From the NCBI GenBank assembly GCA_029776225.1, contig JAKOTR010000022.1, forward strand, positions 1-64,000: a stretch of DNA of 64,000 bases, written 5' to 3'. A program made the position numbers and the translations under genes. This DNA comes from Acidobacteriota bacterium (GTDB lineage: Bacteria; Acidobacteriota; Terriglobia; Bryobacterales; Bryobacteraceae). Under the pieces are notes generated by a model that was not told the origin of the DNA, searched no databases, and saw nothing but the letters and a program-made list of their open reading frames with translations. This document shows positions 1 through 64,000 of the stretch, in pieces (position 1 is the stretch's first letter; every line of letters starts with the position of its first letter).

Positions 1-1026
1 GAGGCGGTGGCGTGCCGGTACACCGGGCGGCGGCCCTCCGAGGGAGCTCGGGAGTGGATGTCCTGTTCCGTGGCCGACCTGGCGCGGGAATGCCTGATTG
101 CTGCAGGGCGAACGCCCACCACGCGTAGTCATAGCGAGCTGGTGCGGCTGGCGCTGACCACGAGCGACTTTCCCAACTTACTGAGCGGCGCTGGGCAGCG
201 CATGCTGCTCGACGCCTACCAGGCGGCGCAGCCGGAGATCAAACAGGTTTGCCGGCAGTCCACGGCGAGGGACTTCCGTACGAAGACCATTGTTAGGCTC
301 GGCGAGATGCCGGAGCTGCTCAAGGTGAACGAGCACGGAGAGATCACGCACGGCGCTGCGGCGGAAGCGGCGTCGAGCTACAAGCTGGCCACTTACGCGC
401 GGATCTTCTCGATCACGCGGCAGGCTCTGGTGAACGATGACCTGGGCGCGTTCGCCGATTTCGCCAGGGCTTACGGCGTGGCGGCCGCGACGGCGGAAGG
501 CAAGATTTTGAGCGGGCTGATCACGTCGAATCCCGTGATGTACGACGGCGTGGCGCTGTTCCACGCGAGTCACGGTAACCTCGGTGCCGGATCTGGCAGC
601 GCCCTCAGTCTGACGAGCTTGAGCGCCGCGCGCGCCGCCATGCGCCTCCAAACTGGCCTGGATGGCAAGACGGTGCTCGACATTCAGCCCCGGTTCTTGG
701 TGGTCCCGGCGGCGCTTCAGACGACGGCGGAGCAACTGGTGGCGGCGATCTATCCGGCGCAGTTCTCCGATGCCAACCCGTTCACGGGGCGACTGGTGGT
801 GGTCACCGATCCGCGGCTGGACGCGACGAGTCAAACCGCCTGGTATCTGCTGGCCGATCCCGCGATCGCGCCCACGATCGAGTTCAGCTATCTCGAAGAG
901 GCGCCCGGCCCGCAGGTCGACTTCCGCACGGGCTTCGAGGTCGATGGCATCGAGTGGCGGTGCCGGCTGGACTTTGGAGCGGGAGCGGTTGACTGGCGTG
1001 GGGCATATAAGGCCGCCGGAGCATAG
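1..1026 (+). CDS. Phage major capsid (head) protein, Mu gpT-like, partial at left edge
   Basis: The reading frame is open to the left edge, so the true start lies outside the window. What is visible resembles the C-terminal, capsid-forming part of prohead protease/major head fusions: a helical linker up to about residue 45, then the head fold. Family-like stretches are TSDFPNLL (about residue 58), KVNEHGEITHG, YARIFSITRQALVNDDLGAF, DGVALFHASHGN and the closing RLDFGAGAVDWRG. The protein would form the icosahedral shell of a phage or phage-derived particle. It is followed by a strong hairpin and small regulators rather than head-tail genes, so this is the edge of a prophage or a remnant. The call is firm as to family; whether the upstream protease domain is present cannot be seen. 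Confidence 0.85.
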   Translation, partial: EAVACRYTGRRPSEGAREWMSCSVADLARECLIAAGRTPTTRSHSELVRLALTTSDFPNLLSGAGQRMLLDAYQAAQPEIKQVCRQSTARDFRTKTIVRLGEMPELLKVNEHGEITHGAAAEAASSYKLATYARIFSITRQALVNDDLGAFADFARAYGVAAATAEGKILSGLITSNPVMYDGVALFHASHGNLGAGSGSALSLTSLSAARAAMRLQTGLDGKTVLDIQPRFLVVPAALQTTAEQLVAAIYPAQFSDANPFTGRLVVVTDPRLDATSQTAWYLLADPAIAPTIEFSYLEEAPGPQVDFRTGFEVDGIEWRCRLDFGAGAVDWRGAYKAAGA

Positions 1027-1075
1027 CATGCGGCCTGATGGGCGCCAGCGACGCCGTACGCCGCCTATGACGCCG

Positions 1076-1115
1076 CGGAAACCCCTCGGGCTGAGGTCGA
1101 CCCAAGGGGTTTCCG
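1076..1115. terminator. Strong hairpin downstream of the capsid gene
   Basis: Two 15-base arms (1076-1090 and 1101-1115) pair with a single wobble or mismatch around a 10-base loop. There is no T-run on the plus side, so it may act as a Rho-dependent or processing signal rather than a classic intrinsic terminator. The rest of 1027-1277 holds no gene I can support. Confidence 0.45.
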
Positions 1116-1295
1116 CCGGCGAACCAGAGCGAGCGGCGCCCCCATGGAGGCGTTGTCTGGCCTGCAGGATGCCCAGCCAGGGTCTGTGCTGCTCGCCCGA
1201 GTGCGAGCAGCAGCACGCCGCAGACGGCTACCCGCAGACGGCTGGTGAAAATACCCATTTGAGTTGATCCGTCAGTCGTGATAATATTGGCATGT

Positions 1296-1742
1296 ATGGC
1301 GCATTTCTTTCGGCTGTCTGAACTCGAGAAGGTACTGGGCATCTCCCGCGACTCAGTTCGGGGATGGCTACAACGGGGGCTCTTCCGTTACGAAGGACGC
1401 GAGCGAGGCCCAGGCGTGGATAAGCTGTATTCGTCGCAGGATGCGACGCTGCTTGTCGTGGCCACGCGAATGGTACAGGCGGGCGTCGAGCCCCGTGTGG
1501 CCTGGACCGCAATCTACGATAGTCGTAAGCATCTCGATGACGGCAGCGTGCAATACCTGGCTGTGGCGCCTGCGGAGTACGGGTTCGAGTACTGGGCGGT
1601 CTCAGACGTCGCGTCGCTGCTCCGCATTTTCGAACCGTATGGTCGGCGCGGGCCAGATGTCATTACGGTCGTTGCAGTGGGCCTCATTCGCGCCGAGGTG
1701 GAACGGAGGCTACGTGAGTACCTGGAGGATGACGCCAAATGA
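1296..1742 (+). CDS. Small MerR-like helix-turn-helix protein of the integrated element
   Basis: This 148-residue protein starts with a MerR/excisionase-type winged helix: FRLSELEKVLGISRDSVRGW followed by a wing-like LFRYEGRERGPG. The C-terminal half has no recognisable effector domain. ATG 1296 puts the HTH right at the N-terminus; a GTG at 1278 in the same frame is an alternative. It is likely a regulator of the phage-like element, since it sits between the capsid gene and the integrase on the same strand. The next possible gene overlaps its stop by four bases. Confidence 0.6.
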   Translation: MAHFFRLSELEKVLGISRDSVRGWLQRGLFRYEGRERGPGVDKLYSSQDATLLVVATRMVQAGVEPRVAWTAIYDSRKHLDDGSVQYLAVAPAEYGFEYWAVSDVASLLRIFEPYGRRGPDVITVVAVGLIRAEVERRLREYLEDDAK

Positions 1743-2152
1743 CCTACCACCAGTGGGCCAACCGGCAAAGCCCGGGCCGGCAGGTCAGGATACCTGTGCG
1801 CGACGCCGCCGGAGCCCTGCTCGGCCATGTGGCCATCGAGGCCGCCTCAACAGCCGTCCGGCGTGGGCATGCGGTCTGGCGTGGCCGCGGCGGGGCCAGG
1901 TACATCATACTCTTGCTTACGGCAAGCCGCGCTGGCTGGATGATGCCTCCCTCGACTGAGGCCGAGTCGCTACCTGGCCGCCTCTTCGGGCAGCCGCGAC
2001 AACACAGCCGGGCGCCGAGCTGGCGCATCACACCAGATCTTCCATCAAGTGCTCCTTTGGGCTCCGGCGGCGGGTCGAAGGTACGTGCCTCAAGCCGCCG
2101 CCGGGATTTGTCGGTTGCCGTAGTAAGCCATGAATCTCGTGAGGTCGGATGA
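1739..2152 (+). CDS. Possible small element-encoded protein of unknown function
   Basis: The frame begins with ATG overlapping the stop of the preceding HTH gene (ATGA) and ends overlapping the start of the next, an arrangement typical of translational coupling. The first 55 residues look protein-like (QVRIPVRDAAGALLGHVAIE). After about 1900 the composition turns low-complexity, while another frame reads a plausible ending (LAYGKPRWLDDASLD, stop about 1957), so a frameshift near 1900 is possible. No family recognised. Confidence 0.3.
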   Translation: MTYHQWANRQSPGRQVRIPVRDAAGALLGHVAIEAASTAVRRGHAVWRGRGGARYIILLLTASRAGWMMPPSTEAESLPGRLFGQPRQHSRAPSWRITPDLPSSAPLGSGGGSKVRASSRRRDLSVAVVSHESREVG

Positions 2153-2364
2153 TGGAGCTACTCGGCAGACGTGAGGTTGCGAAGTTGCTGCGGGTCTCGC
2201 CTGGCACGTTGTGGGCGATCGTCAACGGCCACAGGCCTGGTCTGCCTCCTCTCCCTGTGATTCGCGTGGGCCGCCGACAACTGTTCCGGCGCGAGGCCGT
2301 GGAGGAATGGCTTCTGAAGGTCGAGGCACGATCATTATGCAGCGCGGATCGCTCCAAGTCGTGA
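2149..2364 (+). CDS. Excisionase-like helix-turn-helix DNA-binding protein
   Basis: A 71-residue protein with the HTH_17/excisionase layout: LGRREVAKLLRVSPGTLWAIV forms the HTH and PVIRVGRRQLFRREAVEEWL the wing and trailing helix. Such proteins either bind arm sites to steer excision by a tyrosine recombinase or act as small repressors. Its 3' end overlaps the integrase start by 28 bases, so the two are co-transcribed and probably work together. ATG 2149 or ATG 2152 could be used; nothing separates them. Confidence 0.7.
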   Translation: MMELLGRREVAKLLRVSPGTLWAIVNGHRPGLPPLPVIRVGRRQLFRREAVEEWLLKVEARSLCSADRSKS

Positions 2365-3425
2365 TGCACCGAGGCAAGAAGGTCTGGCGAGCCCAGTGGC
2401 GCCAGAACGGGCGGGGCCGCACCCGCATTCTCGGTCCCTACACGGACATGTCGCGGGCCGAAGCGCGGGCGATCCTCGATGGCATCCTTGCGCCCCTCGA
2501 GCAGAGCCGTGCGCGATCCCGGCTGGCGCATGCGGTCACCCTGCGGCGGTATGTGCTCGATGAGTATCTGACAACCAAGAGCCGCGTCTGGAAGGCGTCC
2601 ACGAGGCTGACAACCGAGCAGCTTATGGAGGCACACATTCTCCAGGCCTTCGGCGGCAGAGAACTCACTTCGATCACAAGGAAGGAGCTGCAGGCACACT
2701 TGGATGGCCTGGCTGAACGCGGGCTGAGCGCCTCCGTAGTGGGGCACGTCCGCTGGCAGCTATCGGCGATCTTCGCGATGGCGCAATCTGACGGGCTCAT
2801 CGCGGTAAACCCGGCGTCCGGGCTGATCACGCCGCGGTGCAAGGCGGGCGAGCCGAAGCGATCATTGAGCGTGGACGATGTGCGCCGTGCGGAGCTGATT
2901 CTTGAACCACGAGACCGGCTGCTGTTTCGGCTGGCGGTCTACGAGGGCCTCCGTCCTGGCGAGATCATCGGGCTGAAGCTGGGCGACATCCAGCCTGACG
3001 GTCTCCATATCGAACGACGGGTTTACCGCGGCAAGGTCGACTCTCCAAAGAGCGCGCGCTCGAGGCGAGTTGTCCCTCCTACTGACGGCACGCGGAACTT
3101 GATGGCCCTTTACGTCGAGAGCTTGCCAGATCGGAGCAACGATGCCTGGCTGTTCCCGTCCGAAGCGTTGAGGACTCCGATCAGCTACTCGAACATCTGG
3201 CGGCGTAGAATCGGGCCGGCGCTCAAGGCTGCGGGCATCGCAGGTGCCAACTACCAGGTGCTGCGCCGGACTTGGGTCACACACATTGCTGAAGCCGAGC
3301 GCGACGCCACAATTCGGGCGAAGCTTGCCGGCCACAGCGTGGAGGTGCATGAGAATGTTTATCGGCAGCCGGACGCGTCGGCTATGCGAAAAGCAATGCG
3401 CCGGCTGGAGAAGTTGCGCGAATGA
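2337..3425 (+). CDS. Tyrosine-type site-specific recombinase/integrase
   Basis: A 362-residue phage-type integrase. An N-terminal arm-binding AP2-like region (residues 1-60) is followed by a SAM-like core-binding domain (about 65-165) and the catalytic domain (about 175-355). Visible catalytic residues are the first Arg in EGLRPGEI (about 206), the second Arg in QVLRRTW, the His in LAGHS and the nucleophile in ENVYRQ (about Tyr 342). The first box-II His is Gln, as occurs in some integrases of this subgroup. ATG 2337 was chosen because upstream codons of the frame overlap the excisionase gene. The gene ends 174 bases from the 3' end of tRNA-Gly, the usual place for an integrase next to its attachment site. 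Confidence 0.9.
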   Translation: MQRGSLQVVMHRGKKVWRAQWRQNGRGRTRILGPYTDMSRAEARAILDGILAPLEQSRARSRLAHAVTLRRYVLDEYLTTKSRVWKASTRLTTEQLMEAHILQAFGGRELTSITRKELQAHLDGLAERGLSASVVGHVRWQLSAIFAMAQSDGLIAVNPASGLITPRCKAGEPKRSLSVDDVRRAELILEPRDRLLFRLAVYEGLRPGEIIGLKLGDIQPDGLHIERRVYRGKVDSPKSARSRRVVPPTDGTRNLMALYVESLPDRSNDAWLFPSEALRTPISYSNIWRRRIGPALKAAGIAGANYQVLRRTWVTHIAEAERDATIRAKLAGHSVEVHENVYRQPDASAMRKAMRRLEKLRE

Positions 3426-3503
3426 AACGCGCGAGCGGATTTGATTTTTTTTTTGGGGCGCCGCGATCGGCGTTCCGTGGCGAGGTTCTGCGACGGTCAG
3501 GTT

Positions 3504-3533
3504 GCTGGGGCGATGCGGCAACATCGCCCCAGC
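3504..3533. repeat. Perfect 12-bp inverted repeat between integrase and tRNA
   Basis: Arms 3504-3515 and 3522-3533 are exact reverse complements around a 6-base loop. It lies between the integrase stop and tRNA-Gly. It may be a terminator for the integrase transcript (without T-run) or part of the recombination region. Confidence 0.6.
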
Positions 3534-3535
3534 GT

Positions 3536-3567
3536 CGGTTCCTTTCGGAACCGTCGTACCGTCGTAC
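3536..3567. repeat. Second hairpin followed by 8-bp direct repeats, possible integrase arm sites
   Basis: A 7-bp stem with 4-base loop (3536-3542/3547-3553) is followed by two adjacent copies of CGTCGTAC (3552-3559 and 3560-3567). Short direct repeats near an attachment site are typical integrase arm-binding sites. The role is inferred from position only. Confidence 0.35.
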
Positions 3568-3598
3568 GGTGAGCGTGACGGTAAGTTTATGAAACCGT

Positions 3599-3673
<75 letters not shown>

Positions 3674-3813
3674 CCTCGGGCGGATGGGGCAGGCCGACGG
3701 CCATCGCATCGCCCTGCCCTTCACAACGCTCAACATACCACAACGCGGCGGCTGAGCGCGAGTCGCGCGGAAGAATTCAGGCGCTCAGCCGAGCCGTGGC
3801 GCTTCACCGCCCG

Positions 3814-5214
3814 CTAGACGTTGTAAGCCTCGGCGCCGGCGATCTCCTTCAGGTCCCACCCCTTCCGGTATTCGCGGTAGAGGTACTGGTTGGCTTCGCG
3901 GCAGTTCGTGACGCGAAACGCCAGCGGGTCCCATTCAACGCGATGCCCCACACGCAGAGCGACATTGGCCAGCTGGTATGCCTCGGTGAACGGCCCGGCG
4001 TAACCCATATGGCAGCCCGGAAGCTTGCCCGTCTTGACGGCAACCACCCAGTCCTTATGGACTTCCTCGCGGCCCCAATCCCTCTGCGGCGGCGTCGGAT
4101 ACGGTTCGGTCTTCTGGCCCCGGAACGGCCCGCGGCCCTGCGGAAGGCTCCCCTTGGTGCCGATCCAGACGAGGCTGCCGCGGCCTCCTCCGGTGATCGA
4201 TTCGGGAATCCTCTTCCCCCCGTCGTACCAGTAGATCTTCAGCGGCGGATGAACGCCCCGTTGCGGCCACTCCCAGCGTACGATGCTCCACTCCGGATAC
4301 ATCTCCGGCCTCATGCCGCTGGTTTCGACTACCTCAACCGCCGAGGGAGCCCCCAAGTCCAGCGCCATGAAGATCACGTTCATGCTGTGGGGCGCGATGT
4401 CGCCGACAGCGCCGCTGCCGAATTCCACCCAGCCGCGCCACGTGAAGGGATGATAAATGGGAAGATCCGGATCCTTCTGGTAGATATATTTCTTCCAGTT
4501 TTCCGGCCGGTAAACCGCATGATCTTTGGGCCAGATCGCCTGATAAGGCCGAACCGGCGCCGGACCAAGCCACAGATCCCAGTCCAGGCTTCCCGGCACC
4601 GGGCTCTCGCCGGCCAGCCGGTCGAATCCCTGAGGCCAAACCGGCCGATCGGTTGAGACATGGATCTCGGTGATCTCGCCGAGCGCACCCGATTGGATCA
4701 ATTCTACGGTCCTGAGGGTACTGGCTGACGATGTGCTGGCCGTTCCCATCTGTGTGATGGCCTTGGTTTCGGCCGCCACCTTGGCCATGACGCGGGCCTC
4801 GTGCACGGTCTGGCACAACGGCTTCTGACAGTAAACGTGCAGGCCGTGCTTCATCGCCCAGATACTGATATAGGCGTGGCTGTGATCCGGTGTGGCGATC
4901 GAGACCGCGTCCAGTTTCTCGCGCTCGATCATCTTCCGGAAGTCTGTGTATTTTTTGGCCTTCGGGTATTCGGCCCCACGCTTTTCTAAAATGGCCGAAT
5001 CGACGTCGCAGATTGCGGCGATGTTCTCGCCCAGCTTGTGGAACGTCTGTGCGTCCACACCTCCCATACCCGTGAGGCCGACCACGCCGATGTTCAGCTT
5101 CTCGTTGGCCGCGTAGCCGCGCGCCAGCCCGGCCGGCAATATCATGAACGTACCGGCTGTCTTCTTCGCCCACTCGCGGCGCGACAGCTTGTTTTCGTTG
5201 TCCGCAGAGCCCAT
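3814..5214 (-). CDS. Exported Gfo/Idh/MocA-family oxidoreductase
   Basis: A 466-residue NAD(P)-dependent oxidoreductase of the type acting on sugars and inositols. A Tat-like leader (SRREWAKKTAGTFMILPAG) precedes the Rossmann nucleotide site NIGVVGLTGMGG (about 40-52), followed by SIATPDHSHA and the active-site CQKPLCQTVHEA, in which the usual E-K-P is Q-K-P. The second domain carries long insertions typical of the DUF-extended, soil-bacterial version. ATG 5214 has GAGGTGA five bases upstream. It is the last gene of the minus-strand sugar locus. The substrate is unknown; probably a sugar or glycoside oxidised in the periplasm. Confidence 0.85.
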   Translation of the reverse strand: MGSADNENKLSRREWAKKTAGTFMILPAGLARGYAANEKLNIGVVGLTGMGGVDAQTFHKLGENIAAICDVDSAILEKRGAEYPKAKKYTDFRKMIEREKLDAVSIATPDHSHAYISIWAMKHGLHVYCQKPLCQTVHEARVMAKVAAETKAITQMGTASTSSASTLRTVELIQSGALGEITEIHVSTDRPVWPQGFDRLAGESPVPGSLDWDLWLGPAPVRPYQAIWPKDHAVYRPENWKKYIYQKDPDLPIYHPFTWRGWVEFGSGAVGDIAPHSMNVIFMALDLGAPSAVEVVETSGMRPEMYPEWSIVRWEWPQRGVHPPLKIYWYDGGKRIPESITGGGRGSLVWIGTKGSLPQGRGPFRGQKTEPYPTPPQRDWGREEVHKDWVVAVKTGKLPGCHMGYAGPFTEAYQLANVALRVGHRVEWDPLAFRVTNCREANQYLYREYRKGWDLKEIAGAEAYNV

Positions 5215-5303
5215 CAATTCACCTCGCCTCCAAATACCGCGAACCAGCCGCTGCGGGTCTGGATCGCTGAACAGAATTCACCACCGCGCGTGCATCCGGC
5301 ATT

Positions 5304-6407
5304 CTACTTCAGAGGCAGCGGGATCGCACGTCCGGTCTTGATCGACATCTTGGCGGCCTCCAGCACCTCCATCGTCGCGACGTTCAGATCGAGCGCCGAG
5401 GGCCCGTCGAGCGGCTGCTTTGTCTTGAGCCGGTGGACCATGTAAGTTACAGGTTCCGCGCGTTCCGGCGGAAGAGGAGTCACGGGGAGCTGGTCACCCA
5501 TCTGCTGCCGCCCGCGCCCTCCCGGCGCTTGCGACTGAGCCCCGCTGGGACGCTGTCCCGGCTTTCGAATCGTATTCCCCACAATACTGCCTTTCATGCC
5601 GTAGACTTCGTTGCCCAGCCTTTGGGCCGGCGGCAAATCCCAACTCGCTTCCAGAATCGCCACGCCGTCCTTATAGTTCAGAATGATGGTGGCGTTGTCT
5701 TCCACTTTGGGATACAGCTCCGGCTTGAGATGGTTCGCCGACGCGTAGACGCTCTCCGGAAGGCCCTTCAGCCAGAGGCTCCAGTTCACGATGTAGCAGC
5801 CGAAATCGACGAGCGCCCCGCCGCCGTTCTGGACCGGGTCGGCCAACCACCGAACAAATAAGGACGTCTTCGGATCCCCCGGGCCGCCGTGACCTTGCAC
5901 CGCGTGCAGGCGCCACACCGGGCCGATTTCTCCCGCGTCGACCGCGGCCTTGACCGCCCAATTCGTCGCCTGCCAGGTGGAGCCGAAGTTCGTCATCACC
6001 AGGATGTTGTGCTTCTTCGCCAGCGCCTGAATCTCCCGCGCTTCTTTCAACGTTGCCGAGAGCGGCTTCTCCACCATCACGTGGATTCCGCGCGGCGCGC
6101 AGTACCGGACGACCTCAACGTGCTGGTTCGTGGGGGTGAACGCCCAGACGATATCCGGCTTCGTCTGCTCGATCATTTTCCGGTAGTCGCTGAAGATCAG
6201 GTTCTCGGGTACGCCGTTCTTCTTGGCCTGCTCGACCAGTTCGGGAATGTTTTCGGCGAAGCCAACGAACTGCGCTACGTCGTTCTTGAGCATCCTCTTC
6301 AGATGGCTCCAGACGTGGGCGTGCAGTCCGCTGACTACCGCGATTTTGTACTCCTGAGCCGCCAGCGGCAGACCGAGCAGAAGTAGAAATCCAATCGCTT
6401 TTTTCAT
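5304..6407 (-). CDS. Periplasmic Gfo/Idh/MocA-family oxidoreductase with Sec signal
   Basis: A 367-residue member that differs from its neighbours by a short Sec-type signal peptide (MKKAIGFLLLLGLPLAAQ) and lacks the classic GxGxxG: the N-terminal beta strand reads YKIAVVSGLHAHVWSH. The EKPL motif is present (VMVEKPLSATLKEA, about residue 115), as is a family C-terminal domain. It lies between two larger paralogues, 21 bases after the upstream one, so they are very likely one transcript. The degenerate nucleotide loop suggests tightly bound cofactor or altered chemistry; this is inference. Confidence 0.8.
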   Translation of the reverse strand: MKKAIGFLLLLGLPLAAQEYKIAVVSGLHAHVWSHLKRMLKNDVAQFVGFAENIPELVEQAKKNGVPENLIFSDYRKMIEQTKPDIVWAFTPTNQHVEVVRYCAPRGIHVMVEKPLSATLKEAREIQALAKKHNILVMTNFGSTWQATNWAVKAAVDAGEIGPVWRLHAVQGHGGPGDPKTSLFVRWLADPVQNGGGALVDFGCYIVNWSLWLKGLPESVYASANHLKPELYPKVEDNATIILNYKDGVAILEASWDLPPAQRLGNEVYGMKGSIVGNTIRKPGQRPSGAQSQAPGGRGRQQMGDQLPVTPLPPERAEPVTYMVHRLKTKQPLDGPSALDLNVATMEVLEAAKMSIKTGRAIPLPLK

Positions 6408-6428
6408 CCAATCAATCCTTTCGAGGTA

Positions 6429-7829
6429 CTAGATGATATTACCTTGTGCATCGACTGTGTGGTTCTTGCCATCTCCTTCATAGCCCGGCCGCGGCGGCGC
6501 CTTATCGATCACCCGCTGCGTCGCGGGATCGAAGAGCATCGTCTTGCCCTGGCGGTAAGCCTCTACTCCCAACTTGATCGCCACGATCATCTGATAGCCG
6601 ATCTCGGCATGCGCGTTGGGCTGTTTCCGCGAGCGGACGCAACTGAAGAAGTTTGTCGTGTGAGGCGTCCGGGCATCTCTCTGGGGCCCCTGCGGAGGCA
6701 GCTCGTAAACCTTCGGCTCCGGACCCTCCTGCCGCCCGGCCGCACTCTGCCCTTCCCGCCGCCGCCGGAGTTCGGGGAATGTCTCTTCGTAAACGTGCAC
6801 TTGCCCGCGCGCAAGCACGATTGTGCCTTTGTGCCCGTAGATGGCCTGGCTGTGGAACCGTCCCATTCGGGAATTCGCCATGGACCCGGACATGTCGATG
6901 TAGTAATTCGGATATTCGATCAGCGTCGCGTAGGTGTCCGGCACCTCGCGGTCTTTGTGCACGTAAATGCCGCCGCTGGCGCTCACGCGGATCGGGAACT
7001 GCGGTCCCATGGCGTAAAGAATTGGCCCCAGACTGTGGAAGAACAGGTCGGTGGCAATCCCGCCCGAATAATCCCAGTACTTGCGGAACCGGAAGAAGCG
7101 ATCGGGGCTGAACGGCCGTTTGGGCGCCGGTCCGAGCCACCGGTTCCAGTCGATGGTCTGCGGCGTTCCTTCCGGTTCGATGCGGTAGTTCCACTCTCCC
7201 AACAGCGAGTTGCGGGCCGAAGTCGATTGGGCGCACAGCACCGGGCCGATTTCCCCGGCGTCGATCAATTCCCTGATTTTATGCGTGCTCGGCGAAGAAA
7301 GGCCCTGGTTGCCTACTTGCAGAATGCGGTTGTGCTTCTTCACCGCTTCCACGATAGCCTTCGCCTCCTCGATGGTGTGCGTCATCGGCTTTTCCAGGTA
7401 CACGTCTTTGCCGGCGGCAAGCGCGTCCAGGGCCATCCGGCCGTGCCAGTGATCGGGTGTGGCGATCAGCACCGCGTCGATATCGCTGCGCGCCAGCAGG
7501 TCGCGGTAATCGTTATAGACATCCCTGTCGGTCAGCCGGGCAATATCGCGCGCCCGCTCTCTGCGCTTCTCGTAGACGTCGCAGACCGCGACGACCTCGA
7601 TGTCCTTCTCCACTTCGGACTGCTCCATGAAAGCCCGGAGATGGACCGTCCCCATGCCGCCCATGCCGATGATGCCGACGCGGATGCGGTCGTTGGCGCC
7701 TATCACGCGCCCAGCCGACCTCACCGTCTGTGCGGCCGAAGCAGCCGTCGTGGCGCCGAGAGCCGAAGTTGTTGCCAGCGTGCGGCTCAGGAATGTGCGC
7801 CGCGTAGATGAAACCGGTTTCGTATCCAT
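6429..7829 (-). CDS. Tat-exported Gfo/Idh/MocA-family oxidoreductase
   Basis: A 466-residue oxidoreductase with a Tat-type leader (SSTRRTFLSRTLATTSA, signal ending near SAAQT), Rossmann motif VGIIGMGGMGTVH (about 52-64), ATPDHWHGRMAL and the catalytic EKPMTHTIEEA. The second domain has the FRKYWDYSGG and GVEAYRQGKTMLFDP signatures shared with the paralogue at 13652. ATG 7829 was preferred over the longer frame because it restores the RR leader and has AGAGGG upstream. It is the first oxidoreductase of the minus-strand run, 91 bases after the TonB receptor and behind a terminator-like hairpin. Confidence 0.87.
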   Translation of the reverse strand: MDTKPVSSTRRTFLSRTLATTSALGATTAASAAQTVRSAGRVIGANDRIRVGIIGMGGMGTVHLRAFMEQSEVEKDIEVVAVCDVYEKRRERARDIARLTDRDVYNDYRDLLARSDIDAVLIATPDHWHGRMALDALAAGKDVYLEKPMTHTIEEAKAIVEAVKKHNRILQVGNQGLSSPSTHKIRELIDAGEIGPVLCAQSTSARNSLLGEWNYRIEPEGTPQTIDWNRWLGPAPKRPFSPDRFFRFRKYWDYSGGIATDLFFHSLGPILYAMGPQFPIRVSASGGIYVHKDREVPDTYATLIEYPNYYIDMSGSMANSRMGRFHSQAIYGHKGTIVLARGQVHVYEETFPELRRRREGQSAAGRQEGPEPKVYELPPQGPQRDARTPHTTNFFSCVRSRKQPNAHAEIGYQMIVAIKLGVEAYRQGKTMLFDPATQRVIDKAPPRPGYEGDGKNHTVDAQGNII

Positions 7830-7863
7830 TGAATTGCCCTCTGTTCCCTTGTTCCGCTGAGCT

Positions 7864-7902
7864 GAAAAAGGGCGGACGGCCCACCGCAAACGGCCGCCCG
7901 CC
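7864..7902 (-). terminator. Intrinsic terminator between TonB receptor and oxidoreductase genes
   Basis: On the minus strand an 11-bp GC stem (arms at 7892-7902 and 7871-7881, one mismatch) with a 10-base loop is followed by a T-run (complement of 7865-7869). It would end or attenuate transcripts leaving the receptor gene, leaving the oxidoreductases to readthrough or a separate promoter. Confidence 0.7.
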
Positions 7903-7920
7903 AGTGCCAGTACAGCAAAA

Positions 7921-10900
7921 TCAGAATGAGATTCTGGCCCCGAGCTGGATGTTCCGGGGGCTGTTGCCCTGAGGTGTAGTGATTCTTCCGAAATCGGGGC
8001 TGGTCTGGCTCGTGTTGAAATCGCCGAGCGTGACCCTGTTCAACGGGTTGTTAGCCGAGGCCCGGATCTCAAGGTTCGCGCTTTCCGTCAGCCTGAAGTT
8101 TTTCATGATCGCGATCTGCTCGCTTTGCGACCACTTGGTCCGCAAATAGGAGATCCGGCGCGGCGTATCGCCGTAGGTCATGTTGGGCGGCCGGACAACC
8201 GCCGCCGTGTTGAGCTGGGGCACGCTGAACGCCGTGTCGTAGTCCGGACTCCAGTCCGGGTTGATCAACGGCACGGAGCCGTCCGACACGCCAAGCGCGT
8301 AGCTGCACCTGCCGCTCCCGGCGCCGTAGAGGTTCTGGTTGCAGGTGAACCGCAACGGCGTGCCGCTGACGTAGGAATGGATTCCCGAGATCTTCCAGTT
8401 CCCGAGGAATCCGTTCAGAACCGGGTGGAGATTGCTCAGCCACCGCTGGCCTCTTCCGAACGGCAGTTCGTAAACGTACGCAATCCGGATGTTGTGAGGC
8501 GTGTCCTGGCTCGCCACTGCCTTGTCCGCCCGGCGGTCGTACTGATTCTGCACCACTCCGTCGCTCGCGCGGTTGGCGTCCTCACCATTGGTGGTGGAAA
8601 TCAGCTTGGCGAACGTGTAGGACACGAGGGTGTAGAAGCCGTTGGCAAACTGGCGTTCAAAGCTGGTCTCCAGAGCGTGGTACGTCGAATGCCCGTCGTT
8701 CTGGCCGCCGGCATTGCTGTCGACGTTGGTGTACTGCGGAAATGGCCTCAGCGCCTGCTGCAATTGCAGGTTCGTGCGATACCCCTCGAAGGGGAGTTTG
8801 AACCCTTTGGCAATGACTTCCGGATCCTGGAGCGCGGTCTCGATGGGCAGGCTCAGCTTGGTGCCGTAGATCGACCAGTACATCGGATGAAGCTGATTCT
8901 GGCTCTGCTGCCTGGAGAGCATCTTCACGCCGACGACGCCGTGATAGCTCACCCGGAACAGCGAATTCTGTCCCACCGTCCGGTCGATGGTGAAGTTCCA
9001 GTCTCCGAAATACGGCGCTCTGCCCGCCTTCGGGTTGTAGTAGAACGGCGTTCCGTAAAGCTGGATCGTGGGGTCGATGACGGGCGGTGTGTTCGCCTTG
9101 ATCTCATCGCTGAACGCCGTGAGTCCGTCTTTTCTCAAGAACGCGATGCCGCTGGACAAATAGTTTGGCGTCGCGCTGAACGAGCCGCCAAAGCCCTGAA
9201 TGCCGTTATCCGCGTTGCCGTCTTCCCGGATGGGCTGGTAGTAGATCGCGCCGCCGGAGCGGATTACGGTCTTGGAATCGAGCTGGTAGGCAAAACCAAG
9301 CCTCGGCCCGAATGCGTTCATCCTGGTCTCTCCAAACCGCTCGGGCGCCCCGTCACGGCCGGCGAAGATCATCGCACCCGGCAGCCCGCCCGCGGCAGGG
9401 TTCGGGCACGTCGGGCAGAAATTGCTGTTCCGAAGATTCCGCTCTTTCTTGGGAATCGGAATTTCATAGCGCAGCCCGATATTCAAGGTCAGCTTCTGGT
9501 TCACCTTCCAGTCGTCCTGCACGTACCACGCATAATAGGGGAACTGGAAAGTCGTATCCGAGTAGTAGCGGAAGCTGCCGCTGCTCGCAACGCCCAGCAG
9601 GAAGGAGGCCCAGTCCGAGCCGCTGTTCCCCACCAGGGGATGGCCGGTGCCGGCCGCGCTGAAGCCGATCGTCCCGTAGGCGTTGTTGCGGTCCAGGCGG
9701 CGGTACTGGCCTTTCAGATACTGCATGCCGAACTTCAGGGTGTGAGTTCCCTTGATCCAGGCTATCTGTTCCTTGAAGTCAATAGTCCTGGAACGGGAGT
9801 CCGTGATCACGCTGTTCCCCCATGAAATTCCACCGGCGCTGAATTTCGTGGTGAGCCCTTTGGGGATCGGGGTATTGCCCTCTGGCAGGCCTTTGAGGGC
9901 GAAAAGCGAAGCCCATTCTTCAGGCGCGTCCCAAATAGAAGGAGGGGCCTCGAAGAGATTGCGCTTGTTGAACCCTATAGTCAAATGGCTCAGTACGTTC
10001 GGCGCGATCACGTAGTCGTAGTTGATCCGGTAGTAATCGATCAGCACGTCGGTGTTCCAGCCGTCACCGGGTAGTCCCTCGATATGGTTGCGATACGGCT
10101 GCGCAGGGCTCCAGTAGTGGCTGAAAAGGAAATTTATCCGGTGCTTCTCGTTGAAGACGTAGTCCAGCTTGATCGAAGGCAGGTTCGTGATGGATTCCGT
10201 CCAGCGCCTTGAGCGGTAGTTCTGGGTGATCTTGGTCGGATCGTCGACGGGCGGCAGCATGGCAATCGCCGCCTTGGCCAGCGGATCGATCCGCTCCGGA
10301 CAAATCACGTCGAGAACGCCCCTGCACTGCATGCGCGGGCGGTCCAGGGCGTTCGGAATGACGTTCCCAGCGGCGTCAAACGGATCGTACAGCGGGATCG
10401 TATTGCCGGTTGAGTCCACATTCCGGCGCATGTCGCCCATGCGGAACTCGTCCACCACCAGGGATCTCATCTCTGTGGATTGCCCGGTCTGGTTCATCGC
10501 CCGTTCATAGGCGAAGAAGAAGAAAGCTTTGTTGCGGCCATCGTAGACATTGGGGATGTAGATCGGCCCTCCCAGGCTGCCGCCGGGATTCCAGGTGCGT
10601 ATGACCGGCCTTGCCGAGGGCTCGTGGGTGAAGCCGCGCGCGTTGAAGAACTCGTTCCGGTTAAATGCGAAGGCGCTGCCGTGCAGCTCATTCGTGCCCG
10701 ACTTCGTCACCCAGTTAATCACGCCGTTGGACGTGCGGCCGTATTCGGCCGTGTAGGATGAGCTCTGTACCTTGAACTCCTGCATGCCCTCCACGCTCAC
10801 CCCGTTCATGGCCGGGTCGTTGCGGCGTTCGCTTTGGGCTTCGGCGCCGTCCAACTGCTCGCTCTGGCCGTCCAGCAGACCTCCTGCAATCCGCGGGTTG

Positions 10901-11406
10901 CTCGCTGAGCCGATCACCCCGGGCGTCAGAATCACAAAGGCCAGGTTGCTTCGAATGCCTCCGCTGATGAACAGCGGCAAATCCCGTATGACGTTGGTGG
11001 GCACAATCTTGCCGAGGTTGGTGCCCTGCATATCCAGCAGCGGGCCGACGGCGGCTGAGACTTCCACGGTCTCCGCCACGCCCCCGACTGTCAGTTGCAC
11101 GTCCACGGCAGTGACAGTGGCAACGTTGACCTGCACATTGGGGGTTTCCGCAGTCCTGAACCCAGCCATCGTCACGGTGACGGTGTACGTTCCGGCAGGC
11201 AGATACAGGAAGGTGTACGTCCCGTCCACACCCGTCTGCGTTGTCTGCGTCAACCCCGTGGCTACGTTCTTCGTAGTCACAGTTGCGCCCACAACCGCGG
11301 CGCCGGTCGGATCGGTAACGGTTCCTCGAATCGTACCGCGATCCTGGGCGGAAACCGCGACGGCGAGCAACAACATGACACTCAGCAGTCTCGAAATCAA
11401 AGGCAT
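7921..11406 (-). CDS. TonB-dependent receptor, Oar-like, with carboxypeptidase-regulatory N-domain
   Basis: A 1161-residue outer-membrane receptor. Order: signal peptide (residues 1-21, ending AVAVSAQ), a carboxypeptidase-regulatory Ig-like domain (about 23-105, GTIRGTVTDPTGAAVVGA), a plug domain (about 115-300), then a long beta-barrel ending in the terminal aromatic signature LGARISF. There is no obvious TonB box, as is common for acidobacterial homologues. It would import large or scarce substrates, presumably a carbohydrate given the neighbouring oxidoreductases. ATG 11406 has AGGAGG six bases upstream. The promoter and operator lie at 11477-11535. Confidence 0.92.
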   Translation of the reverse strand: MPLISRLLSVMLLLAVAVSAQDRGTIRGTVTDPTGAAVVGATVTTKNVATGLTQTTQTGVDGTYTFLYLPAGTYTVTVTMAGFRTAETPNVQVNVATVTAVDVQLTVGGVAETVEVSAAVGPLLDMQGTNLGKIVPTNVIRDLPLFISGGIRSNLAFVILTPGVIGSASNPRIAGGLLDGQSEQLDGAEAQSERRNDPAMNGVSVEGMQEFKVQSSSYTAEYGRTSNGVINWVTKSGTNELHGSAFAFNRNEFFNARGFTHEPSARPVIRTWNPGGSLGGPIYIPNVYDGRNKAFFFFAYERAMNQTGQSTEMRSLVVDEFRMGDMRRNVDSTGNTIPLYDPFDAAGNVIPNALDRPRMQCRGVLDVICPERIDPLAKAAIAMLPPVDDPTKITQNYRSRRWTESITNLPSIKLDYVFNEKHRINFLFSHYWSPAQPYRNHIEGLPGDGWNTDVLIDYYRINYDYVIAPNVLSHLTIGFNKRNLFEAPPSIWDAPEEWASLFALKGLPEGNTPIPKGLTTKFSAGGISWGNSVITDSRSRTIDFKEQIAWIKGTHTLKFGMQYLKGQYRRLDRNNAYGTIGFSAAGTGHPLVGNSGSDWASFLLGVASSGSFRYYSDTTFQFPYYAWYVQDDWKVNQKLTLNIGLRYEIPIPKKERNLRNSNFCPTCPNPAAGGLPGAMIFAGRDGAPERFGETRMNAFGPRLGFAYQLDSKTVIRSGGAIYYQPIREDGNADNGIQGFGGSFSATPNYLSSGIAFLRKDGLTAFSDEIKANTPPVIDPTIQLYGTPFYYNPKAGRAPYFGDWNFTIDRTVGQNSLFRVSYHGVVGVKMLSRQQSQNQLHPMYWSIYGTKLSLPIETALQDPEVIAKGFKLPFEGYRTNLQLQQALRPFPQYTNVDSNAGGQNDGHSTYHALETSFERQFANGFYTLVSYTFAKLISTTNGEDANRASDGVVQNQYDRRADKAVASQDTPHNIRIAYVYELPFGRGQRWLSNLHPVLNGFLGNWKISGIHSYVSGTPLRFTCNQNLYGAGSGRCSYALGVSDGSVPLINPDWSPDYDTAFSVPQLNTAAVVRPPNMTYGDTPRRISYLRTKWSQSEQIAIMKNFRLTESANLEIRASANNPLNRVTLGDFNTSQTSPDFGRITTPQGNSPRNIQLGARISF

Positions 11407-11476
11407 CAACCACCTCCTGTGTTGTTAACTCCTCTAGGACGGGAAACGTGAAGCCTTCCCCGCTCCTCCTCCAAAC

Positions 11477-11497
11477 ACGTGGCATAGCCACGTTATG
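11477..11497. promoter_or_regulatory. Operator-like palindrome at the TonB receptor promoter
   Basis: ACGTGGCATAGCCACGT (11477-11493) is a perfect 7-bp inverted repeat with a 3-base centre, extended by TATG. It sits ten bases after the -10 element in the direction of transcription, covering the start site, where a repressor would block. A near copy lies at 12920-12938. Confidence 0.6.
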
Positions 11498-11506
11498 ATT
11501 ACATAG

Positions 11507-11535
11507 ACCATAAGGGAACCAGCTCACTTTGTCAA
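11507..11535 (-). promoter_or_regulatory. Sigma-70-type promoter of the TonB receptor
   Basis: Reading the minus strand: TTGACA (11535-11530), a 17-base spacer, TATGGT (11512-11507). The -35 is consensus and the -10 matches 4 of 6. A leader of about 95 bases precedes the start codon. Confidence 0.6.
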
Positions 11536-11979
11536 TACCAAAATAACAACCTGCTGAAAATTCTTGAGTTAGTTATTATTGTGGGACGTGTACCCGGCTA
11601 GTTGCGACCCTGAGATTTGGCTGGAGGCATAGCCAGTTGTTGCATTCAGGCTGCTAAGCCCCCTGTCAGCAAGCTGCTGAGCCCCCTGTCAAGTTCCCCT
11701 CTGCCAGCGATGCGCCCTCCGCCCCCCAGCCCCCCGGCGCGGGCTGAAGGGTTCGCACAGCATACCAGACAAAAGGGGCAAGCACGAGAAGAAACTTATC
11801 CTCAAGTATGTTGGCGGAGGGGGCTATTCGCTGTCCGGATGACAAAGCGTGACGATAAGGCCGTTTTGGAGTATTCTGTTTGTGCTCGGCACGCCGGATG
11901 GCGATGCGCATCCTGAAGTCAAAGCTATTGCGGAGGCGAGGGAGGCGCCCATCCTCACGAGCTTCAGAGGAACTAAGCT

Positions 11980-12816
11980 ATGAAGCGATACATCGGCCTG
12001 CTTGCTCTGCTGATTCTGTGTGTGTCTGCTTGCGCCGCGGAAACGTTGCGCGTCATGACCTTCAACGTCCGTTTGCCAACTCGAGGCGACGCGATCAACC
12101 GCTGGGAAATTCGCCAGGATATCCTGCTCGCGACGATCCGCCTGAAAAACCCCGACCTGATCGGCACGCAGGAGCTTTTCTACATCCAGGGTGAATATAT
12201 CGCCCAAAACTTGCCGGAATACGAATGGTTCGGCAACAGCAGGCGCGGCAACCGTGAGGACGAGCACATGGGCATCTTCTATAAGAGAAGCAAGCTGCGC
12301 CTGATCGAGGCCGGGAATTTCTGGTTATCGGACACACCGGAAGTCGCCGGCAGCCAGGCTTGGGGCGCTACCCTTCCCCGTATGGTCACCTGGGGGCTGT
12401 TCGAAATTCGGGCAAGCGGGAAGCGCTTCTATCACTTCAATACGCACTTCCAACACACGGCCCAGGGAGAACAGGCGCGAGTCAACTCCGCCAAACTGAT
12501 TGCCGAGCGAATCGCCAAACTTCCGAGTGATGTTCCACTCATCCTGACGGGCGATTTCAACTCGCCGGCCTTGGAAAGCCAGGCCTACAAAATTCTGTCC
12601 GCATCGTTAAAAGATGCCTGGTTTACCGCCGCGCACCGGGTTGGTCCCGAGGGAACCCTGAGCGGTTTCCGCGGAGGAACGGGCGGCCGGCGGATCGACT
12701 GGATCCTGTACCGCGGACCGTTCAGCGTGGCGTTTGCCGAAACCGTGACTTACAACGAGAACGGCCGCTATCCTTCGGACCATTACCCCGTCTTCGCCGT
12801 CTTCGAACTGGAATAG
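11980..12816 (+). CDS. Endonuclease/exonuclease/phosphatase-family lipoprotein
   Basis: A 278-residue protein of the DNase I-like fold. An N-terminal lipoprotein-type signal (LLILCVSAC, lipobox VSAC) is followed by the family motifs RVMTFNVRLP, IGTQELF (metal-binding Glu), HFNTHFQHT, ILTGDFNSP and the closing SDHYPVFAVF with the catalytic His. Small secreted members of this family act as phosphodiesterases or phosphatases on sugars, lipids or inositol phosphates rather than DNA. Lying between the TonB receptor and DUF1080 genes, it probably belongs to the same catabolic locus. The exact substrate cannot be told. Confidence 0.85.
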   Translation: MKRYIGLLALLILCVSACAAETLRVMTFNVRLPTRGDAINRWEIRQDILLATIRLKNPDLIGTQELFYIQGEYIAQNLPEYEWFGNSRRGNREDEHMGIFYKRSKLRLIEAGNFWLSDTPEVAGSQAWGATLPRMVTWGLFEIRASGKRFYHFNTHFQHTAQGEQARVNSAKLIAERIAKLPSDVPLILTGDFNSPALESQAYKILSASLKDAWFTAAHRVGPEGTLSGFRGGTGGRRIDWILYRGPFSVAFAETVTYNENGRYPSDHYPVFAVFELE

Positions 12817-12882
12817 TAGCCACAACCCGCGCGCCCGGCAAATACTATCGCCGCTGCCGGCCAATAGGGCCTGAACTTTTTC

Positions 12883-12911
12883 TTGACAGCCCGGACCTTC
12901 TGTGATTTCAT
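12883..12911 (+). promoter_or_regulatory. Sigma-70-type promoter of the DUF1080 gene
   Basis: TTGACA (12883-12888), 17-base spacer, TTTCAT (12906-12911; 4 of 6). The operator-like dyad begins eight bases later, as at the TonB receptor promoter. Confidence 0.5.
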
Positions 12912-12919
12912 TCCCTTAA

Positions 12920-12938
12920 GTGGATAAGCCACGTTATG
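12920..12938. promoter_or_regulatory. Operator-like dyad at the DUF1080 promoter
   Basis: GTGGATAAGCCACGTTATG matches the site at 11479-11497 at 16 of 19 positions, with an identical right half AGCCACGTTATG. The shared site suggests both transcripts answer to one regulator. Confidence 0.6.
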
Positions 12939-12964
12939 TCTCAATCGGTTCAAACGGCCGGATA

Positions 12965-12993
12965 GGGCGGGCGTTTCAGCCCGCCCTTTTCTT
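12965..12993 (+). terminator. Intrinsic terminator-like hairpin in the DUF1080 leader
   Basis: GGGCGGGC (12965-12972) pairs perfectly with GCCCGCCC (12979-12986) around a 6-base loop, followed by TTTTCTT. It lies downstream of the predicted promoter and 20 bases before the start codon, so it could act as an attenuator. Confidence 0.6.
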
Positions 12994-13012
12994 ATCGAGA
13001 GGTGAGGGGACT

Positions 13013-13639
13013 ATGAGAACGCGCTCGATTCCAACGCTGATCGTATTGGCGCTCCTGGTCTCCCCCGCGGCGGCAGATGAATGGCGGCAGATCCTAAACC
13101 CCGAAAACGGTTTTCGGGGATGGGAAGCCGTCGGCGAGGGGGAATTTGTCAACGATAACGGAACGCTGAAGGCGATCGGAGCAAAGGGGAAGCTGGGTTT
13201 GCTGGTTTACACGCGGGAACAGCTCGGCAATTGCGTTCTCCGCGTCGTGTTCAGAGGGGAGCGGGACAACTCCAACTCCGGAGTCTATATCCGGATTCCC
13301 GAGCGGCCCACCGAGACCGGCATGCCGATCCGCCGCGCGCACGAGATCCAGATCGCCGGCCGGCACACCGGCGAAATCTACGCGCGGACGAAGGTTCAGG
13401 TAACCCCGCACCCGGTGAAGCCCGCCGGCGAATGGAACATCTTCGAGATCACGATGGACGGTCCCCGCACCATCGTGCTGCTCAATGGCGTCAAGGTGAC
13501 GGATTACCGGGAAGGGGAAGTGGAGCCGCAGCAGGAAAACATGCGGGAACTGCGGCCGGAACGCGGTTACATCGGTCTTCAGAGCCACGACGCGGATATC
13601 GTCTGGTTCCGGGAGGTCGCCGTCAAGCCGCTGCGATAA
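13013..13639 (+). CDS. Secreted DUF1080 protein (3-keto-glycoside hydrolase/lyase family)
   Basis: A 208-residue protein with a Sec signal (ALLVSPAAADE) and a concanavalin-like DUF1080 domain: DEWRQILNPENGFRGWEAVG at the N-terminus, then SNSGVYIRIPER, RRAHEIQIAGRHTGEIYA, GEWNIFEITMDG and ERGYIGLQSHDADIVWFREV. Members of this family hydrolyse or eliminate 3-keto-glycosides made by Gfo/Idh/MocA dehydrogenases, which fits the four such enzymes here. ATG 13013 is preceded by GAGGTGAGGGGA; a GTG at 12920 lies inside the operator and is rejected. The oxidoreductase gene follows after 12 bases. Confidence 0.85.
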   Translation: MRTRSIPTLIVLALLVSPAAADEWRQILNPENGFRGWEAVGEGEFVNDNGTLKAIGAKGKLGLLVYTREQLGNCVLRVVFRGERDNSNSGVYIRIPERPTETGMPIRRAHEIQIAGRHTGEIYARTKVQVTPHPVKPAGEWNIFEITMDGPRTIVLLNGVKVTDYREGEVEPQQENMRELRPERGYIGLQSHDADIVWFREVAVKPLR

Positions 13640-13651
13640 AGGGAGTTTTCT

Positions 13652-14950
13652 ATGGCAGCCAAGTCTTCACGCCGCGGGTTTCTGGGCGGTTCTGTTGCAC
13701 TCCCCTCGGTTTTTCCGCAAACCGTCTTGGGCGCCAATGACCGCATCAACATCGCCGTCATCGGCGTGGGGGCTCACGCCTATGCCCACCACGTGAAAGC
13801 GATTGTGGGACGAAGAGACGAGGACAACGTCCGCCTGACGGCAATTTGCGATGTTTACAGGCGGCGCGTCACCCGTGCCCTGGCCATCGCGAAGGAGGCC
13901 GAGGGCTTTCTGGATTACCGGCGCCTGCTGGACCGCAAGGACATCGACGCCGTTGTGATCGCCACCCCCGACCACTGGCACGCCAAAATGTCCATCGATG
14001 CCATGGAGGCCGGCAAGCATGTCTACTGCGAAAAGCCGATGACGCTGACCATCGAGCAGGCTTTCGCAGTCCGCGACACCGTGCACAAAACCAAGAAGGT
14101 TTACACCGTGGGGCCGCAGGGCACGGCGAACGCGGCCTACTGGCACGCGCAGGCCGCCATCCGGGAAGGCAAGATCGGCAAGGTGATCATCGCCCAGGCG
14201 GGAGGCGGCCGCAGCGAACGCGTCCATACCTACGACTCGCGCGCGTGGAGCATCGATCCGGATGCCGGACCCGATCGCACCGGCGAGGATTACATCGATT
14301 GGGACATGTGGCTCGGATGGAGATTCGGCCTGGCGCCAAAAATTCCATTCAATCCGGAACACTATTTCCGCTTCCGAAAATACTGGCCCTACAGCGGAGG
14401 CCAGGCGAGCGATCTGCTCTATCACTCCCTCGCGCCGCTGCTGCTCGCCATTGCCGGCCCCAACGGGGCCTATCCCACCCGCGTGACGGCCACCGGGGGG
14501 CTGTACGCGCATAGGGACGGGCGCGATATCCCGGATACATACGTGACCAGCCTCGACTACGCCGGCGAGTACACGATCCTGCTGGTGAACTGCGCGGCGG
14601 CCAGCGTCAGGATTCCCACGACCATCTGCGGCCGCTACGGCTCAATCCAGCTCGCACCGAGTGGGAGCCGCCGCTGGGATCCCCATAACGACTTGATCCT
14701 GCGCGCGGAGGGCGACTTTCTTGCGGAGTTTCAGGAGAGGAACAACGGATCCGAGGAGGTCGAAATACCGCTCGAACGCCACCGCGACATTATGGGCTGC
14801 TTCCTGGATGCGATCCGCGGCCAGGGGACAGTCACGTGCAACGTCGAACTCGGCACGGCAACCATGGTCGGCATCAAGCTCGGCGTCGACGCTTACCGCC
14901 AGAGTAAAACCATGTTGTGGCCCCCGCCGGGCCAAACAGCTCAGAGCTGA
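13652..14950 (+). CDS. Tat-exported Gfo/Idh/MocA-family oxidoreductase
   Basis: A 432-residue oxidoreductase beginning with a compact Tat-like leader (SSRRGFLGGSVALPS), Rossmann motif IAVIGVGAHAYAHHVKAI, ATPDHWHAKMSID and catalytic CEKPMTLTIEQA (about residue 128). The second domain shares HYFRFRKYWPYSGG and GVDAYRQSKTML with the minus-strand paralogue at 6429, suggesting duplication. Co-transcribed with the DUF1080 gene, it probably produces the 3-keto substrate for that hydrolase in the periplasm. The pairing is inference from family knowledge and position. Confidence 0.87.
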   Translation: MAAKSSRRGFLGGSVALPSVFPQTVLGANDRINIAVIGVGAHAYAHHVKAIVGRRDEDNVRLTAICDVYRRRVTRALAIAKEAEGFLDYRRLLDRKDIDAVVIATPDHWHAKMSIDAMEAGKHVYCEKPMTLTIEQAFAVRDTVHKTKKVYTVGPQGTANAAYWHAQAAIREGKIGKVIIAQAGGGRSERVHTYDSRAWSIDPDAGPDRTGEDYIDWDMWLGWRFGLAPKIPFNPEHYFRFRKYWPYSGGQASDLLYHSLAPLLLAIAGPNGAYPTRVTATGGLYAHRDGRDIPDTYVTSLDYAGEYTILLVNCAAASVRIPTTICGRYGSIQLAPSGSRRWDPHNDLILRAEGDFLAEFQERNNGSEEVEIPLERHRDIMGCFLDAIRGQGTVTCNVELGTATMVGIKLGVDAYRQSKTMLWPPPGQTAQS

Positions 14951-15125
14951 ACAACCCCGATCGGGGAGTTGAGCGCCAGGCTCTTCCCCGCCGGCGGCCG
15001 CCACGCCGCCCGGCAAAAAAAATCGATAAGAACAAACAGCGGCAAGGACTTTAGTACCAAAAATACGCCATTTAATTTCAGATATTCTGGAAACGATATT
15101 GCCGCGATTTCCGTCCGAGGTTGCG

Positions 15126-18100
15126 ATGAAACGGCCCATAAATCGATTGCTGGTTCTTGCGCTTTTTGTAATTTCCCTGCCTGCCTGGGCTCAACTCAGG
15201 CGCTACGCGCTGGTTCTGGAGGATCCGCCGCTCGTAGAGCGTGTCGCATCGCGCAAGGAACTGCGCACGCAGGCCGCCGTGGATGCAGCCGCGAGGATCG
15301 AATCGGCGCAGAGGGCGCTGCGTCAGCAGTTGGCCGCGCGCAACGTGAAGGTTGTGGGATCGGTAAAAACGCTTCTCAACGCCGTATTTGTAGTCGCTGA
15401 GGACGACCGGAATCTCCAGGGTCTGCCGGGCGTCAAAGGGGTTGTTCAGATGCGCCGGTTCAAACGCCACATGAATCAGGCGGCGCCGCTGATTAAAACG
15501 CCCGAGGGATGGGCAGCGCTCTCCAGCGCCGGATTTCCCGATGCCGGCGCCGGCATCAAGATCGCCATCATCGATACAGGCATCGACCACACGCACCCGG
15601 CATTTCAGGACCCCTCACTGGAACCCGTAGGGCCGTTCTGCGCAGGTGACGACTGCAATTTCACGAATAACAAGGTGATCGCGGCGCGCAGCTTCGTTGA
15701 TATAGTTGCGGCCGGAGGAGAGCCCGACATATCGCGCCCGGACGACCTCTCCCCACGCGATCGCGTGGGGCACGGCACGGCCGCGGCAATGATCGCCGCC
15801 GGAGTGCGCAACACCGGACCGCTGGCCACCATCAGTGGAATCGCGCCCAAAGCTTACCTGGGCAACTACAAGGTTTTCGGTTCTCCCGGCGTAAACGACA
15901 GCACTACGGAAGACGCGCTGATCATAGCTCTTAACGCCGCCTTCGAGGACGGCATGGACATTGTCAGCCTGTCGCTCGGCTATCCCGCATGGAATGCGCC
16001 GTTTGACCTGTGCCCGGATCAGCCCACCGTGTTTTGCGATCTCATAGCAGCAGCGGTGAGCGTGGCAACCTATGAGGGTATGTTAGTGGTGGTTTCGGCC
16101 GGCAACGATGGGGATTACGGCTTGAAGTTCCCCACTTTAAACACCATCCACTCCCCCGGCATCGCCCCTGCCGCCCTCACAGTGGGCGCGGTGCGAAACG
16201 CTCACGTGATCTACTCGAGTTTCGGCCTTGAGGACGCTAACGCGCCGGGCGGTCTCAAAAACATCCGGGCAAGTTTCGGCGACGGCCCCAAGGCCAAGGT
16301 GACCGCCCCCGTGCGCGACGTGAACGGATTCGCCTGCGGCGATCTGGGCCCCAATTCGCTCAGCGGCGCGATCGCGCTCATCCAGCGCGGCGGCTGCGAT
16401 TTCCGGACCAAGGTGATCAACGCACAGAATGCGGGCGCACTGGGCGTCATCATCTACCGCGAGGACGGATCGGGCAGCGAGGGTGACAAGCCCTTCCCGC
16501 CCGGCGGCCTCAGCGGGACCGGCATCCCCGCAGCCCTCATCGGAAACAGCGACGGCCGGGCGCTGAAAACATGGCTCCAGACACACCCGGACGCCGTCGG
16601 GGTTCTCGATCCGGCATTCAAAGCATTTGACGACCCGGACGTCAACACGGTGGCCGCCTTTTCCTCCCGCGGACCCGCGATCGACGGCCACCTCAAGCCC
16701 GACCTCGTCGCAGTCGGCGCCGCCATCTATACCGCCACGCAGAAGTACGACACCAACAGCGAAATGTACGATCCCTCCGGCTACACGGTGGTAGACGGGA
16801 CCAGCTTTTCCGCCCCGATGGTGGCGGGTGTGCTGGCGCTGGTCAAGCAAAAGAACCCTACGTTCTCAGCCGACCAGGTGAAGTCCGCGGTGGTGCATAC
16901 GGCAACGCGAGACATCATGGACGGAGGCGTGCCCGCCAGCGTAAGAGCGGTGGGAGCCGGAAGGCTGAACGTCGAGGCCGCACTGAAGGCCGATGTGACC
17001 CTCGATGGCATCTGCGAGGGAAGGGCCTCGCTTTCGTTCGGCGTGCTCAACCAGAACTGGAGTCGAACGAACTGTCCTTTTTGGGTCAGTAACGGCAGCC
17101 CGAACACGGTAACGCTGGCGGTGGAGCCCACTACTCCCAGCTCGGCGCAGGTCACGCTCAACGAGACTTCCGTCCCCCCGGGCCAAACGATCCCGATCAT
17201 AGCCACCCTGACCGGGACGTGGCCGGATCCAGGCGCCTATGAAGGCGTAATCACCATCACCAACATGGCCTATTTCGCACGGAGGATCTGGGATCCAGGC
17301 GCCTATGAAGGCGTAATCACCATCACCGGAGGCGCGGTCCCCCTGCGGGTGCCTTACTTTTTTGCCGTCGGCGATAACGTGCCGCATAACGTCTTCCCGG
17401 TACAGAACGGCGAGTTCTCCGGCGTGGTCGGGTCCTTGATTAACTACGGAATTGTCGGATTCAAAGCGGTGGACCAGTACGGGGCTGCGGTGATTGGCGC
17501 CCCTGTGGAATGGAAGGCGGCGGGCGGCGCGAGTTTCCCCATCGATGACGAGGGGCGCTTACGGGTCGACCCGGTTACGGACATTTACGGCTTGGCTTTT
17601 GCGGAGGTTATTTCCGCGCCGGAACCCACGAACGACCAGATCATCGAGGCGACTGTGGGCACAAGCCCCGGCGTCACCCAGACCTTTTTCGGAAGCGCGC
17701 GCTACGAGCCTAAGATCTCACCCAACGGCGTGATCAACGCGCCCAGCGGAGAAGCGCCCAAGGATGGCCGGGGCCTCGCGCCCGGCTCGTACATATCCAT
17801 CTGGGGCGAAAACCTCAGCGATTTCGCCCTGGCCTGGGACAAGGTGCTCCCCGAAGGTATCGCTCCATATCTTCCCATCGCGCTCGGCCGCGTGAGCGTC
17901 AGTTTCGACGTGGAAGGCAGCTTTGGCGTCCCGGGGCGGCTGACATACGTCAGCCCCAATCAGATCAACGTGCAGATCCCCTGGGAGCTGGCCGGCCATT
18001 CATCCGTAAAAATGAAAGTCTCGTTGGGGGATTTCAGCACGGCAGTGTATGACCTGCCCCTCTCGGACTACGCGCCTGCGGTGTTCGAATCACCGATCGG

Positions 18101-18455
18101 CTCCGGTTTCGCCGTGGCGCAGATCGCTGAAAATTTCGAGCTCATCACACAGCAGAACCCGGCGCCCAGGGGAGCATTGATTGTCCTCTACGCCAATGGC
18201 CTCGGCCCGGTGGACAACACGCCACCGAGCGGCGAGCAGACCCCCTTGGACGGCCTGGCAACCTGCCTGACCACGCCCGAAGTGACCATTGGCGGCAAAC
18301 CCGCGCAAGTGGAGTTTGCCGGCCTGACGCCCACAGGGATCGGCTATTACCAGATCAACGTGAGGGTGCCGGACAACATCGAACCCGGCGTGCAGCCGGT
18401 AATCGTCAGCGTAAACGGCGTTCCGGCAAAGACCGTAATGCTGCCAGTGAAGTAA
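15126..18455 (+). CDS. Secreted subtilisin-like serine protease with PA domain and Solibacter C-terminal domain
   Basis: A 1109-residue exported S8 protease. Signal peptide (1-23, ending PAWAQ), an I9-like propeptide region (about 25-120), then the catalytic triad: Asp 150 in IAIIDTGID, His 216 in GHGTAAAM and Ser 562 in GTSFSAPM. A protease-associated domain is inserted at about 390-500 (FACGDLGPN, ALIQRGGCDFRTKV). After the catalytic domain come Ig-like beta repeats and a C-terminal TIGR03437-type domain (SPNQINVQIPWEL, LIVLYANGLGPV, IGYYQINVRVPDN), typical of Solibacter-group secreted proteins. ATG 15126 puts the signal peptide first. A 66-base internal duplication repeats DPGAYEGVITIT at about residues 701 and 723. 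Confidence 0.92.
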   Translation: MKRPINRLLVLALFVISLPAWAQLRRYALVLEDPPLVERVASRKELRTQAAVDAAARIESAQRALRQQLAARNVKVVGSVKTLLNAVFVVAEDDRNLQGLPGVKGVVQMRRFKRHMNQAAPLIKTPEGWAALSSAGFPDAGAGIKIAIIDTGIDHTHPAFQDPSLEPVGPFCAGDDCNFTNNKVIAARSFVDIVAAGGEPDISRPDDLSPRDRVGHGTAAAMIAAGVRNTGPLATISGIAPKAYLGNYKVFGSPGVNDSTTEDALIIALNAAFEDGMDIVSLSLGYPAWNAPFDLCPDQPTVFCDLIAAAVSVATYEGMLVVVSAGNDGDYGLKFPTLNTIHSPGIAPAALTVGAVRNAHVIYSSFGLEDANAPGGLKNIRASFGDGPKAKVTAPVRDVNGFACGDLGPNSLSGAIALIQRGGCDFRTKVINAQNAGALGVIIYREDGSGSEGDKPFPPGGLSGTGIPAALIGNSDGRALKTWLQTHPDAVGVLDPAFKAFDDPDVNTVAAFSSRGPAIDGHLKPDLVAVGAAIYTATQKYDTNSEMYDPSGYTVVDGTSFSAPMVAGVLALVKQKNPTFSADQVKSAVVHTATRDIMDGGVPASVRAVGAGRLNVEAALKADVTLDGICEGRASLSFGVLNQNWSRTNCPFWVSNGSPNTVTLAVEPTTPSSAQVTLNETSVPPGQTIPIIATLTGTWPDPGAYEGVITITNMAYFARRIWDPGAYEGVITITGGAVPLRVPYFFAVGDNVPHNVFPVQNGEFSGVVGSLINYGIVGFKAVDQYGAAVIGAPVEWKAAGGASFPIDDEGRLRVDPVTDIYGLAFAEVISAPEPTNDQIIEATVGTSPGVTQTFFGSARYEPKISPNGVINAPSGEAPKDGRGLAPGSYISIWGENLSDFALAWDKVLPEGIAPYLPIALGRVSVSFDVEGSFGVPGRLTYVSPNQINVQIPWELAGHSSVKMKVSLGDFSTAVYDLPLSDYAPAVFESPIGSGFAVAQIAENFELITQQNPAPRGALIVLYANGLGPVDNTPPSGEQTPLDGLATCLTTPEVTIGGKPAQVEFAGLTPTGIGYYQINVRVPDNIEPGVQPVIVSVNGVPAKTVMLPVK
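17225..17327 (+). repeat. 37-bp perfect direct repeat inside the protease gene
   Basis: 17225-17261 and 17291-17327 are identical, 66 bases apart and in frame, with 29 unique bases between. Each encodes DPGAYEGVITIT. Perfect identity at synonymous positions points to a recent duplication. Confidence 0.9.
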
Positions 18456-18478
18456 CCTGCTGCGGGGCGCGTAGCAGG
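18456..18478. terminator. Hairpin between convergent protease and ugd genes
   Basis: CCTGCT (18456-18461) and AGCAGG (18473-18478) form a 6-bp stem filling the 23 bases between two convergent stops. It could serve as a bidirectional terminator; the stem is short and no T-run follows. Confidence 0.35.
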
Positions 18479-19843
18479 CTATCTTCCCATACCCAGGTAA
18501 CGGAACCCGGCGCGCTCGAGCACGTCCCGCTCGAGGAAGTTCCGGCCGTCGACAACGAGCGGCGTGCGCATCAACTTCGCCAGCGCGGACCACGGCAGGT
18601 TGCGGTACTCAGGCCAGTCCGTGACGAGCACGAGCGCGTCCGCTTCAGCCGCGAGCGTCTCCAGGGACTCGGTGTAGCAAATTGGCAGGCCGGAATAGTC
18701 CTGGCGCGCCCGGTCGAGCGCCACCGGGTCGTGCGCGCGCACCTTCGCGCCCCTGTCGATCAGCCGGCGTGCGATGTCGAGCGCCGGGGCGTCGCGCAGA
18801 TCGTCGGTGTGCGGCTTGAAGGCCAGCCCGAGCAGGCCCACGGCGCGGCCCTTGAGAATCTTCAGCTCCGCCAGCAGCTTGTCGATCACCCGCTCCCGCT
18901 GGCGGTAATTCACTTCGCGCGCCGCACTCACGATCGGCATGGTGAGGCCGTACTCGCTCGCGGTAGCGATCAGCGCCGAGGTGTCTTTGCCGAAGCAGGA
19001 GCCGCCCCAGCCGATGCCAGCCTGCAAAAACCGCGTGCCGATCCGCGCGTCCATCCCGATGGCCTTTCCGATCTGCGTGATGTCGGCCCCCACCTTCTCC
19101 GCAAGCTGCGCGATTTCGTTGATGAAGCTGATCTTGAGCGACAGGAATGCGTTCGAGGCGTACTTGGTCAACTCGGCCGAGGCGAGATCCGTGGTGATCA
19201 GCGGCACCGCGCCCAGCGATTCCGGGCGGGGCAGAAAAATCGGGGCGGGAAACGTCTGCTCGATGACCGGCTTGTACAGCGCGTAGAGGCGTTCGAGCGC
19301 GCGGGCGTCATCGGCGCCGATCACGATGCGGTCCGGGTAGAGCGAATCATGCAGCGCGGAGCCTTCCCGCAGGAACTCCGGGTTCGAGGCGACGGAAAAC
19401 AATCCCTTCGGGCGCTGCCCGTTGCGCGCTTCAAACGCCTCGCGCACCAGCGATTCCACCCAGTTGCCGCAGCCGATCGGCACGGTGGATTTGTTGACCA
19501 CCACGGTGTAGCCGTCGCCCAGGTGGTCCCCCACCGACATCGCGGCGGAGCGAAGGAACGAGAGGTCCGGGTTGCCGTCTGCCTGTGACGGCGTGCCGAC
19601 CGCAATGAAAATCACCTCCGCGTTCGACATCGCTTCGTTCGGATCGGAGGTGTACCGCAGGCGGGAGTGCGCCAGTGCTGCGAGCGCCTCCAGATGAGGC
19701 TCGTAGATCGGGAAAACGCCGCGGCGCAGCAGTGCGACCTTGCGCTCGTCTGAATCCAGGCAGGTGACCTCGTGGCCGACGTACGCCAGGGCGACGCCCG
19801 TAGTGATGCCGACATAACCAGCCCCAACAATGGAAACTCGCAT
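18479..19843 (-). CDS. ugd: UDP-glucose 6-dehydrogenase
   Basis: A 454-residue enzyme oxidising UDP-glucose to UDP-glucuronate with two NAD+. Visible are the Rossmann start MRVSIVGAGYVGITTGVALA, the central-domain helix ELTKYASNAFLSLKISFINE, the catalytic Cys in GIGWGGSCFGKDT (about 260-272) and the C-terminal LGLAFKPHTDDLRDAPAL. ATG 19843 has GGAG upstream; the longer frame adds five residues without a site. It supplies the precursor for acidic or pentose sugars and so probably feeds the glycan operon at 22890, although transcribed the other way. Confidence 0.93.
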   Translation of the reverse strand: MRVSIVGAGYVGITTGVALAYVGHEVTCLDSDERKVALLRRGVFPIYEPHLEALAALAHSRLRYTSDPNEAMSNAEVIFIAVGTPSQADGNPDLSFLRSAAMSVGDHLGDGYTVVVNKSTVPIGCGNWVESLVREAFEARNGQRPKGLFSVASNPEFLREGSALHDSLYPDRIVIGADDARALERLYALYKPVIEQTFPAPIFLPRPESLGAVPLITTDLASAELTKYASNAFLSLKISFINEIAQLAEKVGADITQIGKAIGMDARIGTRFLQAGIGWGGSCFGKDTSALIATASEYGLTMPIVSAAREVNYRQRERVIDKLLAELKILKGRAVGLLGLAFKPHTDDLRDAPALDIARRLIDRGAKVRAHDPVALDRARQDYSGLPICYTESLETLAAEADALVLVTDWPEYRNLPWSALAKLMRTPLVVDGRNFLERDVLERAGFRYLGMGR

Positions 19844-19873
19844 GGCACTCTCCGGCAACTACTTACCTCGATC

Positions 19874-20536
19874 TTACCTCAGAGCGGGACGAAGCCGCCG
19901 GTAAAGCACGGCGCCGGGTGCTTCGAGAATGCGGGCGGCCTCCTCGGGCGCCCCGGGAAGCAGCATGTATTCAGCGGCTTGGGAGCCGGCGTCGAAACGC
20001 ACGAATTTCGCCGGGCCGAACTGCAAAGTGCCCCGTCCGGGGCTGGCGCGCGCCATTCCCATGATCGTGTCGATCAGACACGGAGGATCCATCGGAACGG
20101 TGACGCGCAGCTCGCGCGGCTCCATCATACCCAGCACATCCGCGCGGAAGTCCTCGAACAGGCGGACGCCCAGCGCGAGCCCGGGGCAGAACTCGCCGTG
20201 AAAGCGCTGTGCCTGAAATAGCAGCGATTCGCGCAGCGCCTCCCGGCTGCCAGGGCGGCCGATCTGCTCGTTCCGGGCCGAGAAGATGAGATCGCGCGCG
20301 ACAAAGTAAGGCTTCAGATCGAGGATGGGCGTACCGTCGACAAAGTCGAGGTAGTCCACGTCGATGGAAGCGCCATCGATGCGCACGATGCGCGCGGCCG
20401 TCAGACCGATCGGGTTGGGCCGAGCGGGCGAACGCACCCCGAAGACGCCGTGCAGGCCTTCCGGCGCCGGCTCGGGCACGCCGCGCGGCGTCACTTGTAA
20501 AATGTCGCGCTCCGCGCCGCCAAGCCACGCCAGCAC
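19874..20536 (-). CDS. TsaA/TrmO-like domain fused to FmdE-like domain, N-terminus lost to an amber codon
   Basis: The open part (220 residues) starts inside a TsaA (TrmO, tRNA-Thr m6t6A methyltransferase) fold: FGVRSPARPNPIGLTAARIV and YLDFVDGTPILDLKPY are diagnostic. After about residue 110 comes a domain resembling FmdE (FHGEFCPGLALGVRLF, then PPCLIDTIMGMARASPGRG). The first 48 codons of TsaA continue upstream in the same frame but are cut off by TAG at 20539-20537, where the family has Trp (HSHI-W-VL). The GTG at 20536 is only the first possible restart. As it stands the product would lack the first strands of the SAM-binding barrel. Confidence 0.7.
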   Translation of the reverse strand: MLAWLGGAERDILQVTPRGVPEPAPEGLHGVFGVRSPARPNPIGLTAARIVRIDGASIDVDYLDFVDGTPILDLKPYFVARDLIFSARNEQIGRPGSREALRESLLFQAQRFHGEFCPGLALGVRLFEDFRADVLGMMEPRELRVTVPMDPPCLIDTIMGMARASPGRGTLQFGPAKFVRFDAGSQAAEYMLLPGAPEEAARILEAPGAVLYRRLRPALR

Positions 20537-20686
20537 CTAGATGTGCGAGTGTTTCTCCAGGCGGTAGAGGCCGGGCTCGTACTGGGGGAACAATTCCAGG
20601 CGCGCGGGTACGCCGAGCGGCGGCATCGCCTTGCTGTCCCGCACGGCGCAGCGCACCACGGCGATAGGGTTCAACTCGACGCTCAA
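20537..20686 (-). pseudogene. N-terminal fragment of the TsaA-FmdE gene ending in an in-frame TAG
   Basis: Starting from TTG 20686 (GGTGA about seven bases upstream) the frame reads SVELNPIAVVRC ... GLYRLEKHSHI and stops at TAG. The TsaA family begins with just such a sequence and continues HIWVLxW, so TGG to TAG is the simplest explanation. The full gene would be 19874-20686, 270 residues. Confidence 0.7.
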
Positions 20687-20739
20687 CGCCGCTTCACCGT
20701 GTCTTTTCCGTTCACTCTAGCACGGCGTTTCCGGAAGGC

Positions 20740-22488
20740 TCAGATCAATTCCTTGACCTTGTCTTCGGCGACAGTCAGGCTGATCTTGCCGCGGTAAGGC
20801 TGGCCGCGCACCAACGATTCCGCGAAGCGCGCCGCCTGCTTCATCGTGACTTTCGGAGGCATAGGCGGCTCAAACGGATCCACGATGGCATCGACAATGA
20901 CCGGGCCGGGCGTGGCCAGCGCGCGGTCCAGCACCGAGCCGCACTCGGCCGCATCTTCCACCGTGAAGCCCGTTCCGCCGCACGCCCGCGCGAACGCCGC
21001 GAAATCGATGGGCTTGAGTTCCACTCCGTATTCGGGGTTGCCCAGCAGCACCATCTGTTCCCAGCGAATCTGGCCGAGCACGTTGTTGGTCAGAACGATC
21101 ACTTTAATCGGCAGGTTGTACTTCACGGCGGTGGAGAACTCGGCCATGAGCATGGAAAAACCGCCATCGCCGACGAAGGCGAAGCAGGGCCGGTTCGGAT
21201 AGGCGATCTGCGCCGCAATCGTGTACGGCAGGCCCGCAGCCATCGTAGCCAGGGTGCCGGAGAGCGAGTGCATCTGCCCGCGCTTCACCGGGATCTGACG
21301 CGCCCACCACGTGGCGATCGTGCCCGAGTCGCACGATACGATCGCGTTGTTCGGCAGCCGCTTGCCAAGTTCCCAGGCCACCACCTGCGGCTTCATCGGC
21401 TTGTCGGTGCGGGTGCCGCGCTGCTCCATGAGCTTCCACCACTCCTTCATGCCCGACTGGGCGCGCTCGAGGAAGCCGCGGTGCTTGTTGCGCTTGAGCA
21501 GCGGCAGCAGTTCGGTCAGGCTGCGCGTGGCGTCGCCGACAACGCCGACCTCAACCGGGTAGCGCAGCCCGATGCGGGTCGGGTTAATGTCGATCTGCAC
21601 GGCGCGCACCTGACCCGGCTTCGGCAAAAATTCGATGTACGGGAACGAGGTTCCGACCATCAGCAGTGTGTCGCAGTTCTCGATGGCTTCCTGCGACGGT
21701 TTTGTTCCCAGCAGCCCGATGGTGCCGGTAGTATACGGGCTGTCGTCCGGCACAACCTGCTTGCCGAGCAGCGCTTTGATGATCGGCGCGCCGAGCCTCT
21801 CGGCCACCTGCTCGAGCTGGTCGGTGGCGCCGATGGCTCCGGCGCCGGCCAGTATGGCGATCCTTTTTCCCTTGTTGAGCACGTCGGCGGCGCGCTGTAG
21901 GTCACTCCGGTTCGGAAGCCTTGCGCCGAGCGCCAGGACGTCGGAGGTGTGGTGCGGCACGTTGCGGCGGGAACGGGACTCCATCTCCATGGTCTGAAAG
22001 TCGACGGGGATGGTGATATGGGCGACGCCGCGGTAGGAGAGCGCCGCGCGGCACGCCAAATCGGCGACGTTCTCGACGTGGGCTTTGCCCATGATCCGCT
22101 CGTTGTAGACGCAGACGTCCATGAAGACGCGGTCGAGGGCCACATCCTGCTGGGTGTGCGTGCCGATCAGGTCGTGATACTGGAGGCCGGTCAGAGCGAG
22201 CACGGGCTGGCCGTCCATTTTGGCGTCGTACAGTCCATTGATCAGATGCAGGCCGCCGGGGCCCGAAGTACCCAGACAGCAGCCGAGTTTTCCGGTGAAT
22301 TTGGCATAGGCGCAGGCCATCAACGCTGCGGCCTCTTCGTGGCGGGTGTGAACGAAGCGGACGGTGTCCTGGTGCGTGCGCAGGGCTTCCATGATTCCGT
22401 CCACGCCGTCGCCGGGGACGCCGAACACTACATCTACGCCCCAGTCGTGTATGGTTTCGATGAGAACATCCGAAGCGGTTTTGGGCAT
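20740..22488 (-). CDS. Thiamine-diphosphate-dependent pyruvate oxidase/dehydrogenase-like enzyme
   Basis: A 582-residue ThDP enzyme of the acetolactate synthase/pyruvate oxidase superfamily. The N-terminal PYR domain has GVPGDGVDGIMEAL and the catalytic Glu in THTRHEEAAALMACAYAK-like FVHTRHEEAAALMA (about 50). The middle domain has the FAD/nucleotide-type AILAGAGAIG. The C-terminal PP domain has the ThDP/Mg motif GDGGFSMLMAEFSTAVKYNLP (about 425-445). The overall pattern is closest to PoxB-type pyruvate:quinone oxidoreductases. ATG 22488 has GGAGGGG five bases upstream. The C-terminus lacks a clear PoxB-type membrane-binding helix, so acetolactate synthase-like or other decarboxylase roles remain open. 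Confidence 0.8.
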   Translation of the reverse strand: MPKTASDVLIETIHDWGVDVVFGVPGDGVDGIMEALRTHQDTVRFVHTRHEEAAALMACAYAKFTGKLGCCLGTSGPGGLHLINGLYDAKMDGQPVLALTGLQYHDLIGTHTQQDVALDRVFMDVCVYNERIMGKAHVENVADLACRAALSYRGVAHITIPVDFQTMEMESRSRRNVPHHTSDVLALGARLPNRSDLQRAADVLNKGKRIAILAGAGAIGATDQLEQVAERLGAPIIKALLGKQVVPDDSPYTTGTIGLLGTKPSQEAIENCDTLLMVGTSFPYIEFLPKPGQVRAVQIDINPTRIGLRYPVEVGVVGDATRSLTELLPLLKRNKHRGFLERAQSGMKEWWKLMEQRGTRTDKPMKPQVVAWELGKRLPNNAIVSCDSGTIATWWARQIPVKRGQMHSLSGTLATMAAGLPYTIAAQIAYPNRPCFAFVGDGGFSMLMAEFSTAVKYNLPIKVIVLTNNVLGQIRWEQMVLLGNPEYGVELKPIDFAAFARACGGTGFTVEDAAECGSVLDRALATPGPVIVDAIVDPFEPPMPPKVTMKQAARFAESLVRGQPYRGKISLTVAEDKVKELI

Positions 22489-22889
22489 GCGATCCCCTCC
22501 GTGTGAAGTTGCTGTATGTATGATACGCAAGTTGGGAGAAATTATGAAATAAGATTAATCAATCGGAATTTCTTTGGAGCTCGGGCGCGGACCGGCAAGA
22601 TTATATATCATTAAGGTTGACGAGTGTAACTGGATGTGCTAAAAAATAAATGACATACTGGTGAATGAAAATAGCTAAATGAATATTACATCGCCGCGGC
22701 CGTGTTGAAGGAGCGCCGCCCGATTTCGCGAGGGCAGCTTGCAGACTGATCAAATTACGGTCGATTTACCCCCCCGGCACCCGGTTCAGGGTCCGCATTC
22801 TTCCGCTTCTCAATTGTTGTTCTTCTCTTCGCTCATAGGATTCTTCCGTTCGTGGTGGTTCCCTAATTCCACTGTGGAGAAGACAAAAC
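22489..22889. other. AT-rich divergent intergenic region
   Basis: About 400 bases between the ThDP enzyme (minus) and the glycan operon (plus). The stretch 22540-22690 is far richer in A+T than the surrounding genes. It holds the candidate operon promoter at 22617-22645. I see no gene in it. Confidence 0.5.
22617..22645 (+). promoter_or_regulatory. Candidate promoter of the glycan operon
   Basis: TTGACG (22617-22622), 17-base spacer, TAAAAA (22640-22645), in the AT-rich part of the intergenic region. It would leave a leader of about 235 bases before the TTG start at 22890. Confidence 0.4.
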
Positions 22890-24008
22890 TTGGGCAAGCA
22901 CATTCTCATCACGGGTGGAGCCGGATTCATCGGCTCGCACCTGGCCGACGAATTGCTTCACTGCGGACACGCTGTACGGGTCCTCGACAACCTCTCGCAT
23001 CAGGTCCACGGCCCCGACGGCGGCCGGCCTGATTATCTGAACCGGGATGTCGAATTGATCGTCGGGGACGTTCGCGATCCCGGCGTGGTGGGCAGGAGCT
23101 TGAAAGGCATTGACGCGGTTTATCATTTCGCCGCTTCGGTCGGCGTCGGCCAGAGCATGTACGAGATCGCGAATTACACGAGCAACAACAGCCTGGGCAC
23201 CGCGGTACTTCTGGAGCAACTGGCGGCGCGGCCGGTCGAGCGGCTCGTGGTGGCTTCGAGCATGAGCATTTACGGGGAGGGGCTCTACCGCTCGGCCGAC
23301 GGGACGCTGCACACGCGCGCCACCCGCTCCCCGGACCGCCTGAAGGCCGCCGACTGGGAAGTGCGCAACGGAAACGGTGAGATTCTCACGCCGGTGCCGA
23401 CGCCGGAATCGAAGCCGCCCTCGCTGGCCTCCATCTACGCGCTGTCCAAGTACGACCAGGAGCGGATGTGCCTGATGGTGGGCGCGGCCTACGGCATCCC
23501 GACGGTGGCTCTGCGCTTCTTCAACGTGTTCGGCACGCGGCAGGCGCTGTCGAATCCCTACACCGGCGTCCTGGCGATCTTCGCTTCCCGCTATCTGAAC
23601 GGCAACAGCCCGATCATCTTCGAAGATGGCAACCAGCGCAGGGATTTCGTGAGCGTGCGGGACGTGGCGCGCGCGTGCCGGCTGGCTCTCACCGCGCCCG
23701 ACGCGCCCGCGCAGGTGATCAATATCGGCAGCGGCAAGCCGCACACCATCCTTGAAGTCGCCGAACGCATGGCGCGGGTGCTCGGCAAGGGAAACCACGT
23801 ACCGCTGATCACGGGCAAGTACCGGATAGGCGACATCCGGCACTGCTTCGCGGACATAACGCTGGCGCGCACGGTGCTGGGCTACAGCCCGCAGGTGACG
23901 CTCGACGAGGGGCTGGAGGAACTGGCCGGCTGGCTCGAAGGCCGCATCGCGCACGACCGGGTGGCGCAGGCCAGCGCGGAACTGGCAGCCAGGGGACTTA
24001 CTGTATGA
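22890..24008 (+). CDS. NAD-dependent nucleotide-sugar epimerase/dehydratase (extended SDR)
   Basis: A 372-residue extended short-chain dehydrogenase. It has the NAD-binding ILITGGAGFIGSHLADELL, Asp at LDNLSH, the HFAASVGVGQS substrate loop, the catalytic YALSKYDQE (Tyr-x-x-x-Lys, about 190) and ALRFFNVFGTRQALSNPYTGV, typical of UDP-glucose/UDP-GlcNAc 4-epimerase relatives. The TTG start at 22890 is forced by the N-terminal motif and has GGAGA upstream. First gene of a seven-gene operon; its stop overlaps the next start by four bases. The exact sugar nucleotide is not determinable. Confidence 0.85.
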   Translation: MGKHILITGGAGFIGSHLADELLHCGHAVRVLDNLSHQVHGPDGGRPDYLNRDVELIVGDVRDPGVVGRSLKGIDAVYHFAASVGVGQSMYEIANYTSNNSLGTAVLLEQLAARPVERLVVASSMSIYGEGLYRSADGTLHTRATRSPDRLKAADWEVRNGNGEILTPVPTPESKPPSLASIYALSKYDQERMCLMVGAAYGIPTVALRFFNVFGTRQALSNPYTGVLAIFASRYLNGNSPIIFEDGNQRRDFVSVRDVARACRLALTAPDAPAQVINIGSGKPHTILEVAERMARVLGKGNHVPLITGKYRIGDIRHCFADITLARTVLGYSPQVTLDEGLEELAGWLEGRIAHDRVAQASAELAARGLTV

Positions 24009-25078
24009 AAAGCAAGAGCGCCGGTGCGAGCCTGATCACCGGCGGAGCGGGTTTTTTGGGCACGAACCTGGCGCTCCATCTGCTGTCCGCTGGACAGCGC
24101 GTGGTGATTTACGACAACCTCTCGCGCTCTGGCTCGGAGAAGAACCTGGCTTGGCTCCGGCGTCAGGCCGGAGACGCGCTGCGGGTGGTCGTGGGCGACA
24201 TACGCGACCGCTTCGCGCTGCGGGAGGCTGTTCGCGGCGTCGGCCGCGTTTACCATTTCGCCGCGCAGGTAGCCGTAACCACCAGCCTCCTCGACCCGGT
24301 TTCCGATTTCGAGGTGAACGCGCGCGGCACGCTGAACCTGCTCGAGGAGCTCCGGCGGCTCGACGAACCGCCCACGCTGATCTTCACCTCGACCAATAAG
24401 GTGTACGGCAGCCTGGCGGACCTCCCATTGCGCCGGGCTGGGAAGCGGTATCGCCCCCGGGATCCCGGCTTGGAAACCACCGGCATCAGCGAGGACCGCG
24501 TGCTGGACTTTCACAGTCCCTACGGCTGCTCGAAGGGCACGGCCGACCAGTACGTGCTGCTCTACGCCCGCGTGTACGGGTTGCCGGCGGTCGTCTTCCG
24601 GATGAGCTGCGTCTACGGCCCGCACCAGTACGGCACGGAAGACCAGGGGTGGGTGGCGCATTTTCTGATCCGCGCGCTCGAGCGCCAGCCCATCACCATC
24701 TATGGCGACGGCAGGCAGGTGCGCGACGTGTTGTTCGTCGACGATTTGATTGACGCGTTCGACCGGGCGCTGACGCACATCGAGACTGTGGCGGGCCACG
24801 CGTACAACATCGGCGGCGGCCCCACGAACACCATCAGTCTGCTGGAACTGCTGAGCCTGATCCGGGAGCTGACGGGCGAGCCGGCGCCGCCCGTGTTCGC
24901 ACCGTGGCGCACGGGAGACCAGCGCTACTACGTTTCCGATTTCAGCCGGTTTCAGGCCGCCACGGGGTGGGCGCCGCGCATCGGCGTAACCAAAGGCGTC
25001 ACCAGGCTGTACGAGTGGTTAGCCGAGGCGCGCGGGCTGCCGCGCAGGCGCGCCGCCGCGAGTAGGATGCCCGCATGA
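24005..25078 (+). CDS. NAD-dependent epimerase, CDP-paratose 2-epimerase-like
   Basis: A 357-residue extended SDR. Motifs: SLITGGAGFLGTNLALHLL, YDNLSRSGSEKNLAWL, YHFAAQVAVTTSLLDP, FTSTNKVYGSL, the catalytic SPYGCSKGTADQY and FRMSCVYGPHQYGTEDQGWVAHF. The pattern NKVYG ... YGCSKG ... YGPHQ.GTEDQGW is that of CDP-tyvelose/paratose epimerases rather than GalE. It would convert a nucleotide sugar for the glycosyltransferases downstream. Overlaps both neighbours by four bases. The CDP-sugar substrate is an inference; dedicated CDP-glucose genes are not present in the window. Confidence 0.82.
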   Translation: MKSKSAGASLITGGAGFLGTNLALHLLSAGQRVVIYDNLSRSGSEKNLAWLRRQAGDALRVVVGDIRDRFALREAVRGVGRVYHFAAQVAVTTSLLDPVSDFEVNARGTLNLLEELRRLDEPPTLIFTSTNKVYGSLADLPLRRAGKRYRPRDPGLETTGISEDRVLDFHSPYGCSKGTADQYVLLYARVYGLPAVVFRMSCVYGPHQYGTEDQGWVAHFLIRALERQPITIYGDGRQVRDVLFVDDLIDAFDRALTHIETVAGHAYNIGGGPTNTISLLELLSLIRELTGEPAPPVFAPWRTGDQRYYVSDFSRFQAATGWAPRIGVTKGVTRLYEWLAEARGLPRRRAAASRMPA

Positions 25079-26358
25079 AATATGCACTCGTCAATCCAAA
25101 CTGGACGTTTGACGGCAGCATTTATTTCGGGTGCCGCGAGCCGCACCTGCCGCTTGAGTACGGCTATGCCAAGGCGCTGCTGGAGCGCGCGGGCCACGAA
25201 GCCATCATCGTAGACGGGCAGCTCGAAGGTCTGTCCGGCGAGGAGATCCGCGCACGCGTCGCGCGCTTCCGGCCGGACTTTACCGTCATCACCACCGCGC
25301 CCAGCTACCTGTTCTGGCGCTGCGCTCCGCCCGAACTGAGGGTCCCGCGGGAGACAGCGGACCTCGTGCGCGGCTGCGGCGGCGTGCTGATCGGAATCGG
25401 CCCGCACGCCTCCACCACGCCGCGCGCGGCCCTGCGAAAACTCGGGCTGGATCTCGTCATCCTGGGCGAGCCGGAAGAGATTCTGCCGCAGCTCGGAGGC
25501 GACTGGAGCGGCGTGCCCTCCCTTTACCTACGGGAGAACGGTTCGGTAGCGGCGCCGGCCACCCCGCATGCATCCGACATGAAGGCGCTGCCCGCCCTGC
25601 GATGGCCAGACGAGATAGTCGCGCGGCACCATCATCACCATCATCGCTTCGACGCCGCGCCGCAAGGACCGGGCGCGGAGATGGAAGTTTCTCGGGGTTG
25701 CCCGTACCACTGCACCTTCTGCGCCAAAGAAAACTTTCGTACGGATTACCGCAAAAGGCCCCTCGGCGTGATTCTGGAAGAGCTGGAAAACTTCCTCTCG
25801 CAAGGGGTCGAGTACGTCTACTTCGTGGACGAAATTTTCCTTCCGGACAAGGCGTTGCTGGAAGCCTTGGCCGAAAGGCCCGTGAAGTTCGGCGTGCAGA
25901 CGCGCATCGACCTGTGGAAGCCGGAGATGCTTGAACTGCTGGGGCGTGCCGGGTGCGTTTCAATCGAGGCGGGGGTGGAAAGCATTTCCGAGGCCGGCCG
26001 CGAACTGCTCGACAAGAAAAGCAAGCTCACCACGGCGCAATTCACGGAGCGCCTGATTTACGCCAAGCGCTACGTTCCGTTTGTTCAGGCGAACCTGTTG
26101 GACGCCAAGGTAGACGACGCCGCCGAAATCGAGCAGTGGCGGGAGTTGCTGGGCCGCTTTGGCGTGTGGGCGAACCGTCCCGTGCCGCTGTTTCCCTATC
26201 CGGGATCACCCGATTACCGCAAGCGCTGGGGGATTCCCGACGATTGGGCCTGGGAGCGCGCGCTCGATTTCTACCTGAGGGAAAACCGCGAGTTCAGCGA
26301 CATACAGGAACCGCAGCCGCTGCCGATGTCGCAGCTCGAGCTGGGCTTGAGTGAGTGA
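25075..26358 (+). CDS. B12-binding-domain radical SAM protein
   Basis: A 427-residue protein with an N-terminal cobalamin-binding-like Rossmann region (1-150, ending VILGEPEEILPQL) and a radical SAM core whose cluster motif CPYHCTFC holds Cys 209, 213 and 216. Downstream YFVDEIFLPDK, VSIEAGVESISEAGR and VPLFPYPGSPDY are usual for this architecture. Such enzymes methylate or rearrange unactivated carbons. The classic DxHxxG cobalamin motif is not evident, so B12 may be bound base-off without it or not at all. Residues 184-191 contain six consecutive His. Coupled on both sides to glycan genes, so it probably modifies a sugar or lipid carrier; I recall similar proteins (TIGR04295-like) in rhizobial glycan clusters but cannot check here. 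Confidence 0.82.
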   Translation: MKYALVNPNWTFDGSIYFGCREPHLPLEYGYAKALLERAGHEAIIVDGQLEGLSGEEIRARVARFRPDFTVITTAPSYLFWRCAPPELRVPRETADLVRGCGGVLIGIGPHASTTPRAALRKLGLDLVILGEPEEILPQLGGDWSGVPSLYLRENGSVAAPATPHASDMKALPALRWPDEIVARHHHHHHRFDAAPQGPGAEMEVSRGCPYHCTFCAKENFRTDYRKRPLGVILEELENFLSQGVEYVYFVDEIFLPDKALLEALAERPVKFGVQTRIDLWKPEMLELLGRAGCVSIEAGVESISEAGRELLDKKSKLTTAQFTERLIYAKRYVPFVQANLLDAKVDDAAEIEQWRELLGRFGVWANRPVPLFPYPGSPDYRKRWGIPDDWAWERALDFYLRENREFSDIQEPQPLPMSQLELGLSE

Positions 26359-26364
26359 GGGGAA

Positions 26365-27462
26365 ATGCCGCCGCCTCGACGCATTCTGATGACCTCCGAC
26401 ACCGTGGGCGGCGTCTGGACATACGCGCTCGATTTGGCACGCGCGCTCACCCTGCGCGGCGTGACGGTAGGGCTTGCCACGATGGGACCGCCGCTCTCGC
26501 GCGAACAGCGCGATGACGCTCGCGGCATTCCATTGGTCGAATTATTCGAGAGCGCCTTCAAGCTGGAGTGGATGCCGGATGCGTGGGACGATGTGCGCCG
26601 CGCCGGCGAATGGCTGCTCGCACTCGAAGCGCGGCTCCAACCGGACCTGGTGCACCTGAACGGCTACGCGCACGCGGCGCTGCCGTGGCGCGCGCCGGTG
26701 CTCGCGGTGGGGCACTCCTGCGTTCTCTCCTGGTGGAGAGCGGTGAAGGGCTGCGAGGCGCCGGCGTCGTGGGACTGCTACCGCGAAGCCGTTTGGCGCG
26801 GGCTGGCCGCTTCGAAACTGGTGGTAGCGCCGTCGCGGGCGATGCTCGATGCGCTGGTGGAAAACTATCCCGGGGCGATCCGCGAGGCGCGCGTGATTCC
26901 GAACGGCCGCGATGCGGCGCTGTTCCAGCCCCGCGCGAAAAGCCCTTATGTGCTGGCCGCCGGCCGCCTGTGGGACGAGGGGAAGAACATCGCGGCGCTG
27001 GAGAGAGCGGCGGCGCGGCTGCCGTGGCCGGTGTACCTGGCGGGCGAACGCAGATCAGACGCGCGTCCCGCGCGCGGCGTCCGCTTTCTGGGGCCGCTGA
27101 GGCCGTTGGAGCTGGCGCATCATTACAGCCGTGCGGCCATCTACGCGCTGCCGGCGCGCTACGAACCGTTCGGTCTTTCCGTGTTGGAAGCGGCGATGTC
27201 CGGTTGCGCCCTCGTGCTTGGCGACATTCCCAGTTTGCGTGAGAACTGGAGAAACGCGGCCGTGTTTGTGTCCCCGGACGATTCGCGCGCTTTGACTCAA
27301 GCGCTTGTGCGGCTGATCTCGAACACCGGCCTGCGCCGCCGCCTGGGCGCCCGCGCCCGCATGCGCGCCCGCCGGTTCACGCATCACCGCATGGCCGAAG
27401 CCTATCTTTCGGCGTACCGCGAAATCTGCGCGGGCTCGGAGACCGCCACATGCGCATCGTGA
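26365..27462 (+). CDS. Glycosyltransferase family 4 protein
   Basis: A 365-residue GT-B retaining glycosyltransferase. The N-terminal half has TSDTVGGVWTYALDLARAL and DLVHLNGYAHAALPW. The C-terminal GT1 domain has VLAAGRLWDEGKNI, then the donor-phosphate signature ALPARYEPFGLSVLEAAMSGCALVLG-type E-x7-E (about 270-280). It works in the cytoplasm, adding a hexose from a nucleotide donor. GAGGGGAA precedes ATG 26365, six bases after the radical SAM stop; its 3' end overlaps the next gene by 13 bases. Acceptor and sugar unknown. Confidence 0.85.
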   Translation: MPPPRRILMTSDTVGGVWTYALDLARALTLRGVTVGLATMGPPLSREQRDDARGIPLVELFESAFKLEWMPDAWDDVRRAGEWLLALEARLQPDLVHLNGYAHAALPWRAPVLAVGHSCVLSWWRAVKGCEAPASWDCYREAVWRGLAASKLVVAPSRAMLDALVENYPGAIREARVIPNGRDAALFQPRAKSPYVLAAGRLWDEGKNIAALERAAARLPWPVYLAGERRSDARPARGVRFLGPLRPLELAHHYSRAAIYALPARYEPFGLSVLEAAMSGCALVLGDIPSLRENWRNAAVFVSPDDSRALTQALVRLISNTGLRRRLGARARMRARRFTHHRMAEAYLSAYREICAGSETATCAS

Positions 27463-28565
27463 TGTTCTACCACTCGCTGGTTTCGGACTGGAACCACGGG
27501 AACGCGCATTTTCTTCGCGGCATTGCGAGCGAACTCATGAGCCGGGAACACGAGGTGCGCATTTTCGAACCCGAGGACGGCTGGAGCTTGAAAAACCTCG
27601 TGGCGGATCACGGCGAAGCCGCCATCCGAGGTTTTCATCGGGCCTATCTGCAGCTTTCGAGCACGCGCTACCGGCTCGCCTCGCTCGACCTGGATGGGGC
27701 GCTCGAAGGCGCGGACCTGGTGATCGTCCACGAGTGGAACGAGCCCGAACTCGTGCGTATGGTGGGGGCGCACCGCGCGCGCAACCCGGGGTACCGGCTG
27801 CTGTTCCACGACACGCACCACCGGTCTGTAACCGATCGCGACCGCCTGCCTGTCGCCGGACTCGAACACTACGACGGCGTGCTGGCTTTCGGGCGCGCCG
27901 TCCGCGACCTCTACCTCAAGCGCGGCTGGGCGCGGCGCGCATGGATCTGGCACGAAGCGGCCGACACGCGCGTCTTCCGGCCCATCGAAGCGCAGCGCAC
28001 GGGAGACCTGGTCTGGATCGGCAACTGGGGCGACGATGAGCGCAGCGCGGAGATTCGCGAGTTCCTGATTGAACCGGCGCGTGAACTCGGCTTGAACGCT
28101 GAGGTCTACGGCGTGCGTTACCCGGAGGAGGCCCTCGCCGCGCTCGCGGAGGCCGGAATCCGGTATTGCGGCTGGGTGCCGAACTATGAGGTCCCCAACA
28201 TATTTGCCCGCTTCCGGGCCACCGTACACATACCGCGCAAACCGTACGTATCGGACCTGCCGGGGATTCCCACCATTCGCGTTTTTGAGGCGCTGGCCTG
28301 CGGCATCCCGCTGATTACGGCGCCCTGGGACGATTGCGAGCACCTGTTCACGCCGGGCAAGGACTACCTGGTGGCGCGCGACGGCTCCGAGATGAAGCGG
28401 CTTTTGCGCCGCGTGCTGTCGGACGGCGCGCTCTCCCGGGCGCTTGCCGGGCATGGTCTACAAACCATCCTGTCGCGCCACACCTGTGCGCACCGGGTGG
28501 ATGAGCTGATGCGGATTTTCGCCGAAGTGGCGGGCGCGCCCGCGGGAGCAGGAGCGGCGGTATGA
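27450..28565 (+). CDS. CgeB-like glycosyltransferase, first of three tandem copies
   Basis: A 371-residue GT-B-like protein. It begins MRIVMFYHSLVSDWNHGNAHF, followed by HEVRIFEPEDGWS and LVIVHEWNEPELV; the C-terminal half has DLVWIGNWGDDERS and GIPTIRVFEALACGIPLITAPW, the nucleotide-sugar binding region with a conserved Glu. The layout matches the CgeB/DUF3880-plus-GT1 family, linked with glycan and spore-coat maturation in other bacteria. It overlaps genes on both sides (13 and 4 bases). With the two following genes it forms a diverged paralogous trio, each perhaps adding a different residue. Confidence 0.78.
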   Translation: MRIVMFYHSLVSDWNHGNAHFLRGIASELMSREHEVRIFEPEDGWSLKNLVADHGEAAIRGFHRAYLQLSSTRYRLASLDLDGALEGADLVIVHEWNEPELVRMVGAHRARNPGYRLLFHDTHHRSVTDRDRLPVAGLEHYDGVLAFGRAVRDLYLKRGWARRAWIWHEAADTRVFRPIEAQRTGDLVWIGNWGDDERSAEIREFLIEPARELGLNAEVYGVRYPEEALAALAEAGIRYCGWVPNYEVPNIFARFRATVHIPRKPYVSDLPGIPTIRVFEALACGIPLITAPWDDCEHLFTPGKDYLVARDGSEMKRLLRRVLSDGALSRALAGHGLQTILSRHTCAHRVDELMRIFAEVAGAPAGAGAAV

Positions 28566-29647
28566 GAATTGCGTTTTTCGGATCGAGTCTGGTGTCGGCC
28601 TACTGGAATGGGGCGGCCACTTATTATCGCGGCATCATTCGCGCGTTGAACGCGCGGGGCCACGCGGTCACGTTTTACGAACCCGACGCCTATGAGCGCC
28701 AGCAGCACCGCGACATGGAAGACCCGGAGTGGGCGCGGGTCGTGGTGTACCCTGCGACCGAAGCCGGAGTGAGCCAGGCGCTCGATGAAGCGCGCGCGGC
28801 GGATGTGATCGTGAAAGCGAGCGGCATCGGCGTGCTCGACGAGTTTCTCGAAGCCACCGTGCCGGAAGTGAAGGCGCCGGGAAAGCTCGTCGTCTTCTGG
28901 GACGTGGACGCGCCGGCAACGCTCGACCGCGTCCGTGCGAACGAAGCCGACCCGTTCCGCCGCCTCATCCCGCGCTACGATTTCGTGCTGACGTACGGGG
29001 GTGGGCCGCCGGTCGTAGAGGCGTATGAAGCGTTGGGTGCGCGGCGGTGCGTCCCGGTGTACAACGCGCTCGATCCGGAGACCCACTTCCCCGCCCCTCC
29101 CGATCCGCGTTTCTCGGCCGATCTGGCGTTTCTCGGCAACCGTCTGCCGGACCGCGAGCGGCGCGTCGAAGAGTACTTTTTCGGCGCCGCCGCGGCAGCG
29201 CCCGCCGCACGCTTTTTGCTGGCCGGCGCGGGATGGGAAGACAAAAAACTTCCGGCCAACGTGCAATATCTTGGCCACCTTTACACGCGCGATCACAACG
29301 CGTTCAACTCGACCCCGCGGGCGGTGCTCAACATCAGCCGGGAGAGCATGGCGCGGTACGGCTACTCGCCGGCCACGCGGGTTTTCGAGGCTGCGGGCGC
29401 GGGCGCCTGCATCATCACGGATTCCTGGCAGGGACTGGAGCTGTTTCTCGAACCGGGGCGCGAGGTTCTGGTTGCGCGGCACGGCCGCGAGACGGCGGCG
29501 CACGTTCGCGAATTAACGCCGGCACGCGCGCGGGTTCTGGGGCAGGCGGCGCGGCGGCGCGTACTTGCCGAACACACCTACGCGCATCGCGCCCGGGACG
29601 TAGAGACGGTTATCGAAACCGGTTCCGTGAGGACGGCGCGGGTATGA
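28562..29647 (+). CDS. CgeB-like glycosyltransferase, second of three tandem copies
   Basis: A 361-residue homologue of its neighbours: MRIAFFGSSLVSAYWNGAAT at the start, HAVTFYEPDAYERQQHRD, FWDVDAPATLDRVR, DFVLTYGGGPPV, then DLAFLGNRLPDR and SRESMARYGYSPATRVFEAA-type GT1 donor region ending GACIITDSWQGLEL. The FxDxDxPxTL and GGGPPV stretches are shared with the third copy but not the first, so copies two and three are closer relatives. Four-base overlaps on both sides show tight coupling. Sugar specificity unknown. Confidence 0.8.
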   Translation: MRIAFFGSSLVSAYWNGAATYYRGIIRALNARGHAVTFYEPDAYERQQHRDMEDPEWARVVVYPATEAGVSQALDEARAADVIVKASGIGVLDEFLEATVPEVKAPGKLVVFWDVDAPATLDRVRANEADPFRRLIPRYDFVLTYGGGPPVVEAYEALGARRCVPVYNALDPETHFPAPPDPRFSADLAFLGNRLPDRERRVEEYFFGAAAAAPAARFLLAGAGWEDKKLPANVQYLGHLYTRDHNAFNSTPRAVLNISRESMARYGYSPATRVFEAAGAGACIITDSWQGLELFLEPGREVLVARHGRETAAHVRELTPARARVLGQAARRRVLAEHTYAHRARDVETVIETGSVRTARV

Positions 29648-30762
29648 GCGCTCCTCCCCTACGCATCGTGATCTGCGGGCTTTCGATCACCTCGTCGTGG
29701 GGGAACGGCCACGCTACGACCTACCGCGGGCTGGTCAGAGAGCTTGCCGCGCGCGGTCACGACGTGCTGTTTCTCGAGCGCGACGTGCCGTGGTATGCGG
29801 CGAACCGTGACCTGCCCGAACCGCCCTACGGCCGCACGGCCCTTTACTCCTGCCTGGAGGAATTGAAGGACCGCTTTTCCGGAGATGTGCGCGAGGCCGA
29901 CGTCGTCATCGTGGGGTCCTACGTGCCCGAGGGCGTCGCCGTGGGCGAATGGGTGACAACGGTCGCGCGCGGCAAGAAAGCGTTTTACGACATCGACACT
30001 CCGGTGACGCTGGCCAGGCTCCGGCGCGGCGAAAACGATTACCTTTCGCGCGAGTTGATCCCGCGCTACGACCTGTATCTTTCCTTTACGGGCGGCCCCA
30101 CGCTGGAGTGCCTGGAACGCAGATATGGCGCGCCGGTTGCTCGCGTGCTTTACTGCTCGACGGACCCGCTGGTTTATTATCCCGAGCAAAGGAAACCGGC
30201 TTGGGAGCTGGGCTATCTCGGCACGTACAGCGAAGATCGCCACCCGTCGCTGGAGCGGCTCATGCTGGAAACGGCACGGCGGTGGCCGGAAGGGCGCTTC
30301 GTGGTGGCCGGACCGCTCTATCCGGAAAACATCGAGTGGCCCGCTAACGTCGAGCGCATCGAGCACCTGGCGCCGCCCACGCACCGGGCGTTCTACAATT
30401 CCCAGCGCTTCACGCTGAACATCACCCGGGCGGACATGCGGCGGGCAGGCTTTTCTCCCAGCGTGCGCCTGTTTGAAGCGGCGGCCTGCGGCGTTCCGAT
30501 TATCAGCGACTGGTGGGTCGGGCTGGACCACATTCTGAAGCCAGGCAGCGAGATTCTGGTGGCGCGCACGGCCGCCGACACGCTGCGGTTCTTGCGTGAA
30601 CTGCCCGAGGAGGAGCGTCTGGCCATCGGGGAACGCGCCCGGAAACACGTGCTGGCCGAGCATACGGCCGCGCACCGGGCCGCACAACTGGAAGGCTATA
30701 TTCTCGCCGCTCTAAACGGCCACGCCGCTCGCCGGGCTTTTTGCCCCCCAAGTGAGTTCTGA
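29644..30762 (+). CDS. CgeB-like glycosyltransferase, third of three tandem copies
   Basis: A 372-residue homologue: [70 protein letters not shown], then ELGYLGTYSEDRHPSLERLM and RAGFSPSVRLFEAAACGVPIISDWW. The ATG at 29644 overlaps the previous stop by four bases; a much longer open frame upstream is only the shadow of that gene. It ends the operon; the next plus-strand gene has its own conserved promoter region. Confidence 0.82.
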   Translation: MSAPPLRIVICGLSITSSWGNGHATTYRGLVRELAARGHDVLFLERDVPWYAANRDLPEPPYGRTALYSCLEELKDRFSGDVREADVVIVGSYVPEGVAVGEWVTTVARGKKAFYDIDTPVTLARLRRGENDYLSRELIPRYDLYLSFTGGPTLECLERRYGAPVARVLYCSTDPLVYYPEQRKPAWELGYLGTYSEDRHPSLERLMLETARRWPEGRFVVAGPLYPENIEWPANVERIEHLAPPTHRAFYNSQRFTLNITRADMRRAGFSPSVRLFEAAACGVPIISDWWVGLDHILKPGSEILVARTAADTLRFLRELPEEERLAIGERARKHVLAEHTAAHRAAQLEGYILAALNGHAARRAFCPPSEF

Positions 30763-30813
30763 AAGCTGTCGGCCGATGTAAGACACAGCGGGCTGCCGGA
30801 TCCGGACAGAGCC

Positions 30814-30828
30814 GTCCCAAAATCGGAC
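30814..30828. promoter_or_regulatory. Activator-site-like dyad, copy A
   Basis: GTCCCAAAATCGGAC has GTCC/GGAC arms, and a further GGACA lies at 30804. Its centre is about 70 bases upstream of the -24 element, as in copy B, suiting an enhancer-binding protein site. Confidence 0.4.
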
Positions 30829-30890
30829 AATCCCAACCGCGCAACATATCCTAAGACTTGGCACCAAAAGGAATAATCGGCCGGAACAGT

Positions 30891-30906
30891 TGGCCGGAGA
30901 CTTGCG
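30891..30906 (+). promoter_or_regulatory. Sigma-54-like -24/-12 element, copy A
   Basis: TGGCCGGAGACTTGCG fits TGGC-N7-TTGC with correct GG-to-GC spacing. The predicted start site is around 30917, immediately before GTG 30918, which would make the message almost leaderless. A sigma-70 -10 (AATAAT at about 30872) with no good -35 is the alternative. Confidence 0.4.
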
Positions 30907-30917
30907 TACTCGTCTGT

Positions 30918-33415
30918 GTGTCCGATATCCGATTCGCACTCCGTACGCTTGCGCGGTCGCCTCTGCTCACCGCCGTCGTAATCCTTTCGCTTGGCTTGGG
31001 TGTGGGGGCGAATACTGCTATCTTTTCGTTCCTGAACCGGATCGTGCTCGCGTCGCTGCCGGTCGAAAAACCCGAGGAACTCGTGATTCTCACCTCGCCT
31101 CCCGAGTTCAAAGGCGGCATGTCTTCGACGGACAGTGCCGGCGACATGGAATCGATTTTCAGCTACCTGGCTTTCCGGAGGTTGGAAAAGCACGCCGAGG
31201 GAGTCCGGGGCGTGGCGGCATTCCGTCAGCTCGACGCGAACCTCTCTTACCGCAACCAGACCATCGACGGCGCCGCGATGGTGGTCTCCGGGAATTACTT
31301 TTCACTGCTCGGCGTGAAGTCCTGGATGGGCCGGTTGATTACGCCCGAGGATGACGTTCACGGGAACGGCCGCCCGGTCGTGGTGCTGTCGTACGCGTTT
31401 TGGCAGAACCGGCTCGGCGGCCAGCCGGAGGTGCTGAACCAGCCGCTCCGCGTGAACGGGCACGTCTTCACGATCGTGGGGGTCGCGCCCAAAGGCTTCA
31501 CAGGCACAACCTGGAGCCAGAATCCGGATGTTTTCGTCCCGCTCTGCTTCAAGCCGCTGATGACGCCCACCTGGAACGGCACACAGCGCTGGGACGAGTA
31601 CTGGCTGTACCTGCCCGGCTCCAGCCCGGAGTTTCGCGCGAGCAGGCGGAAGCCGCGCTCAATTCCGTCTATCGCGGGGTTGTGGAGGAGCAGGCCAGCA
31701 GCACGCAGAAAAACTGGCGTCCCGATGAGCTCGCGCGATTTCGTAATTCGAAGCTGACTCTGGTCGAGGGCAGCAAGGGACCGAGGCAGTCCCGGCAGGG
31801 GGCCCGGACCGCGCTGCTGATTCTCATGGCGTCCACCGCGCTTGTCCTGTTGATTGCGGTGGCGAATACCGCGAACGTGCTGCTGGCGCGGGCTGCGCAG
31901 CGCAAGAAGGAACTGGCGATCCGCACTGCCCTGGGCGCGGGCCGCGGCCGCCTGATGAAGCAGGTGCTCACGGAAGCCATGCTGCTGGCGCTGGCCGGCG
32001 GCGCGGCGGGCCTGCTCCTGGCTTTCTGGACCATCGAGCTGATCGTGGCGGCGGTCAGCGATGGCACGGCGCCCGCCGACCTCAACATGGGGATCGACTG
32101 GCGCGTACTCGGCTTCGCCCTCGGAATCTCGGTGCTGAGCGGGCTCCTCTGCGGTGTGTACCCGGCTTGGGAAGCGGCGCGCAGTGGGGTGGCGGAGGTG
32201 CTCAAGGATCAGTCCGGAAGCGTGTCGGCGACTCTGCGCGCGGCGCGCGTGCGCAAAGCCCTGGTCTGTGTTCAGGTGATGCTCTCGGCGCTGCTGCTGA
32301 TTCCCACCGGACTGTTTCTGAAAAGCCTGGTCAATCTGACGAGGGTCGATCTCGGCATGAACCAGGAAAACCTCATCACCTTCCGGATCTCGCCCGAACT
32401 CAACGGCTACAAGCCGGAGCAGAGCCGGGCATTGTTCGAACGCGCCGAAGAGCAGCTCGCCGCCATCCCGGGCGTGCGCAGCGTCAACACCTCGTTCGTG
32501 CCGCTGATCTCGGGCAGCAGTTGGGGCATGACCCTGACGGTCGAGGGCTATTCGCGCGACCCGAAGGCCGACCGGCACTCCATGCTCAACGTTGTCGGCG
32601 CAGGCTACTTCGGCAAGATGGGCATCCCGCTCATCAACGGGCGCGAATTCACCGAGCGGGACACCGCTGCGGCTCCGAAAGTCGCCATCGTCAACGAGAG
32701 CTTTGCGCGGCACTTCTTCGGAAACGGCAATCCGATCGGCCGCAAGTTCGCAGAGGGCATGAGCGATACCCTCGACATCGAGATCGTCGGAGTCGTAAAG
32801 GATACACACTATGCCGGCGTGAAGCAGAAACCGCCGCGCCTTTTTTACAGGCCCTGGCGGCAGGACGAGGACATCGGCGAAATCTCGTTCTATGTGCGCA
32901 CGGCGCTGCCGCCGGAACAGTTGATGCCGCAGGTGCGGCAGGTGATGAGGACGCTCGATCCGGATCTTCCACTGGAAGGATTCAGGACCTTCAAGGACCA
33001 GGTCACCAGGAGCCTGATAAACGACCGCCTCGTCCTGCATCTCTCGGTTGCGTTCTCGGTAGTGGCGACGCTGCTGGCGATGTTGGGTCTGTATGGCGTG
33101 ATGTCCTACAGCGTGACCCGCAGGACGCGCGAAATCGGCATACGGATCGCGATGGGTGCGACGTCCATGTCCATCCGCCGGATGGTGGCGCGCGAACTGC
33201 TCATGATGCTGGGCATAGGGCTGGCTCTGGGCGTTCCGGGCGCGGTCGCGCTGGCCCGGCTGGCCGAGAGCCAGTTGTTCGGCGTCAAGTCGTTCGATGC
33301 GGCGGTGGTGGCGGGCGCGGTCCTGGCGCTCACGCTGGCAGCGGCGGCGGCCGGTTACCTGCCCGCGCGGCGTGCCACCCGGATCAACCCGATTACCGCG
33401 TTGCGGTACGAGTGA
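30918..33415 (+). pseudogene. ADOP-type ABC transporter permease with a frameshift
   Basis: Two overlapping frames together give one full permease of about 830 residues. The first (30918 to about 31617) has DIRFALRTLARSPLL, a transmembrane start and a MacB-like periplasmic domain ending DEYWLYLPG. The rest (about 31617-33415) resumes LQPGVSREQAEAALNSVY, then two FtsX modules with RTALGAGRGRLMKQ and ENGIRIAMGA-like EIGIRIAMGAT, ending ARRATRINPITALRYE. One base appears missing near 31614-31620. GTG 30918 is the family start. No ATPase gene is adjacent, as usual for orphan ADOP permeases. A sequencing error is possible, because the downstream frame is otherwise intact. Confidence 0.8.
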
Positions 33416-33490
33416 GAGCACCGGACGCGTCCAAAGACCACACCACGGGTGCGCGCTATGCTGTGGACATGGCGTGGATTCGCGCCCTTT

Positions 33491-34282
33491 ATGCCTGAAT
33501 TACCCGAAGTCGAGACCATCGCCCGCACGCTGAAGCCTTGCGTAACCGGGCGGCGGATGCTCGATGCGCACTTCCACTCGCGGCTCGTTCTCTCCGGCGA
33601 TCCGAAGGCCACGGCAGCGGCCATTCGCGGCCGCACGATCGTCCGGCTTGAACGCCGCGGAAAGTTTCTGCTGTTCGATCTCGACGGTGTGTGGCTCGTC
33701 ATCCACCTCGGCATGACCGGGAAACTGCTTTGGAACGGCAGCGCTGGCCCGCACACGCGCGCGATTTTCGAACTCGATGCGGGCCGGCTGCTCTACGACG
33801 ATATCCGCCAGTTTGGGCGCATTGAAGCCGCCCGGAAAATCCCTCGGCGCGTCGCCCGCCTCGGCCCGGATCCGCTGGCGATTCCCGCATCGGAATTTGC
33901 CGCGCGCCTCTGGGAGCGCCGCAGGCAGATCAAGCCCCTGCTGCTCGACCAGACATTCCTCGCAGGGCTCGGGAACATCTACACCGATGAAGCGCTGCAC
34001 CGCGCGGGCATACACCCCAGAGCCGCGGCGGATCATCTCAGCGCGAAGCGGGCAAGCCGGCTCTATGAGGCGATACAGGAAGTGCTGAGCGAGGCAATCT
34101 CCGCCGGCGGCTCCTCCATCTCCGATTACGTCGACGGCAACGGCAGGGCCGGCTCCTTTCAGCTACAGCATCGGGTCTACGGAAAGGCCGGCGAGCCGTG
34201 CCCGGCCTGCGGGGCGGAAATCCGGCGCATCGTGATTGCCCAGCGCGGCACCCATTACTGCCCGAAGTGCCAGCGGGCGTGA
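33491..34282 (+). CDS. mutM: Formamidopyrimidine-DNA glycosylase
   Basis: A 263-residue Fpg. It has the essential N-terminal PELPEVETI (Pro 2 nucleophile after Met removal, Glu 3), Lys in HLGMTGKLL, the helix-two-turn-helix GLGNIYTDEALHRAGIHP and the C-terminal zinc finger CPACG ... HYCPKCQ with QRGTHYC. It excises 8-oxoguanine and other oxidised purines. ATG 33491 was chosen because Pro must be residue 2; the longer frame would bury it. Convergent with folP, with three bases between the stops. Confidence 0.96.
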   Translation: MPELPEVETIARTLKPCVTGRRMLDAHFHSRLVLSGDPKATAAAIRGRTIVRLERRGKFLLFDLDGVWLVIHLGMTGKLLWNGSAGPHTRAIFELDAGRLLYDDIRQFGRIEAARKIPRRVARLGPDPLAIPASEFAARLWERRRQIKPLLLDQTFLAGLGNIYTDEALHRAGIHPRAAADHLSAKRASRLYEAIQEVLSEAISAGGSSISDYVDGNGRAGSFQLQHRVYGKAGEPCPACGAEIRRIVIAQRGTHYCPKCQRA

Positions 34283-34285
34283 CTC

Positions 34286-35131
34286 TCAGGTGAGAGTGCG
34301 CAGGATCGCGTCGGCCACGGAGGCCGCGGCTCGCATCTCCGGAACGTCGTGGACCCGGACCATGTGCGCTCCTCCCAGAATCGCGGCGGCAACCGCGGCG
34401 GCGGTGGCGAACTGCGTTTCCTTCTCAGTGGGGTGTTTGAGGAACGACTTCCGCGACGGGCCGACCAGGATGGGGAGTTCCAGCTTCGCGAGCTCCGGCA
34501 GCCGCGCCAGGATCTCCGAATTCTGCTCACCGCGCTTGCCGAAGCCGATACCAGGATCGATAACGATGCGGGCGCGGTCGAGTCCTGTGCGCAGGACCCG
34601 ATGCACCGAGGCTTCCAAATCGCTGCCAATCCCGCCCATCACGTCTTTCATGGGAGGCAGCTTGGCCCAGGTCTCGGGCGTGCCGCGCATGTGGTTGAGG
34701 ATCAACCCGGCGTCGTAGTTCGTCACGACGCGCGCCAGACGCGCATCGAAGGTAAGGCCGCTCGGATCGTTGATGATTTCGGCGCCCAGTTCGAGCGCGT
34801 TTTCCGCTACGCCGGATTTGTAAGTGTCCACCGAGATCGGGATGGAAAGCTTGCCTCGCAGGCGCTTGAGCACCGGCATGAGGCGGCGCTTCTCTTCCGC
34901 CTCGGAGATACGGGCGGAGCCGGGGCGGGTGGATTCAGCGCCGATGTCGATGATGTCGGCACCTTGTTCCTCGAGTTCGATGGCGCGCGCGTAGGCGCGG
35001 TCGGGATCGCTGTACAACCCGCCATCGGAGAATGAGTCCGGCGTCACGTTCAGAATGGCGACGATGAGAGTGCGGTCCCCGAGCTGGATTTCGCGGTCTC
35101 TCAGCTTCCAAACGAAGCGCTTGCGGGGCAT
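34286..35131 (-). CDS. folP: Dihydropteroate synthase
   Basis: A 281-residue TIM-barrel enzyme joining p-aminobenzoate to dihydropterin pyrophosphate in folate synthesis. Signatures: ILNVTPDSFSDGGLY, DIIDIGAESTRPG, SVDTYKSGVAENAL, IINDPSG, LNHMRGTP, IDPGIGFGKR and LVGPSRKSFL. ATG 35131 follows the tyrS stop (35134) by two bases, so the two are co-transcribed. The usual length of the family is about 270-290. Confidence 0.95.
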   Translation of the reverse strand: MPRKRFVWKLRDREIQLGDRTLIVAILNVTPDSFSDGGLYSDPDRAYARAIELEEQGADIIDIGAESTRPGSARISEAEEKRRLMPVLKRLRGKLSIPISVDTYKSGVAENALELGAEIINDPSGLTFDARLARVVTNYDAGLILNHMRGTPETWAKLPPMKDVMGGIGSDLEASVHRVLRTGLDRARIVIDPGIGFGKRGEQNSEILARLPELAKLELPILVGPSRKSFLKHPTEKETQFATAAAVAAAILGGAHMVRVHDVPEMRAAASVADAILRTLT

Positions 35132-35133
35132 GG

Positions 35134-36360
35134 CTACGAGTTTGCTATAACGCGCCGCCACTTCTTCCCCACCTGCACGATCATCTCAGACGGTACATCG
35201 GACAGAACAAGATCGGTCACGCGGCAGCCGTTGATTTCCACCGCGCCTTCCTTGATTTTGCGCGTGGCCTCGCTGACCGAGGGCGCCATGCCCAGCCGGG
35301 CCAAAAGATGCCCGAGCCGGATCCCGTTTTGGTTGACCACGCCTTCGGGCAGGGGAACGGTCTCGATGTCCGCAGGCGCCTCGCCGCGCCGCACCACGCG
35401 GTCGAAATCCTCGGCAGCACGTTCGGCTTCCTCCGCCGAGTGGAAGTCGGTCACGATCATCCGGGCCAGATCCATCTTCGCCTGCATGGGGTGCAGTTCG
35501 CCGCCGGCGATCCGCTCGCGCATGCGCGCGATTTCAGGGATGCTGACGTCGGTCAGCAGCTCGTAATAGCGGAACATCAACTCGTCGGAGATCGACATCA
35601 GCTTTTTGAACATCACCTCGGGAGGCTCGGTGATGCCGACGTAATTGCCGAGGGACTTCGACATCTTGTTGACGCCGTCGAGACCCTCCAGCAGCGGCGT
35701 GGTGGCGATGATCTGGGGAGGCAGGCCGAAATCGCGCTGAATCTCGCGGCCCACCAGCAGGTTGAATTTCTGGTCGGTGCCGCCAAGCTCCACGTCGCAC
35801 TCGGTAACCACGGAGTCGTAGGCCTGCGCCAGCGGGTAGAGCAGCTCGTGAACCGAGATCGGGATGCCCTCCTTGAAGCGCTTGGCAAAATCGTCCCGCT
35901 CGAGCAGCCTCGCGACCGTATACTTGGCGCACAGGCGGATGAGGTCCTCAAAGCGGAGGGCGTCGAGCCACTGGCTGTTGTACTGGATGACCGTCTTCTC
36001 CCGGTCCAGGATCTTGAAGACCTGCTGCTTGTAGGTCTCCGCGTTGCGCTCGATTTCCTCGCGCGTCATCGGGGGCCGGGTTACGTTGCGGCCCGTGGGG
36101 TCGCCGATCTTGCCCGTGCCGTCGCCGATGAGAAAGATCACCGTGTGGCCCAAATCCTGGAAATGCTTCATTTTACGGAGCAGGACGCTGTGGCCCAGGT
36201 GGAGGTCCGGGGCGGTGGGGTCGAAGCCGACCTTCACGCGCAGGGGGCGACCCTCCTTTTCGGCCTGGATAAGCCGTTCCCGAAGATCCTCCTCGCGGAT
36301 GAGTTCCGAAAGTCCCTTTTTGATATAGGCGATCTGTTCGTCGATGGAAAACCGAGGCAT
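35134..36360 (-). CDS. tyrS: Tyrosyl-tRNA synthetase
   Basis: A 408-residue class I synthetase. It shows the HLGH motif in PTAPDLHLGHSVLL (about 46-60), the KMSKS loop in GVNKMSKSLGNYV (about 232), the tyrosine pocket region GGTDQKFNLLVGRE, and a C-terminal S4-like RNA-binding domain (RLGHLLARLGM ... IKEGAVEINGCRV, 340-400). This is the shorter, TyrZ-like bacterial type. The start is 18 bases from the duplicated promoter region copy B, transcribed away from it. Upstream partner of folP. Confidence 0.95.
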   Translation of the reverse strand: MPRFSIDEQIAYIKKGLSELIREEDLRERLIQAEKEGRPLRVKVGFDPTAPDLHLGHSVLLRKMKHFQDLGHTVIFLIGDGTGKIGDPTGRNVTRPPMTREEIERNAETYKQQVFKILDREKTVIQYNSQWLDALRFEDLIRLCAKYTVARLLERDDFAKRFKEGIPISVHELLYPLAQAYDSVVTECDVELGGTDQKFNLLVGREIQRDFGLPPQIIATTPLLEGLDGVNKMSKSLGNYVGITEPPEVMFKKLMSISDELMFRYYELLTDVSIPEIARMRERIAGGELHPMQAKMDLARMIVTDFHSAEEAERAAEDFDRVVRRGEAPADIETVPLPEGVVNQNGIRLGHLLARLGMAPSVSEATRKIKEGAVEINGCRVTDLVLSDVPSEMIVQVGKKWRRVIANS

Positions 36361-36417
36361 CTACTACATTGTACGGGGGATGTAAGGAGCGGCGGGCTGC
36401 CGGATCCGAACAGGGCC

Positions 36418-36432
36418 GTCCCAAAAGCGGAC
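36418..36432. promoter_or_regulatory. Activator-site-like dyad, copy B
   Basis: GTCCCAAAAGCGGAC, arms GTCC/GGAC, one difference from copy A. Its centre is about 69 bases upstream of the -24 element. Confidence 0.4.
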
Positions 36433-36493
36433 AATCCCAGGCGCGGAGCGCGTCACACAGCTTGGCGTATAAAGGGATAATGGCCGGAACAGT

Positions 36494-36509
36494 TGGCCAG
36501 AGACTTGCG
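36494..36509 (+). promoter_or_regulatory. Sigma-54-like -24/-12 element, copy B
   Basis: TGGCCAGAGACTTGCG has the same GG/GC spacing as copy A. The predicted start near 36520 leaves about ten bases before ATG 36530. GATAAT at about 36476 could instead be a sigma-70 -10. Confidence 0.4.
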
Positions 36510-36529
36510 TAGCAGTTAGTGGCATCGCC

Positions 36530-37783
36530 ATGGATATCCCGAGAAAAGACGCTGCGCGGCGCAAGAGAATCCGTCAGACCGTTGTTGGCGCCGTCGTACT
36601 GGCTGCCATCGCGGCGGTGACGATGGGGGTCATGCGGCTGAAGCCGGCGGCGCCGACCGTGGAGTGGGCGACGGTCTGGCCGGACACGGTAAAGCGCGGC
36701 CCGATGCTGCGGCAGGTCCGCGGGCTCGGCACCCTGGTTCCGGAAGACATCCTGTGGATTCCGGCAACTACCGACGGCCGTGTGGAGCAGCGGCTGGCGC
36801 TTCCCGGCACCGTGGTGAAGCCCGATACGGTGCTGATCATTCTCAGCAATCCCGAGCTGCAACAGGCGCTAGTGGACGCCGAATGGAAGCTGAAAGCCGC
36901 CGAAGCGGAACTGGAGAATCTTAAGGTAAAGCTCGAGAGCGAGAGGCTGAACCAGGAGGCCCAGGCGGCCTCCGTAGCGTCCGAGGCAAACAAAGCTAAG
37001 CTCGAAGCCGACCGGAATGCCGAGCTGAACCGGTTCGGTCTGATCGCCGACATTGAGGCGAAAAAGTCGCTGGCAACGGCGCTGGACTGGGCGAACCGCC
37101 AGCGGATCGAAGCGAAACGGCTGGAAATCGCCCTGGACTCCATCCGGGCGCAGCTCGCGGTGCAAAAGGCCAACGTTGAGCAGCTTCGCGCGCTCTACGA
37201 ACTCAAGAAAAGCCAGGTCGATGCGCTGACGGTGAGGGCCGGAGTACACGGCGTTCTCCAGCAGGTGCCGGTGGAAGTGGGGCAGCGGGTGACCGTCGGC
37301 ACGAACCTGGCGCGCGTCGTGCAGCCGGAAAAACTCAAAGCTGAGTTGAAGATCCCCGAAACCCAGGCCAAGGACGTGGCGCTGGGGCAGAAGGCCGAAG
37401 TGGATACGCGCAACGGGGTGATCCCGGGCCGTGTCTCGCGTATCGATCCCGCGGCCGTCGAAGGAACCGTTACGGTGGATGTGGAGCTGGAGGGCCCCTT
37501 GCCCCCGGGCGCCCGGCCGGATCTCAGCGTGGACGGAACCATTGAAATCGAAAAACTCGATGACGTGCTTTACGTGGGCCGCCCGACCTCCGGAGAGCCG
37601 AACAGCGTGATCACGCTGTTCAAGGTGGATCCGGATCGCAAGGGCGCCACCGCCGTTAAGGTAAAGCTGGGCCGCAGCTCTGTAAACACGATTGAAATAT
37701 TAGAGGGACTGAACGTCGGCGACCAGGTTATCCTCTCCGACATGTCGGCCTGGATGGCGTACGAGCGCATCCGGTTGAATTGA
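36530..37783 (+). CDS. HlyD/MacA-type periplasmic adaptor subunit
   Basis: A 417-residue membrane fusion protein. One N-terminal transmembrane helix (about 15-36), a lipoyl/barrel-sandwich half (70-105), a long alpha-helical hairpin (about 110-235, rich in Ala/Glu/Lys, with two arms), the returning barrel half (VRAGVHGVLQQVPVEVGQRV) and a beta-barrel plus membrane-proximal domain. It links an inner-membrane ABC pump to the outer membrane. Its stop overlaps a TTG of the ATPase frame, and the ATPase ATG follows 29 bases later; with the permease it forms a three-gene export cassette behind the duplicated promoter. Confidence 0.88.
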   Translation: MDIPRKDAARRKRIRQTVVGAVVLAAIAAVTMGVMRLKPAAPTVEWATVWPDTVKRGPMLRQVRGLGTLVPEDILWIPATTDGRVEQRLALPGTVVKPDTVLIILSNPELQQALVDAEWKLKAAEAELENLKVKLESERLNQEAQAASVASEANKAKLEADRNAELNRFGLIADIEAKKSLATALDWANRQRIEAKRLEIALDSIRAQLAVQKANVEQLRALYELKKSQVDALTVRAGVHGVLQQVPVEVGQRVTVGTNLARVVQPEKLKAELKIPETQAKDVALGQKAEVDTRNGVIPGRVSRIDPAAVEGTVTVDVELEGPLPPGARPDLSVDGTIEIEKLDDVLYVGRPTSGEPNSVITLFKVDPDRKGATAVKVKLGRSSVNTIEILEGLNVGDQVILSDMSAWMAYERIRLN

Positions 37784-37812
37784 GCGTTGTCGCCGCGCCG
37801 AAAAGGAACCAC

Positions 37813-38544
37813 ATGACTGAATCAAACCGCGAACCGCTGATCCGCCTGGAAGGCGTGACCAAGGTATACCTCACCGACGAAATGGAAACCCACGCGCTGG
37901 ACGGCATTCACCTGGAGATCATGCCGGGCGAGTACGTCTCGATTGCCGGGCCTTCCGGCTGCGGAAAATCGACGCTGCTGTCGATCCTCGGGCTGCTCGA
38001 CACGCCGACGTCGGGCACCTACATCCTCAACGGCAAGCCGGTGGAGAACCTGAAGCTCTCCGAACGCGCGCGCATCCGCAACCGGGAGATCGGCTTCATT
38101 TTCCAGGCTTTCAACCTGATCGGGGACTTGACGGTGTACGAAAACGTCGAACTGCCGCTGACCTATCGCGGGATGCCTGCCAGCGAGCGCAAGAAGCGGT
38201 GCCTGGAGGCGCTGGAACGCGTCGGGATGTCGCACCGGATGAAGCACTACCCGGCGCAGCTTTCCGGCGGCCAGCAGCAGCGCGTGGCGGTGGCGCGCGC
38301 CCTCGTGGGCGACCCGCTCATCCTGCTGGCGGACGAGCCGACCGGAAACCTGGACTCGAAAAACGGTCAGGCCGTGATGGATCTGCTCAAGGACCTGCAC
38401 CGCCAGGGCGCCACCATTTGCATGGTGACGCACGATCCGCGGTACGCAAGCTACGCGGAACGCACCATACACCTGTTCGACGGGCGCATCGTCGAAGAGA
38501 GCGTGGACATGGAAACCGCGCCGGGAGCGGGCGGCGCTTATTGA
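37813..38544 (+). CDS. ABC transporter ATP-binding protein, MacB/LolD type
   Basis: A 243-residue ATPase with Walker [12 protein letters not shown] (about 42-52), Q-loop FIFQAFNL, signature [15 protein letters not shown], Walker [16 protein letters not shown] and the switch His in VTHDPRYA. It pairs with FtsX-type permeases that do mechanotransmission or export rather than substrate channelling. ATG 37813 has AAGGAA six bases upstream. The permease starts nine bases after the stop. Confidence 0.92.
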
Positions 38545-38553
38545 AGCCGTCCT

Positions 38554-40989
38554 ATGGGAACCCTTCTTCACGACGTTCGCTACAGCCTCCGGACGCTGAT
38601 CAAGAGCCGCGGCTTCACTGCCGTTGCGGTGCTTGCGCTGGCGCTGGGAATCGGCGCCAATACGGCGATCTTCACCGTCGTAAATGCCGTCCTCATCCGG
38701 CCTCTGCCCTATAAGGACTCCGACCGGCTGGTTGCGGTCTGGGAAAACAACCTGGCGCAGGGCTGGTCCCGCATGGGGGTTTCGGGTCCGGCGTATATCG
38801 ACTGGCAGGAGCAGTCGCAGCTTTTCGAAGAGATTGCCCTTTACGAACCGGGAAGCGGAACACTGACGGGTGTCGGCGAGCCCGAACAGATCCCCGGTAT
38901 GCGCGTAACGACAAACTTTTTCAAGGTGCTGGGCGCCGGGGCGCAGTACGGGCGGCTGTTTACCGCAGATGAGGCCAAGGGCGGCCGGCACAATGTGTGC
39001 GTGGTCACGCACGGATTCTGGCGCCGCCGTATGGGGTCGGACCCCAGCGTTATTGGCAAGGTATTCCAGGTGGACGGGCTGGCTTACATGGTAATCGGCG
39101 TGCTGTCCCCGGATTTCTGGCTGCCCATGTCCGCCGAGGCGTTCGTGCCCTGGAACCTTGACGAACTTCGCAACATGAACCGGGCATCGCACGCGTTCGG
39201 CGTGTTGGGGCGGTTGAAACCGGGCGTCACGGTGGAGCAGGCGAACGCCGAGCTGAACAGCATCCAGCGGCGAATCGGGGAACGCTATGCCGGGCTGCGC
39301 GACTGGGGCGCCACGGTCGCGCCCCTGAAGGAGGCGCTGGTCGAGTATATCCGGCCGGCGCTGCTGGTGCTGCTGGGCGCGGTGGGATTCGTGCTGTTGA
39401 TCGCGTGTACAAACGTCGCGAATTTGCTGCTCGCGCGGGGCGCGGCGAGGCAGAAGGAGATTGCGATCCGGACAGCAATGGGCGCGAGCCGGTGGCGGCT
39501 GATCCGGCACTTCCTGACGGAAAGCGTGCTGCTGGGTCTGGCCGGCGGCGCGCTTGGGTTGCTGCTCGCATCGTGGGGAACAGAAGTGCTTGCGCGCGTA
39601 CTGCCGAACCGCATTCCCGTGCCTGAGGCCGCCGCGCACGTCGCGCTGGCCCGGATCACCGTGGATGCCCGGGTGCTGCTGTTCACGCTGCTGATCTCGG
39701 TGGTTACGGGCGCGCTGTTCGGCCTGGCGCCGGCGCTCGCAGCGCTGCGCTCGGATACCGCGGAAGCCCTGAAGGAGGGCGGGCGTTCGGCATCAAGCGG
39801 CGGCCGGCAGCGGCAGCGGCTGCGAGCCGCGCTGGTGGTAAGCGAGGTGGCGCTGGCGCTCGTGCTGCTGATAGGCGCCGCTCTGATGATGCGCAGTTTC
39901 CGGCAAATGCAGAAGTCCAGCCCGGGTTTCCATGCCAACAATGTGCTTACGGCCGAGATCGAACTGCCGGCCGACAGCAAGTATCGCGACCCGCGGCAAT
40001 GGGCGGCGACGTTCGAACGTTTCCTGGAGCGGTTGAAGGAAATGCCGGGAGTGCAGTCGGCCGCCCTCACTCACATCGTCCCGTTGACGGAGTACGAGAG
40101 CAAGGAGTCGTTCGAGATTGAGGGACGCCCGCAGCTCGCCTCCGGGGAGAGATTGGGGGCGGATTGGCGGGCGGTGAGTCCCGGCTACTTCCAAACGCTC
40201 GGCATCCCCTTGCTCAAAGGGCGGGATTTCACGCCGCTGGACCATGCCGACGCGCCATGCGTCGTCGTCATCGACCAGACCCTCGCGCGCATGTACTTCC
40301 GCGGGGAGGACCCGATCGGACGGCGGCTCATATTTGAGCGCTTCCGTGCCACATGCGAGATCGCCGGGGTGGTAGGAGAGGTGAAGCACGCCGGGGTGAA
40401 CAAGAATCCTCGCCCGACGGTGTACTTCGCATTCACGCAGGCTCCACAGCCCCGCATGAGCTTCGTGGTGCGGAGCGCCGGCAATCCCGCCGGTTTGATC
40501 AACACAGTGAAGAAGGCCGTTTGGTCCGTTGACAGAGACCAGCCGGTTTACAACATCAAAACCATGGACGACCTGCTGTCGGATTCGGCCTCGGCGCCGC
40601 GATTCACGCTCGTGCTACTCGGCGTGTTCGCCGCATTGGCGCTCACGCTGGCGGCGGTGGGAATCTACGGCGTGATGTCGTACACCGTCAACCAGCGGAA
40701 GCACGAGATCGGCATCCGCATCGCCCTGGGCGCGCAGAGGGGACACGTGCTGCGGCTTGTTGTCGGGCAGGCGATGGCGCTGGCCCTGGCGGGCGTGGCT
40801 GCGGGTCTGGTGATCGCGCTCGCAGTAACCCGCCTTCTGGCCACTCTACTCTACGGCGTCAGCGCGACCGACGTGCCGACGTTCGCAACCGTGGCCATCA
40901 CCCTGAGCGCGGTGGCGTTGGCGGCCAGCTATATCCCGGCCCGAAGGGCCGCCCGAATCGAGCCGCTGATCGCCCTACGCTATGAGTAG
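38554..40989 (+). CDS. ADOP-type ABC transporter permease
   Basis: An 811-residue permease with two MacB_PCD/FtsX modules, the duplicated organisation of acidobacterial permeases. The start DVRYSLRTLIKSRGFTAVAV leads into the first transmembrane helix and periplasmic domain; the first FtsX block has ALLVLLGAVGFVLLIACTNV and EIAIRTAMGASRWRLIRHF; the second has GVMSYTVNQRKHEIGIRIALG and the C-terminal ARRAARIEPLIALRYE. Intact homologue of the frameshifted gene at 30918. It works with the adaptor and ATPase just upstream. Cargo unknown; antimicrobial or envelope-lipid export are the common roles for the family. Convergent with mtnA. Confidence 0.92.
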   Translation: MGTLLHDVRYSLRTLIKSRGFTAVAVLALALGIGANTAIFTVVNAVLIRPLPYKDSDRLVAVWENNLAQGWSRMGVSGPAYIDWQEQSQLFEEIALYEPGSGTLTGVGEPEQIPGMRVTTNFFKVLGAGAQYGRLFTADEAKGGRHNVCVVTHGFWRRRMGSDPSVIGKVFQVDGLAYMVIGVLSPDFWLPMSAEAFVPWNLDELRNMNRASHAFGVLGRLKPGVTVEQANAELNSIQRRIGERYAGLRDWGATVAPLKEALVEYIRPALLVLLGAVGFVLLIACTNVANLLLARGAARQKEIAIRTAMGASRWRLIRHFLTESVLLGLAGGALGLLLASWGTEVLARVLPNRIPVPEAAAHVALARITVDARVLLFTLLISVVTGALFGLAPALAALRSDTAEALKEGGRSASSGGRQRQRLRAALVVSEVALALVLLIGAALMMRSFRQMQKSSPGFHANNVLTAEIELPADSKYRDPRQWAATFERFLERLKEMPGVQSAALTHIVPLTEYESKESFEIEGRPQLASGERLGADWRAVSPGYFQTLGIPLLKGRDFTPLDHADAPCVVVIDQTLARMYFRGEDPIGRRLIFERFRATCEIAGVVGEVKHAGVNKNPRPTVYFAFTQAPQPRMSFVVRSAGNPAGLINTVKKAVWSVDRDQPVYNIKTMDDLLSDSASAPRFTLVLLGVFAALALTLAAVGIYGVMSYTVNQRKHEIGIRIALGAQRGHVLRLVVGQAMALALAGVAAGLVIALAVTRLLATLLYGVSATDVPTFATVAITLSAVALAASYIPARRAARIEPLIALRYE

Positions 40990-41006
40990 CGGGACTCCGC
41001 CGGGCT

Positions 41007-42026
<1,020 letters not shown>

Positions 42027-42038
42027 GAGTTGTATCTG

Positions 42039-42794
42039 TCAGCTAATGTAGCCGGCGCGCTGCGCCACAAGACCGGTGAAGAAAACAAGGTTATAGCCGG
42101 CGTGCATGACGGCCGCCGCCGCAGTCGAGCCCGAACGATGCCGCATCCAGCCGAAGGCCGAGCCGGCGAAGAAGATGATCAACAGGCGCTGCCAGGACCA
42201 CGCGTATTCGAACCCGTGCAACAGGGTGAATGGAGTGGCCGCGAGCACGATTCCACCTGCCGTTCCGAAAGTGCGTATGGCAACCGGCATCAGAAATCCG
42301 CGGAACGCCAGTTCCTCGCACAGCGGGCCGAGCGTGACGGCAAAAGCGCCGATCAGCATCAGCGATGCCGGGTCCTTCATCAGCTCTTCCAGGGGCGTCT
42401 TGATCTGGGGAGGCCGCAAAACAGCGCCGAGAAGAATCGCGGCCAAAGCGAGCAGCAATCCCCAACCGAAACTGGCGAGATAACCTCCCGGCGGCCGCAC
42501 CCAGGCCATCGAGTACCAAAACGGCCGGCCGTAGCGCGCCCGCATGAGCCAGTAAAGCACCAGAAACCAGAGGCCGTAAAACGAGAACGTCGCCGCGATC
42601 GGAAACGCGGCCCTGACCTTGGGCGGGGCGGGCAGCATCTGCATCGCGCCGAACGCCGCCAGGCTGGTGACGATCATGAGCGGAAGCGCCAGCAGCGCCA
42701 GCAAGAGAACGTCCAGCCACCCCCAGAACGGCTCGATGGCAGGCTGCGGTTCGGATTCCGGCGGCGCCGGTTCGTACGATTCGGGATCGATCAT
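42039..42794 (-). CDS. CPBP-family intramembrane metalloprotease
   Basis: A 251-residue membrane protein with about seven hydrophobic segments after a Pro/Glu-rich N-terminus. The CPBP (Rce1-like) motifs are visible: CEELAFRGFLMP (EExxxR, about 160) and a later His in LLHGFEYAWSW and VMHAGYNLVFF. Such proteins cleave prenylated or other membrane peptides or serve bacteriocin immunity. Its start overlaps the preceding gene's stop by four bases. Specific substrate unknown. Confidence 0.85.
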   Translation of the reverse strand: MIDPESYEPAPPESEPQPAIEPFWGWLDVLLLALLALPLMIVTSLAAFGAMQMLPAPPKVRAAFPIAATFSFYGLWFLVLYWLMRARYGRPFWYSMAWVRPPGGYLASFGWGLLLALAAILLGAVLRPPQIKTPLEELMKDPASLMLIGAFAVTLGPLCEELAFRGFLMPVAIRTFGTAGGIVLAATPFTLLHGFEYAWSWQRLLIIFFAGSAFGWMRHRSGSTAAAAVMHAGYNLVFFTGLVAQRAGYIS

Positions 42795-43750
42795 GACTCG
42801 CGCTCGATGAGGGCGGCAGCCAGAAGCGGAACCATAATCTCGTGGTGGCCCGTGAGCGAGATGCCGCGTCCTCCCGTCCGGGCGTGAGGGCGCTCAACCA
42901 CGTTGACCCTGGGCCGGTAATGCTGGAGGAAATCCATGTTGATGGTGGTGAAATTCCCGTGGGGGCAGCCAAGATTGCGCACCACCGAAACGGCCTTGAG
43001 AAACACTTCCGGCATGACGACCGCCGACCCCAGGTTGATATACACGCCGCCCTCGTTGAGCTCGGCCACCAGCCGGGCAAACAGGCGGAAGTCGCGGTGA
43101 GTTGCACGGCCGATAGCGCCCGGATCGGCGGCGGGATGGGTGTGCGGCGTATCTGTGCCGATAGCGACGTGAACGGTGACGGGCACGGAGGCGCGCCAGG
43201 CGGCCAGAAGCAGGCTCACGCCGGCAAACTGAGGGTCCGCGATGCAATCGAGGCGGCGGCCGAGCGCCTCGCCGATGCCGATCGAATCGCGGTCGCCTTC
43301 CGCGATCGCTTCGTTCATCTCGCGCCCGGTTTCCTCGGCCGTACCGAAGCGGCCATCCGGGAGCACCGCTTCCACATCCTCGCTGGTGGCGCCGGCAATC
43401 GCGATCTCGAAATCGTGAATGGCGGCGGAACCGTTCATGGCAAAGGCGGTGGCATAACCGCGCTGCATGAGGTCGATCAGCACGGGCGCCAGGCCGCACT
43501 TGATGACGTGCCCGCCCATGCCCCACAGCACCGGTTTCCCCTTGGCGCGGGCCGCGTATATGGCATCGGCCGCCGCGCGAAGGGAATCGGCGGCCAGAAT
43601 GTGCGGCAGCGTTTCCATCCAACCCGCAACACCGGCACCCTTTTCATACGGCCGGGCGAAATGCTCGACCCGCACCTTGCCGCCGCGTTCCCGTATGGGA
43701 ATGGTGTTGAGCGCGGTGAAATCGAGAGGTGTTTTGTCGTATCTGCTCAC
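42791..43750 (-). CDS. Deoxyhypusine-synthase-like protein
   Basis: A 319-residue soluble protein. Segments such as [39 protein letters not shown] and [15 protein letters not shown] recall the NAD-binding fold of deoxyhypusine/homospermidine synthases, as found in a bacterial group without eIF5A. True deoxyhypusine synthases have an active-site Lys near the C-terminus; here the end reads [20 protein letters not shown], with no evident counterpart. Translationally coupled (four-base overlaps) to uvrA upstream and to the CPBP protease downstream. The reaction is unknown; family assignment is from recognition of the motifs only. Confidence 0.55.
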
Positions 43751-46518
43751 GAAGCGCGTCCGTTCCTTCCGTTGCGCAGCACCTTAGCCAGCGCCTGCCC
43801 GGTGTAGCTCTTGCGGCATCTCATGACCTGCTCGGGCGTCCCCGCCGCCACAATGTGCCCGCCCGCCTCGCCGCCTCCCGGCCCGAGGTCGATGATCCAA
43901 TCGGCCGTCTTGATCACGTCAAGCTGGTGCTCGATCACCACCACCGTATTCCCGAGGTCCACCAGGCGCGCCAGAACATCGAGCAGCTTCCTGATATCGT
44001 CGAAGTGCAGCCCGGTGGTTGGCTCGTCCAAAATGTAGAACGTGCGGCCCGTCTGCCGCTTGCTCAGTTCGCGGGCGAGCTTGATGCGCTGCGCCTCGCC
44101 GCCCGAAAGCGTTGTGGAAGACTGGCCGAGGTGGATATATCCCAGACCCACGTCCACAAGCGTCTGGAGCTTCGCCTGGACCTGCGGAATGTTTTCGAGC
44201 ACGCCGGCCGCTTCTTCTACGGTCGCCTCCAGGATATCGGCAATCGAATAGCCCTTGTATTTTACCTGGAGCGTTTCGTGATTGTATCGCCGGCCGCGGC
44301 AGACGTCGCAGGTGACATAGACGTCGGGGAGGAAATTCATTTCGATGCGCTTGAGGCCGTCGCCTTCGCACGCCTCGCAGCGCCCGCCCTTGACGTTGAA
44401 GCTGAAGCGCCCGGGCTTGTAGCCGCGCTCGCGGGATTCCGGCAGCATCGCGAACAGGTCGCGAATGGGCGTGAATACGCCGGTGTAGGTCGCCGGATTG
44501 GATCGCGGGGTGCGCCCGATCGGCGACTGATCGATCTGAATCACCTTGTCGATGTGCTCGATGCCCTCCATGGCGCTGTGCGCCCCGGGCTCCTCGCGCG
44601 AGTTGTGCAGGGCGCGCATCAGCCGGCGGTAAACAATGTCGTTGACCAGCGTGGATTTCCCGCTGCCCGAAACGCCGGTGATCACGATGAACGTTCCGAG
44701 CGGGAATTCGACGGTGATGTTCTTTAAATTGTGCTCGCGCGCGCCGCGCACGATGAGCTTTTTGCCGTTGCCCTGGCGCCGCCGCGCCGGCGGCGGGATC
44801 TCCCGCGCGCCCGATAGGTACAGCCCGGTCAGCGAGGCGGGGTTGGCCGCGATCTCGGCGGGCGATCCACAGGCCACCACCTTCCCTCCAAGCCGTCCCG
44901 CTCCCGGCCCCAGGTCGATCACGTAGTCCGCCCGCTCGATGGTTTCGGCGTCGTGCTCGACCACCAGGACGGTATTGCCGAGATCGCGCAGGCGCGCCAG
45001 GGTGTCGAGCAGCCGCTCGTTGTCGCGCGGGTGGAGCCCGATCGAGGGCTCGTCGAGCACATAGAGCACGCCCCGCAGCTTGGAGCCGATCTGGGTTGCC
45101 AGCCGGATCCGCTGCGCTTCGCCGCCGGAAAGGGTAGACGCCGAGCGGTCGAGGCTGAGATAATCCAGCCCGACTGCGGAGAGGAACTCCAGCCGCGTGC
45201 GGATCTCGTCCACGATCCGCGCCGCAATTTGCGCCTCGCGCTCGGTCAGCTCCCAGCCGCGTACGGTTGGCAGCGCGCGGGCGACCGGAAGCGCGGCGAA
45301 ATCGGCGATCGAAAGCCCTTTCACCGTCACCGCCAGGCTGCTCGGCTTCAGGCGCTTGCCGTGGCAGTCGGGACACTCGATGGGCGACATGTAATCCATC
45401 AGCCAGTCGCGGTAGACGTCGGCCGCCTCGGAGTACTTCTCGTCCATGAGAGCGAGCAGGCCCTCGAAACCGTTGCCGCCGAACATAATGAAGTCCTGCG
45501 CCTTGGGTGGCAGATCTTCAAACGGCTTGGAAAGGTCGACCTTCTGGCGGCGCGCCGCCTCGGTGACGGTGTGGACCACGTAGCTGGAAGCCGCCGCCGG
45601 AACCAGGCCGCCTGCGAACAAAGGCTTCGAGTCATCGGCGATGAGCTTTGCCGGATCGAACGTCCACTTGCTCCCGAGGCCGGCGCAGGTTTCGCACGCG
45701 CCATAGGGACTATTGAAGGAAAACGAGCGCGGCTCGAGCACCGGCACGCTGGTGCCGCAATCCGGGCAGGCCAGCTTCTGGGAGTACAGGTGTTCCTCGC
45801 CGTTCACCACCGCCACCACGACGAGGCCATCGGCGAGCTTCGTGGCCGTCTCGATCGAGGCTTCCAGCCGCTTCTCGATCCCGGGCTTCACCAGCAGGCG
45901 GTCGATCGCCACTTCAATGGTGTGGTTGCGGCGGCGGTCGAGCACGATGGGTTCATCGAGCGACCGGAGCGTGCCATCGATGCGGGCACGCAGAAATCCC
46001 TGGCGCGCGAGTTTTTCCAGTTCCTTGCGGTACTCTCCCTTGCGGCCGCGCACTATGGGCGCGAGAATCATCACACGCTCGTTCTGCTTGAGCGCCATGA
46101 TCTGCCGCACGATCTGCTCGGTGGTCTGCTTGGCGATCTCCTGGCCGCACTGCGGGCAGTGCGGGATGCCGATCGAAGAATACAGCAGGCGGAGGTAATC
46201 GTAGATTTCGGTGATGGTGCCGACCGTGGAACGCGGGCTGCGGCTGGTGGTCTTCTGCTCGATGGAAATGGCGGGGCTGAGCCCGTCGATGGAATCCACC
46301 TCGGGGCGCTCCATCTGGTCGAGAAACTGCCGGGCATAGGGCGAGAGCGTCTCGACGTAGCGGCGCTGCCCCTCGGCGTAGATCGTGTCGAAGGCCAGCG
46401 ACGACTTGCCGGAGCCGCTCAGGCCCGTGATCACCGTAAACGTATTCCGGGGGATCTCGATGTCGATGTTCTTAAGGTTGTGTTGCCTCGCTCCGTGTAC
46501 GGTGATACGGTCCAGCAT
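43747..46518 (-). CDS. uvrA: UvrABC system protein A
   Basis: A 923-residue excision-repair ATPase, close to the usual 940. Two ABC modules: Walker [15 protein letters not shown] near the N-terminus and [14 protein letters not shown] about residue 620; signatures [15 protein letters not shown] and [15 protein letters not shown]; Walker [16 protein letters not shown] and [15 protein letters not shown]. Zinc-binding pairs CPQCG, CPDCG ... CETCAG, CPDCHG and CEACEGDG ... CDVCRG are intact. It scans DNA for bulky lesions and loads UvrB. First gene of the minus-strand uvrA-mtnA run, 108 bases after the AAA gene. Confidence 0.97.
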
Positions 46519-46626
46519 GGTGAGGGGGCGGCACAGGTCGCCAAAATTCTTATTTTCCCAGGAGTTGAGAGAGCGGGCAATCGGTGTGGATCGCGTCCCC
46601 GGCGTCAGGCTCGCTCACGATGGCGG

Positions 46627-48363
46627 TCAGGCACGCTCCAGCGCAGCGAGTTCCCTGGCCCGGCGGATCAGCTCGCCGCGATCGGCCCGCCGGTATTTTT
46701 CAGGGAGCAGCGAACTACTGGTGCACTCGAGAACAGCCACCAAGTTTTGCAACTCGATCTCAGTGGGATAGGAGGGCGGGATAAAATCCTCCAGCGCGTG
46801 CTTCAGGTCGTCGAGGCCGACCGTGTTCTCGTTCTCCAGGGCGCTCTTCATGCTCGCGCGGATGAGCACCGCTTCGATATCGGCGCCCGACAGCCCGGCG
46901 CAATGGGAAAGAAAATACTCTTCGGCTTCGGGCGTGGCTATCCGCACGCCGGTCTTTTTCTGCATGGCGCGAAAGAGCGCGAGCCGCTCCTCATCGGTCT
47001 CAGGATAGAAGAGCGCGATGTGCTCCTCGGCGCGGCCCTGCCGCTTCAAGTCCACCGGCAGCAGGTCGGGCCGGCAGGTGAGCAGGAACCAGATGACCTT
47101 GCCCCGCAACTCTGTATTGCCCATGAACGCGGCGATCTGGCCGAACACGCGGCTGCTGACGCCGCTGTCCCCGGTGGCGTGGCGCGTGCCGAGCTGCGCG
47201 TCGGCTTCGTCCACGATCACCACGATCGGGCTCATCGCCTTCAGCAGATTGAGCACCCGTTCCAGGTTGCCCTCGGTGACGCCCTGCCACATGCTGCGGA
47301 AGTTTTTCAGCGTCACGGCCGGGATGCCGACCTCGCCCGCAAAGCACGTCGTCAGAAAGGTCTTGCCGGTTCCCACCGGACCGGAGATAACGTAGCCCAT
47401 CGGCAGCACGCCGGTCTTCCCGGCGCGGAGCGCAGCCGCGGCGTCCTTCAGCTTCTTCTTGGCTGCCTCGTTGCCGGCCACCATCGAAAGATCGAACCGG
47501 CTCTCGACAAACTCAAGCAGACCGCCGGACTCCGCTTCGATCAGCTCCTTCTTCACCTGCCGCAAGAACTCCATCGTGAGCGGGCGCCGGTTCTCGATCG
47601 AGTGGCTGATCAGGCTCTGAAGCTGCACGCGTTTGAGGCCGGCGCAGAGGGCGGCGAGCGTTGCTTCGCTGACGTCGGATCCAGGCGGCAGCGCGCACCC
47701 GGCAAGCTGCGACCGGATGAACTCCAGGCGCTCGCTTTCATCCGGCAACGGAATGGCGATGGAAGCCACACCCGGATTCCGGACGATGCCCTGGTTCAGC
47801 TCGCTCAGATTCTCCGCAACCAGGCAAATGGTGACGTCGGCATGAAGAAAGGCCGGGTTCTGCGCCCAGCGCTTCAGGATAACGAGCGAGTTGCGGTCCT
47901 CCGCGGACATGCCGGAGATGTCGCCGGCGGGCACGATGGTCTCCGCGAAATCAATTACCAAAGCGATTTTCTTGCCGTCGTTGATCCGCGTACGCAGGTA
48001 GCTATCGAGCAAATTCAAAACTCCGTCGGGATTGCGCGGCAGGCCCGAGGAGTAATTGGTGCCGTGAAAGCTGTCGTATCCCGAAAGGGCGCGCCGAAAG
48101 TCGGCCTGCATCTCCGGCTCGGCGAAGCTCAGGCCGCCGCCGCGGTCGTAATAAATCACCAGGTCGCGCGCGCCGAACAAGGCGTGATGGAGGAATTTCT
48201 GCAGCGAGACGAACTCGCGCGCGTTCCCCCGCTGCATCGGGACGAGATCGCGCACGTTGCCGTACAGCACGAACATGGTGAGCGTGCGCGAGTAGTATTT
48301 CTCGGAAAGCTCTCTGGCCCAGCGGGGCAGCGATTCCAGATGCGTGTTTTGAACTGTTGCCAT
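46627..48363 (-). CDS. AAA+ ATPase with degenerate N-terminal AAA domain, linked to PspA
   Basis: A 578-residue protein with two AAA-like halves. The N-terminal half (about 25-225) keeps a Walker-B-like strand ([15 protein letters not shown]) but no Walker A. The C-terminal half is a classic AAA module: Walker A GPVGTGKT (328-335), Walker B VVIVDEAD (381-388), sensor-1 [11 protein letters not shown], arginine-finger-like RQGRAEEH (441-448) and a helical lid ([14 protein letters not shown]). The layout recalls Ycf46-like and Vps4/FtsH-clade ATPases, without protease or membrane segments. Last gene of the pspA operon, five bases after the membrane coiled-coil gene. It probably remodels PspA polymers or the membrane proteins of the operon; this is inference. 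Confidence 0.8.
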
Positions 48364-48368
48364 GGAAT

Positions 48369-49238
48369 TCAGGTCCGCAGGCGGGTACGCTGCGAGTCGG
48401 CCCGCGCCGGCTCGGCGGAGGGAATCGGCGCGAGCGAGGTGTCAACCGTCAGATCGAAAATCGCCTCCACTTCCTTGATCGTCTGCTCGGTCTGCTCGAC
48501 GTCGTGCAGAAGGTGCTCGAGCTGATCGCTGAGCTGCTGGGGATCCCGCATGGTGACGGACTGGTCGCGGATCAGTTGCAGCACTTCTTCAATAGCGGCG
48601 CACTGGGCGTCCACCACGCTGCAGTTCTCTTCCGCCTTGTGGTACTTTTCCACGCGCTTGGTGAGGATCTCGATGCGCTTGCGGTTGATCTCCTGCACTT
48701 TGGGCGGCTGTGACGGCAGGTCGCGCTGCAACTCCTCGATATCGCGCTGGATGGCTTTCGGATCGGTGGTGCGGAGGTGCTGCCGGTACGAGAACGCAGC
48801 GTGCAGCAGGCGGACATAGGAGTGGGCGAGGCCCTCGAGCCGCGAATCCATTTGCTGGACGAACAGTTGTGAGGTGGCCGACAGGCGGCTGTAGTTGCGG
48901 CGGATGCTGCGGCACACTTTATCGACATCGGCGTAGCGCAGCCGCATCTCCGGAGGGAGTTCGTGGAACAGGGCGGCGAGGGCTCGCTGGCGCCGGCGCT
49001 TCTCCTCCTTGTACCTCCAGGAGCGCACCAGGCGCTGGAAGGCTTTGCTCTGCGGCACAGTGCTGATGTAGATCAGTTCGATGCCCGCGGCGAGGATCAG
49101 CGGCAGCACGCTTCGCGAAAAAATCGCAAACAGCAGCATCCCCACCAGCAGGATCCAGTTATAGTGCCACTTCAGGGCCGCCTTGACGTAGGTGGCTGAA
49201 CCGTACTCCCGATCTTCCCCGACCCTCACGTCCGTCAT
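48369..49238 (-). CDS. Membrane-anchored coiled-coil protein of the pspA operon
   Basis: A 289-residue protein not recognised as a named family. Two adjacent hydrophobic segments lie at about 27-62 (YNWILLVGMLLFAIF and LPLILAAGIELIYIS), followed by a basic stretch (KEEKRRRQR) and a long, charged, largely helical region (about 90-265) with heptad-like spacing. The C-terminus is short and disordered. ATG 49238 has GGTGAG upstream; the longer open frame is a shadow of the small gene before it. Seven bases from that gene and five from the AAA gene, it likely anchors the ATPase or PspA to the inner membrane. Confidence 0.75.
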   Translation of the reverse strand: MTDVRVGEDREYGSATYVKAALKWHYNWILLVGMLLFAIFSRSVLPLILAAGIELIYISTVPQSKAFQRLVRSWRYKEEKRRRQRALAALFHELPPEMRLRYADVDKVCRSIRRNYSRLSATSQLFVQQMDSRLEGLAHSYVRLLHAAFSYRQHLRTTDPKAIQRDIEELQRDLPSQPPKVQEINRKRIEILTKRVEKYHKAEENCSVVDAQCAAIEEVLQLIRDQSVTMRDPQQLSDQLEHLLHDVEQTEQTIKEVEAIFDLTVDTSLAPIPSAEPARADSQRTRLRT

Positions 49239-49245
49239 AAGACGC

Positions 49246-49536
49246 TCACCCCAACCTACCCGCCGCCTGAGCGACCGGAACTTCTTCTTCGATGGTAGCG
49301 AGTCCGGCGCCCGGAATGAACCGCTCCGGCGGGAAGAGCAGCGCCACGCCGTCAGGCTGCTCGCCGGCCTGAGGCGAGTTCTCAAGCGGCTTTGGTTCCG
49401 CCGCTTTTCCTTTCCCCGCGCCTCCGAACCAGTCCCCGAGATCGAGAATGCCGTACCCGTGCAGGCTGTACGCCACCAGGGCCAGACCGAGCAAGAAGAC
49501 CAGCAGCCAGCCGCCCTTCTCAATCCGGATCGCCAT
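49246..49536 (-). CDS. Small single-pass membrane protein of the pspA operon
   Basis: A 96-residue protein with one N-terminal transmembrane segment (GGWLLVFLLGLALVAYSLHGYG, about 8-29) followed by a Gly/Pro/Glu-rich tail. Eleven bases after pspA and seven before the coiled-coil gene. No family recognised. By position it could be a PspB/PspG-like small partner that recruits PspA, but it has no sequence sign of those proteins. Confidence 0.7.
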   Translation of the reverse strand: MAIRIEKGGWLLVFLLGLALVAYSLHGYGILDLGDWFGGAGKGKAAEPKPLENSPQAGEQPDGVALLFPPERFIPGAGLATIEEEVPVAQAAGRLG

Positions 49537-49547
49537 GGCTCAATGCC

Positions 49548-50279
49548 TCAGCTCGTGCGCTCCTGCTGCCGGGGGGCAATGGTTTTTTCGGCGGTTCCGG
49601 CGGCAGGCTCCGGCGCCAGCAGGCCCATCTCCACTTTGAACTGCTTCACCAGTTCGGCAGCCCGCAGCTTCTCGGCTTCCTCCTCGATCAGGAATTTCTG
49701 CTGATCCACGTTGCCCATGGCCATTTCCATGCGGGCCTCATTCATCGCGGTCATGCGCTCGATGCGCTGCACCATTTCGTCGTGCGTCTGGCTGATTCCG
49801 CCAATCTCGAACTGTTCCATGGCGTCGGCCACCCTCTTCTGCCACTGCGCGCGGCGGTACTCGCGGATGGCGGCCATCGCCTCCTGCGTCTTGCGTTCCT
49901 TCTCACGCAGGAAACTCTGCTTTACGACCAGCGCTTTCTCGTAGGCGGCGCGGGCGGTGGCGAGCTGGCCCTGCGTGCGCGCCAGGGCGCCGCGCAACTG
50001 CTCGAACTGAATCGCGAAGCTGCCGGCCAGATCGTCGCGGTTCACCTGGATGGCAGCTTTGATCTTCGCCGTGAGGTCGGCCAGTTCCGCCTTGTACTTG
50101 GCTTCCTCCTTTTCGAGCAGCGTCACGTTGGCTTTCACCATCGCGATGCTCTCGTTCATCCGCGGAAGCTGGTCGTTCATGTCGCGAATGTTCTGCTCCA
50201 GGATGAGTTCCGGGTTTTCCGTGAAGGAGATGAAAAACCCGAAGAATGAACGGATTGCCCGGGACAAACGCCTCCACAT
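49548..50279 (-). CDS. pspA: PspA/IM30 (Vipp1) family protein
   Basis: A 243-residue member of the PspA family, now placed with the ESCRT-III superfamily. After an amphipathic start (WRRLSRAIRSFFGFF) come RDMNDQLPRMNESIAMVKANV, long helices rich in Ala, Glu and Lys through residue 220, and a short tail. It would bind stressed inner membrane and form rods or coats. It lacks the canonical MGIFSRFxDI start, so it is a diverged branch. AAGGAGGATTTGGA precedes ATG 50279, an unusually strong ribosome-binding site. First gene of a four-gene operon ending in an AAA+ ATPase. Confidence 0.82.
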   Translation of the reverse strand: MWRRLSRAIRSFFGFFISFTENPELILEQNIRDMNDQLPRMNESIAMVKANVTLLEKEEAKYKAELADLTAKIKAAIQVNRDDLAGSFAIQFEQLRGALARTQGQLATARAAYEKALVVKQSFLREKERKTQEAMAAIREYRRAQWQKRVADAMEQFEIGGISQTHDEMVQRIERMTAMNEARMEMAMGNVDQQKFLIEEEAEKLRAAELVKQFKVEMGLLAPEPAAGTAEKTIAPRQQERTS

Positions 50280-50772
50280 TCCAAATCCTCCTTAGGGGCT
50301 TCCGGCCTTGAGCGCCGGGCGGCGCCGCAGCCGGGATATCGCCCGGTTGTGATTATGTTTTCCGGCCGACAACCTCATTTTCTTCGCTTTAATACGAAAA
50401 CGAGATTCGGCTGTGAGTCGTTCCATTGCCAAGCCGGGTTTTGCGGTTTTTCCCGGCTCTACGGGCTTCGGGACCAGTGAGGTTGAATTCGAACACGCGC
50501 TCACGGGCGTTCAGCGCGCCGCCCCTGGCGGCATCTTCGATTATCTCCTGCAATTTCGCGCCCGCGGCGCAGGACTGCGGCGCGTCCGGTCTGCATCCAG
50601 CCGGCTCGCCTTCCCCGTTCCCTCCGAAAATGAACACGCCAGACCACCCTTTGCCCAACACGCCTGCGTGAAGTAGTCCCGCAAGGACGATATCAGAAAG
50701 GGGTAGATGGCTGCAAGATCGGCGGAGTCAACCGGAGTTCCCCGAAGCGCCGCGAGAGTCTTTGGGGGTTCG
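50280..50772. other. Non-coding stretch upstream of pspA
   Basis: 493 bases between lpxI and pspA, both on the minus strand. No open frame here looks like protein. A 7-bp inverted repeat (50431-50437/50451-50457) is present. The pspA promoter must lie here; CATAAT (minus, about 50356) is a possible -10 but lacks a clear -35, and no sigma-54 element was recognised. Confidence 0.4.
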
Positions 50773-51585
50773 CTAATCCTGCGGCGCCAGGCCCACAATT
50801 GCGATATTCGCCTCGTTGGCCTTGGCGAGCATCTCGTCCCGGTCCAGCAGGAGCGTGCGACCGGCGTCCACCGCCATCGCCGTGGTTCCGGTCTCGATCA
50901 TCGTGTCGATGGTCCGCGGACCCGCCACCGGCACGTCAAACAGCAGGTGGGCGCGGCGGCGGCCGGACTTCACCAGAGTGAGCGGGCGGCCGTTGGCCAG
51001 CGAGGCGGCGCGTTGCAGCATGGCGTCCGTTCCCTCCATCGCTTCCACGGCCACACAGGCCCGCTCGCAAATCGCGCAGCTCTGCCCGATGTCAAAGCCG
51101 GCCAGGGCGCTGGCGACGCGGCGCCCGTATTCGATGTCGGCAAGCTCGGACTTGGTCGGCTTGCGCCGGCTCAGCACGCCCTCGCCGGCCAGCAAAGGCT
51201 TGAGCAGCGCCGTGGAATCGGCCAGTTGGATGCCCTCGCTTTCGAGCACCCGGGCCACGCCGCCGATGAGCGCGTCCGTGTTCTTGTGGGGAAGCGAGGC
51301 CAGCAGCTTGACCAGCCGCCAGTCGGGCACGATGGAGGAAAAAATCCTGGTGTGCTTCACCTGGCCGGCCATCACTACCTGCGTGATGCCCTCGCGCTTC
51401 AAAATTTCGATCAGCTTTCCAAGCTGCCCGAGCGAAATCCAGTAGCAGCGCGCGGCCAGAGCCTCCACTTCCTTCGAGGCTTCCTCCTGGATCGCAATGA
51501 CCACGACCTCGTGCCCGAGCTGGCGCGCGCTCTCCAGCGCGAGGATAGGGAAGCGTCCGTTGCCGGCGATCAGCCCGTAGGTCAT
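50773..51585 (-). CDS. lpxI: UDP-2,3-diacylglucosamine pyrophosphatase, LpxI type
   Basis: A 270-residue LpxI (DUF1009) protein hydrolysing UDP-2,3-diacylglucosamine to lipid X in lipid A synthesis. Family signatures: GLIAGNGRFPILALESAR at the start, MAGQVKHTRIF, DIEYGRRVASALAGFDIGQS, VEAMEGTDAML and KSGRRRAHLLFDVPVAGPRTI. ATG 51585 overlaps the lpxA stop by four bases and is the family start; the frame runs further upstream inside lpxA. LpxI replaces LpxH in several phyla. Confidence 0.92.
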   Translation of the reverse strand: MTYGLIAGNGRFPILALESARQLGHEVVVIAIQEEASKEVEALAARCYWISLGQLGKLIEILKREGITQVVMAGQVKHTRIFSSIVPDWRLVKLLASLPHKNTDALIGGVARVLESEGIQLADSTALLKPLLAGEGVLSRRKPTKSELADIEYGRRVASALAGFDIGQSCAICERACVAVEAMEGTDAMLQRAASLANGRPLTLVKSGRRRAHLLFDVPVAGPRTIDTMIETGTTAMAVDAGRTLLLDRDEMLAKANEANIAIVGLAPQD

Positions 51586-52358
51586 TTCACTACGCCGCGG
51601 CGCGATTCTTGAATAAACCCGATCAGCTCTTCGACTTCCGGGCAAGGCTCGACTTCGGCGCGGATGCGCTCAATGGCCTGCGAGGTATTGAGACCCGCAC
51701 GGCTCAGCAGGCGGAAGGCTTTGTGCAGCGCGTCGCGCGTCGCGGGGGGAAAGCCGCGGCGCTCCAGCCCGACTACGTTGGCGCCGAAGGTCTTGACCTC
51801 GCGCTCGCTCACGGTCATCGAAAACGGCATCACGTCCTGGGTGATCACGCTGTGCGGGCCGATCATGGCGTGGCGGCCGACGCGGCAGAACTGGTGCACT
51901 CCGGCATAAGGGCCGACCACGGCCCAATCGCCCACCGTCACGTGGCCGGCAAAGTGGGCGCCGAGCCCGATGATCGTGTGGCTCTCAATGCGGACGTCGT
52001 GGGCGATGTGCGCATAGGCCATCACGAGATTGTCATCGCCGATCGAAGTCACCAGTCCCCCGCCCTCGGTGCCGCGGTGGATCGTGACGAACTCGCGGAT
52101 TTTGTTCCGGTTGCCGATGCGCGTTTCAGCCCGCTCACCGCGGTACTTCAGATCCTGCGAGGCCACGCCGATGGTCGAGTAAGGGAAAAAAATGTTGTCC
52201 TCGCCGATCGTCGTGGGCCCTTCCATGTAGACGTTCGCCATCACACGCGTGCGCGCGCCGATTTCGACTTCGGGCCCGATGATGCAGTAAGGGCCGATTT
52301 CGGCGCTCTCCGCAATGCGCGCCGAGGGATCGACGATCGCGGAGGGATGGACCGGCAT
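51582..52358 (-). CDS. lpxA: Acyl-ACP:UDP-N-acetylglucosamine O-acyltransferase
   Basis: A 258-residue left-handed beta-helix acyltransferase catalysing the first step of lipid A synthesis. Hexapeptide repeats run from VHPSAIVDPSARIAESAEIG to residue 185; the catalytic His lies in AYAHIAHDVRI (about 123), with HRGT and GAHFAGHV around it; a C-terminal helical domain follows. The start is immediately after the fabZ stop (TAAATG), and the stop overlaps lpxI, giving the operon fabZ-lpxA-lpxI. Confidence 0.95.
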   Translation of the reverse strand: MPVHPSAIVDPSARIAESAEIGPYCIIGPEVEIGARTRVMANVYMEGPTTIGEDNIFFPYSTIGVASQDLKYRGERAETRIGNRNKIREFVTIHRGTEGGGLVTSIGDDNLVMAYAHIAHDVRIESHTIIGLGAHFAGHVTVGDWAVVGPYAGVHQFCRVGRHAMIGPHSVITQDVMPFSMTVSEREVKTFGANVVGLERRGFPPATRDALHKAFRLLSRAGLNTSQAIERIRAEVEPCPEVEELIGFIQESRRGVVK

Positions 52359-52823
52359 TTATTGCGCGGGCGCCGCTTCCGCTTGCGGGGCGGCCTTTTC
52401 GGCAAGCTTGCACATCACTTCGGCCTCGGCGACAACGACGCCGTCCACGGTGGCCGTGCCGTGCATCTTGGCGACGAAGGACTTCCGCTTACTTACTTTC
52501 ATTTCAATGCGGAGCTGGTCGCCGGGCACCACCGGGCGGCGGAACTTGGCCTGCTCGATGGATGCCAAAAAGACCACCTTCTGCCGGGTCTCCAGACTCT
52601 TGAGCACCAGAACGCCGGCCACCTGAGCCATTGCCTCGACGATGAGGACGCCGGGCATAACGGGGAACTCCGGAAAGTGCCCAACGAAAAAGGGTTCGTT
52701 GATTGTGACGTTCTTGATGCCCACAATGCGGTCGGGCTCGAGCTCCACGATGCTGTCGACCATCAGCATCGGGTAACGGTGCGGCAGTATCTGCTGAATC
52801 GCTACGGTGTCCAAAATGGGCAT
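52359..52823 (-). CDS. fabZ: (3R)-hydroxyacyl-ACP dehydratase
   Basis: A 154-residue hot-dog-fold dehydratase of type II fatty-acid synthesis. It shows [15 protein letters not shown] with the catalytic His (about 14), [31 protein letters not shown]-type region with the catalytic Glu (positions about 40-70), and a conserved [14 protein letters not shown]. It competes with lpxA for hydroxymyristoyl-ACP, the usual reason the two are paired. The start is only 25 bases from the divergent M20 peptidase gene, so promoters must overlap coding sequence or be very compact. Confidence 0.95.
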
Positions 52824-52848
52824 GAGGATTCCGTATTATAGCAGGTGC

Positions 52849-53988
52849 ATGGATTCCATCCGGTCGTACCTGAGAAGCCGGCGGCAGGAGATGGTGAACC
52901 TGTGCCGCGAGCTGGTGGAGTGCGAATCGCCGAGCGACGATCCAGCGGCGGTGGCGCGGTTCGTGGACCTGGTCTGCGAGAAAACCGCCGGCATGGCAAC
53001 CATGCGCCGGATCCCAGGAGGCCAGTTCGGGCCGCACCTGCAGTGCGAGTTCGACCTGCCGGGAGCGAATAAGGAGGGGCAAATCCTCCTGCTCGGGCAC
53101 TCCGACACCGTATGGCCCGTGGGTACGCTCAAGCAGATGCCGTTCCGCGAAGCCGATAACCGGCTCTGGGGACCCGGAGTGCTGGATATGAAGGCGGGCA
53201 TCGTTCTCCTGCTGTTCGCGGTGCGCGCCCTGCGGGAGCTCGACCTGCCCGTGTCGCGGCGCGTCGTGATGCAGCTCAATTCCGACGAGGAGGTGGGCAG
53301 CTATTCGTCGCGGCCGCTGACCGAGGAAGAAGCGCGGCGCAGCGTGGCGGTGCTGGTGCTTGAGCCGGCAACGGGGCTGGAAGGCAAGCTGAAGACCGCG
53401 CGCAAGGGCGTGGGCGATTACACCATCGTAGTGCACGGCAAAGCGGCCCACTCGGGGCTGGACTTTGCCGCCGGGGCTAGCGCCGTAGTCGAACTGGCAA
53501 AGCAGATCCAGAGAATAACCCGGTTCACCCGGCTGGAGCGCGGCATCACCGTGAATCCGGGAGTGATCTCCGGCGGGACGCGGCCCAACGTGGTGGCGGC
53601 CGAGGCGCGCGTCGAGGTCGATATGCGGGTGATGCGGACAAAGGACGCCGCCGCGCTCGACCGGAAGTTTCGCCGGCTGCAGCCCGTCGACCCCCGCTGC
53701 CGGATCGAGGTATCCGGTGGGCTGAAACGGCCCCCCATGGAGCGGACCGAGGGCGTGGTGGCTCTGTTCCGCAAGGCACAGGCGGTCGCCGCCGAAATGG
53801 GGATCGAACTGGAGGAATCGCTGAGCGGAGGCGCCTCGGACGGGAACTTCACGGCAGCGCTGGGAATTCCCACTCTGGACGGGCTGGGCGCGGTCGGCGA
53901 AGGCGCCCACGCGCAGCACGAAAGTATCCTGGTCGAACGCTTGGATGAGCGGGCGGCGCTGCTGGCAGGATTGCTGCGAGCGGTGTGA
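52849..53988 (+). CDS. M20-family metallopeptidase (carboxypeptidase G2-like)
   Basis: A 379-residue zinc peptidase. Metal ligands and catalytic residues are visible: LLGHSDTVWP (His and Asp), RLWGPGVLDMKAG (bridging Asp), NSDEEVGS (catalytic Glu-Glu), VLEPATGLEG and the C-terminal HAQHESI. The dimerisation domain (about 185-290) has KAAHSGLDFAAGASAVVELA. The pattern fits glutamate carboxypeptidases that remove C-terminal residues from small peptides or folates. ATG 52849 is preferred to an upstream in-frame ATG at 52807 inside the fabZ start region. No signal peptide, so cytoplasmic. Confidence 0.88.
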   Translation: MDSIRSYLRSRRQEMVNLCRELVECESPSDDPAAVARFVDLVCEKTAGMATMRRIPGGQFGPHLQCEFDLPGANKEGQILLLGHSDTVWPVGTLKQMPFREADNRLWGPGVLDMKAGIVLLLFAVRALRELDLPVSRRVVMQLNSDEEVGSYSSRPLTEEEARRSVAVLVLEPATGLEGKLKTARKGVGDYTIVVHGKAAHSGLDFAAGASAVVELAKQIQRITRFTRLERGITVNPGVISGGTRPNVVAAEARVEVDMRVMRTKDAAALDRKFRRLQPVDPRCRIEVSGGLKRPPMERTEGVVALFRKAQAVAAEMGIELEESLSGGASDGNFTAALGIPTLDGLGAVGEGAHAQHESILVERLDERAALLAGLLRAV

Positions 53989-54022
53989 GCCGTTGAACGA
54001 TCTGCGACAATAAGGCTATCGG

Positions 54023-54622
54023 ATGGTAATTGACGGAATCTACTACGCGCTGGCTTTCGCGGCTGGAGGAGGGATCGTCTCGTATCTGGCAGGCCCGGCG
54101 CTTGGGGTTCCCCTTTATCTTTTCGCCGCATTTTGCCTGTGGTTTTTTCGCGACCCCGAAAGGGAGATACCCGCGGGCGACGTGGCGGTCTCCCCTGCCG
54201 ATGGGAAGGTGCTCGCCGTCTCCCCCGACGGCACGGGCGCGACGCGAATCGGCATCTTCATGAACGTCTTTGATGTCCACGTGAACCGTGCGCCGATCGC
54301 GGGCCGCATCACGGAAGTGAAGTATAAGAAGGGCGATTTTCTGGCGGCGAACCGCGACGATGCCGTCCTGCACAACGAGCAGAACCTCGTCGTGATCGAA
54401 GGCGGCGGCAGCCGGGTGGCGTTCAACCAGATCGCGGGACTGATTGCGCGGCGGATCGTATGTTATAAGAAACCGGGGGATGAGGTCGCGCGGGGGGAGC
54501 GGGTAGGACTGATTAAGTTCGGCTCACGGGTGGACGTGTTACTGGGACCGGAGTGGGCTGTATGCGTGCGGCCTGGTGAGCGGGTAAAAGCGGGGTCAAG
54601 CGTTCTGGCGCGGCGCCGCTAG
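54023..54622 (+). CDS. psd: Phosphatidylserine decarboxylase proenzyme, short form
   Basis: A 199-residue, membrane-anchored decarboxylase making phosphatidylethanolamine. A hydrophobic N-terminus (5-45) precedes VAVSPADGKVLAV, IFMNVFDVHVNRAPIAG and the self-cleavage site in LIKFGSRVDVLL, where cleavage before Ser yields the pyruvoyl group. The short length is that of the archaetidylserine-type PSD-II class. It lies eight bases before pssA, its pathway partner. Confidence 0.93.
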   Translation: MVIDGIYYALAFAAGGGIVSYLAGPALGVPLYLFAAFCLWFFRDPEREIPAGDVAVSPADGKVLAVSPDGTGATRIGIFMNVFDVHVNRAPIAGRITEVKYKKGDFLAANRDDAVLHNEQNLVVIEGGGSRVAFNQIAGLIARRIVCYKKPGDEVARGERVGLIKFGSRVDVLLGPEWAVCVRPGERVKAGSSVLARRR

Positions 54623-54630
54623 GATAGGCG

Positions 54631-55524
54631 ATGGGAGTTCGCGATTTCTCCAGGCAGTTGATCGACCCGAACTCGCCGCACTTAAGGCGGCGGCGGGCAG
54701 CATACGCGTTGCCCACGCTGTTCACGGCGGGCAACATATTCCTCGGCTTCGCCTCGATCATGAAGTCGTTCCAGGGGGCGATGCTGGTGTCGGGCGGTTA
54801 CACCGGACCGAACGCGCACTTCGAGACCGCCGCACTGGCGATCGGATGGGCCTTCCTGCTTGACGGGCTGGACGGCCGGATCGCGCGCCTGACCAACACG
54901 ACGAGCGAGTTCGGCCGCGAGATGGATTCCCTGGCCGACGTCATCACCTTCGGGATCGCGCCGGCAGTGCTGGGATTCGCCTGGGGCGCGCAATTCGTGA
55001 TCTCATCGGCGATGTTTGAATGGCGGGATCAGCTCCGGGGACTGGCGTACTTCATTCCCTTTCTGTTCCTGCTGTGCGGCGCGGCGCGGCTGGCGCGCTT
55101 CAACGTTCAAAAGAACCCGGTGCCGAAGAACCCCGGCCGGCCAGACCGCAAGTACTTTGTGGGCTTGCCGATTCCCGCGGCCGCCGCGGTCGTGGCCGCG
55201 TTCGTATACGCAGCGGAGGGAGAACCGCTGGCCTGGTGGCCCCTCACCGCGGCATGGCTGGCGCTCCTCGCTATGCTTTCTTTTCTCATGGTGAGCACGT
55301 GGCGCTACCGCAGCTTTAAGGACGTTCAGTTGTTGCGGCCGCGGTCGGGGCTAACCGTGGTGCTGTTGGGAAGCGTCATCTATCTGATCGCGACCTACCC
55401 GAAGCCGGTGTTGCTCGGGCTCGCTTGCGCCTACGTTGCGAGCGGCGTACTGGTCCGGACGGGCGGCGTCCTGCGCCGCCGTTTCCGGCGCCCTCCACCG
55501 GAGCCCGAACACCAGGTGGTTTGA
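54631..55524 (+). CDS. pssA: CDP-diacylglycerol-serine O-phosphatidyltransferase
   Basis: A 297-residue integral membrane enzyme of the CDP-alcohol phosphotransferase family. The active-site motif LDGLDGRIARLTNTTSEFGREMDSLAD (DGx2ARx8Gx3Dx3D, about 83-105) is complete, flanked by about eight transmembrane segments. It makes phosphatidylserine for the decarboxylase encoded just upstream. The C-terminal tail is Arg/Pro-rich. The following gene starts one base after its stop. Confidence 0.92.
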   Translation: MGVRDFSRQLIDPNSPHLRRRRAAYALPTLFTAGNIFLGFASIMKSFQGAMLVSGGYTGPNAHFETAALAIGWAFLLDGLDGRIARLTNTTSEFGREMDSLADVITFGIAPAVLGFAWGAQFVISSAMFEWRDQLRGLAYFIPFLFLLCGAARLARFNVQKNPVPKNPGRPDRKYFVGLPIPAAAAVVAAFVYAAEGEPLAWWPLTAAWLALLAMLSFLMVSTWRYRSFKDVQLLRPRSGLTVVLLGSVIYLIATYPKPVLLGLACAYVASGVLVRTGGVLRRRFRRPPPEPEHQVV

Positions 55525-55525
55525 T

Positions 55526-56548
55526 ATGAAACCTGTTGCAGCGATAGTCGGGAGCGGTTCCCTGTTAGGACGCGAACTGCGCGACCTGCTGGCGGGCGGA
55601 GCCTTTCAGACGAAATTGATCGGCGCGGACCGGGAGGAGACCGGCACGCTGACCGAAGAAGACAACGAGCCCGTAGTCATGACCGCGCTCGATGAGGACA
55701 ACCTGGCAGGGGCGCGGATTGTGTTCCTGGCGGGATCGCCGGAATCGAGCCGGAAAGCCCTGGACATCGTGTCGCGGCTCCCCTCTTCGCCTCCGGTGCT
55801 GATCGATCTCACCTATGTTATGGAGGACCGGCCGGGGGCCTACCTGCGGGCGCCGATCGCCGAACCCGCGAATTTCGTCCCGCCTCCGCTCACCGGGCAC
55901 GTCATCGCGCATCCGGCGTCAACGGTTCTGGCGATGTTCCTCAGCAGGATCTCGCAGGCGCACACAATCCGCCGTGCGGTGGCGCACGTTTTCGAGCCCG
56001 CGAGCGAGCGCGGCAAGCGCGGCATCGAGGAACTGGAGCAGCAGACCGTGAACCTGCTCACCTTCAAGCAACTCCCGAAGAAGGTCTACGGCGAGCAGGT
56101 GGGATTCAACCTGCTGGCCGCCTTCGGGACGGAGGCCGAGGAGTCGCTGGCAACCATTGAAGAGCGGATCGAGCGGCACCTGGCGAGCTTGCTAGCCCTG
56201 CACGGAAACATTCCCATGCCCTCGCTCCGGCTCATTCAGGCCCCGGTTTTTCATGGCTACAGCGCTTCGCTGTGGGTGGAGTTCGAGGAAAACCCCGGAC
56301 GGGAGGCGCTGGAGAAGCACCTGGCTTCGGCGCAGATCGATGTGCGCGGGCCGGACCTCGACCCGCCGCACGTCGTGGGAATGGCGGGGCAGAGCGGCAT
56401 CGCCGTTGGCGCGATTGCGGCCGACCGGAGCGATCCGCGGGCGTGCTGGTTCTGGCTGGCCTCGGATAACCTGAGAATTATGGCTGAGAACGGAGTGGCG
56501 GTGGCGCGGGCACTTCTCGGACAACCGGGAACGGCGCGGGAGCAATGA
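55526..56548 (+). CDS. Aspartate-semialdehyde-dehydrogenase-like protein lacking the catalytic Cys
   Basis: A 340-residue protein with the two-domain fold of aspartate-semialdehyde dehydrogenases: N-terminal AAIVGSGSLLGRELRDLL (NADP-binding) and a C-terminal dimerisation domain with QVGFNLLAAFG and PVFHGYSASLWVEF. Where active enzymes have the nucleophile in PNCxT, this protein has HPASTV (about 120), so it cannot form the thioester. It resembles the USG-1-type paralogues of unknown function. ATG 55526 is just after pssA; the stop overlaps lptE by four bases. Function unknown; a structural or regulatory role in the envelope operon is possible. Confidence 0.75.
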   Translation: MKPVAAIVGSGSLLGRELRDLLAGGAFQTKLIGADREETGTLTEEDNEPVVMTALDEDNLAGARIVFLAGSPESSRKALDIVSRLPSSPPVLIDLTYVMEDRPGAYLRAPIAEPANFVPPPLTGHVIAHPASTVLAMFLSRISQAHTIRRAVAHVFEPASERGKRGIEELEQQTVNLLTFKQLPKKVYGEQVGFNLLAAFGTEAEESLATIEERIERHLASLLALHGNIPMPSLRLIQAPVFHGYSASLWVEFEENPGREALEKHLASAQIDVRGPDLDPPHVVGMAGQSGIAVGAIAADRSDPRACWFWLASDNLRIMAENGVAVARALLGQPGTAREQ

Positions 56549-57075
56549 GCGGAAAAGCCGTTCGCTGGTTGTGGCTGGCAGGACTCGTCGCCGCTATGGC
56601 CTGCGGCTGTGGCTACCGCGTCGCCGGAAAGGCCGACCTGCTGCCGAAAAACATCAAGACGATTGCGATTCCGCCGTTCGGTAACGCCACCACGCGGCAC
56701 CGCCTTTCCGAGCGGCTTTCGGCCGCCCTGACGCGGGAGTTCATTTCGCGCACGCGGTACCAGATTGTGGCCGATCCCGAGCAGGCCGACGCGGTGCTTA
56801 CCGGCTCGGTGCTCCGATACTCGGCCTACCCGGTGCTCTACGATCAGGCGACCGGACGCGCAAGCGGCGTGCAGGTGTACGTCGGCCTGGACCTCACCTT
56901 GCGCGAACGGGCCACCGGCGCCGTACTCTTCAACCGTTCCAACTGGGAAATCCGCGAGCGCTACGAAATCAGCGTGGACCCGTCGGCGTACCTGGAAGAG
57001 AGCGACCTGGCGATGGCGCGCTTGAGCAGCTACGTGGCGCGCACCGTGGTCGCCGCCATCCTGGAAAATTTTTGA
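56545..57075 (+). CDS. lptE: LPS-assembly lipoprotein LptE-like
   Basis: A 176-residue lipoprotein: signal with lipobox near GLVAAMACGC and mature N-terminus CGYRVAGKA, typical of LptE. Then KTIAIPPFGNATTRHRLSERLSAALTREF-type sequence (positions about 39-70) and a beta-sandwich with TGSVLRYSAYPVLYD and NWEIRERYEIS. It would plug the LptD barrel in the outer membrane. Overlaps its neighbours by four bases on both sides. LptD itself is not in the window. Confidence 0.85.
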   Translation: MSGKAVRWLWLAGLVAAMACGCGYRVAGKADLLPKNIKTIAIPPFGNATTRHRLSERLSAALTREFISRTRYQIVADPEQADAVLTGSVLRYSAYPVLYDQATGRASGVQVYVGLDLTLRERATGAVLFNRSNWEIRERYEISVDPSAYLEESDLAMARLSSYVARTVVAAILENF

Positions 57076-58151
57076 TGACCCCGCAGCAGTTCATCCAACA
57101 CCTGAAACAGCGGGAGCCGGCCGCCGCCTACTTGTTCCTCGGCCCGGAACCTTACCGCCGGAATGAGTGCCGCAGGGCGCTGATCGAACGGGTGCTCGCC
57201 GGTCCCGAGGAGCGGGAAGAGGGCCTGACCCGCTTCGACCTCGAGGAAACGGCGCTCGAAAGCGTGATCGAGGACGCCCGTTCCCCCTCGCTGTTCACCG
57301 CGAAGCGGGTGCTGATCGTATCCAACGCGGAAGCGGCGCTTCCGCGCGCCAAAGCGGCTGAATCCGATGAACAGCAGGCTCCGAAGCGCGGCTCGAACGA
57401 GGCACTGGCCCGCTATCTCAACGATCCGACGCCGGGCGTCGTGCTGGTGTTTGAATCCTCGCGCTACGATTTTCAGGGCGAGGATAAGAAAAAGCTGGAG
57501 CGCGTGCGCGCCTTCTATTCCGCGATCCCGGCAGTTGTGGAGTTCCCGCACCTGACGCCGCAAGACGCGCGGCGATTCGCCGCGGACCATGCCCGGCGCG
57601 CGGGACTCAACCTGGGGCCGGAAGAGTTGGATCTTCTGGTGGAAGCCCTCGGCGCTGAGGCGGCCCGCATCGTCGCCGAGATCGAGAAGCTCCGGCTATG
57701 GGCCGCCGGCGGCCGCAACGTCGACGCCGAAGTCATTTCCAAGCTGGTGCCCGAGGCGCGGGACGCAACCATATTCGCGCTGGTGAACGCGCTGGGGCGG
57801 GGCGACCGCGCGGCGTCCCTCGACGTGCTCGATACCCTGGTCCGGCAGAGCGAATACCTTCCGCTCGCATTGAGCTTTTTGGGCACGCAGTTCCGACTGG
57901 CGATGGCCGCCAAGGAAGCCGGTCTGCGGACTCCTCAGCAGATCATGTCTCACTTCTTGAAGCTGGGCGTGCAGATGTGGCCCGCGCGGGCCGAGCAGGT
58001 CTACCAGACGCTGTCGAAGTTTTCCAAGGCGCAGATCGCCACCGCGCTGAAACACATCTATGGAACGGACAGATCGCTGCGCGACGTCTTTCCCGACGCA
58101 CGCATCGTTATGGAAGGTCTGATTCTGGATTTAACGGCTGGCCGGCAATAG
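57072..58151 (+). CDS. holA: DNA polymerase III subunit delta
   Basis: A 359-residue clamp-loader subunit. It shows the N-terminal PAAYLFLGPEPYRRNECRRAL, RVLIVSNAEAALP, a degenerate AAA fold without Walker A, and the C-terminal collar LSFLGTQFRLAMAAKEAG and LKHIYGTDRSLRDV typical of delta. It opens the beta sliding clamp. The start overlaps lptE by four bases, a pairing (lptE-holA) common in bacteria. Convergent with rpsT without a gap. Confidence 0.92.
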   Translation: MMTPQQFIQHLKQREPAAAYLFLGPEPYRRNECRRALIERVLAGPEEREEGLTRFDLEETALESVIEDARSPSLFTAKRVLIVSNAEAALPRAKAAESDEQQAPKRGSNEALARYLNDPTPGVVLVFESSRYDFQGEDKKKLERVRAFYSAIPAVVEFPHLTPQDARRFAADHARRAGLNLGPEELDLLVEALGAEAARIVAEIEKLRLWAAGGRNVDAEVISKLVPEARDATIFALVNALGRGDRAASLDVLDTLVRQSEYLPLALSFLGTQFRLAMAAKEAGLRTPQQIMSHFLKLGVQMWPARAEQVYQTLSKFSKAQIATALKHIYGTDRSLRDVFPDARIVMEGLILDLTAGRQ

Positions 58152-58424
58152 TCAGGCGGCGGCGACGAGGCGCTTCACATGCGCCGTGAGCCGGCTCTTG
58201 TAGCGGGCGGCCGTGTTCTTCTTCACGATGCCCCACTTGGCCGCACGGTCGATAATCGAGTAAGTCTTCGGTAGCATGGCCTGGGCCGCGGCGGCGTCCT
58301 TGCTGGCAATAACCTGCCGGATCGCGCGGATCGCGGAGCGCAGGCGCGTTTTGCGCATACGGTTGAAGCGGGTGCGCCTCTTGTCCATCCGCACGCGCTT
58401 CAGAGCAGAAAAAGTGTTTGCCAT
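58152..58424 (-). CDS. rpsT: 30S ribosomal protein S20
   Basis: A 90-residue, Lys/Arg-rich helical protein: [21 protein letters not shown] at the start, [32 protein letters not shown] and a helical end. It binds the 5' domain of 16S rRNA. No clear Shine-Dalgarno sequence precedes the ATG, in keeping with S20 genes regulated at translation initiation. Confidence 0.96.
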
Positions 58425-58505
58425 CTAGTTCAGAATCCGGTTGGTTTGTTTCTCCAGTCAGGATAGCGCAGCGGCGCGGGCGCGGTCAATTGGGGCAGGT
58501 CCCCT

Positions 58506-59168
58506 TTATTTTTGCACCGAGACGCGCTCCACCCAGACCAGCTCGCAAGCCCCCGAGCCGGTATCCGTGCGGCTCAGCGAACTGCGCCAGCGGGAACCGT
58601 CCTTGCCCTCCACCAGGACCAGGTAGCCGGAGAGGCTCACCACGGAGCCGGGGCGGATACGAAGAAGCCTGCTCCGCACCTCGGCATCGGCGGGAATCAG
58701 GTGCATGTTAGCGCTGTGGGCGATAATGTCGGCCTCCGGAATCGGAAGCCGCCTGCCCTTGGGCCTCCACTGAAACCACCGCCTGCCCTGCGTGATGATC
58801 AACCTGTCGATGACGCTTTGGTCCGACATCGGTCCCCACCCCAGCACAAAGTCGACGGGGGATAGCCTGGAGCCGCGGTCCCACCAATATCGCTCCCGCC
58901 CCAAAAGAAGCCCCCGCGCGGAAAAGCTCGCCAGGGCCGTCACGCGATACTCCGGAGTGTCCGCGAGGGTGATTCCCGCCATCAGGTTCTGCCGCGGCGC
59001 TTCGGGAACGAGCACGCCGGGCGGATGGCGGACCGGCGGGTCCAGGAACCAGTACAGCAGGGCGGCCGAGGCAACCAGCGCCGCAAGCCACTTTCCGAAA
59101 CCAGCCCATGAGGCCGGCGCATGGTCTTCTGACTTTGTGGTTGGAGTAACTCCCGCGGCTGGGCCCAT
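58506..59168 (-). CDS. Conserved hypothetical single-pass membrane protein
   Basis: A 220-residue protein with one N-terminal transmembrane segment (KWLAALVASAALLYWFL, about 28-44) and a periplasmic domain. The stretches DTPEYRVTALASFSARGLLLG, RGSRLSPVDFVLGWGPMSDQ, AHSANMHLIPAD and TGSGACELVWVERV look like those of an uncharacterised family seen in proteobacteria and others; no function is known to me. It stands alone on the minus strand between rpsT and the histidine kinase, with 31 bases between it and the kinase stop, so it may be expressed from that transcript. Confidence 0.7.
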   Translation of the reverse strand: MGPAAGVTPTTKSEDHAPASWAGFGKWLAALVASAALLYWFLDPPVRHPPGVLVPEAPRQNLMAGITLADTPEYRVTALASFSARGLLLGRERYWWDRGSRLSPVDFVLGWGPMSDQSVIDRLIITQGRRWFQWRPKGRRLPIPEADIIAHSANMHLIPADAEVRSRLLRIRPGSVVSLSGYLVLVEGKDGSRWRSSLSRTDTGSGACELVWVERVSVQK

Positions 59169-59199
59169 CCCGGCCAGTATAAAATGAGCCAGCCCGGCC

Positions 59200-61620
<2,421 letters not shown>

Positions 61621-61733
61621 ATTGCCCTTCCCAAACCCCTGCCCTGATTCCAGTCTAGCGCCCGAGGAGTACAGGTTCCCGCCGGGCTGGTGCCGTGCCA
61701 GGAAAACGAACGTGGCGCACGCAATTCGCGGTT

Positions 61734-62834
61734 TCAGATGTTGGCGGCCCGGACCGACATGCTGGTGTTCGGCTCAGGCGTGGGACTACTGCGGACGATG
61801 CCCCGCTTCGTGCGGATCGACCGGACGCGAGCCTCCAGAGTTTCGGCTTCGGGAACGCGCCGCATGGTCCGCAGGATGCCCGCGTAATCCTCGAGCCTGG
61901 CAACGACCTGCGGGTGCTCCGAGCCCAGTGCCTCCTCGAAGGCAGCCAGCGCGAGCCGGAGGAGCGGTTCGGCCTGGCTGTACTGGCCTTGAGCGCGGTA
62001 CAGTTCGGCCAGTTCGGTAACGGTATGCAAGAAATCGGGATGCTTTGGGCCCAGCACTTTCTCCTGGATCGAGAGCGCCAGCCGAAACAACGGTTCGGCG
62101 CTCGCAAACTTCCCCTGCTTCCGGTACATCGTGGCGATCTCGGTGAGAGCGACCGCAACTTTCGGGTGCTCATCGCCCTGGAGAGCTTTTCTGAGTTCGA
62201 GAACCCTCCACAGGATGGGTTCGGCCTCAGACAGCCGCTCCTGAGCCACATAAAAACGCGCCAGCGTTTGCAGCACCGCGAGGGTGTTCCAATCCTCGAC
62301 CTTGCGGGCGCTGAGCAGCCTCAAGGCGCGTTGCAGTCCGTAAAACGCCTCGGGCATCCGCCCGAGCTTCATGGCGATTTCGCCAAGGCTGGACAGCACG
62401 AGAGCTATGTCGGGGTGGTCGGGCCCCAGTTCCTCGGTCCAGATCTCGAGCGCGCGTTTGTAGGCCAGCTCCGCCTCGGCACACTTGCCCTGCGATTTAT
62501 ACAGGCCGCCCAGGTTGTAGAACACCTGGCCTAAGTCCACGGCCTTCTCGCGGCCAGCTTTCTCGAGAAGCGTTACGGCACGCCGGAATTGAGACTCGGC
62601 GTCATGGTATTTGCCTTGGTAGTAATAGAGCGTCCCCAACCGGTTGAGCATGTCCGGCAGGACAGGGTTGTTCGGACCGCCTTGCTCGGCCTCGGCAACC
62701 GCTTTCTCCATCGCCAAAGCCGCCTGGTCCAGGCATCCCAGATAGAAGGCACCCTCCGCTAAGTCATTGAGATATTGACACGTTGCGTCACGTAATTCGC
62801 TCTGAGCGTCGCGAACCGGCAAATCCGCTGTCAT
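61734..62834 (-). CDS. Tetratricopeptide-repeat protein (kinesin light chain-like repeats)
   Basis: A 366-residue, all-helical protein with about seven 42-residue TPR units of the TPR_10/TPR_12 kind, for example LNRLGTLYYYQGKYHDAESQF, LGGLYKSQGKCAEAELAYKRA and LAELYRAQGQYSQAEPLLRLA. No signal peptide or enzymatic domain. Such proteins are scaffolds for protein contacts. It lies 113 bases upstream of the histidine kinase on the same strand, so a shared transcript is possible. Confidence 0.82.
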   Translation of the reverse strand: MTADLPVRDAQSELRDATCQYLNDLAEGAFYLGCLDQAALAMEKAVAEAEQGGPNNPVLPDMLNRLGTLYYYQGKYHDAESQFRRAVTLLEKAGREKAVDLGQVFYNLGGLYKSQGKCAEAELAYKRALEIWTEELGPDHPDIALVLSSLGEIAMKLGRMPEAFYGLQRALRLLSARKVEDWNTLAVLQTLARFYVAQERLSEAEPILWRVLELRKALQGDEHPKVAVALTEIATMYRKQGKFASAEPLFRLALSIQEKVLGPKHPDFLHTVTELAELYRAQGQYSQAEPLLRLALAAFEEALGSEHPQVVARLEDYAGILRTMRRVPEAETLEARVRSIRTKRGIVRSSPTPEPNTSMSVRAANI

Positions 62835-63044
62835 GACAGAGTTAAGAAGAGTGTAGCACTGGATACCCCAAAATGCGAGGGGTTAGTGTCCACATTTGTG
62901 GGTAGTACTGTGAATTTTTGCGTCCGGGGTGTCCCCAAAGCGCCGCGGCGGAATTCCAGAGTTTAGGACCCTGATAGCGCTGCCTTGACCCCGAACGCCG
63001 GGTCTGGGAAATTGTGGTGATGACATTCCGGGCTTGGAGGGCGT

Positions 63045-63488
63045 ATGGCAGATAGGGTTCGTTCGATTCTGGCGAACAAGGGCTCGGCAATCTGGTCTGT
63101 TACGCCGGAATCAACGGTCTATGAGGCGTTGATGCTGATGGCCGAAAAGGATGTTGGGGCGTTGCCCGTCGTTTCCGAGGGCAAGCTGGCCGGCATTTTC
63201 TCCGAGCGCGATTACGCCCGCAAGGTCGCCCTCATGGGGCGCTCGTCAAAAGAAATGCGGGTGTCGGAGATCATGACCGGCGAAGTCATCACGATCACGC
63301 CGGACCACAGCATCGACGAATGCATGCGGATTGTGACCGAGCATCGCATCCGCCACCTTCCCGTCGTGGAAGGAGACCGGCTCGTCGGGATCGTCTCAAT
63401 CGGCGACCTGGTGAACGCGATCATCTCCGCGCAGGCGGCAACGATCGAGCACCTGAGCAACTATATAACGGGTAATTACCCCTCGTAA
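63045..63488 (+). CDS. CBS-domain pair protein
   Basis: A 147-residue protein made of two CBS domains (about 8-65 and 72-135): TVYEALMLMAEKDVGALPVV, GIFSERDYARKVA, then IDECMRIVTEHRIRHLPVVEGDRLVGIVSIGDL-type second repeat. Stand-alone CBS pairs sense adenosine nucleotides and act on partner proteins. GGAGG lies a few bases before ATG 63045. Convergent with the bshC gene. Confidence 0.9.
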   Translation: MADRVRSILANKGSAIWSVTPESTVYEALMLMAEKDVGALPVVSEGKLAGIFSERDYARKVALMGRSSKEMRVSEIMTGEVITITPDHSIDECMRIVTEHRIRHLPVVEGDRLVGIVSIGDLVNAIISAQAATIEHLSNYITGNYPS

Positions 63489-63507
63489 TCCTGTTAGGGC
63501 ACCGGCG

Positions 63508-64000
63508 CTACAGGGCAACCACGCGGTGATCGCGGCAATCGAGCGTCAATAAGTCCGCAAGTCGGGCGGTGAGCTCCAGGCCGTGCCGCGCCAGGAACGG
63601 CAGGATCGAGTAGAAGCGTTCCTGCAGGTGCTTCTGCGGGTAAATCAGCCCGTTGAGATAAGCGGCGCCGGCAGCGGCCCGCTCATTCCGCCGCAGTGCC
63701 TCGCGCGCCGCCTTGCGCTCAATTTTGGAAAGCTGCCATTCGATTTTGCGGCGGCTGGTCTGGAGCGCGGCCTCGAGGGTCGGGTCGAAGGCCTTGAAGG
63801 CAGCGCTCAGCTCTTCCAGCGCCTGCTTTGATTTCGCCTGCGCCGCCTCGATGGCGCCGCCGAGCTCGCTGGGCACCAGCTTGCGCGCAATACGTTCTTT
63901 TAATGCCTCCTCGCCCGCGAAGAAATCGGTCAACGAAAGCCCATAGCGGTCCATGAGCTTGCCCGCCCGCGCATCCAGTAGCGTCGCGCTCTGGCGGTGG
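63508..64000 (-). CDS. bshC: Bacillithiol synthase (cysteine-adding enzyme) BshC, C-terminal part
   Basis: The frame is open to the right edge, so only the last 163 codons are seen: LDARAGKLMDRYGLSLTDFF, a long coiled-coil (AIEAAQAKSKQALEELSAAF, SRRKIEWQLSKIERKAAREAL) and the closing LIYPQKHLQERFYSILPFLA. These match the C-terminal coiled-coil and end of BshC, which adds Cys to glucosaminyl-malate in bacillithiol synthesis. A shorter start (ATG 63954) would cut the conserved TLLDARAGKLM stretch and is unlikely. Confidence 0.82.
   Translation of the reverse strand, partial: HRQSATLLDARAGKLMDRYGLSLTDFFAGEEALKERIARKLVPSELGGAIEAAQAKSKQALEELSAAFKAFDPTLEAALQTSRRKIEWQLSKIERKAAREALRRNERAAAGAAYLNGLIYPQKHLQERFYSILPFLARHGLELTARLADLLTLDCRDHRVVAL

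Follow-up and report, generated by a model that had tools for sequence, protein, structure and literature searches.

An eroded PspA-AAA operon of Bryobacteraceae and a candidate AAA-docking motif in the PspA tail

Description of the locus

The window is the whole analysed stretch of 64,000 nucleotides of an Acidobacteriota genome (contig JAKOTR010000022.1). Features of the locus, all on the reverse strand, are as follows.

50379-50568 (-), gene1 remnant 5' of pspA, in two reading frames; tblastn with the gene1 of locus L042.
49548-50279 (-), pspA, 243 aa, ESCRT-III superfamily; Pfam PF04012 at residues 2-204.
49572-49589 (-), tail-motif codons of pspA (E-KTIAP, residues 231-236); alignment and family comparison.
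49246-49536 (-), 96-aa ORF, stump of a PBP/OmpA gene; blastp and tblastn.
48369-49238 (-), CC, membrane coiled-coil protein, 289 aa; hydropathy, AlphaFold helices and synteny with the AAA gene.
46627-48363 (-), tandem AAA protein, 578 aa; Pfam, alignment and fold comparison.
47359-47382 (-), Walker A of D2 (GPVGTGKT, residues 328-335); invariant residues in the alignment.

ORF calls confirm the four ORFs of the initial annotation, their order and their gaps of 11, 7 and 5 bases. The start of CC is taken as the ATG at 49238 (289 aa). PspA is a member of the PspA/IM30 family (64.5 bits with the PspA_IM30 profile, gathering cut-off 33.9). Pfam matches are zero for the 96-aa ORF, and only weak and below cut-off for CC. 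PspF, PspB and PspC, noted earlier as absent, are not among the ORFs of the locus or, by eye, of its flanks; a PspC gene is present on another contig of the same genome. The classical Psp system (pspF, pspABC) thus has PspA in common with the window and differs in PspF, PspB and PspC, which are not seen at the locus. No Rfam match is found in 43000-52500. In 46400-50800 no promoter-like site is found (0.7 expected), and terminator-like sites number 7 (4.1 expected).

AAA protein

Tandem protein, with a degenerate D1 (residues ~8-280) and an active-type D2 (residues ~284-547). Pfam AAA (PF00004) matches with 74.4 bits, confined to residues 325-450. Among 38 aligned homologues, the Walker A pattern occurs before residue 280 in no row and after it in 37; G328, G331, K334, D385 and E386 are present in 38 of 38. 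At the level of sequence, this distribution and these catalytic residues bear out the description of one dead and one probably intact ATPase domain. In the fold search the AAA model matches p97/Cdc48/Rix7 along its full length (best E 7e-21), aligned with p97 D1-D2 from residue ~4-13 onward. For the D2 model, p97 D2 and Vps4 (3eih) tie at Z 22.2 and rmsd 2.7, with 260 and 261 residues aligned. As modelled, D2 shows a classical AAA fold and has both Walker motifs, A and B, together with the presumed arginine fingers. The protein is a p97-like unfoldase with dead D1 and active D2. It shares the D1-D2 layout over its full length with the type II AAA unfoldases p97/Cdc48/Rix7; unlike these, it has no Walker A in D1, no N-domain and a place in a bacterial envelope-linked operon.

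MIT and Vps4_C are absent among the five Pfam families that match the protein at E<=1, a range in which HMMER filters drop most weak matches. Because no MIT match is present and the domains are in tandem, the protein is not a Vps4; of the parallel drawn earlier with Vps4, the fold relationship to p97/Cdc48 and Vps4-type motors holds. ESCRT-III with Vps4 or CdvC (archaea, eukaryotes) resembles the window in an operon that encodes both a superfamily polymer and an AAA motor, in the tie of D2 with Vps4 by fold, and in a short conserved C-terminal tail motif; the window differs in a tandem AAA protein without MIT match and in PspA in place of Snf7/CdvB. In NCBIfam the top-scoring entries are of FtsH, CDC48 and proteasome-activating type; CdvC scores 33 bits, and none comes near its cut-off. 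AAA proteins of rubisco-activase or gas-vesicle type, named in the initial annotation as grounds against its reading, are absent from the Pfam and NCBIfam matches. Assignment to a defence system was rejected; PADLOC gave general AAA similarity only (IetA, TRIP13).

CC protein

The 289-residue protein of the initial annotation stands as a real ORF with a hydropathy peak from residue 31 and helices in its AlphaFold model; its membrane role is probable from the hydrophobic part. Identity as a PspA/Snf7 paralogue is unsupported (hhalign probability 0.4%, no Pfam Snf7 or PspA match). The structure search gave nothing at E 0.001 or better. Fold matches (VIA rows) are designed bundles (Z<=12.9) and, among natural proteins, a secretion stalk and F-BAR domains (Z ~11), Z scores within the range common for helical models. 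ESCRT-III entries are absent among the best 50 structure matches listed, which is not evidence of difference.

The operon in relatives and in the literature

The usual order in Acidobacteriota is gene1-PspA-PBP/OmpA-permease-ABC ATPase-CC-AAA. In 45 Acidobacteriota loci (genome_contigs set) with at least 5.8 kb upstream of the AAA gene, CC lies on the AAA strand in 44 and PspA in 39; the permease is present in 40, PspA, PBP, permease, ABC ATPase and CC together in 38, and these with gene1 in 35. In a phylum-wide sample PspA adjoins the AAA gene in 25 of 36 places; no PspA is near it in the other 11, two of which are on short contigs, and flank lengths vary. Triads of PspA, CC and AAA without transporter occur at L118, L119, L121, L122 and L126. 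Linkage with PspA, the check proposed in the initial annotation, is therefore conserved: the three genes are kept together, not by chance. With this linkage, and with the AAA fold that of p97/Cdc48 and Vps4-type motors, the grounds named against that annotation mostly fail.

A 2024 survey (PMC11237479, accessible text) describes bacterial PspA genes next to a gene for a tandem AAA+ protein whose first domain is inactive. The same text gives AEY64321.1 and OGG56892.1 as examples, states that longer operons that also hold an ABC transporter and a PBP-OmpA protein 'may occur', and proposes ATP-dependent remodelling for these operons. In the window PspA lies beside a tandem AAA protein with inactive first domain; the longer form (ABC ATPase, permease, PBP-OmpA) is lost there and present in relatives. 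Since the long form only 'may occur' according to that text, the short form does not exclude membership, and by gene content the window operon belongs to the already reported PspA-AAA operon family and is not a new kind. PspA, the tandem AAA protein with dead D1 and a membrane helical protein are common to both, as is the transporter arm when relatives are included; the window copy differs in having none. The 'Snf7 homologs with a TM segment' of that text may correspond to CC, which has no profile similarity to PspA. Of the polymer-plus-motor system proposed for the window, the conserved PspA-CC-AAA linkage is upheld, and the idea itself is already published in the accessible text of PMC11237479.

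The AAA protein was also called dedicated. It is linked to PspA in Acidobacteriota; in Spirochaetes, members of the AAA family have no PspA in the flank at 10 of 10 loci (flank lengths vary), and 3 of the 10 genomes gave no PspA anywhere. Dedication to PspA thus does not hold across the whole family. Spirochaete AAA genes adjoin lipoprotein genes instead (LpoB and LPP20 identified in L066). This neighbourhood, the constancy of CC, which exceeds that of PspA, and the frequency of the permease would fit an AAA protein whose substrate is CC or the ABC transporter/PBP complex, with PspA a bystander stabilising the surrounding membrane. This reading is unlikely: transporter-free triads recur, the window kept PspA and AAA after transporter loss, family f21 keeps PspA and CC with AAA absent, and the PspA tail motif described below tracks the AAA gene even where the two genes are far apart.

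Erosion of the window copy

The first ~57 residues of the 96-aa ORF have 63% identity to residues 1-57 of the L042 PBP/OmpA protein. Homology is confined to 49381-49536 or 49339-49536, by query, and the intact protein of relatives has ~522 aa. The 96-residue single-pass protein of the initial annotation is thus a real ORF whose N-terminus is that of PBP/OmpA, and therefore a stump; one of the two membrane partners claimed is a remnant of a lost transporter component. Pieces of gene1 lie at 50568-50434 (frame -2) and 50426-50379 (frame -3), with E 8e-6 in the window-only search and E 0.0055 for the first piece in the whole-genome search. The genome-wide transporter search covered PBP/OmpA and permease: at E 1e-5 the genome has no permease match, and the PBP half of PBP/OmpA does not recur in the assembly, where the other matches are OmpA-domain parts. 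Read from its sequence, the operon is an eroded copy: gene1 frame-broken, PBP/OmpA a stump, permease and ABC ATPase gone. PspA, CC and AAA ORFs are still open.

Loss of the transporter genes as an assembly artefact of the MAG is highly improbable. The source assembly is a draft of 115 contigs, and in G247, of the same genus and apparently the genome of L042, gene1, PspA, PBP/OmpA, permease, ABC ATPase, CC and most of AAA stand in a row; however, the upstream gene1 is frame-broken independently, and the assembly is 97.7% complete with neither the PBP half nor the permease found elsewhere.

Against five relatives, pN/pS of the window is 0.21-0.31 for AAA (0.20-0.36 among relatives), 0.40-0.51 for CC (0.35-0.54) and 0.19-0.28 for PspA (0.12-0.23). 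Window PspA appears slightly less constrained than PspA of relatives; its pN to L003, L009 and L042 is 0.147, 0.121 and 0.143, versus 0.116, 0.083 and 0.106 for L014. With the two separate lesions (gene1, PBP/OmpA), these values would suit an operon decaying as a whole, the remaining three genes being on their way out after loss of gene1 and transporter. General decay is nevertheless improbable, as the three ORFs are open, catalytic residues and tail motif (KTIA form) are retained, pN/pS of AAA and CC is not raised, and the same triad stands alone at five places in other families.

PspA tail motif

AAA-linked PspA proteins carry a C-terminal tail motif, ~[KR][TSEDQ][LIM]GP, with the form KTIAP in the window; K232 is nearly invariant across 33 PspAs. 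In genomes with an AAA of the PspA clade, 28 of the 32 PspA copies carry the motif in its strict form and 29 in its loose form; counted by family, 17 of 18 do so (strict) or 18 of 18 (loose). Among PspA copies without AAA, the strict motif occurs in 0 of 41. Leave-one-family-out matrix scores are 6.3-17.4 for motif bearers versus <=4.7 for all others. In f32, with pspA and AAA far apart, 5 of 5 PspAs retain the motif. PspAs from AAA-less genomes that branch among motif bearers (f21, second copy of G202) are without the strict motif. Counter to the association, KQI is kept at the motif place in 11 of 16 f21 copies, and the loose pattern accepts 8 of the 16. Likewise counter to it, the motif is missing from PspA of L070, which adjoins AAA, the divergent linked PspAs of L147, L149, L150 and L151, and seven spirochaete PspAs in AAA-bearing genomes.

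The sample comprised 84 PspA places, of which 80 were used and 77 counted. G115, G060, G136 and G221:C8 were dropped as below the family cut-off, G202:C13 was retained although below it, and G026, G021 and G196 were left uncounted for incomplete ends. G030 was counted as AAA-positive because of an AAA fragment at its contig end. The split between PspA-clade and 'other' AAA was made after gene neighbourhoods were seen. Family f28 was counted on both sides, as part of its members have AAA and G113 has none. Patterns were drawn up after viewing the linked PspA set, and three slightly different ones were used across analyses: the first falsely matched RQMG and REMG where helix 5 ends, and another took its place; the third passes over KTIG when V or N comes next (L003, L052) and picks up the f21 copies G189, G204 and G105.

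The family-level Fisher test (18/18 vs 0/9, p 2e-7) ignores kinship and is not to stand alone. The independent-pairs test gives 5 supported pairs, with the motif going with AAA in 1-3 and never against, and is not significant. Phylogenetic support for the association is consistent, not significant.

By analogy, the motif looks like a putative docking handle for AAA, with a role comparable to that of ESCRT-III MIM tails. The tail motif on AAA-linked PspAs is new here. It is absent from the accessible text of PMC11237479, and no report of it or of a tested PspA-AAA pair was found by literature search in the accessible texts, including PMC11237479, PMC9239133, PMC11746142 and PMC10936438. That it is a motor docking code, a bacterial counterpart of MIM tails that arose independently and uses a p97-like tandem AAA, is tentatively put forward, the chances being somewhat short of even.

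Proposed function

A secondarily reduced PspA-AAA operon whose AAA protein resets the PspA coat via the tail motif is, taken jointly, the probable reading. In Acidobacteriota relatives the seven genes would link both the PspA polymer and the AAA motor to a transporter of TauABC/SsuABC type whose PBP binds peptidoglycan (OmpA). In the window genome the transporter arm and gene1 were lost, leaving the PspA-CC-AAA triad, as in several other Acidobacteriota. PspA would assemble at the inner membrane, and CC, anchored there through its hydrophobic N-terminal part, would keep the motor near. The AAA protein would form a hexamer in which the D1 ring is inert and ATP drives the D2 ring, grip the flexible C-terminal tail of PspA through the [KR][TSEDQ][LIM]GP-type motif, and pull out or exchange PspA subunits, so that the coat is reset. 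Homology, gene order, erosion, intact D2 catalytic residues and motif distribution are observed; the hexamer, the membrane role of CC, the motif as AAA handle, PspA as substrate and the remodelling outcome are the presumed parts. Against the proposal, PspA rods alone remodel membranes in vitro with no partner motor (PMC11746142, accessible text).

If the docking-code reading is true, bacteria have a complete ESCRT-like machine of polymer and recycling motor, and the window holds a near-minimal natural version of three proteins. Such a natural three-protein core, in which some six residues form the candidate handle, makes the published guess of ATP-dependent PspA remodelling simply testable. 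The host is termed a soil-type bacterium.

Operon in the window

The operon at 46627–50279 (minus strand) is a reduced member of a reported PspA-AAA operon family. Four minus-strand reading frames with gaps of 11, 7 and 5 bases, as initially annotated, are confirmed in the sequence. PspA belongs to PspA_IM30 (Pfam, 64.5 bits) and is the sole match to this family found in its own genome. Also encoded are a 96-aa product, a 289-aa membrane coiled-coil protein (CC) and a 578-aa tandem AAA protein (AAA; domains D1 and D2), in which Pfam recognises an AAA domain once, at residues 325–450. On the same strand lie lpxI, upstream of the operon, and uvrA (named by eye), 108 bases downstream of the AAA gene. 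This genome also has a PspC-domain gene, on a different contig (G000 C18:76446–76616). The PspA-motor interpretation of the initial annotation is partly supported but not new: PMC11237479 already states the association of PspA with a two-AAA protein having an inactive N-terminal copy, and likewise longer operons with a transporter and the remodelling idea. Three features in a row elsewhere in the window probably mark one end of a phage or element integrated at a tRNA:

7–1026, plus strand, phage capsid gene (Phage_capsid_4, also Mu gpT-like)
2211–3425, plus strand, phage integrase gene
3599–3673, minus strand, tRNA-Gly(ccc)

Operon in relatives

For operon comparison, 76 loci were fetched from genome_contigs. 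Gene order in relatives is gene1, PspA, PBP/OmpA, TauC-like permease, ABC ATPase, CC, AAA. The gene1 product is ~237 aa, with no family above cut-off. The third gene (~522 aa) encodes an NMT1/SsuA-like substrate-binding protein (PBP) fused to OmpA; it is longer (~601 aa) at some loci (L044, L048 and others), and that of L048 has OmpA matches and no SsuA-type match among the 25 matches listed. Synteny was counted for same-strand genes at the 45 genome_contigs loci from Acidobacteriota where the sequence extends 5.8 kb or more upstream of AAA: gene1 at 36/45, PspA and PBP each at 39/45, permease and ABC ATPase each at 40/45, CC at 44/45, some absences being cuts at the locus end (e.g. L046). The set of five from PspA to CC is complete at 38/45 loci, and with gene1 at 35/45.

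Of 247 Acidobacteriota genomes drawn across the phylum, 38 have an AAA relative at E 1e-30. Gene order varies among the places in this sample; on the same strand near AAA are PspA in 25 of 36, CC in 21 and permease in 18. PspA is missing near AAA in 11 of the 36: G063, G051 and G165 (family f32, pspA elsewhere in the genome), G211 and G136 (short contigs), five of one clade in which partner genes were not found (L138–L142), and L152.

Reduction of the window copy

With gene1 of a same-genus relative as query, the genome of the window is matched over 46 residues directly upstream of pspA (E 0.0055) and otherwise by one chance-level match only; in a window-only search this remnant runs on for 16 residues in another frame. 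The 96-aa product, initially annotated as a single-pass membrane partner, is instead a stump of PBP/OmpA, because it matches the first 57 residues of the PBP/OmpA query (63% identity) and the distance from PBP start to CC start is 298 bases versus 3244 in the same-genus relative L042. A permease query has no match anywhere in the genome of the window at E 1e-5. Elsewhere in this genome the PBP/OmpA query matches OmpA-domain parts only, and ABC matches inside the window belong to other ABC genes. The PspA, CC and AAA frames are still open. For AAA and CC, pN/pS between window and relatives is like that between relatives, and for PspA slightly higher (0.19–0.28 versus 0.12–0.23), figures that would not reveal recent loss.

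PspA tail motif

The new, testable part of the finding is a C-terminal PspA motif, ~[KR][TSEDQ][LIM]GP; no published report of it was found in a search mostly outside subscription papers. Its putative role as a docking handle would be comparable to that of the MIM tails of ESCRT-III proteins. K232 stands out from an otherwise variable tail: across 33 aligned AAA-linked PspAs just 15 columns are invariant or nearly so, and it is one of them. KTI[GA] is present on 46/47 complete tails from Acidobacteriota genome_contigs loci (exception L070). Forms across families are EKTLGP, EKSLGP, KELGP, KEIGP, KDLGP, REMGP, KQMGP, or terminal KTM/KTL.

The 247-genome sample yielded 77 complete PspA copies for counting; these were grouped by genome, with AAA clades delimited after inspection of gene neighbourhoods. 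Genomes with a PspA-clade AAA have the motif in 28/32 copies by the strict pattern and 29/32 by the loose one; the three motif-less copies are second PspAs in genomes also having a motif-bearing copy. Window PspA passes the loose pattern only. The motif is in 0/4 copies from genomes with other AAA clades; genomes without AAA have it in 0/41 (strict) and 8/41 (loose), all eight from family f21. With leave-family-out matrices the 29 motif copies score 6.3–17.4, every other copy ≤4.7. In f32, where pspA is far from AAA, the motif is nonetheless kept in 5/5 copies.

Family f21 has a PspA-CC pair at 4/4 loci examined and no AAA orthologue in ten genomes profile-searched, the best matches being mainly to the AAA domain of ~650-residue, FtsH-like frames. 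In a tail-free PspA tree, f21 and the second PspA of genome G202 (long branch), lineages both without AAA and without the strict motif, branch among motif bearers. Five independent pairs on the tree are supported, of which 1–3 agree with a motif-AAA link and 0 disagree; on these sequences the phylogeny is consistent with the motif going with AAA, not significantly so. The motif is absent from seven spirochaete PspAs and from the linked PspAs that have diverged furthest, those of L147, L149, L150 and L151.

Motif-bearing pspA distant from AAA adjoins mreB (Pfam) at L236:6818–8877, and at L238 lies about 4 kb from an MreB-like gene (by eye). Locus L223 (G113) carries three tandem pspA genes, and the search of its genome gave no AAA orthologue.

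AAA and CC proteins

The AlphaFold model of AAA has mean pLDDT 87.8 and pTM 0.82. By Foldseek the full chain aligns with D1-D2 of p97, Cdc48 and Rix7; the best E is 7e-21, and TM normalised by query length reaches 0.62 among the 50 matches listed. By VIA-align the D2 half matches p97 D2 (3cf0) and Vps4 (3eih) equally (both Z 22.2); spastin, fidgetin-like 1 and FtsH score at most about 1.3 Z lower. The Walker A pattern is found in the D1 part of 0/38 aligned rows and the D2 part of 37/38. K334, D385, E386 and R444 are invariant over the 38 rows; R441 is kept wherever aligned (36/38, 2 gaps). AAA resembles Vps4 in the active D2 domain but has no Pfam match to MIT or the Vps4 C-terminal domain; it shares the D1-D2 layout of p97, Cdc48 and Rix7 over the whole chain, but its D1 lacks the Walker A pattern. 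AAA is thus close to Vps4 in its active domain and to p97 in its layout, but is not itself a Vps4.

In CC, a hydrophobic stretch beginning near residue 31 precedes long helices (pLDDT 80.1). Profile comparison of CC with PspA gives no kinship (probability 0.4%). CC may be what PMC11237479 describes as a 'Snf7 homolog with a TM segment'. The CC C terminus (48369–48400, minus strand) is, in relatives close to the window, a variable stretch and then a conserved Arg-rich end, about RxRxRN in close Acidobacteriota relatives, with R286 nearly invariant.

Proposed mechanism

In the likeliest reading, the PspA polymer would sit on the inner membrane, with CC as a partner held in the membrane. AAA would bind PspA as its substrate by engaging the tails, D2 driving subunit extraction or exchange, with membrane remodelling as the putative outcome. 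Most near relatives couple the system to an ABC importer, the PBP of which carries an OmpA peptidoglycan-binding domain as well; this arm was dispensable in the window lineage. Recycling of PspA by chaperones or PspF is suggested in PMC11746142.

Other contexts of the AAA family

Two further AAA subclades are L138–L142, without recognisable partner genes, and L147–L151. At L147, L149, L150 and L151 AAA neighbours PspA genes that have diverged strongly; their tails finish with LPE, RPEI or RPNI in place of the KTLGP type. At the spirochaete loci L066 and L076 a member of this AAA family (identity about 46%, at about 5970–7730) follows lipoprotein genes, and the flank examined contains no PspA. 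The lipoprotein genes are LpoB and LPP20 (Pfam) at L066 and look similar at L076; this neighbourhood is a second envelope-linked context for the AAA motor.
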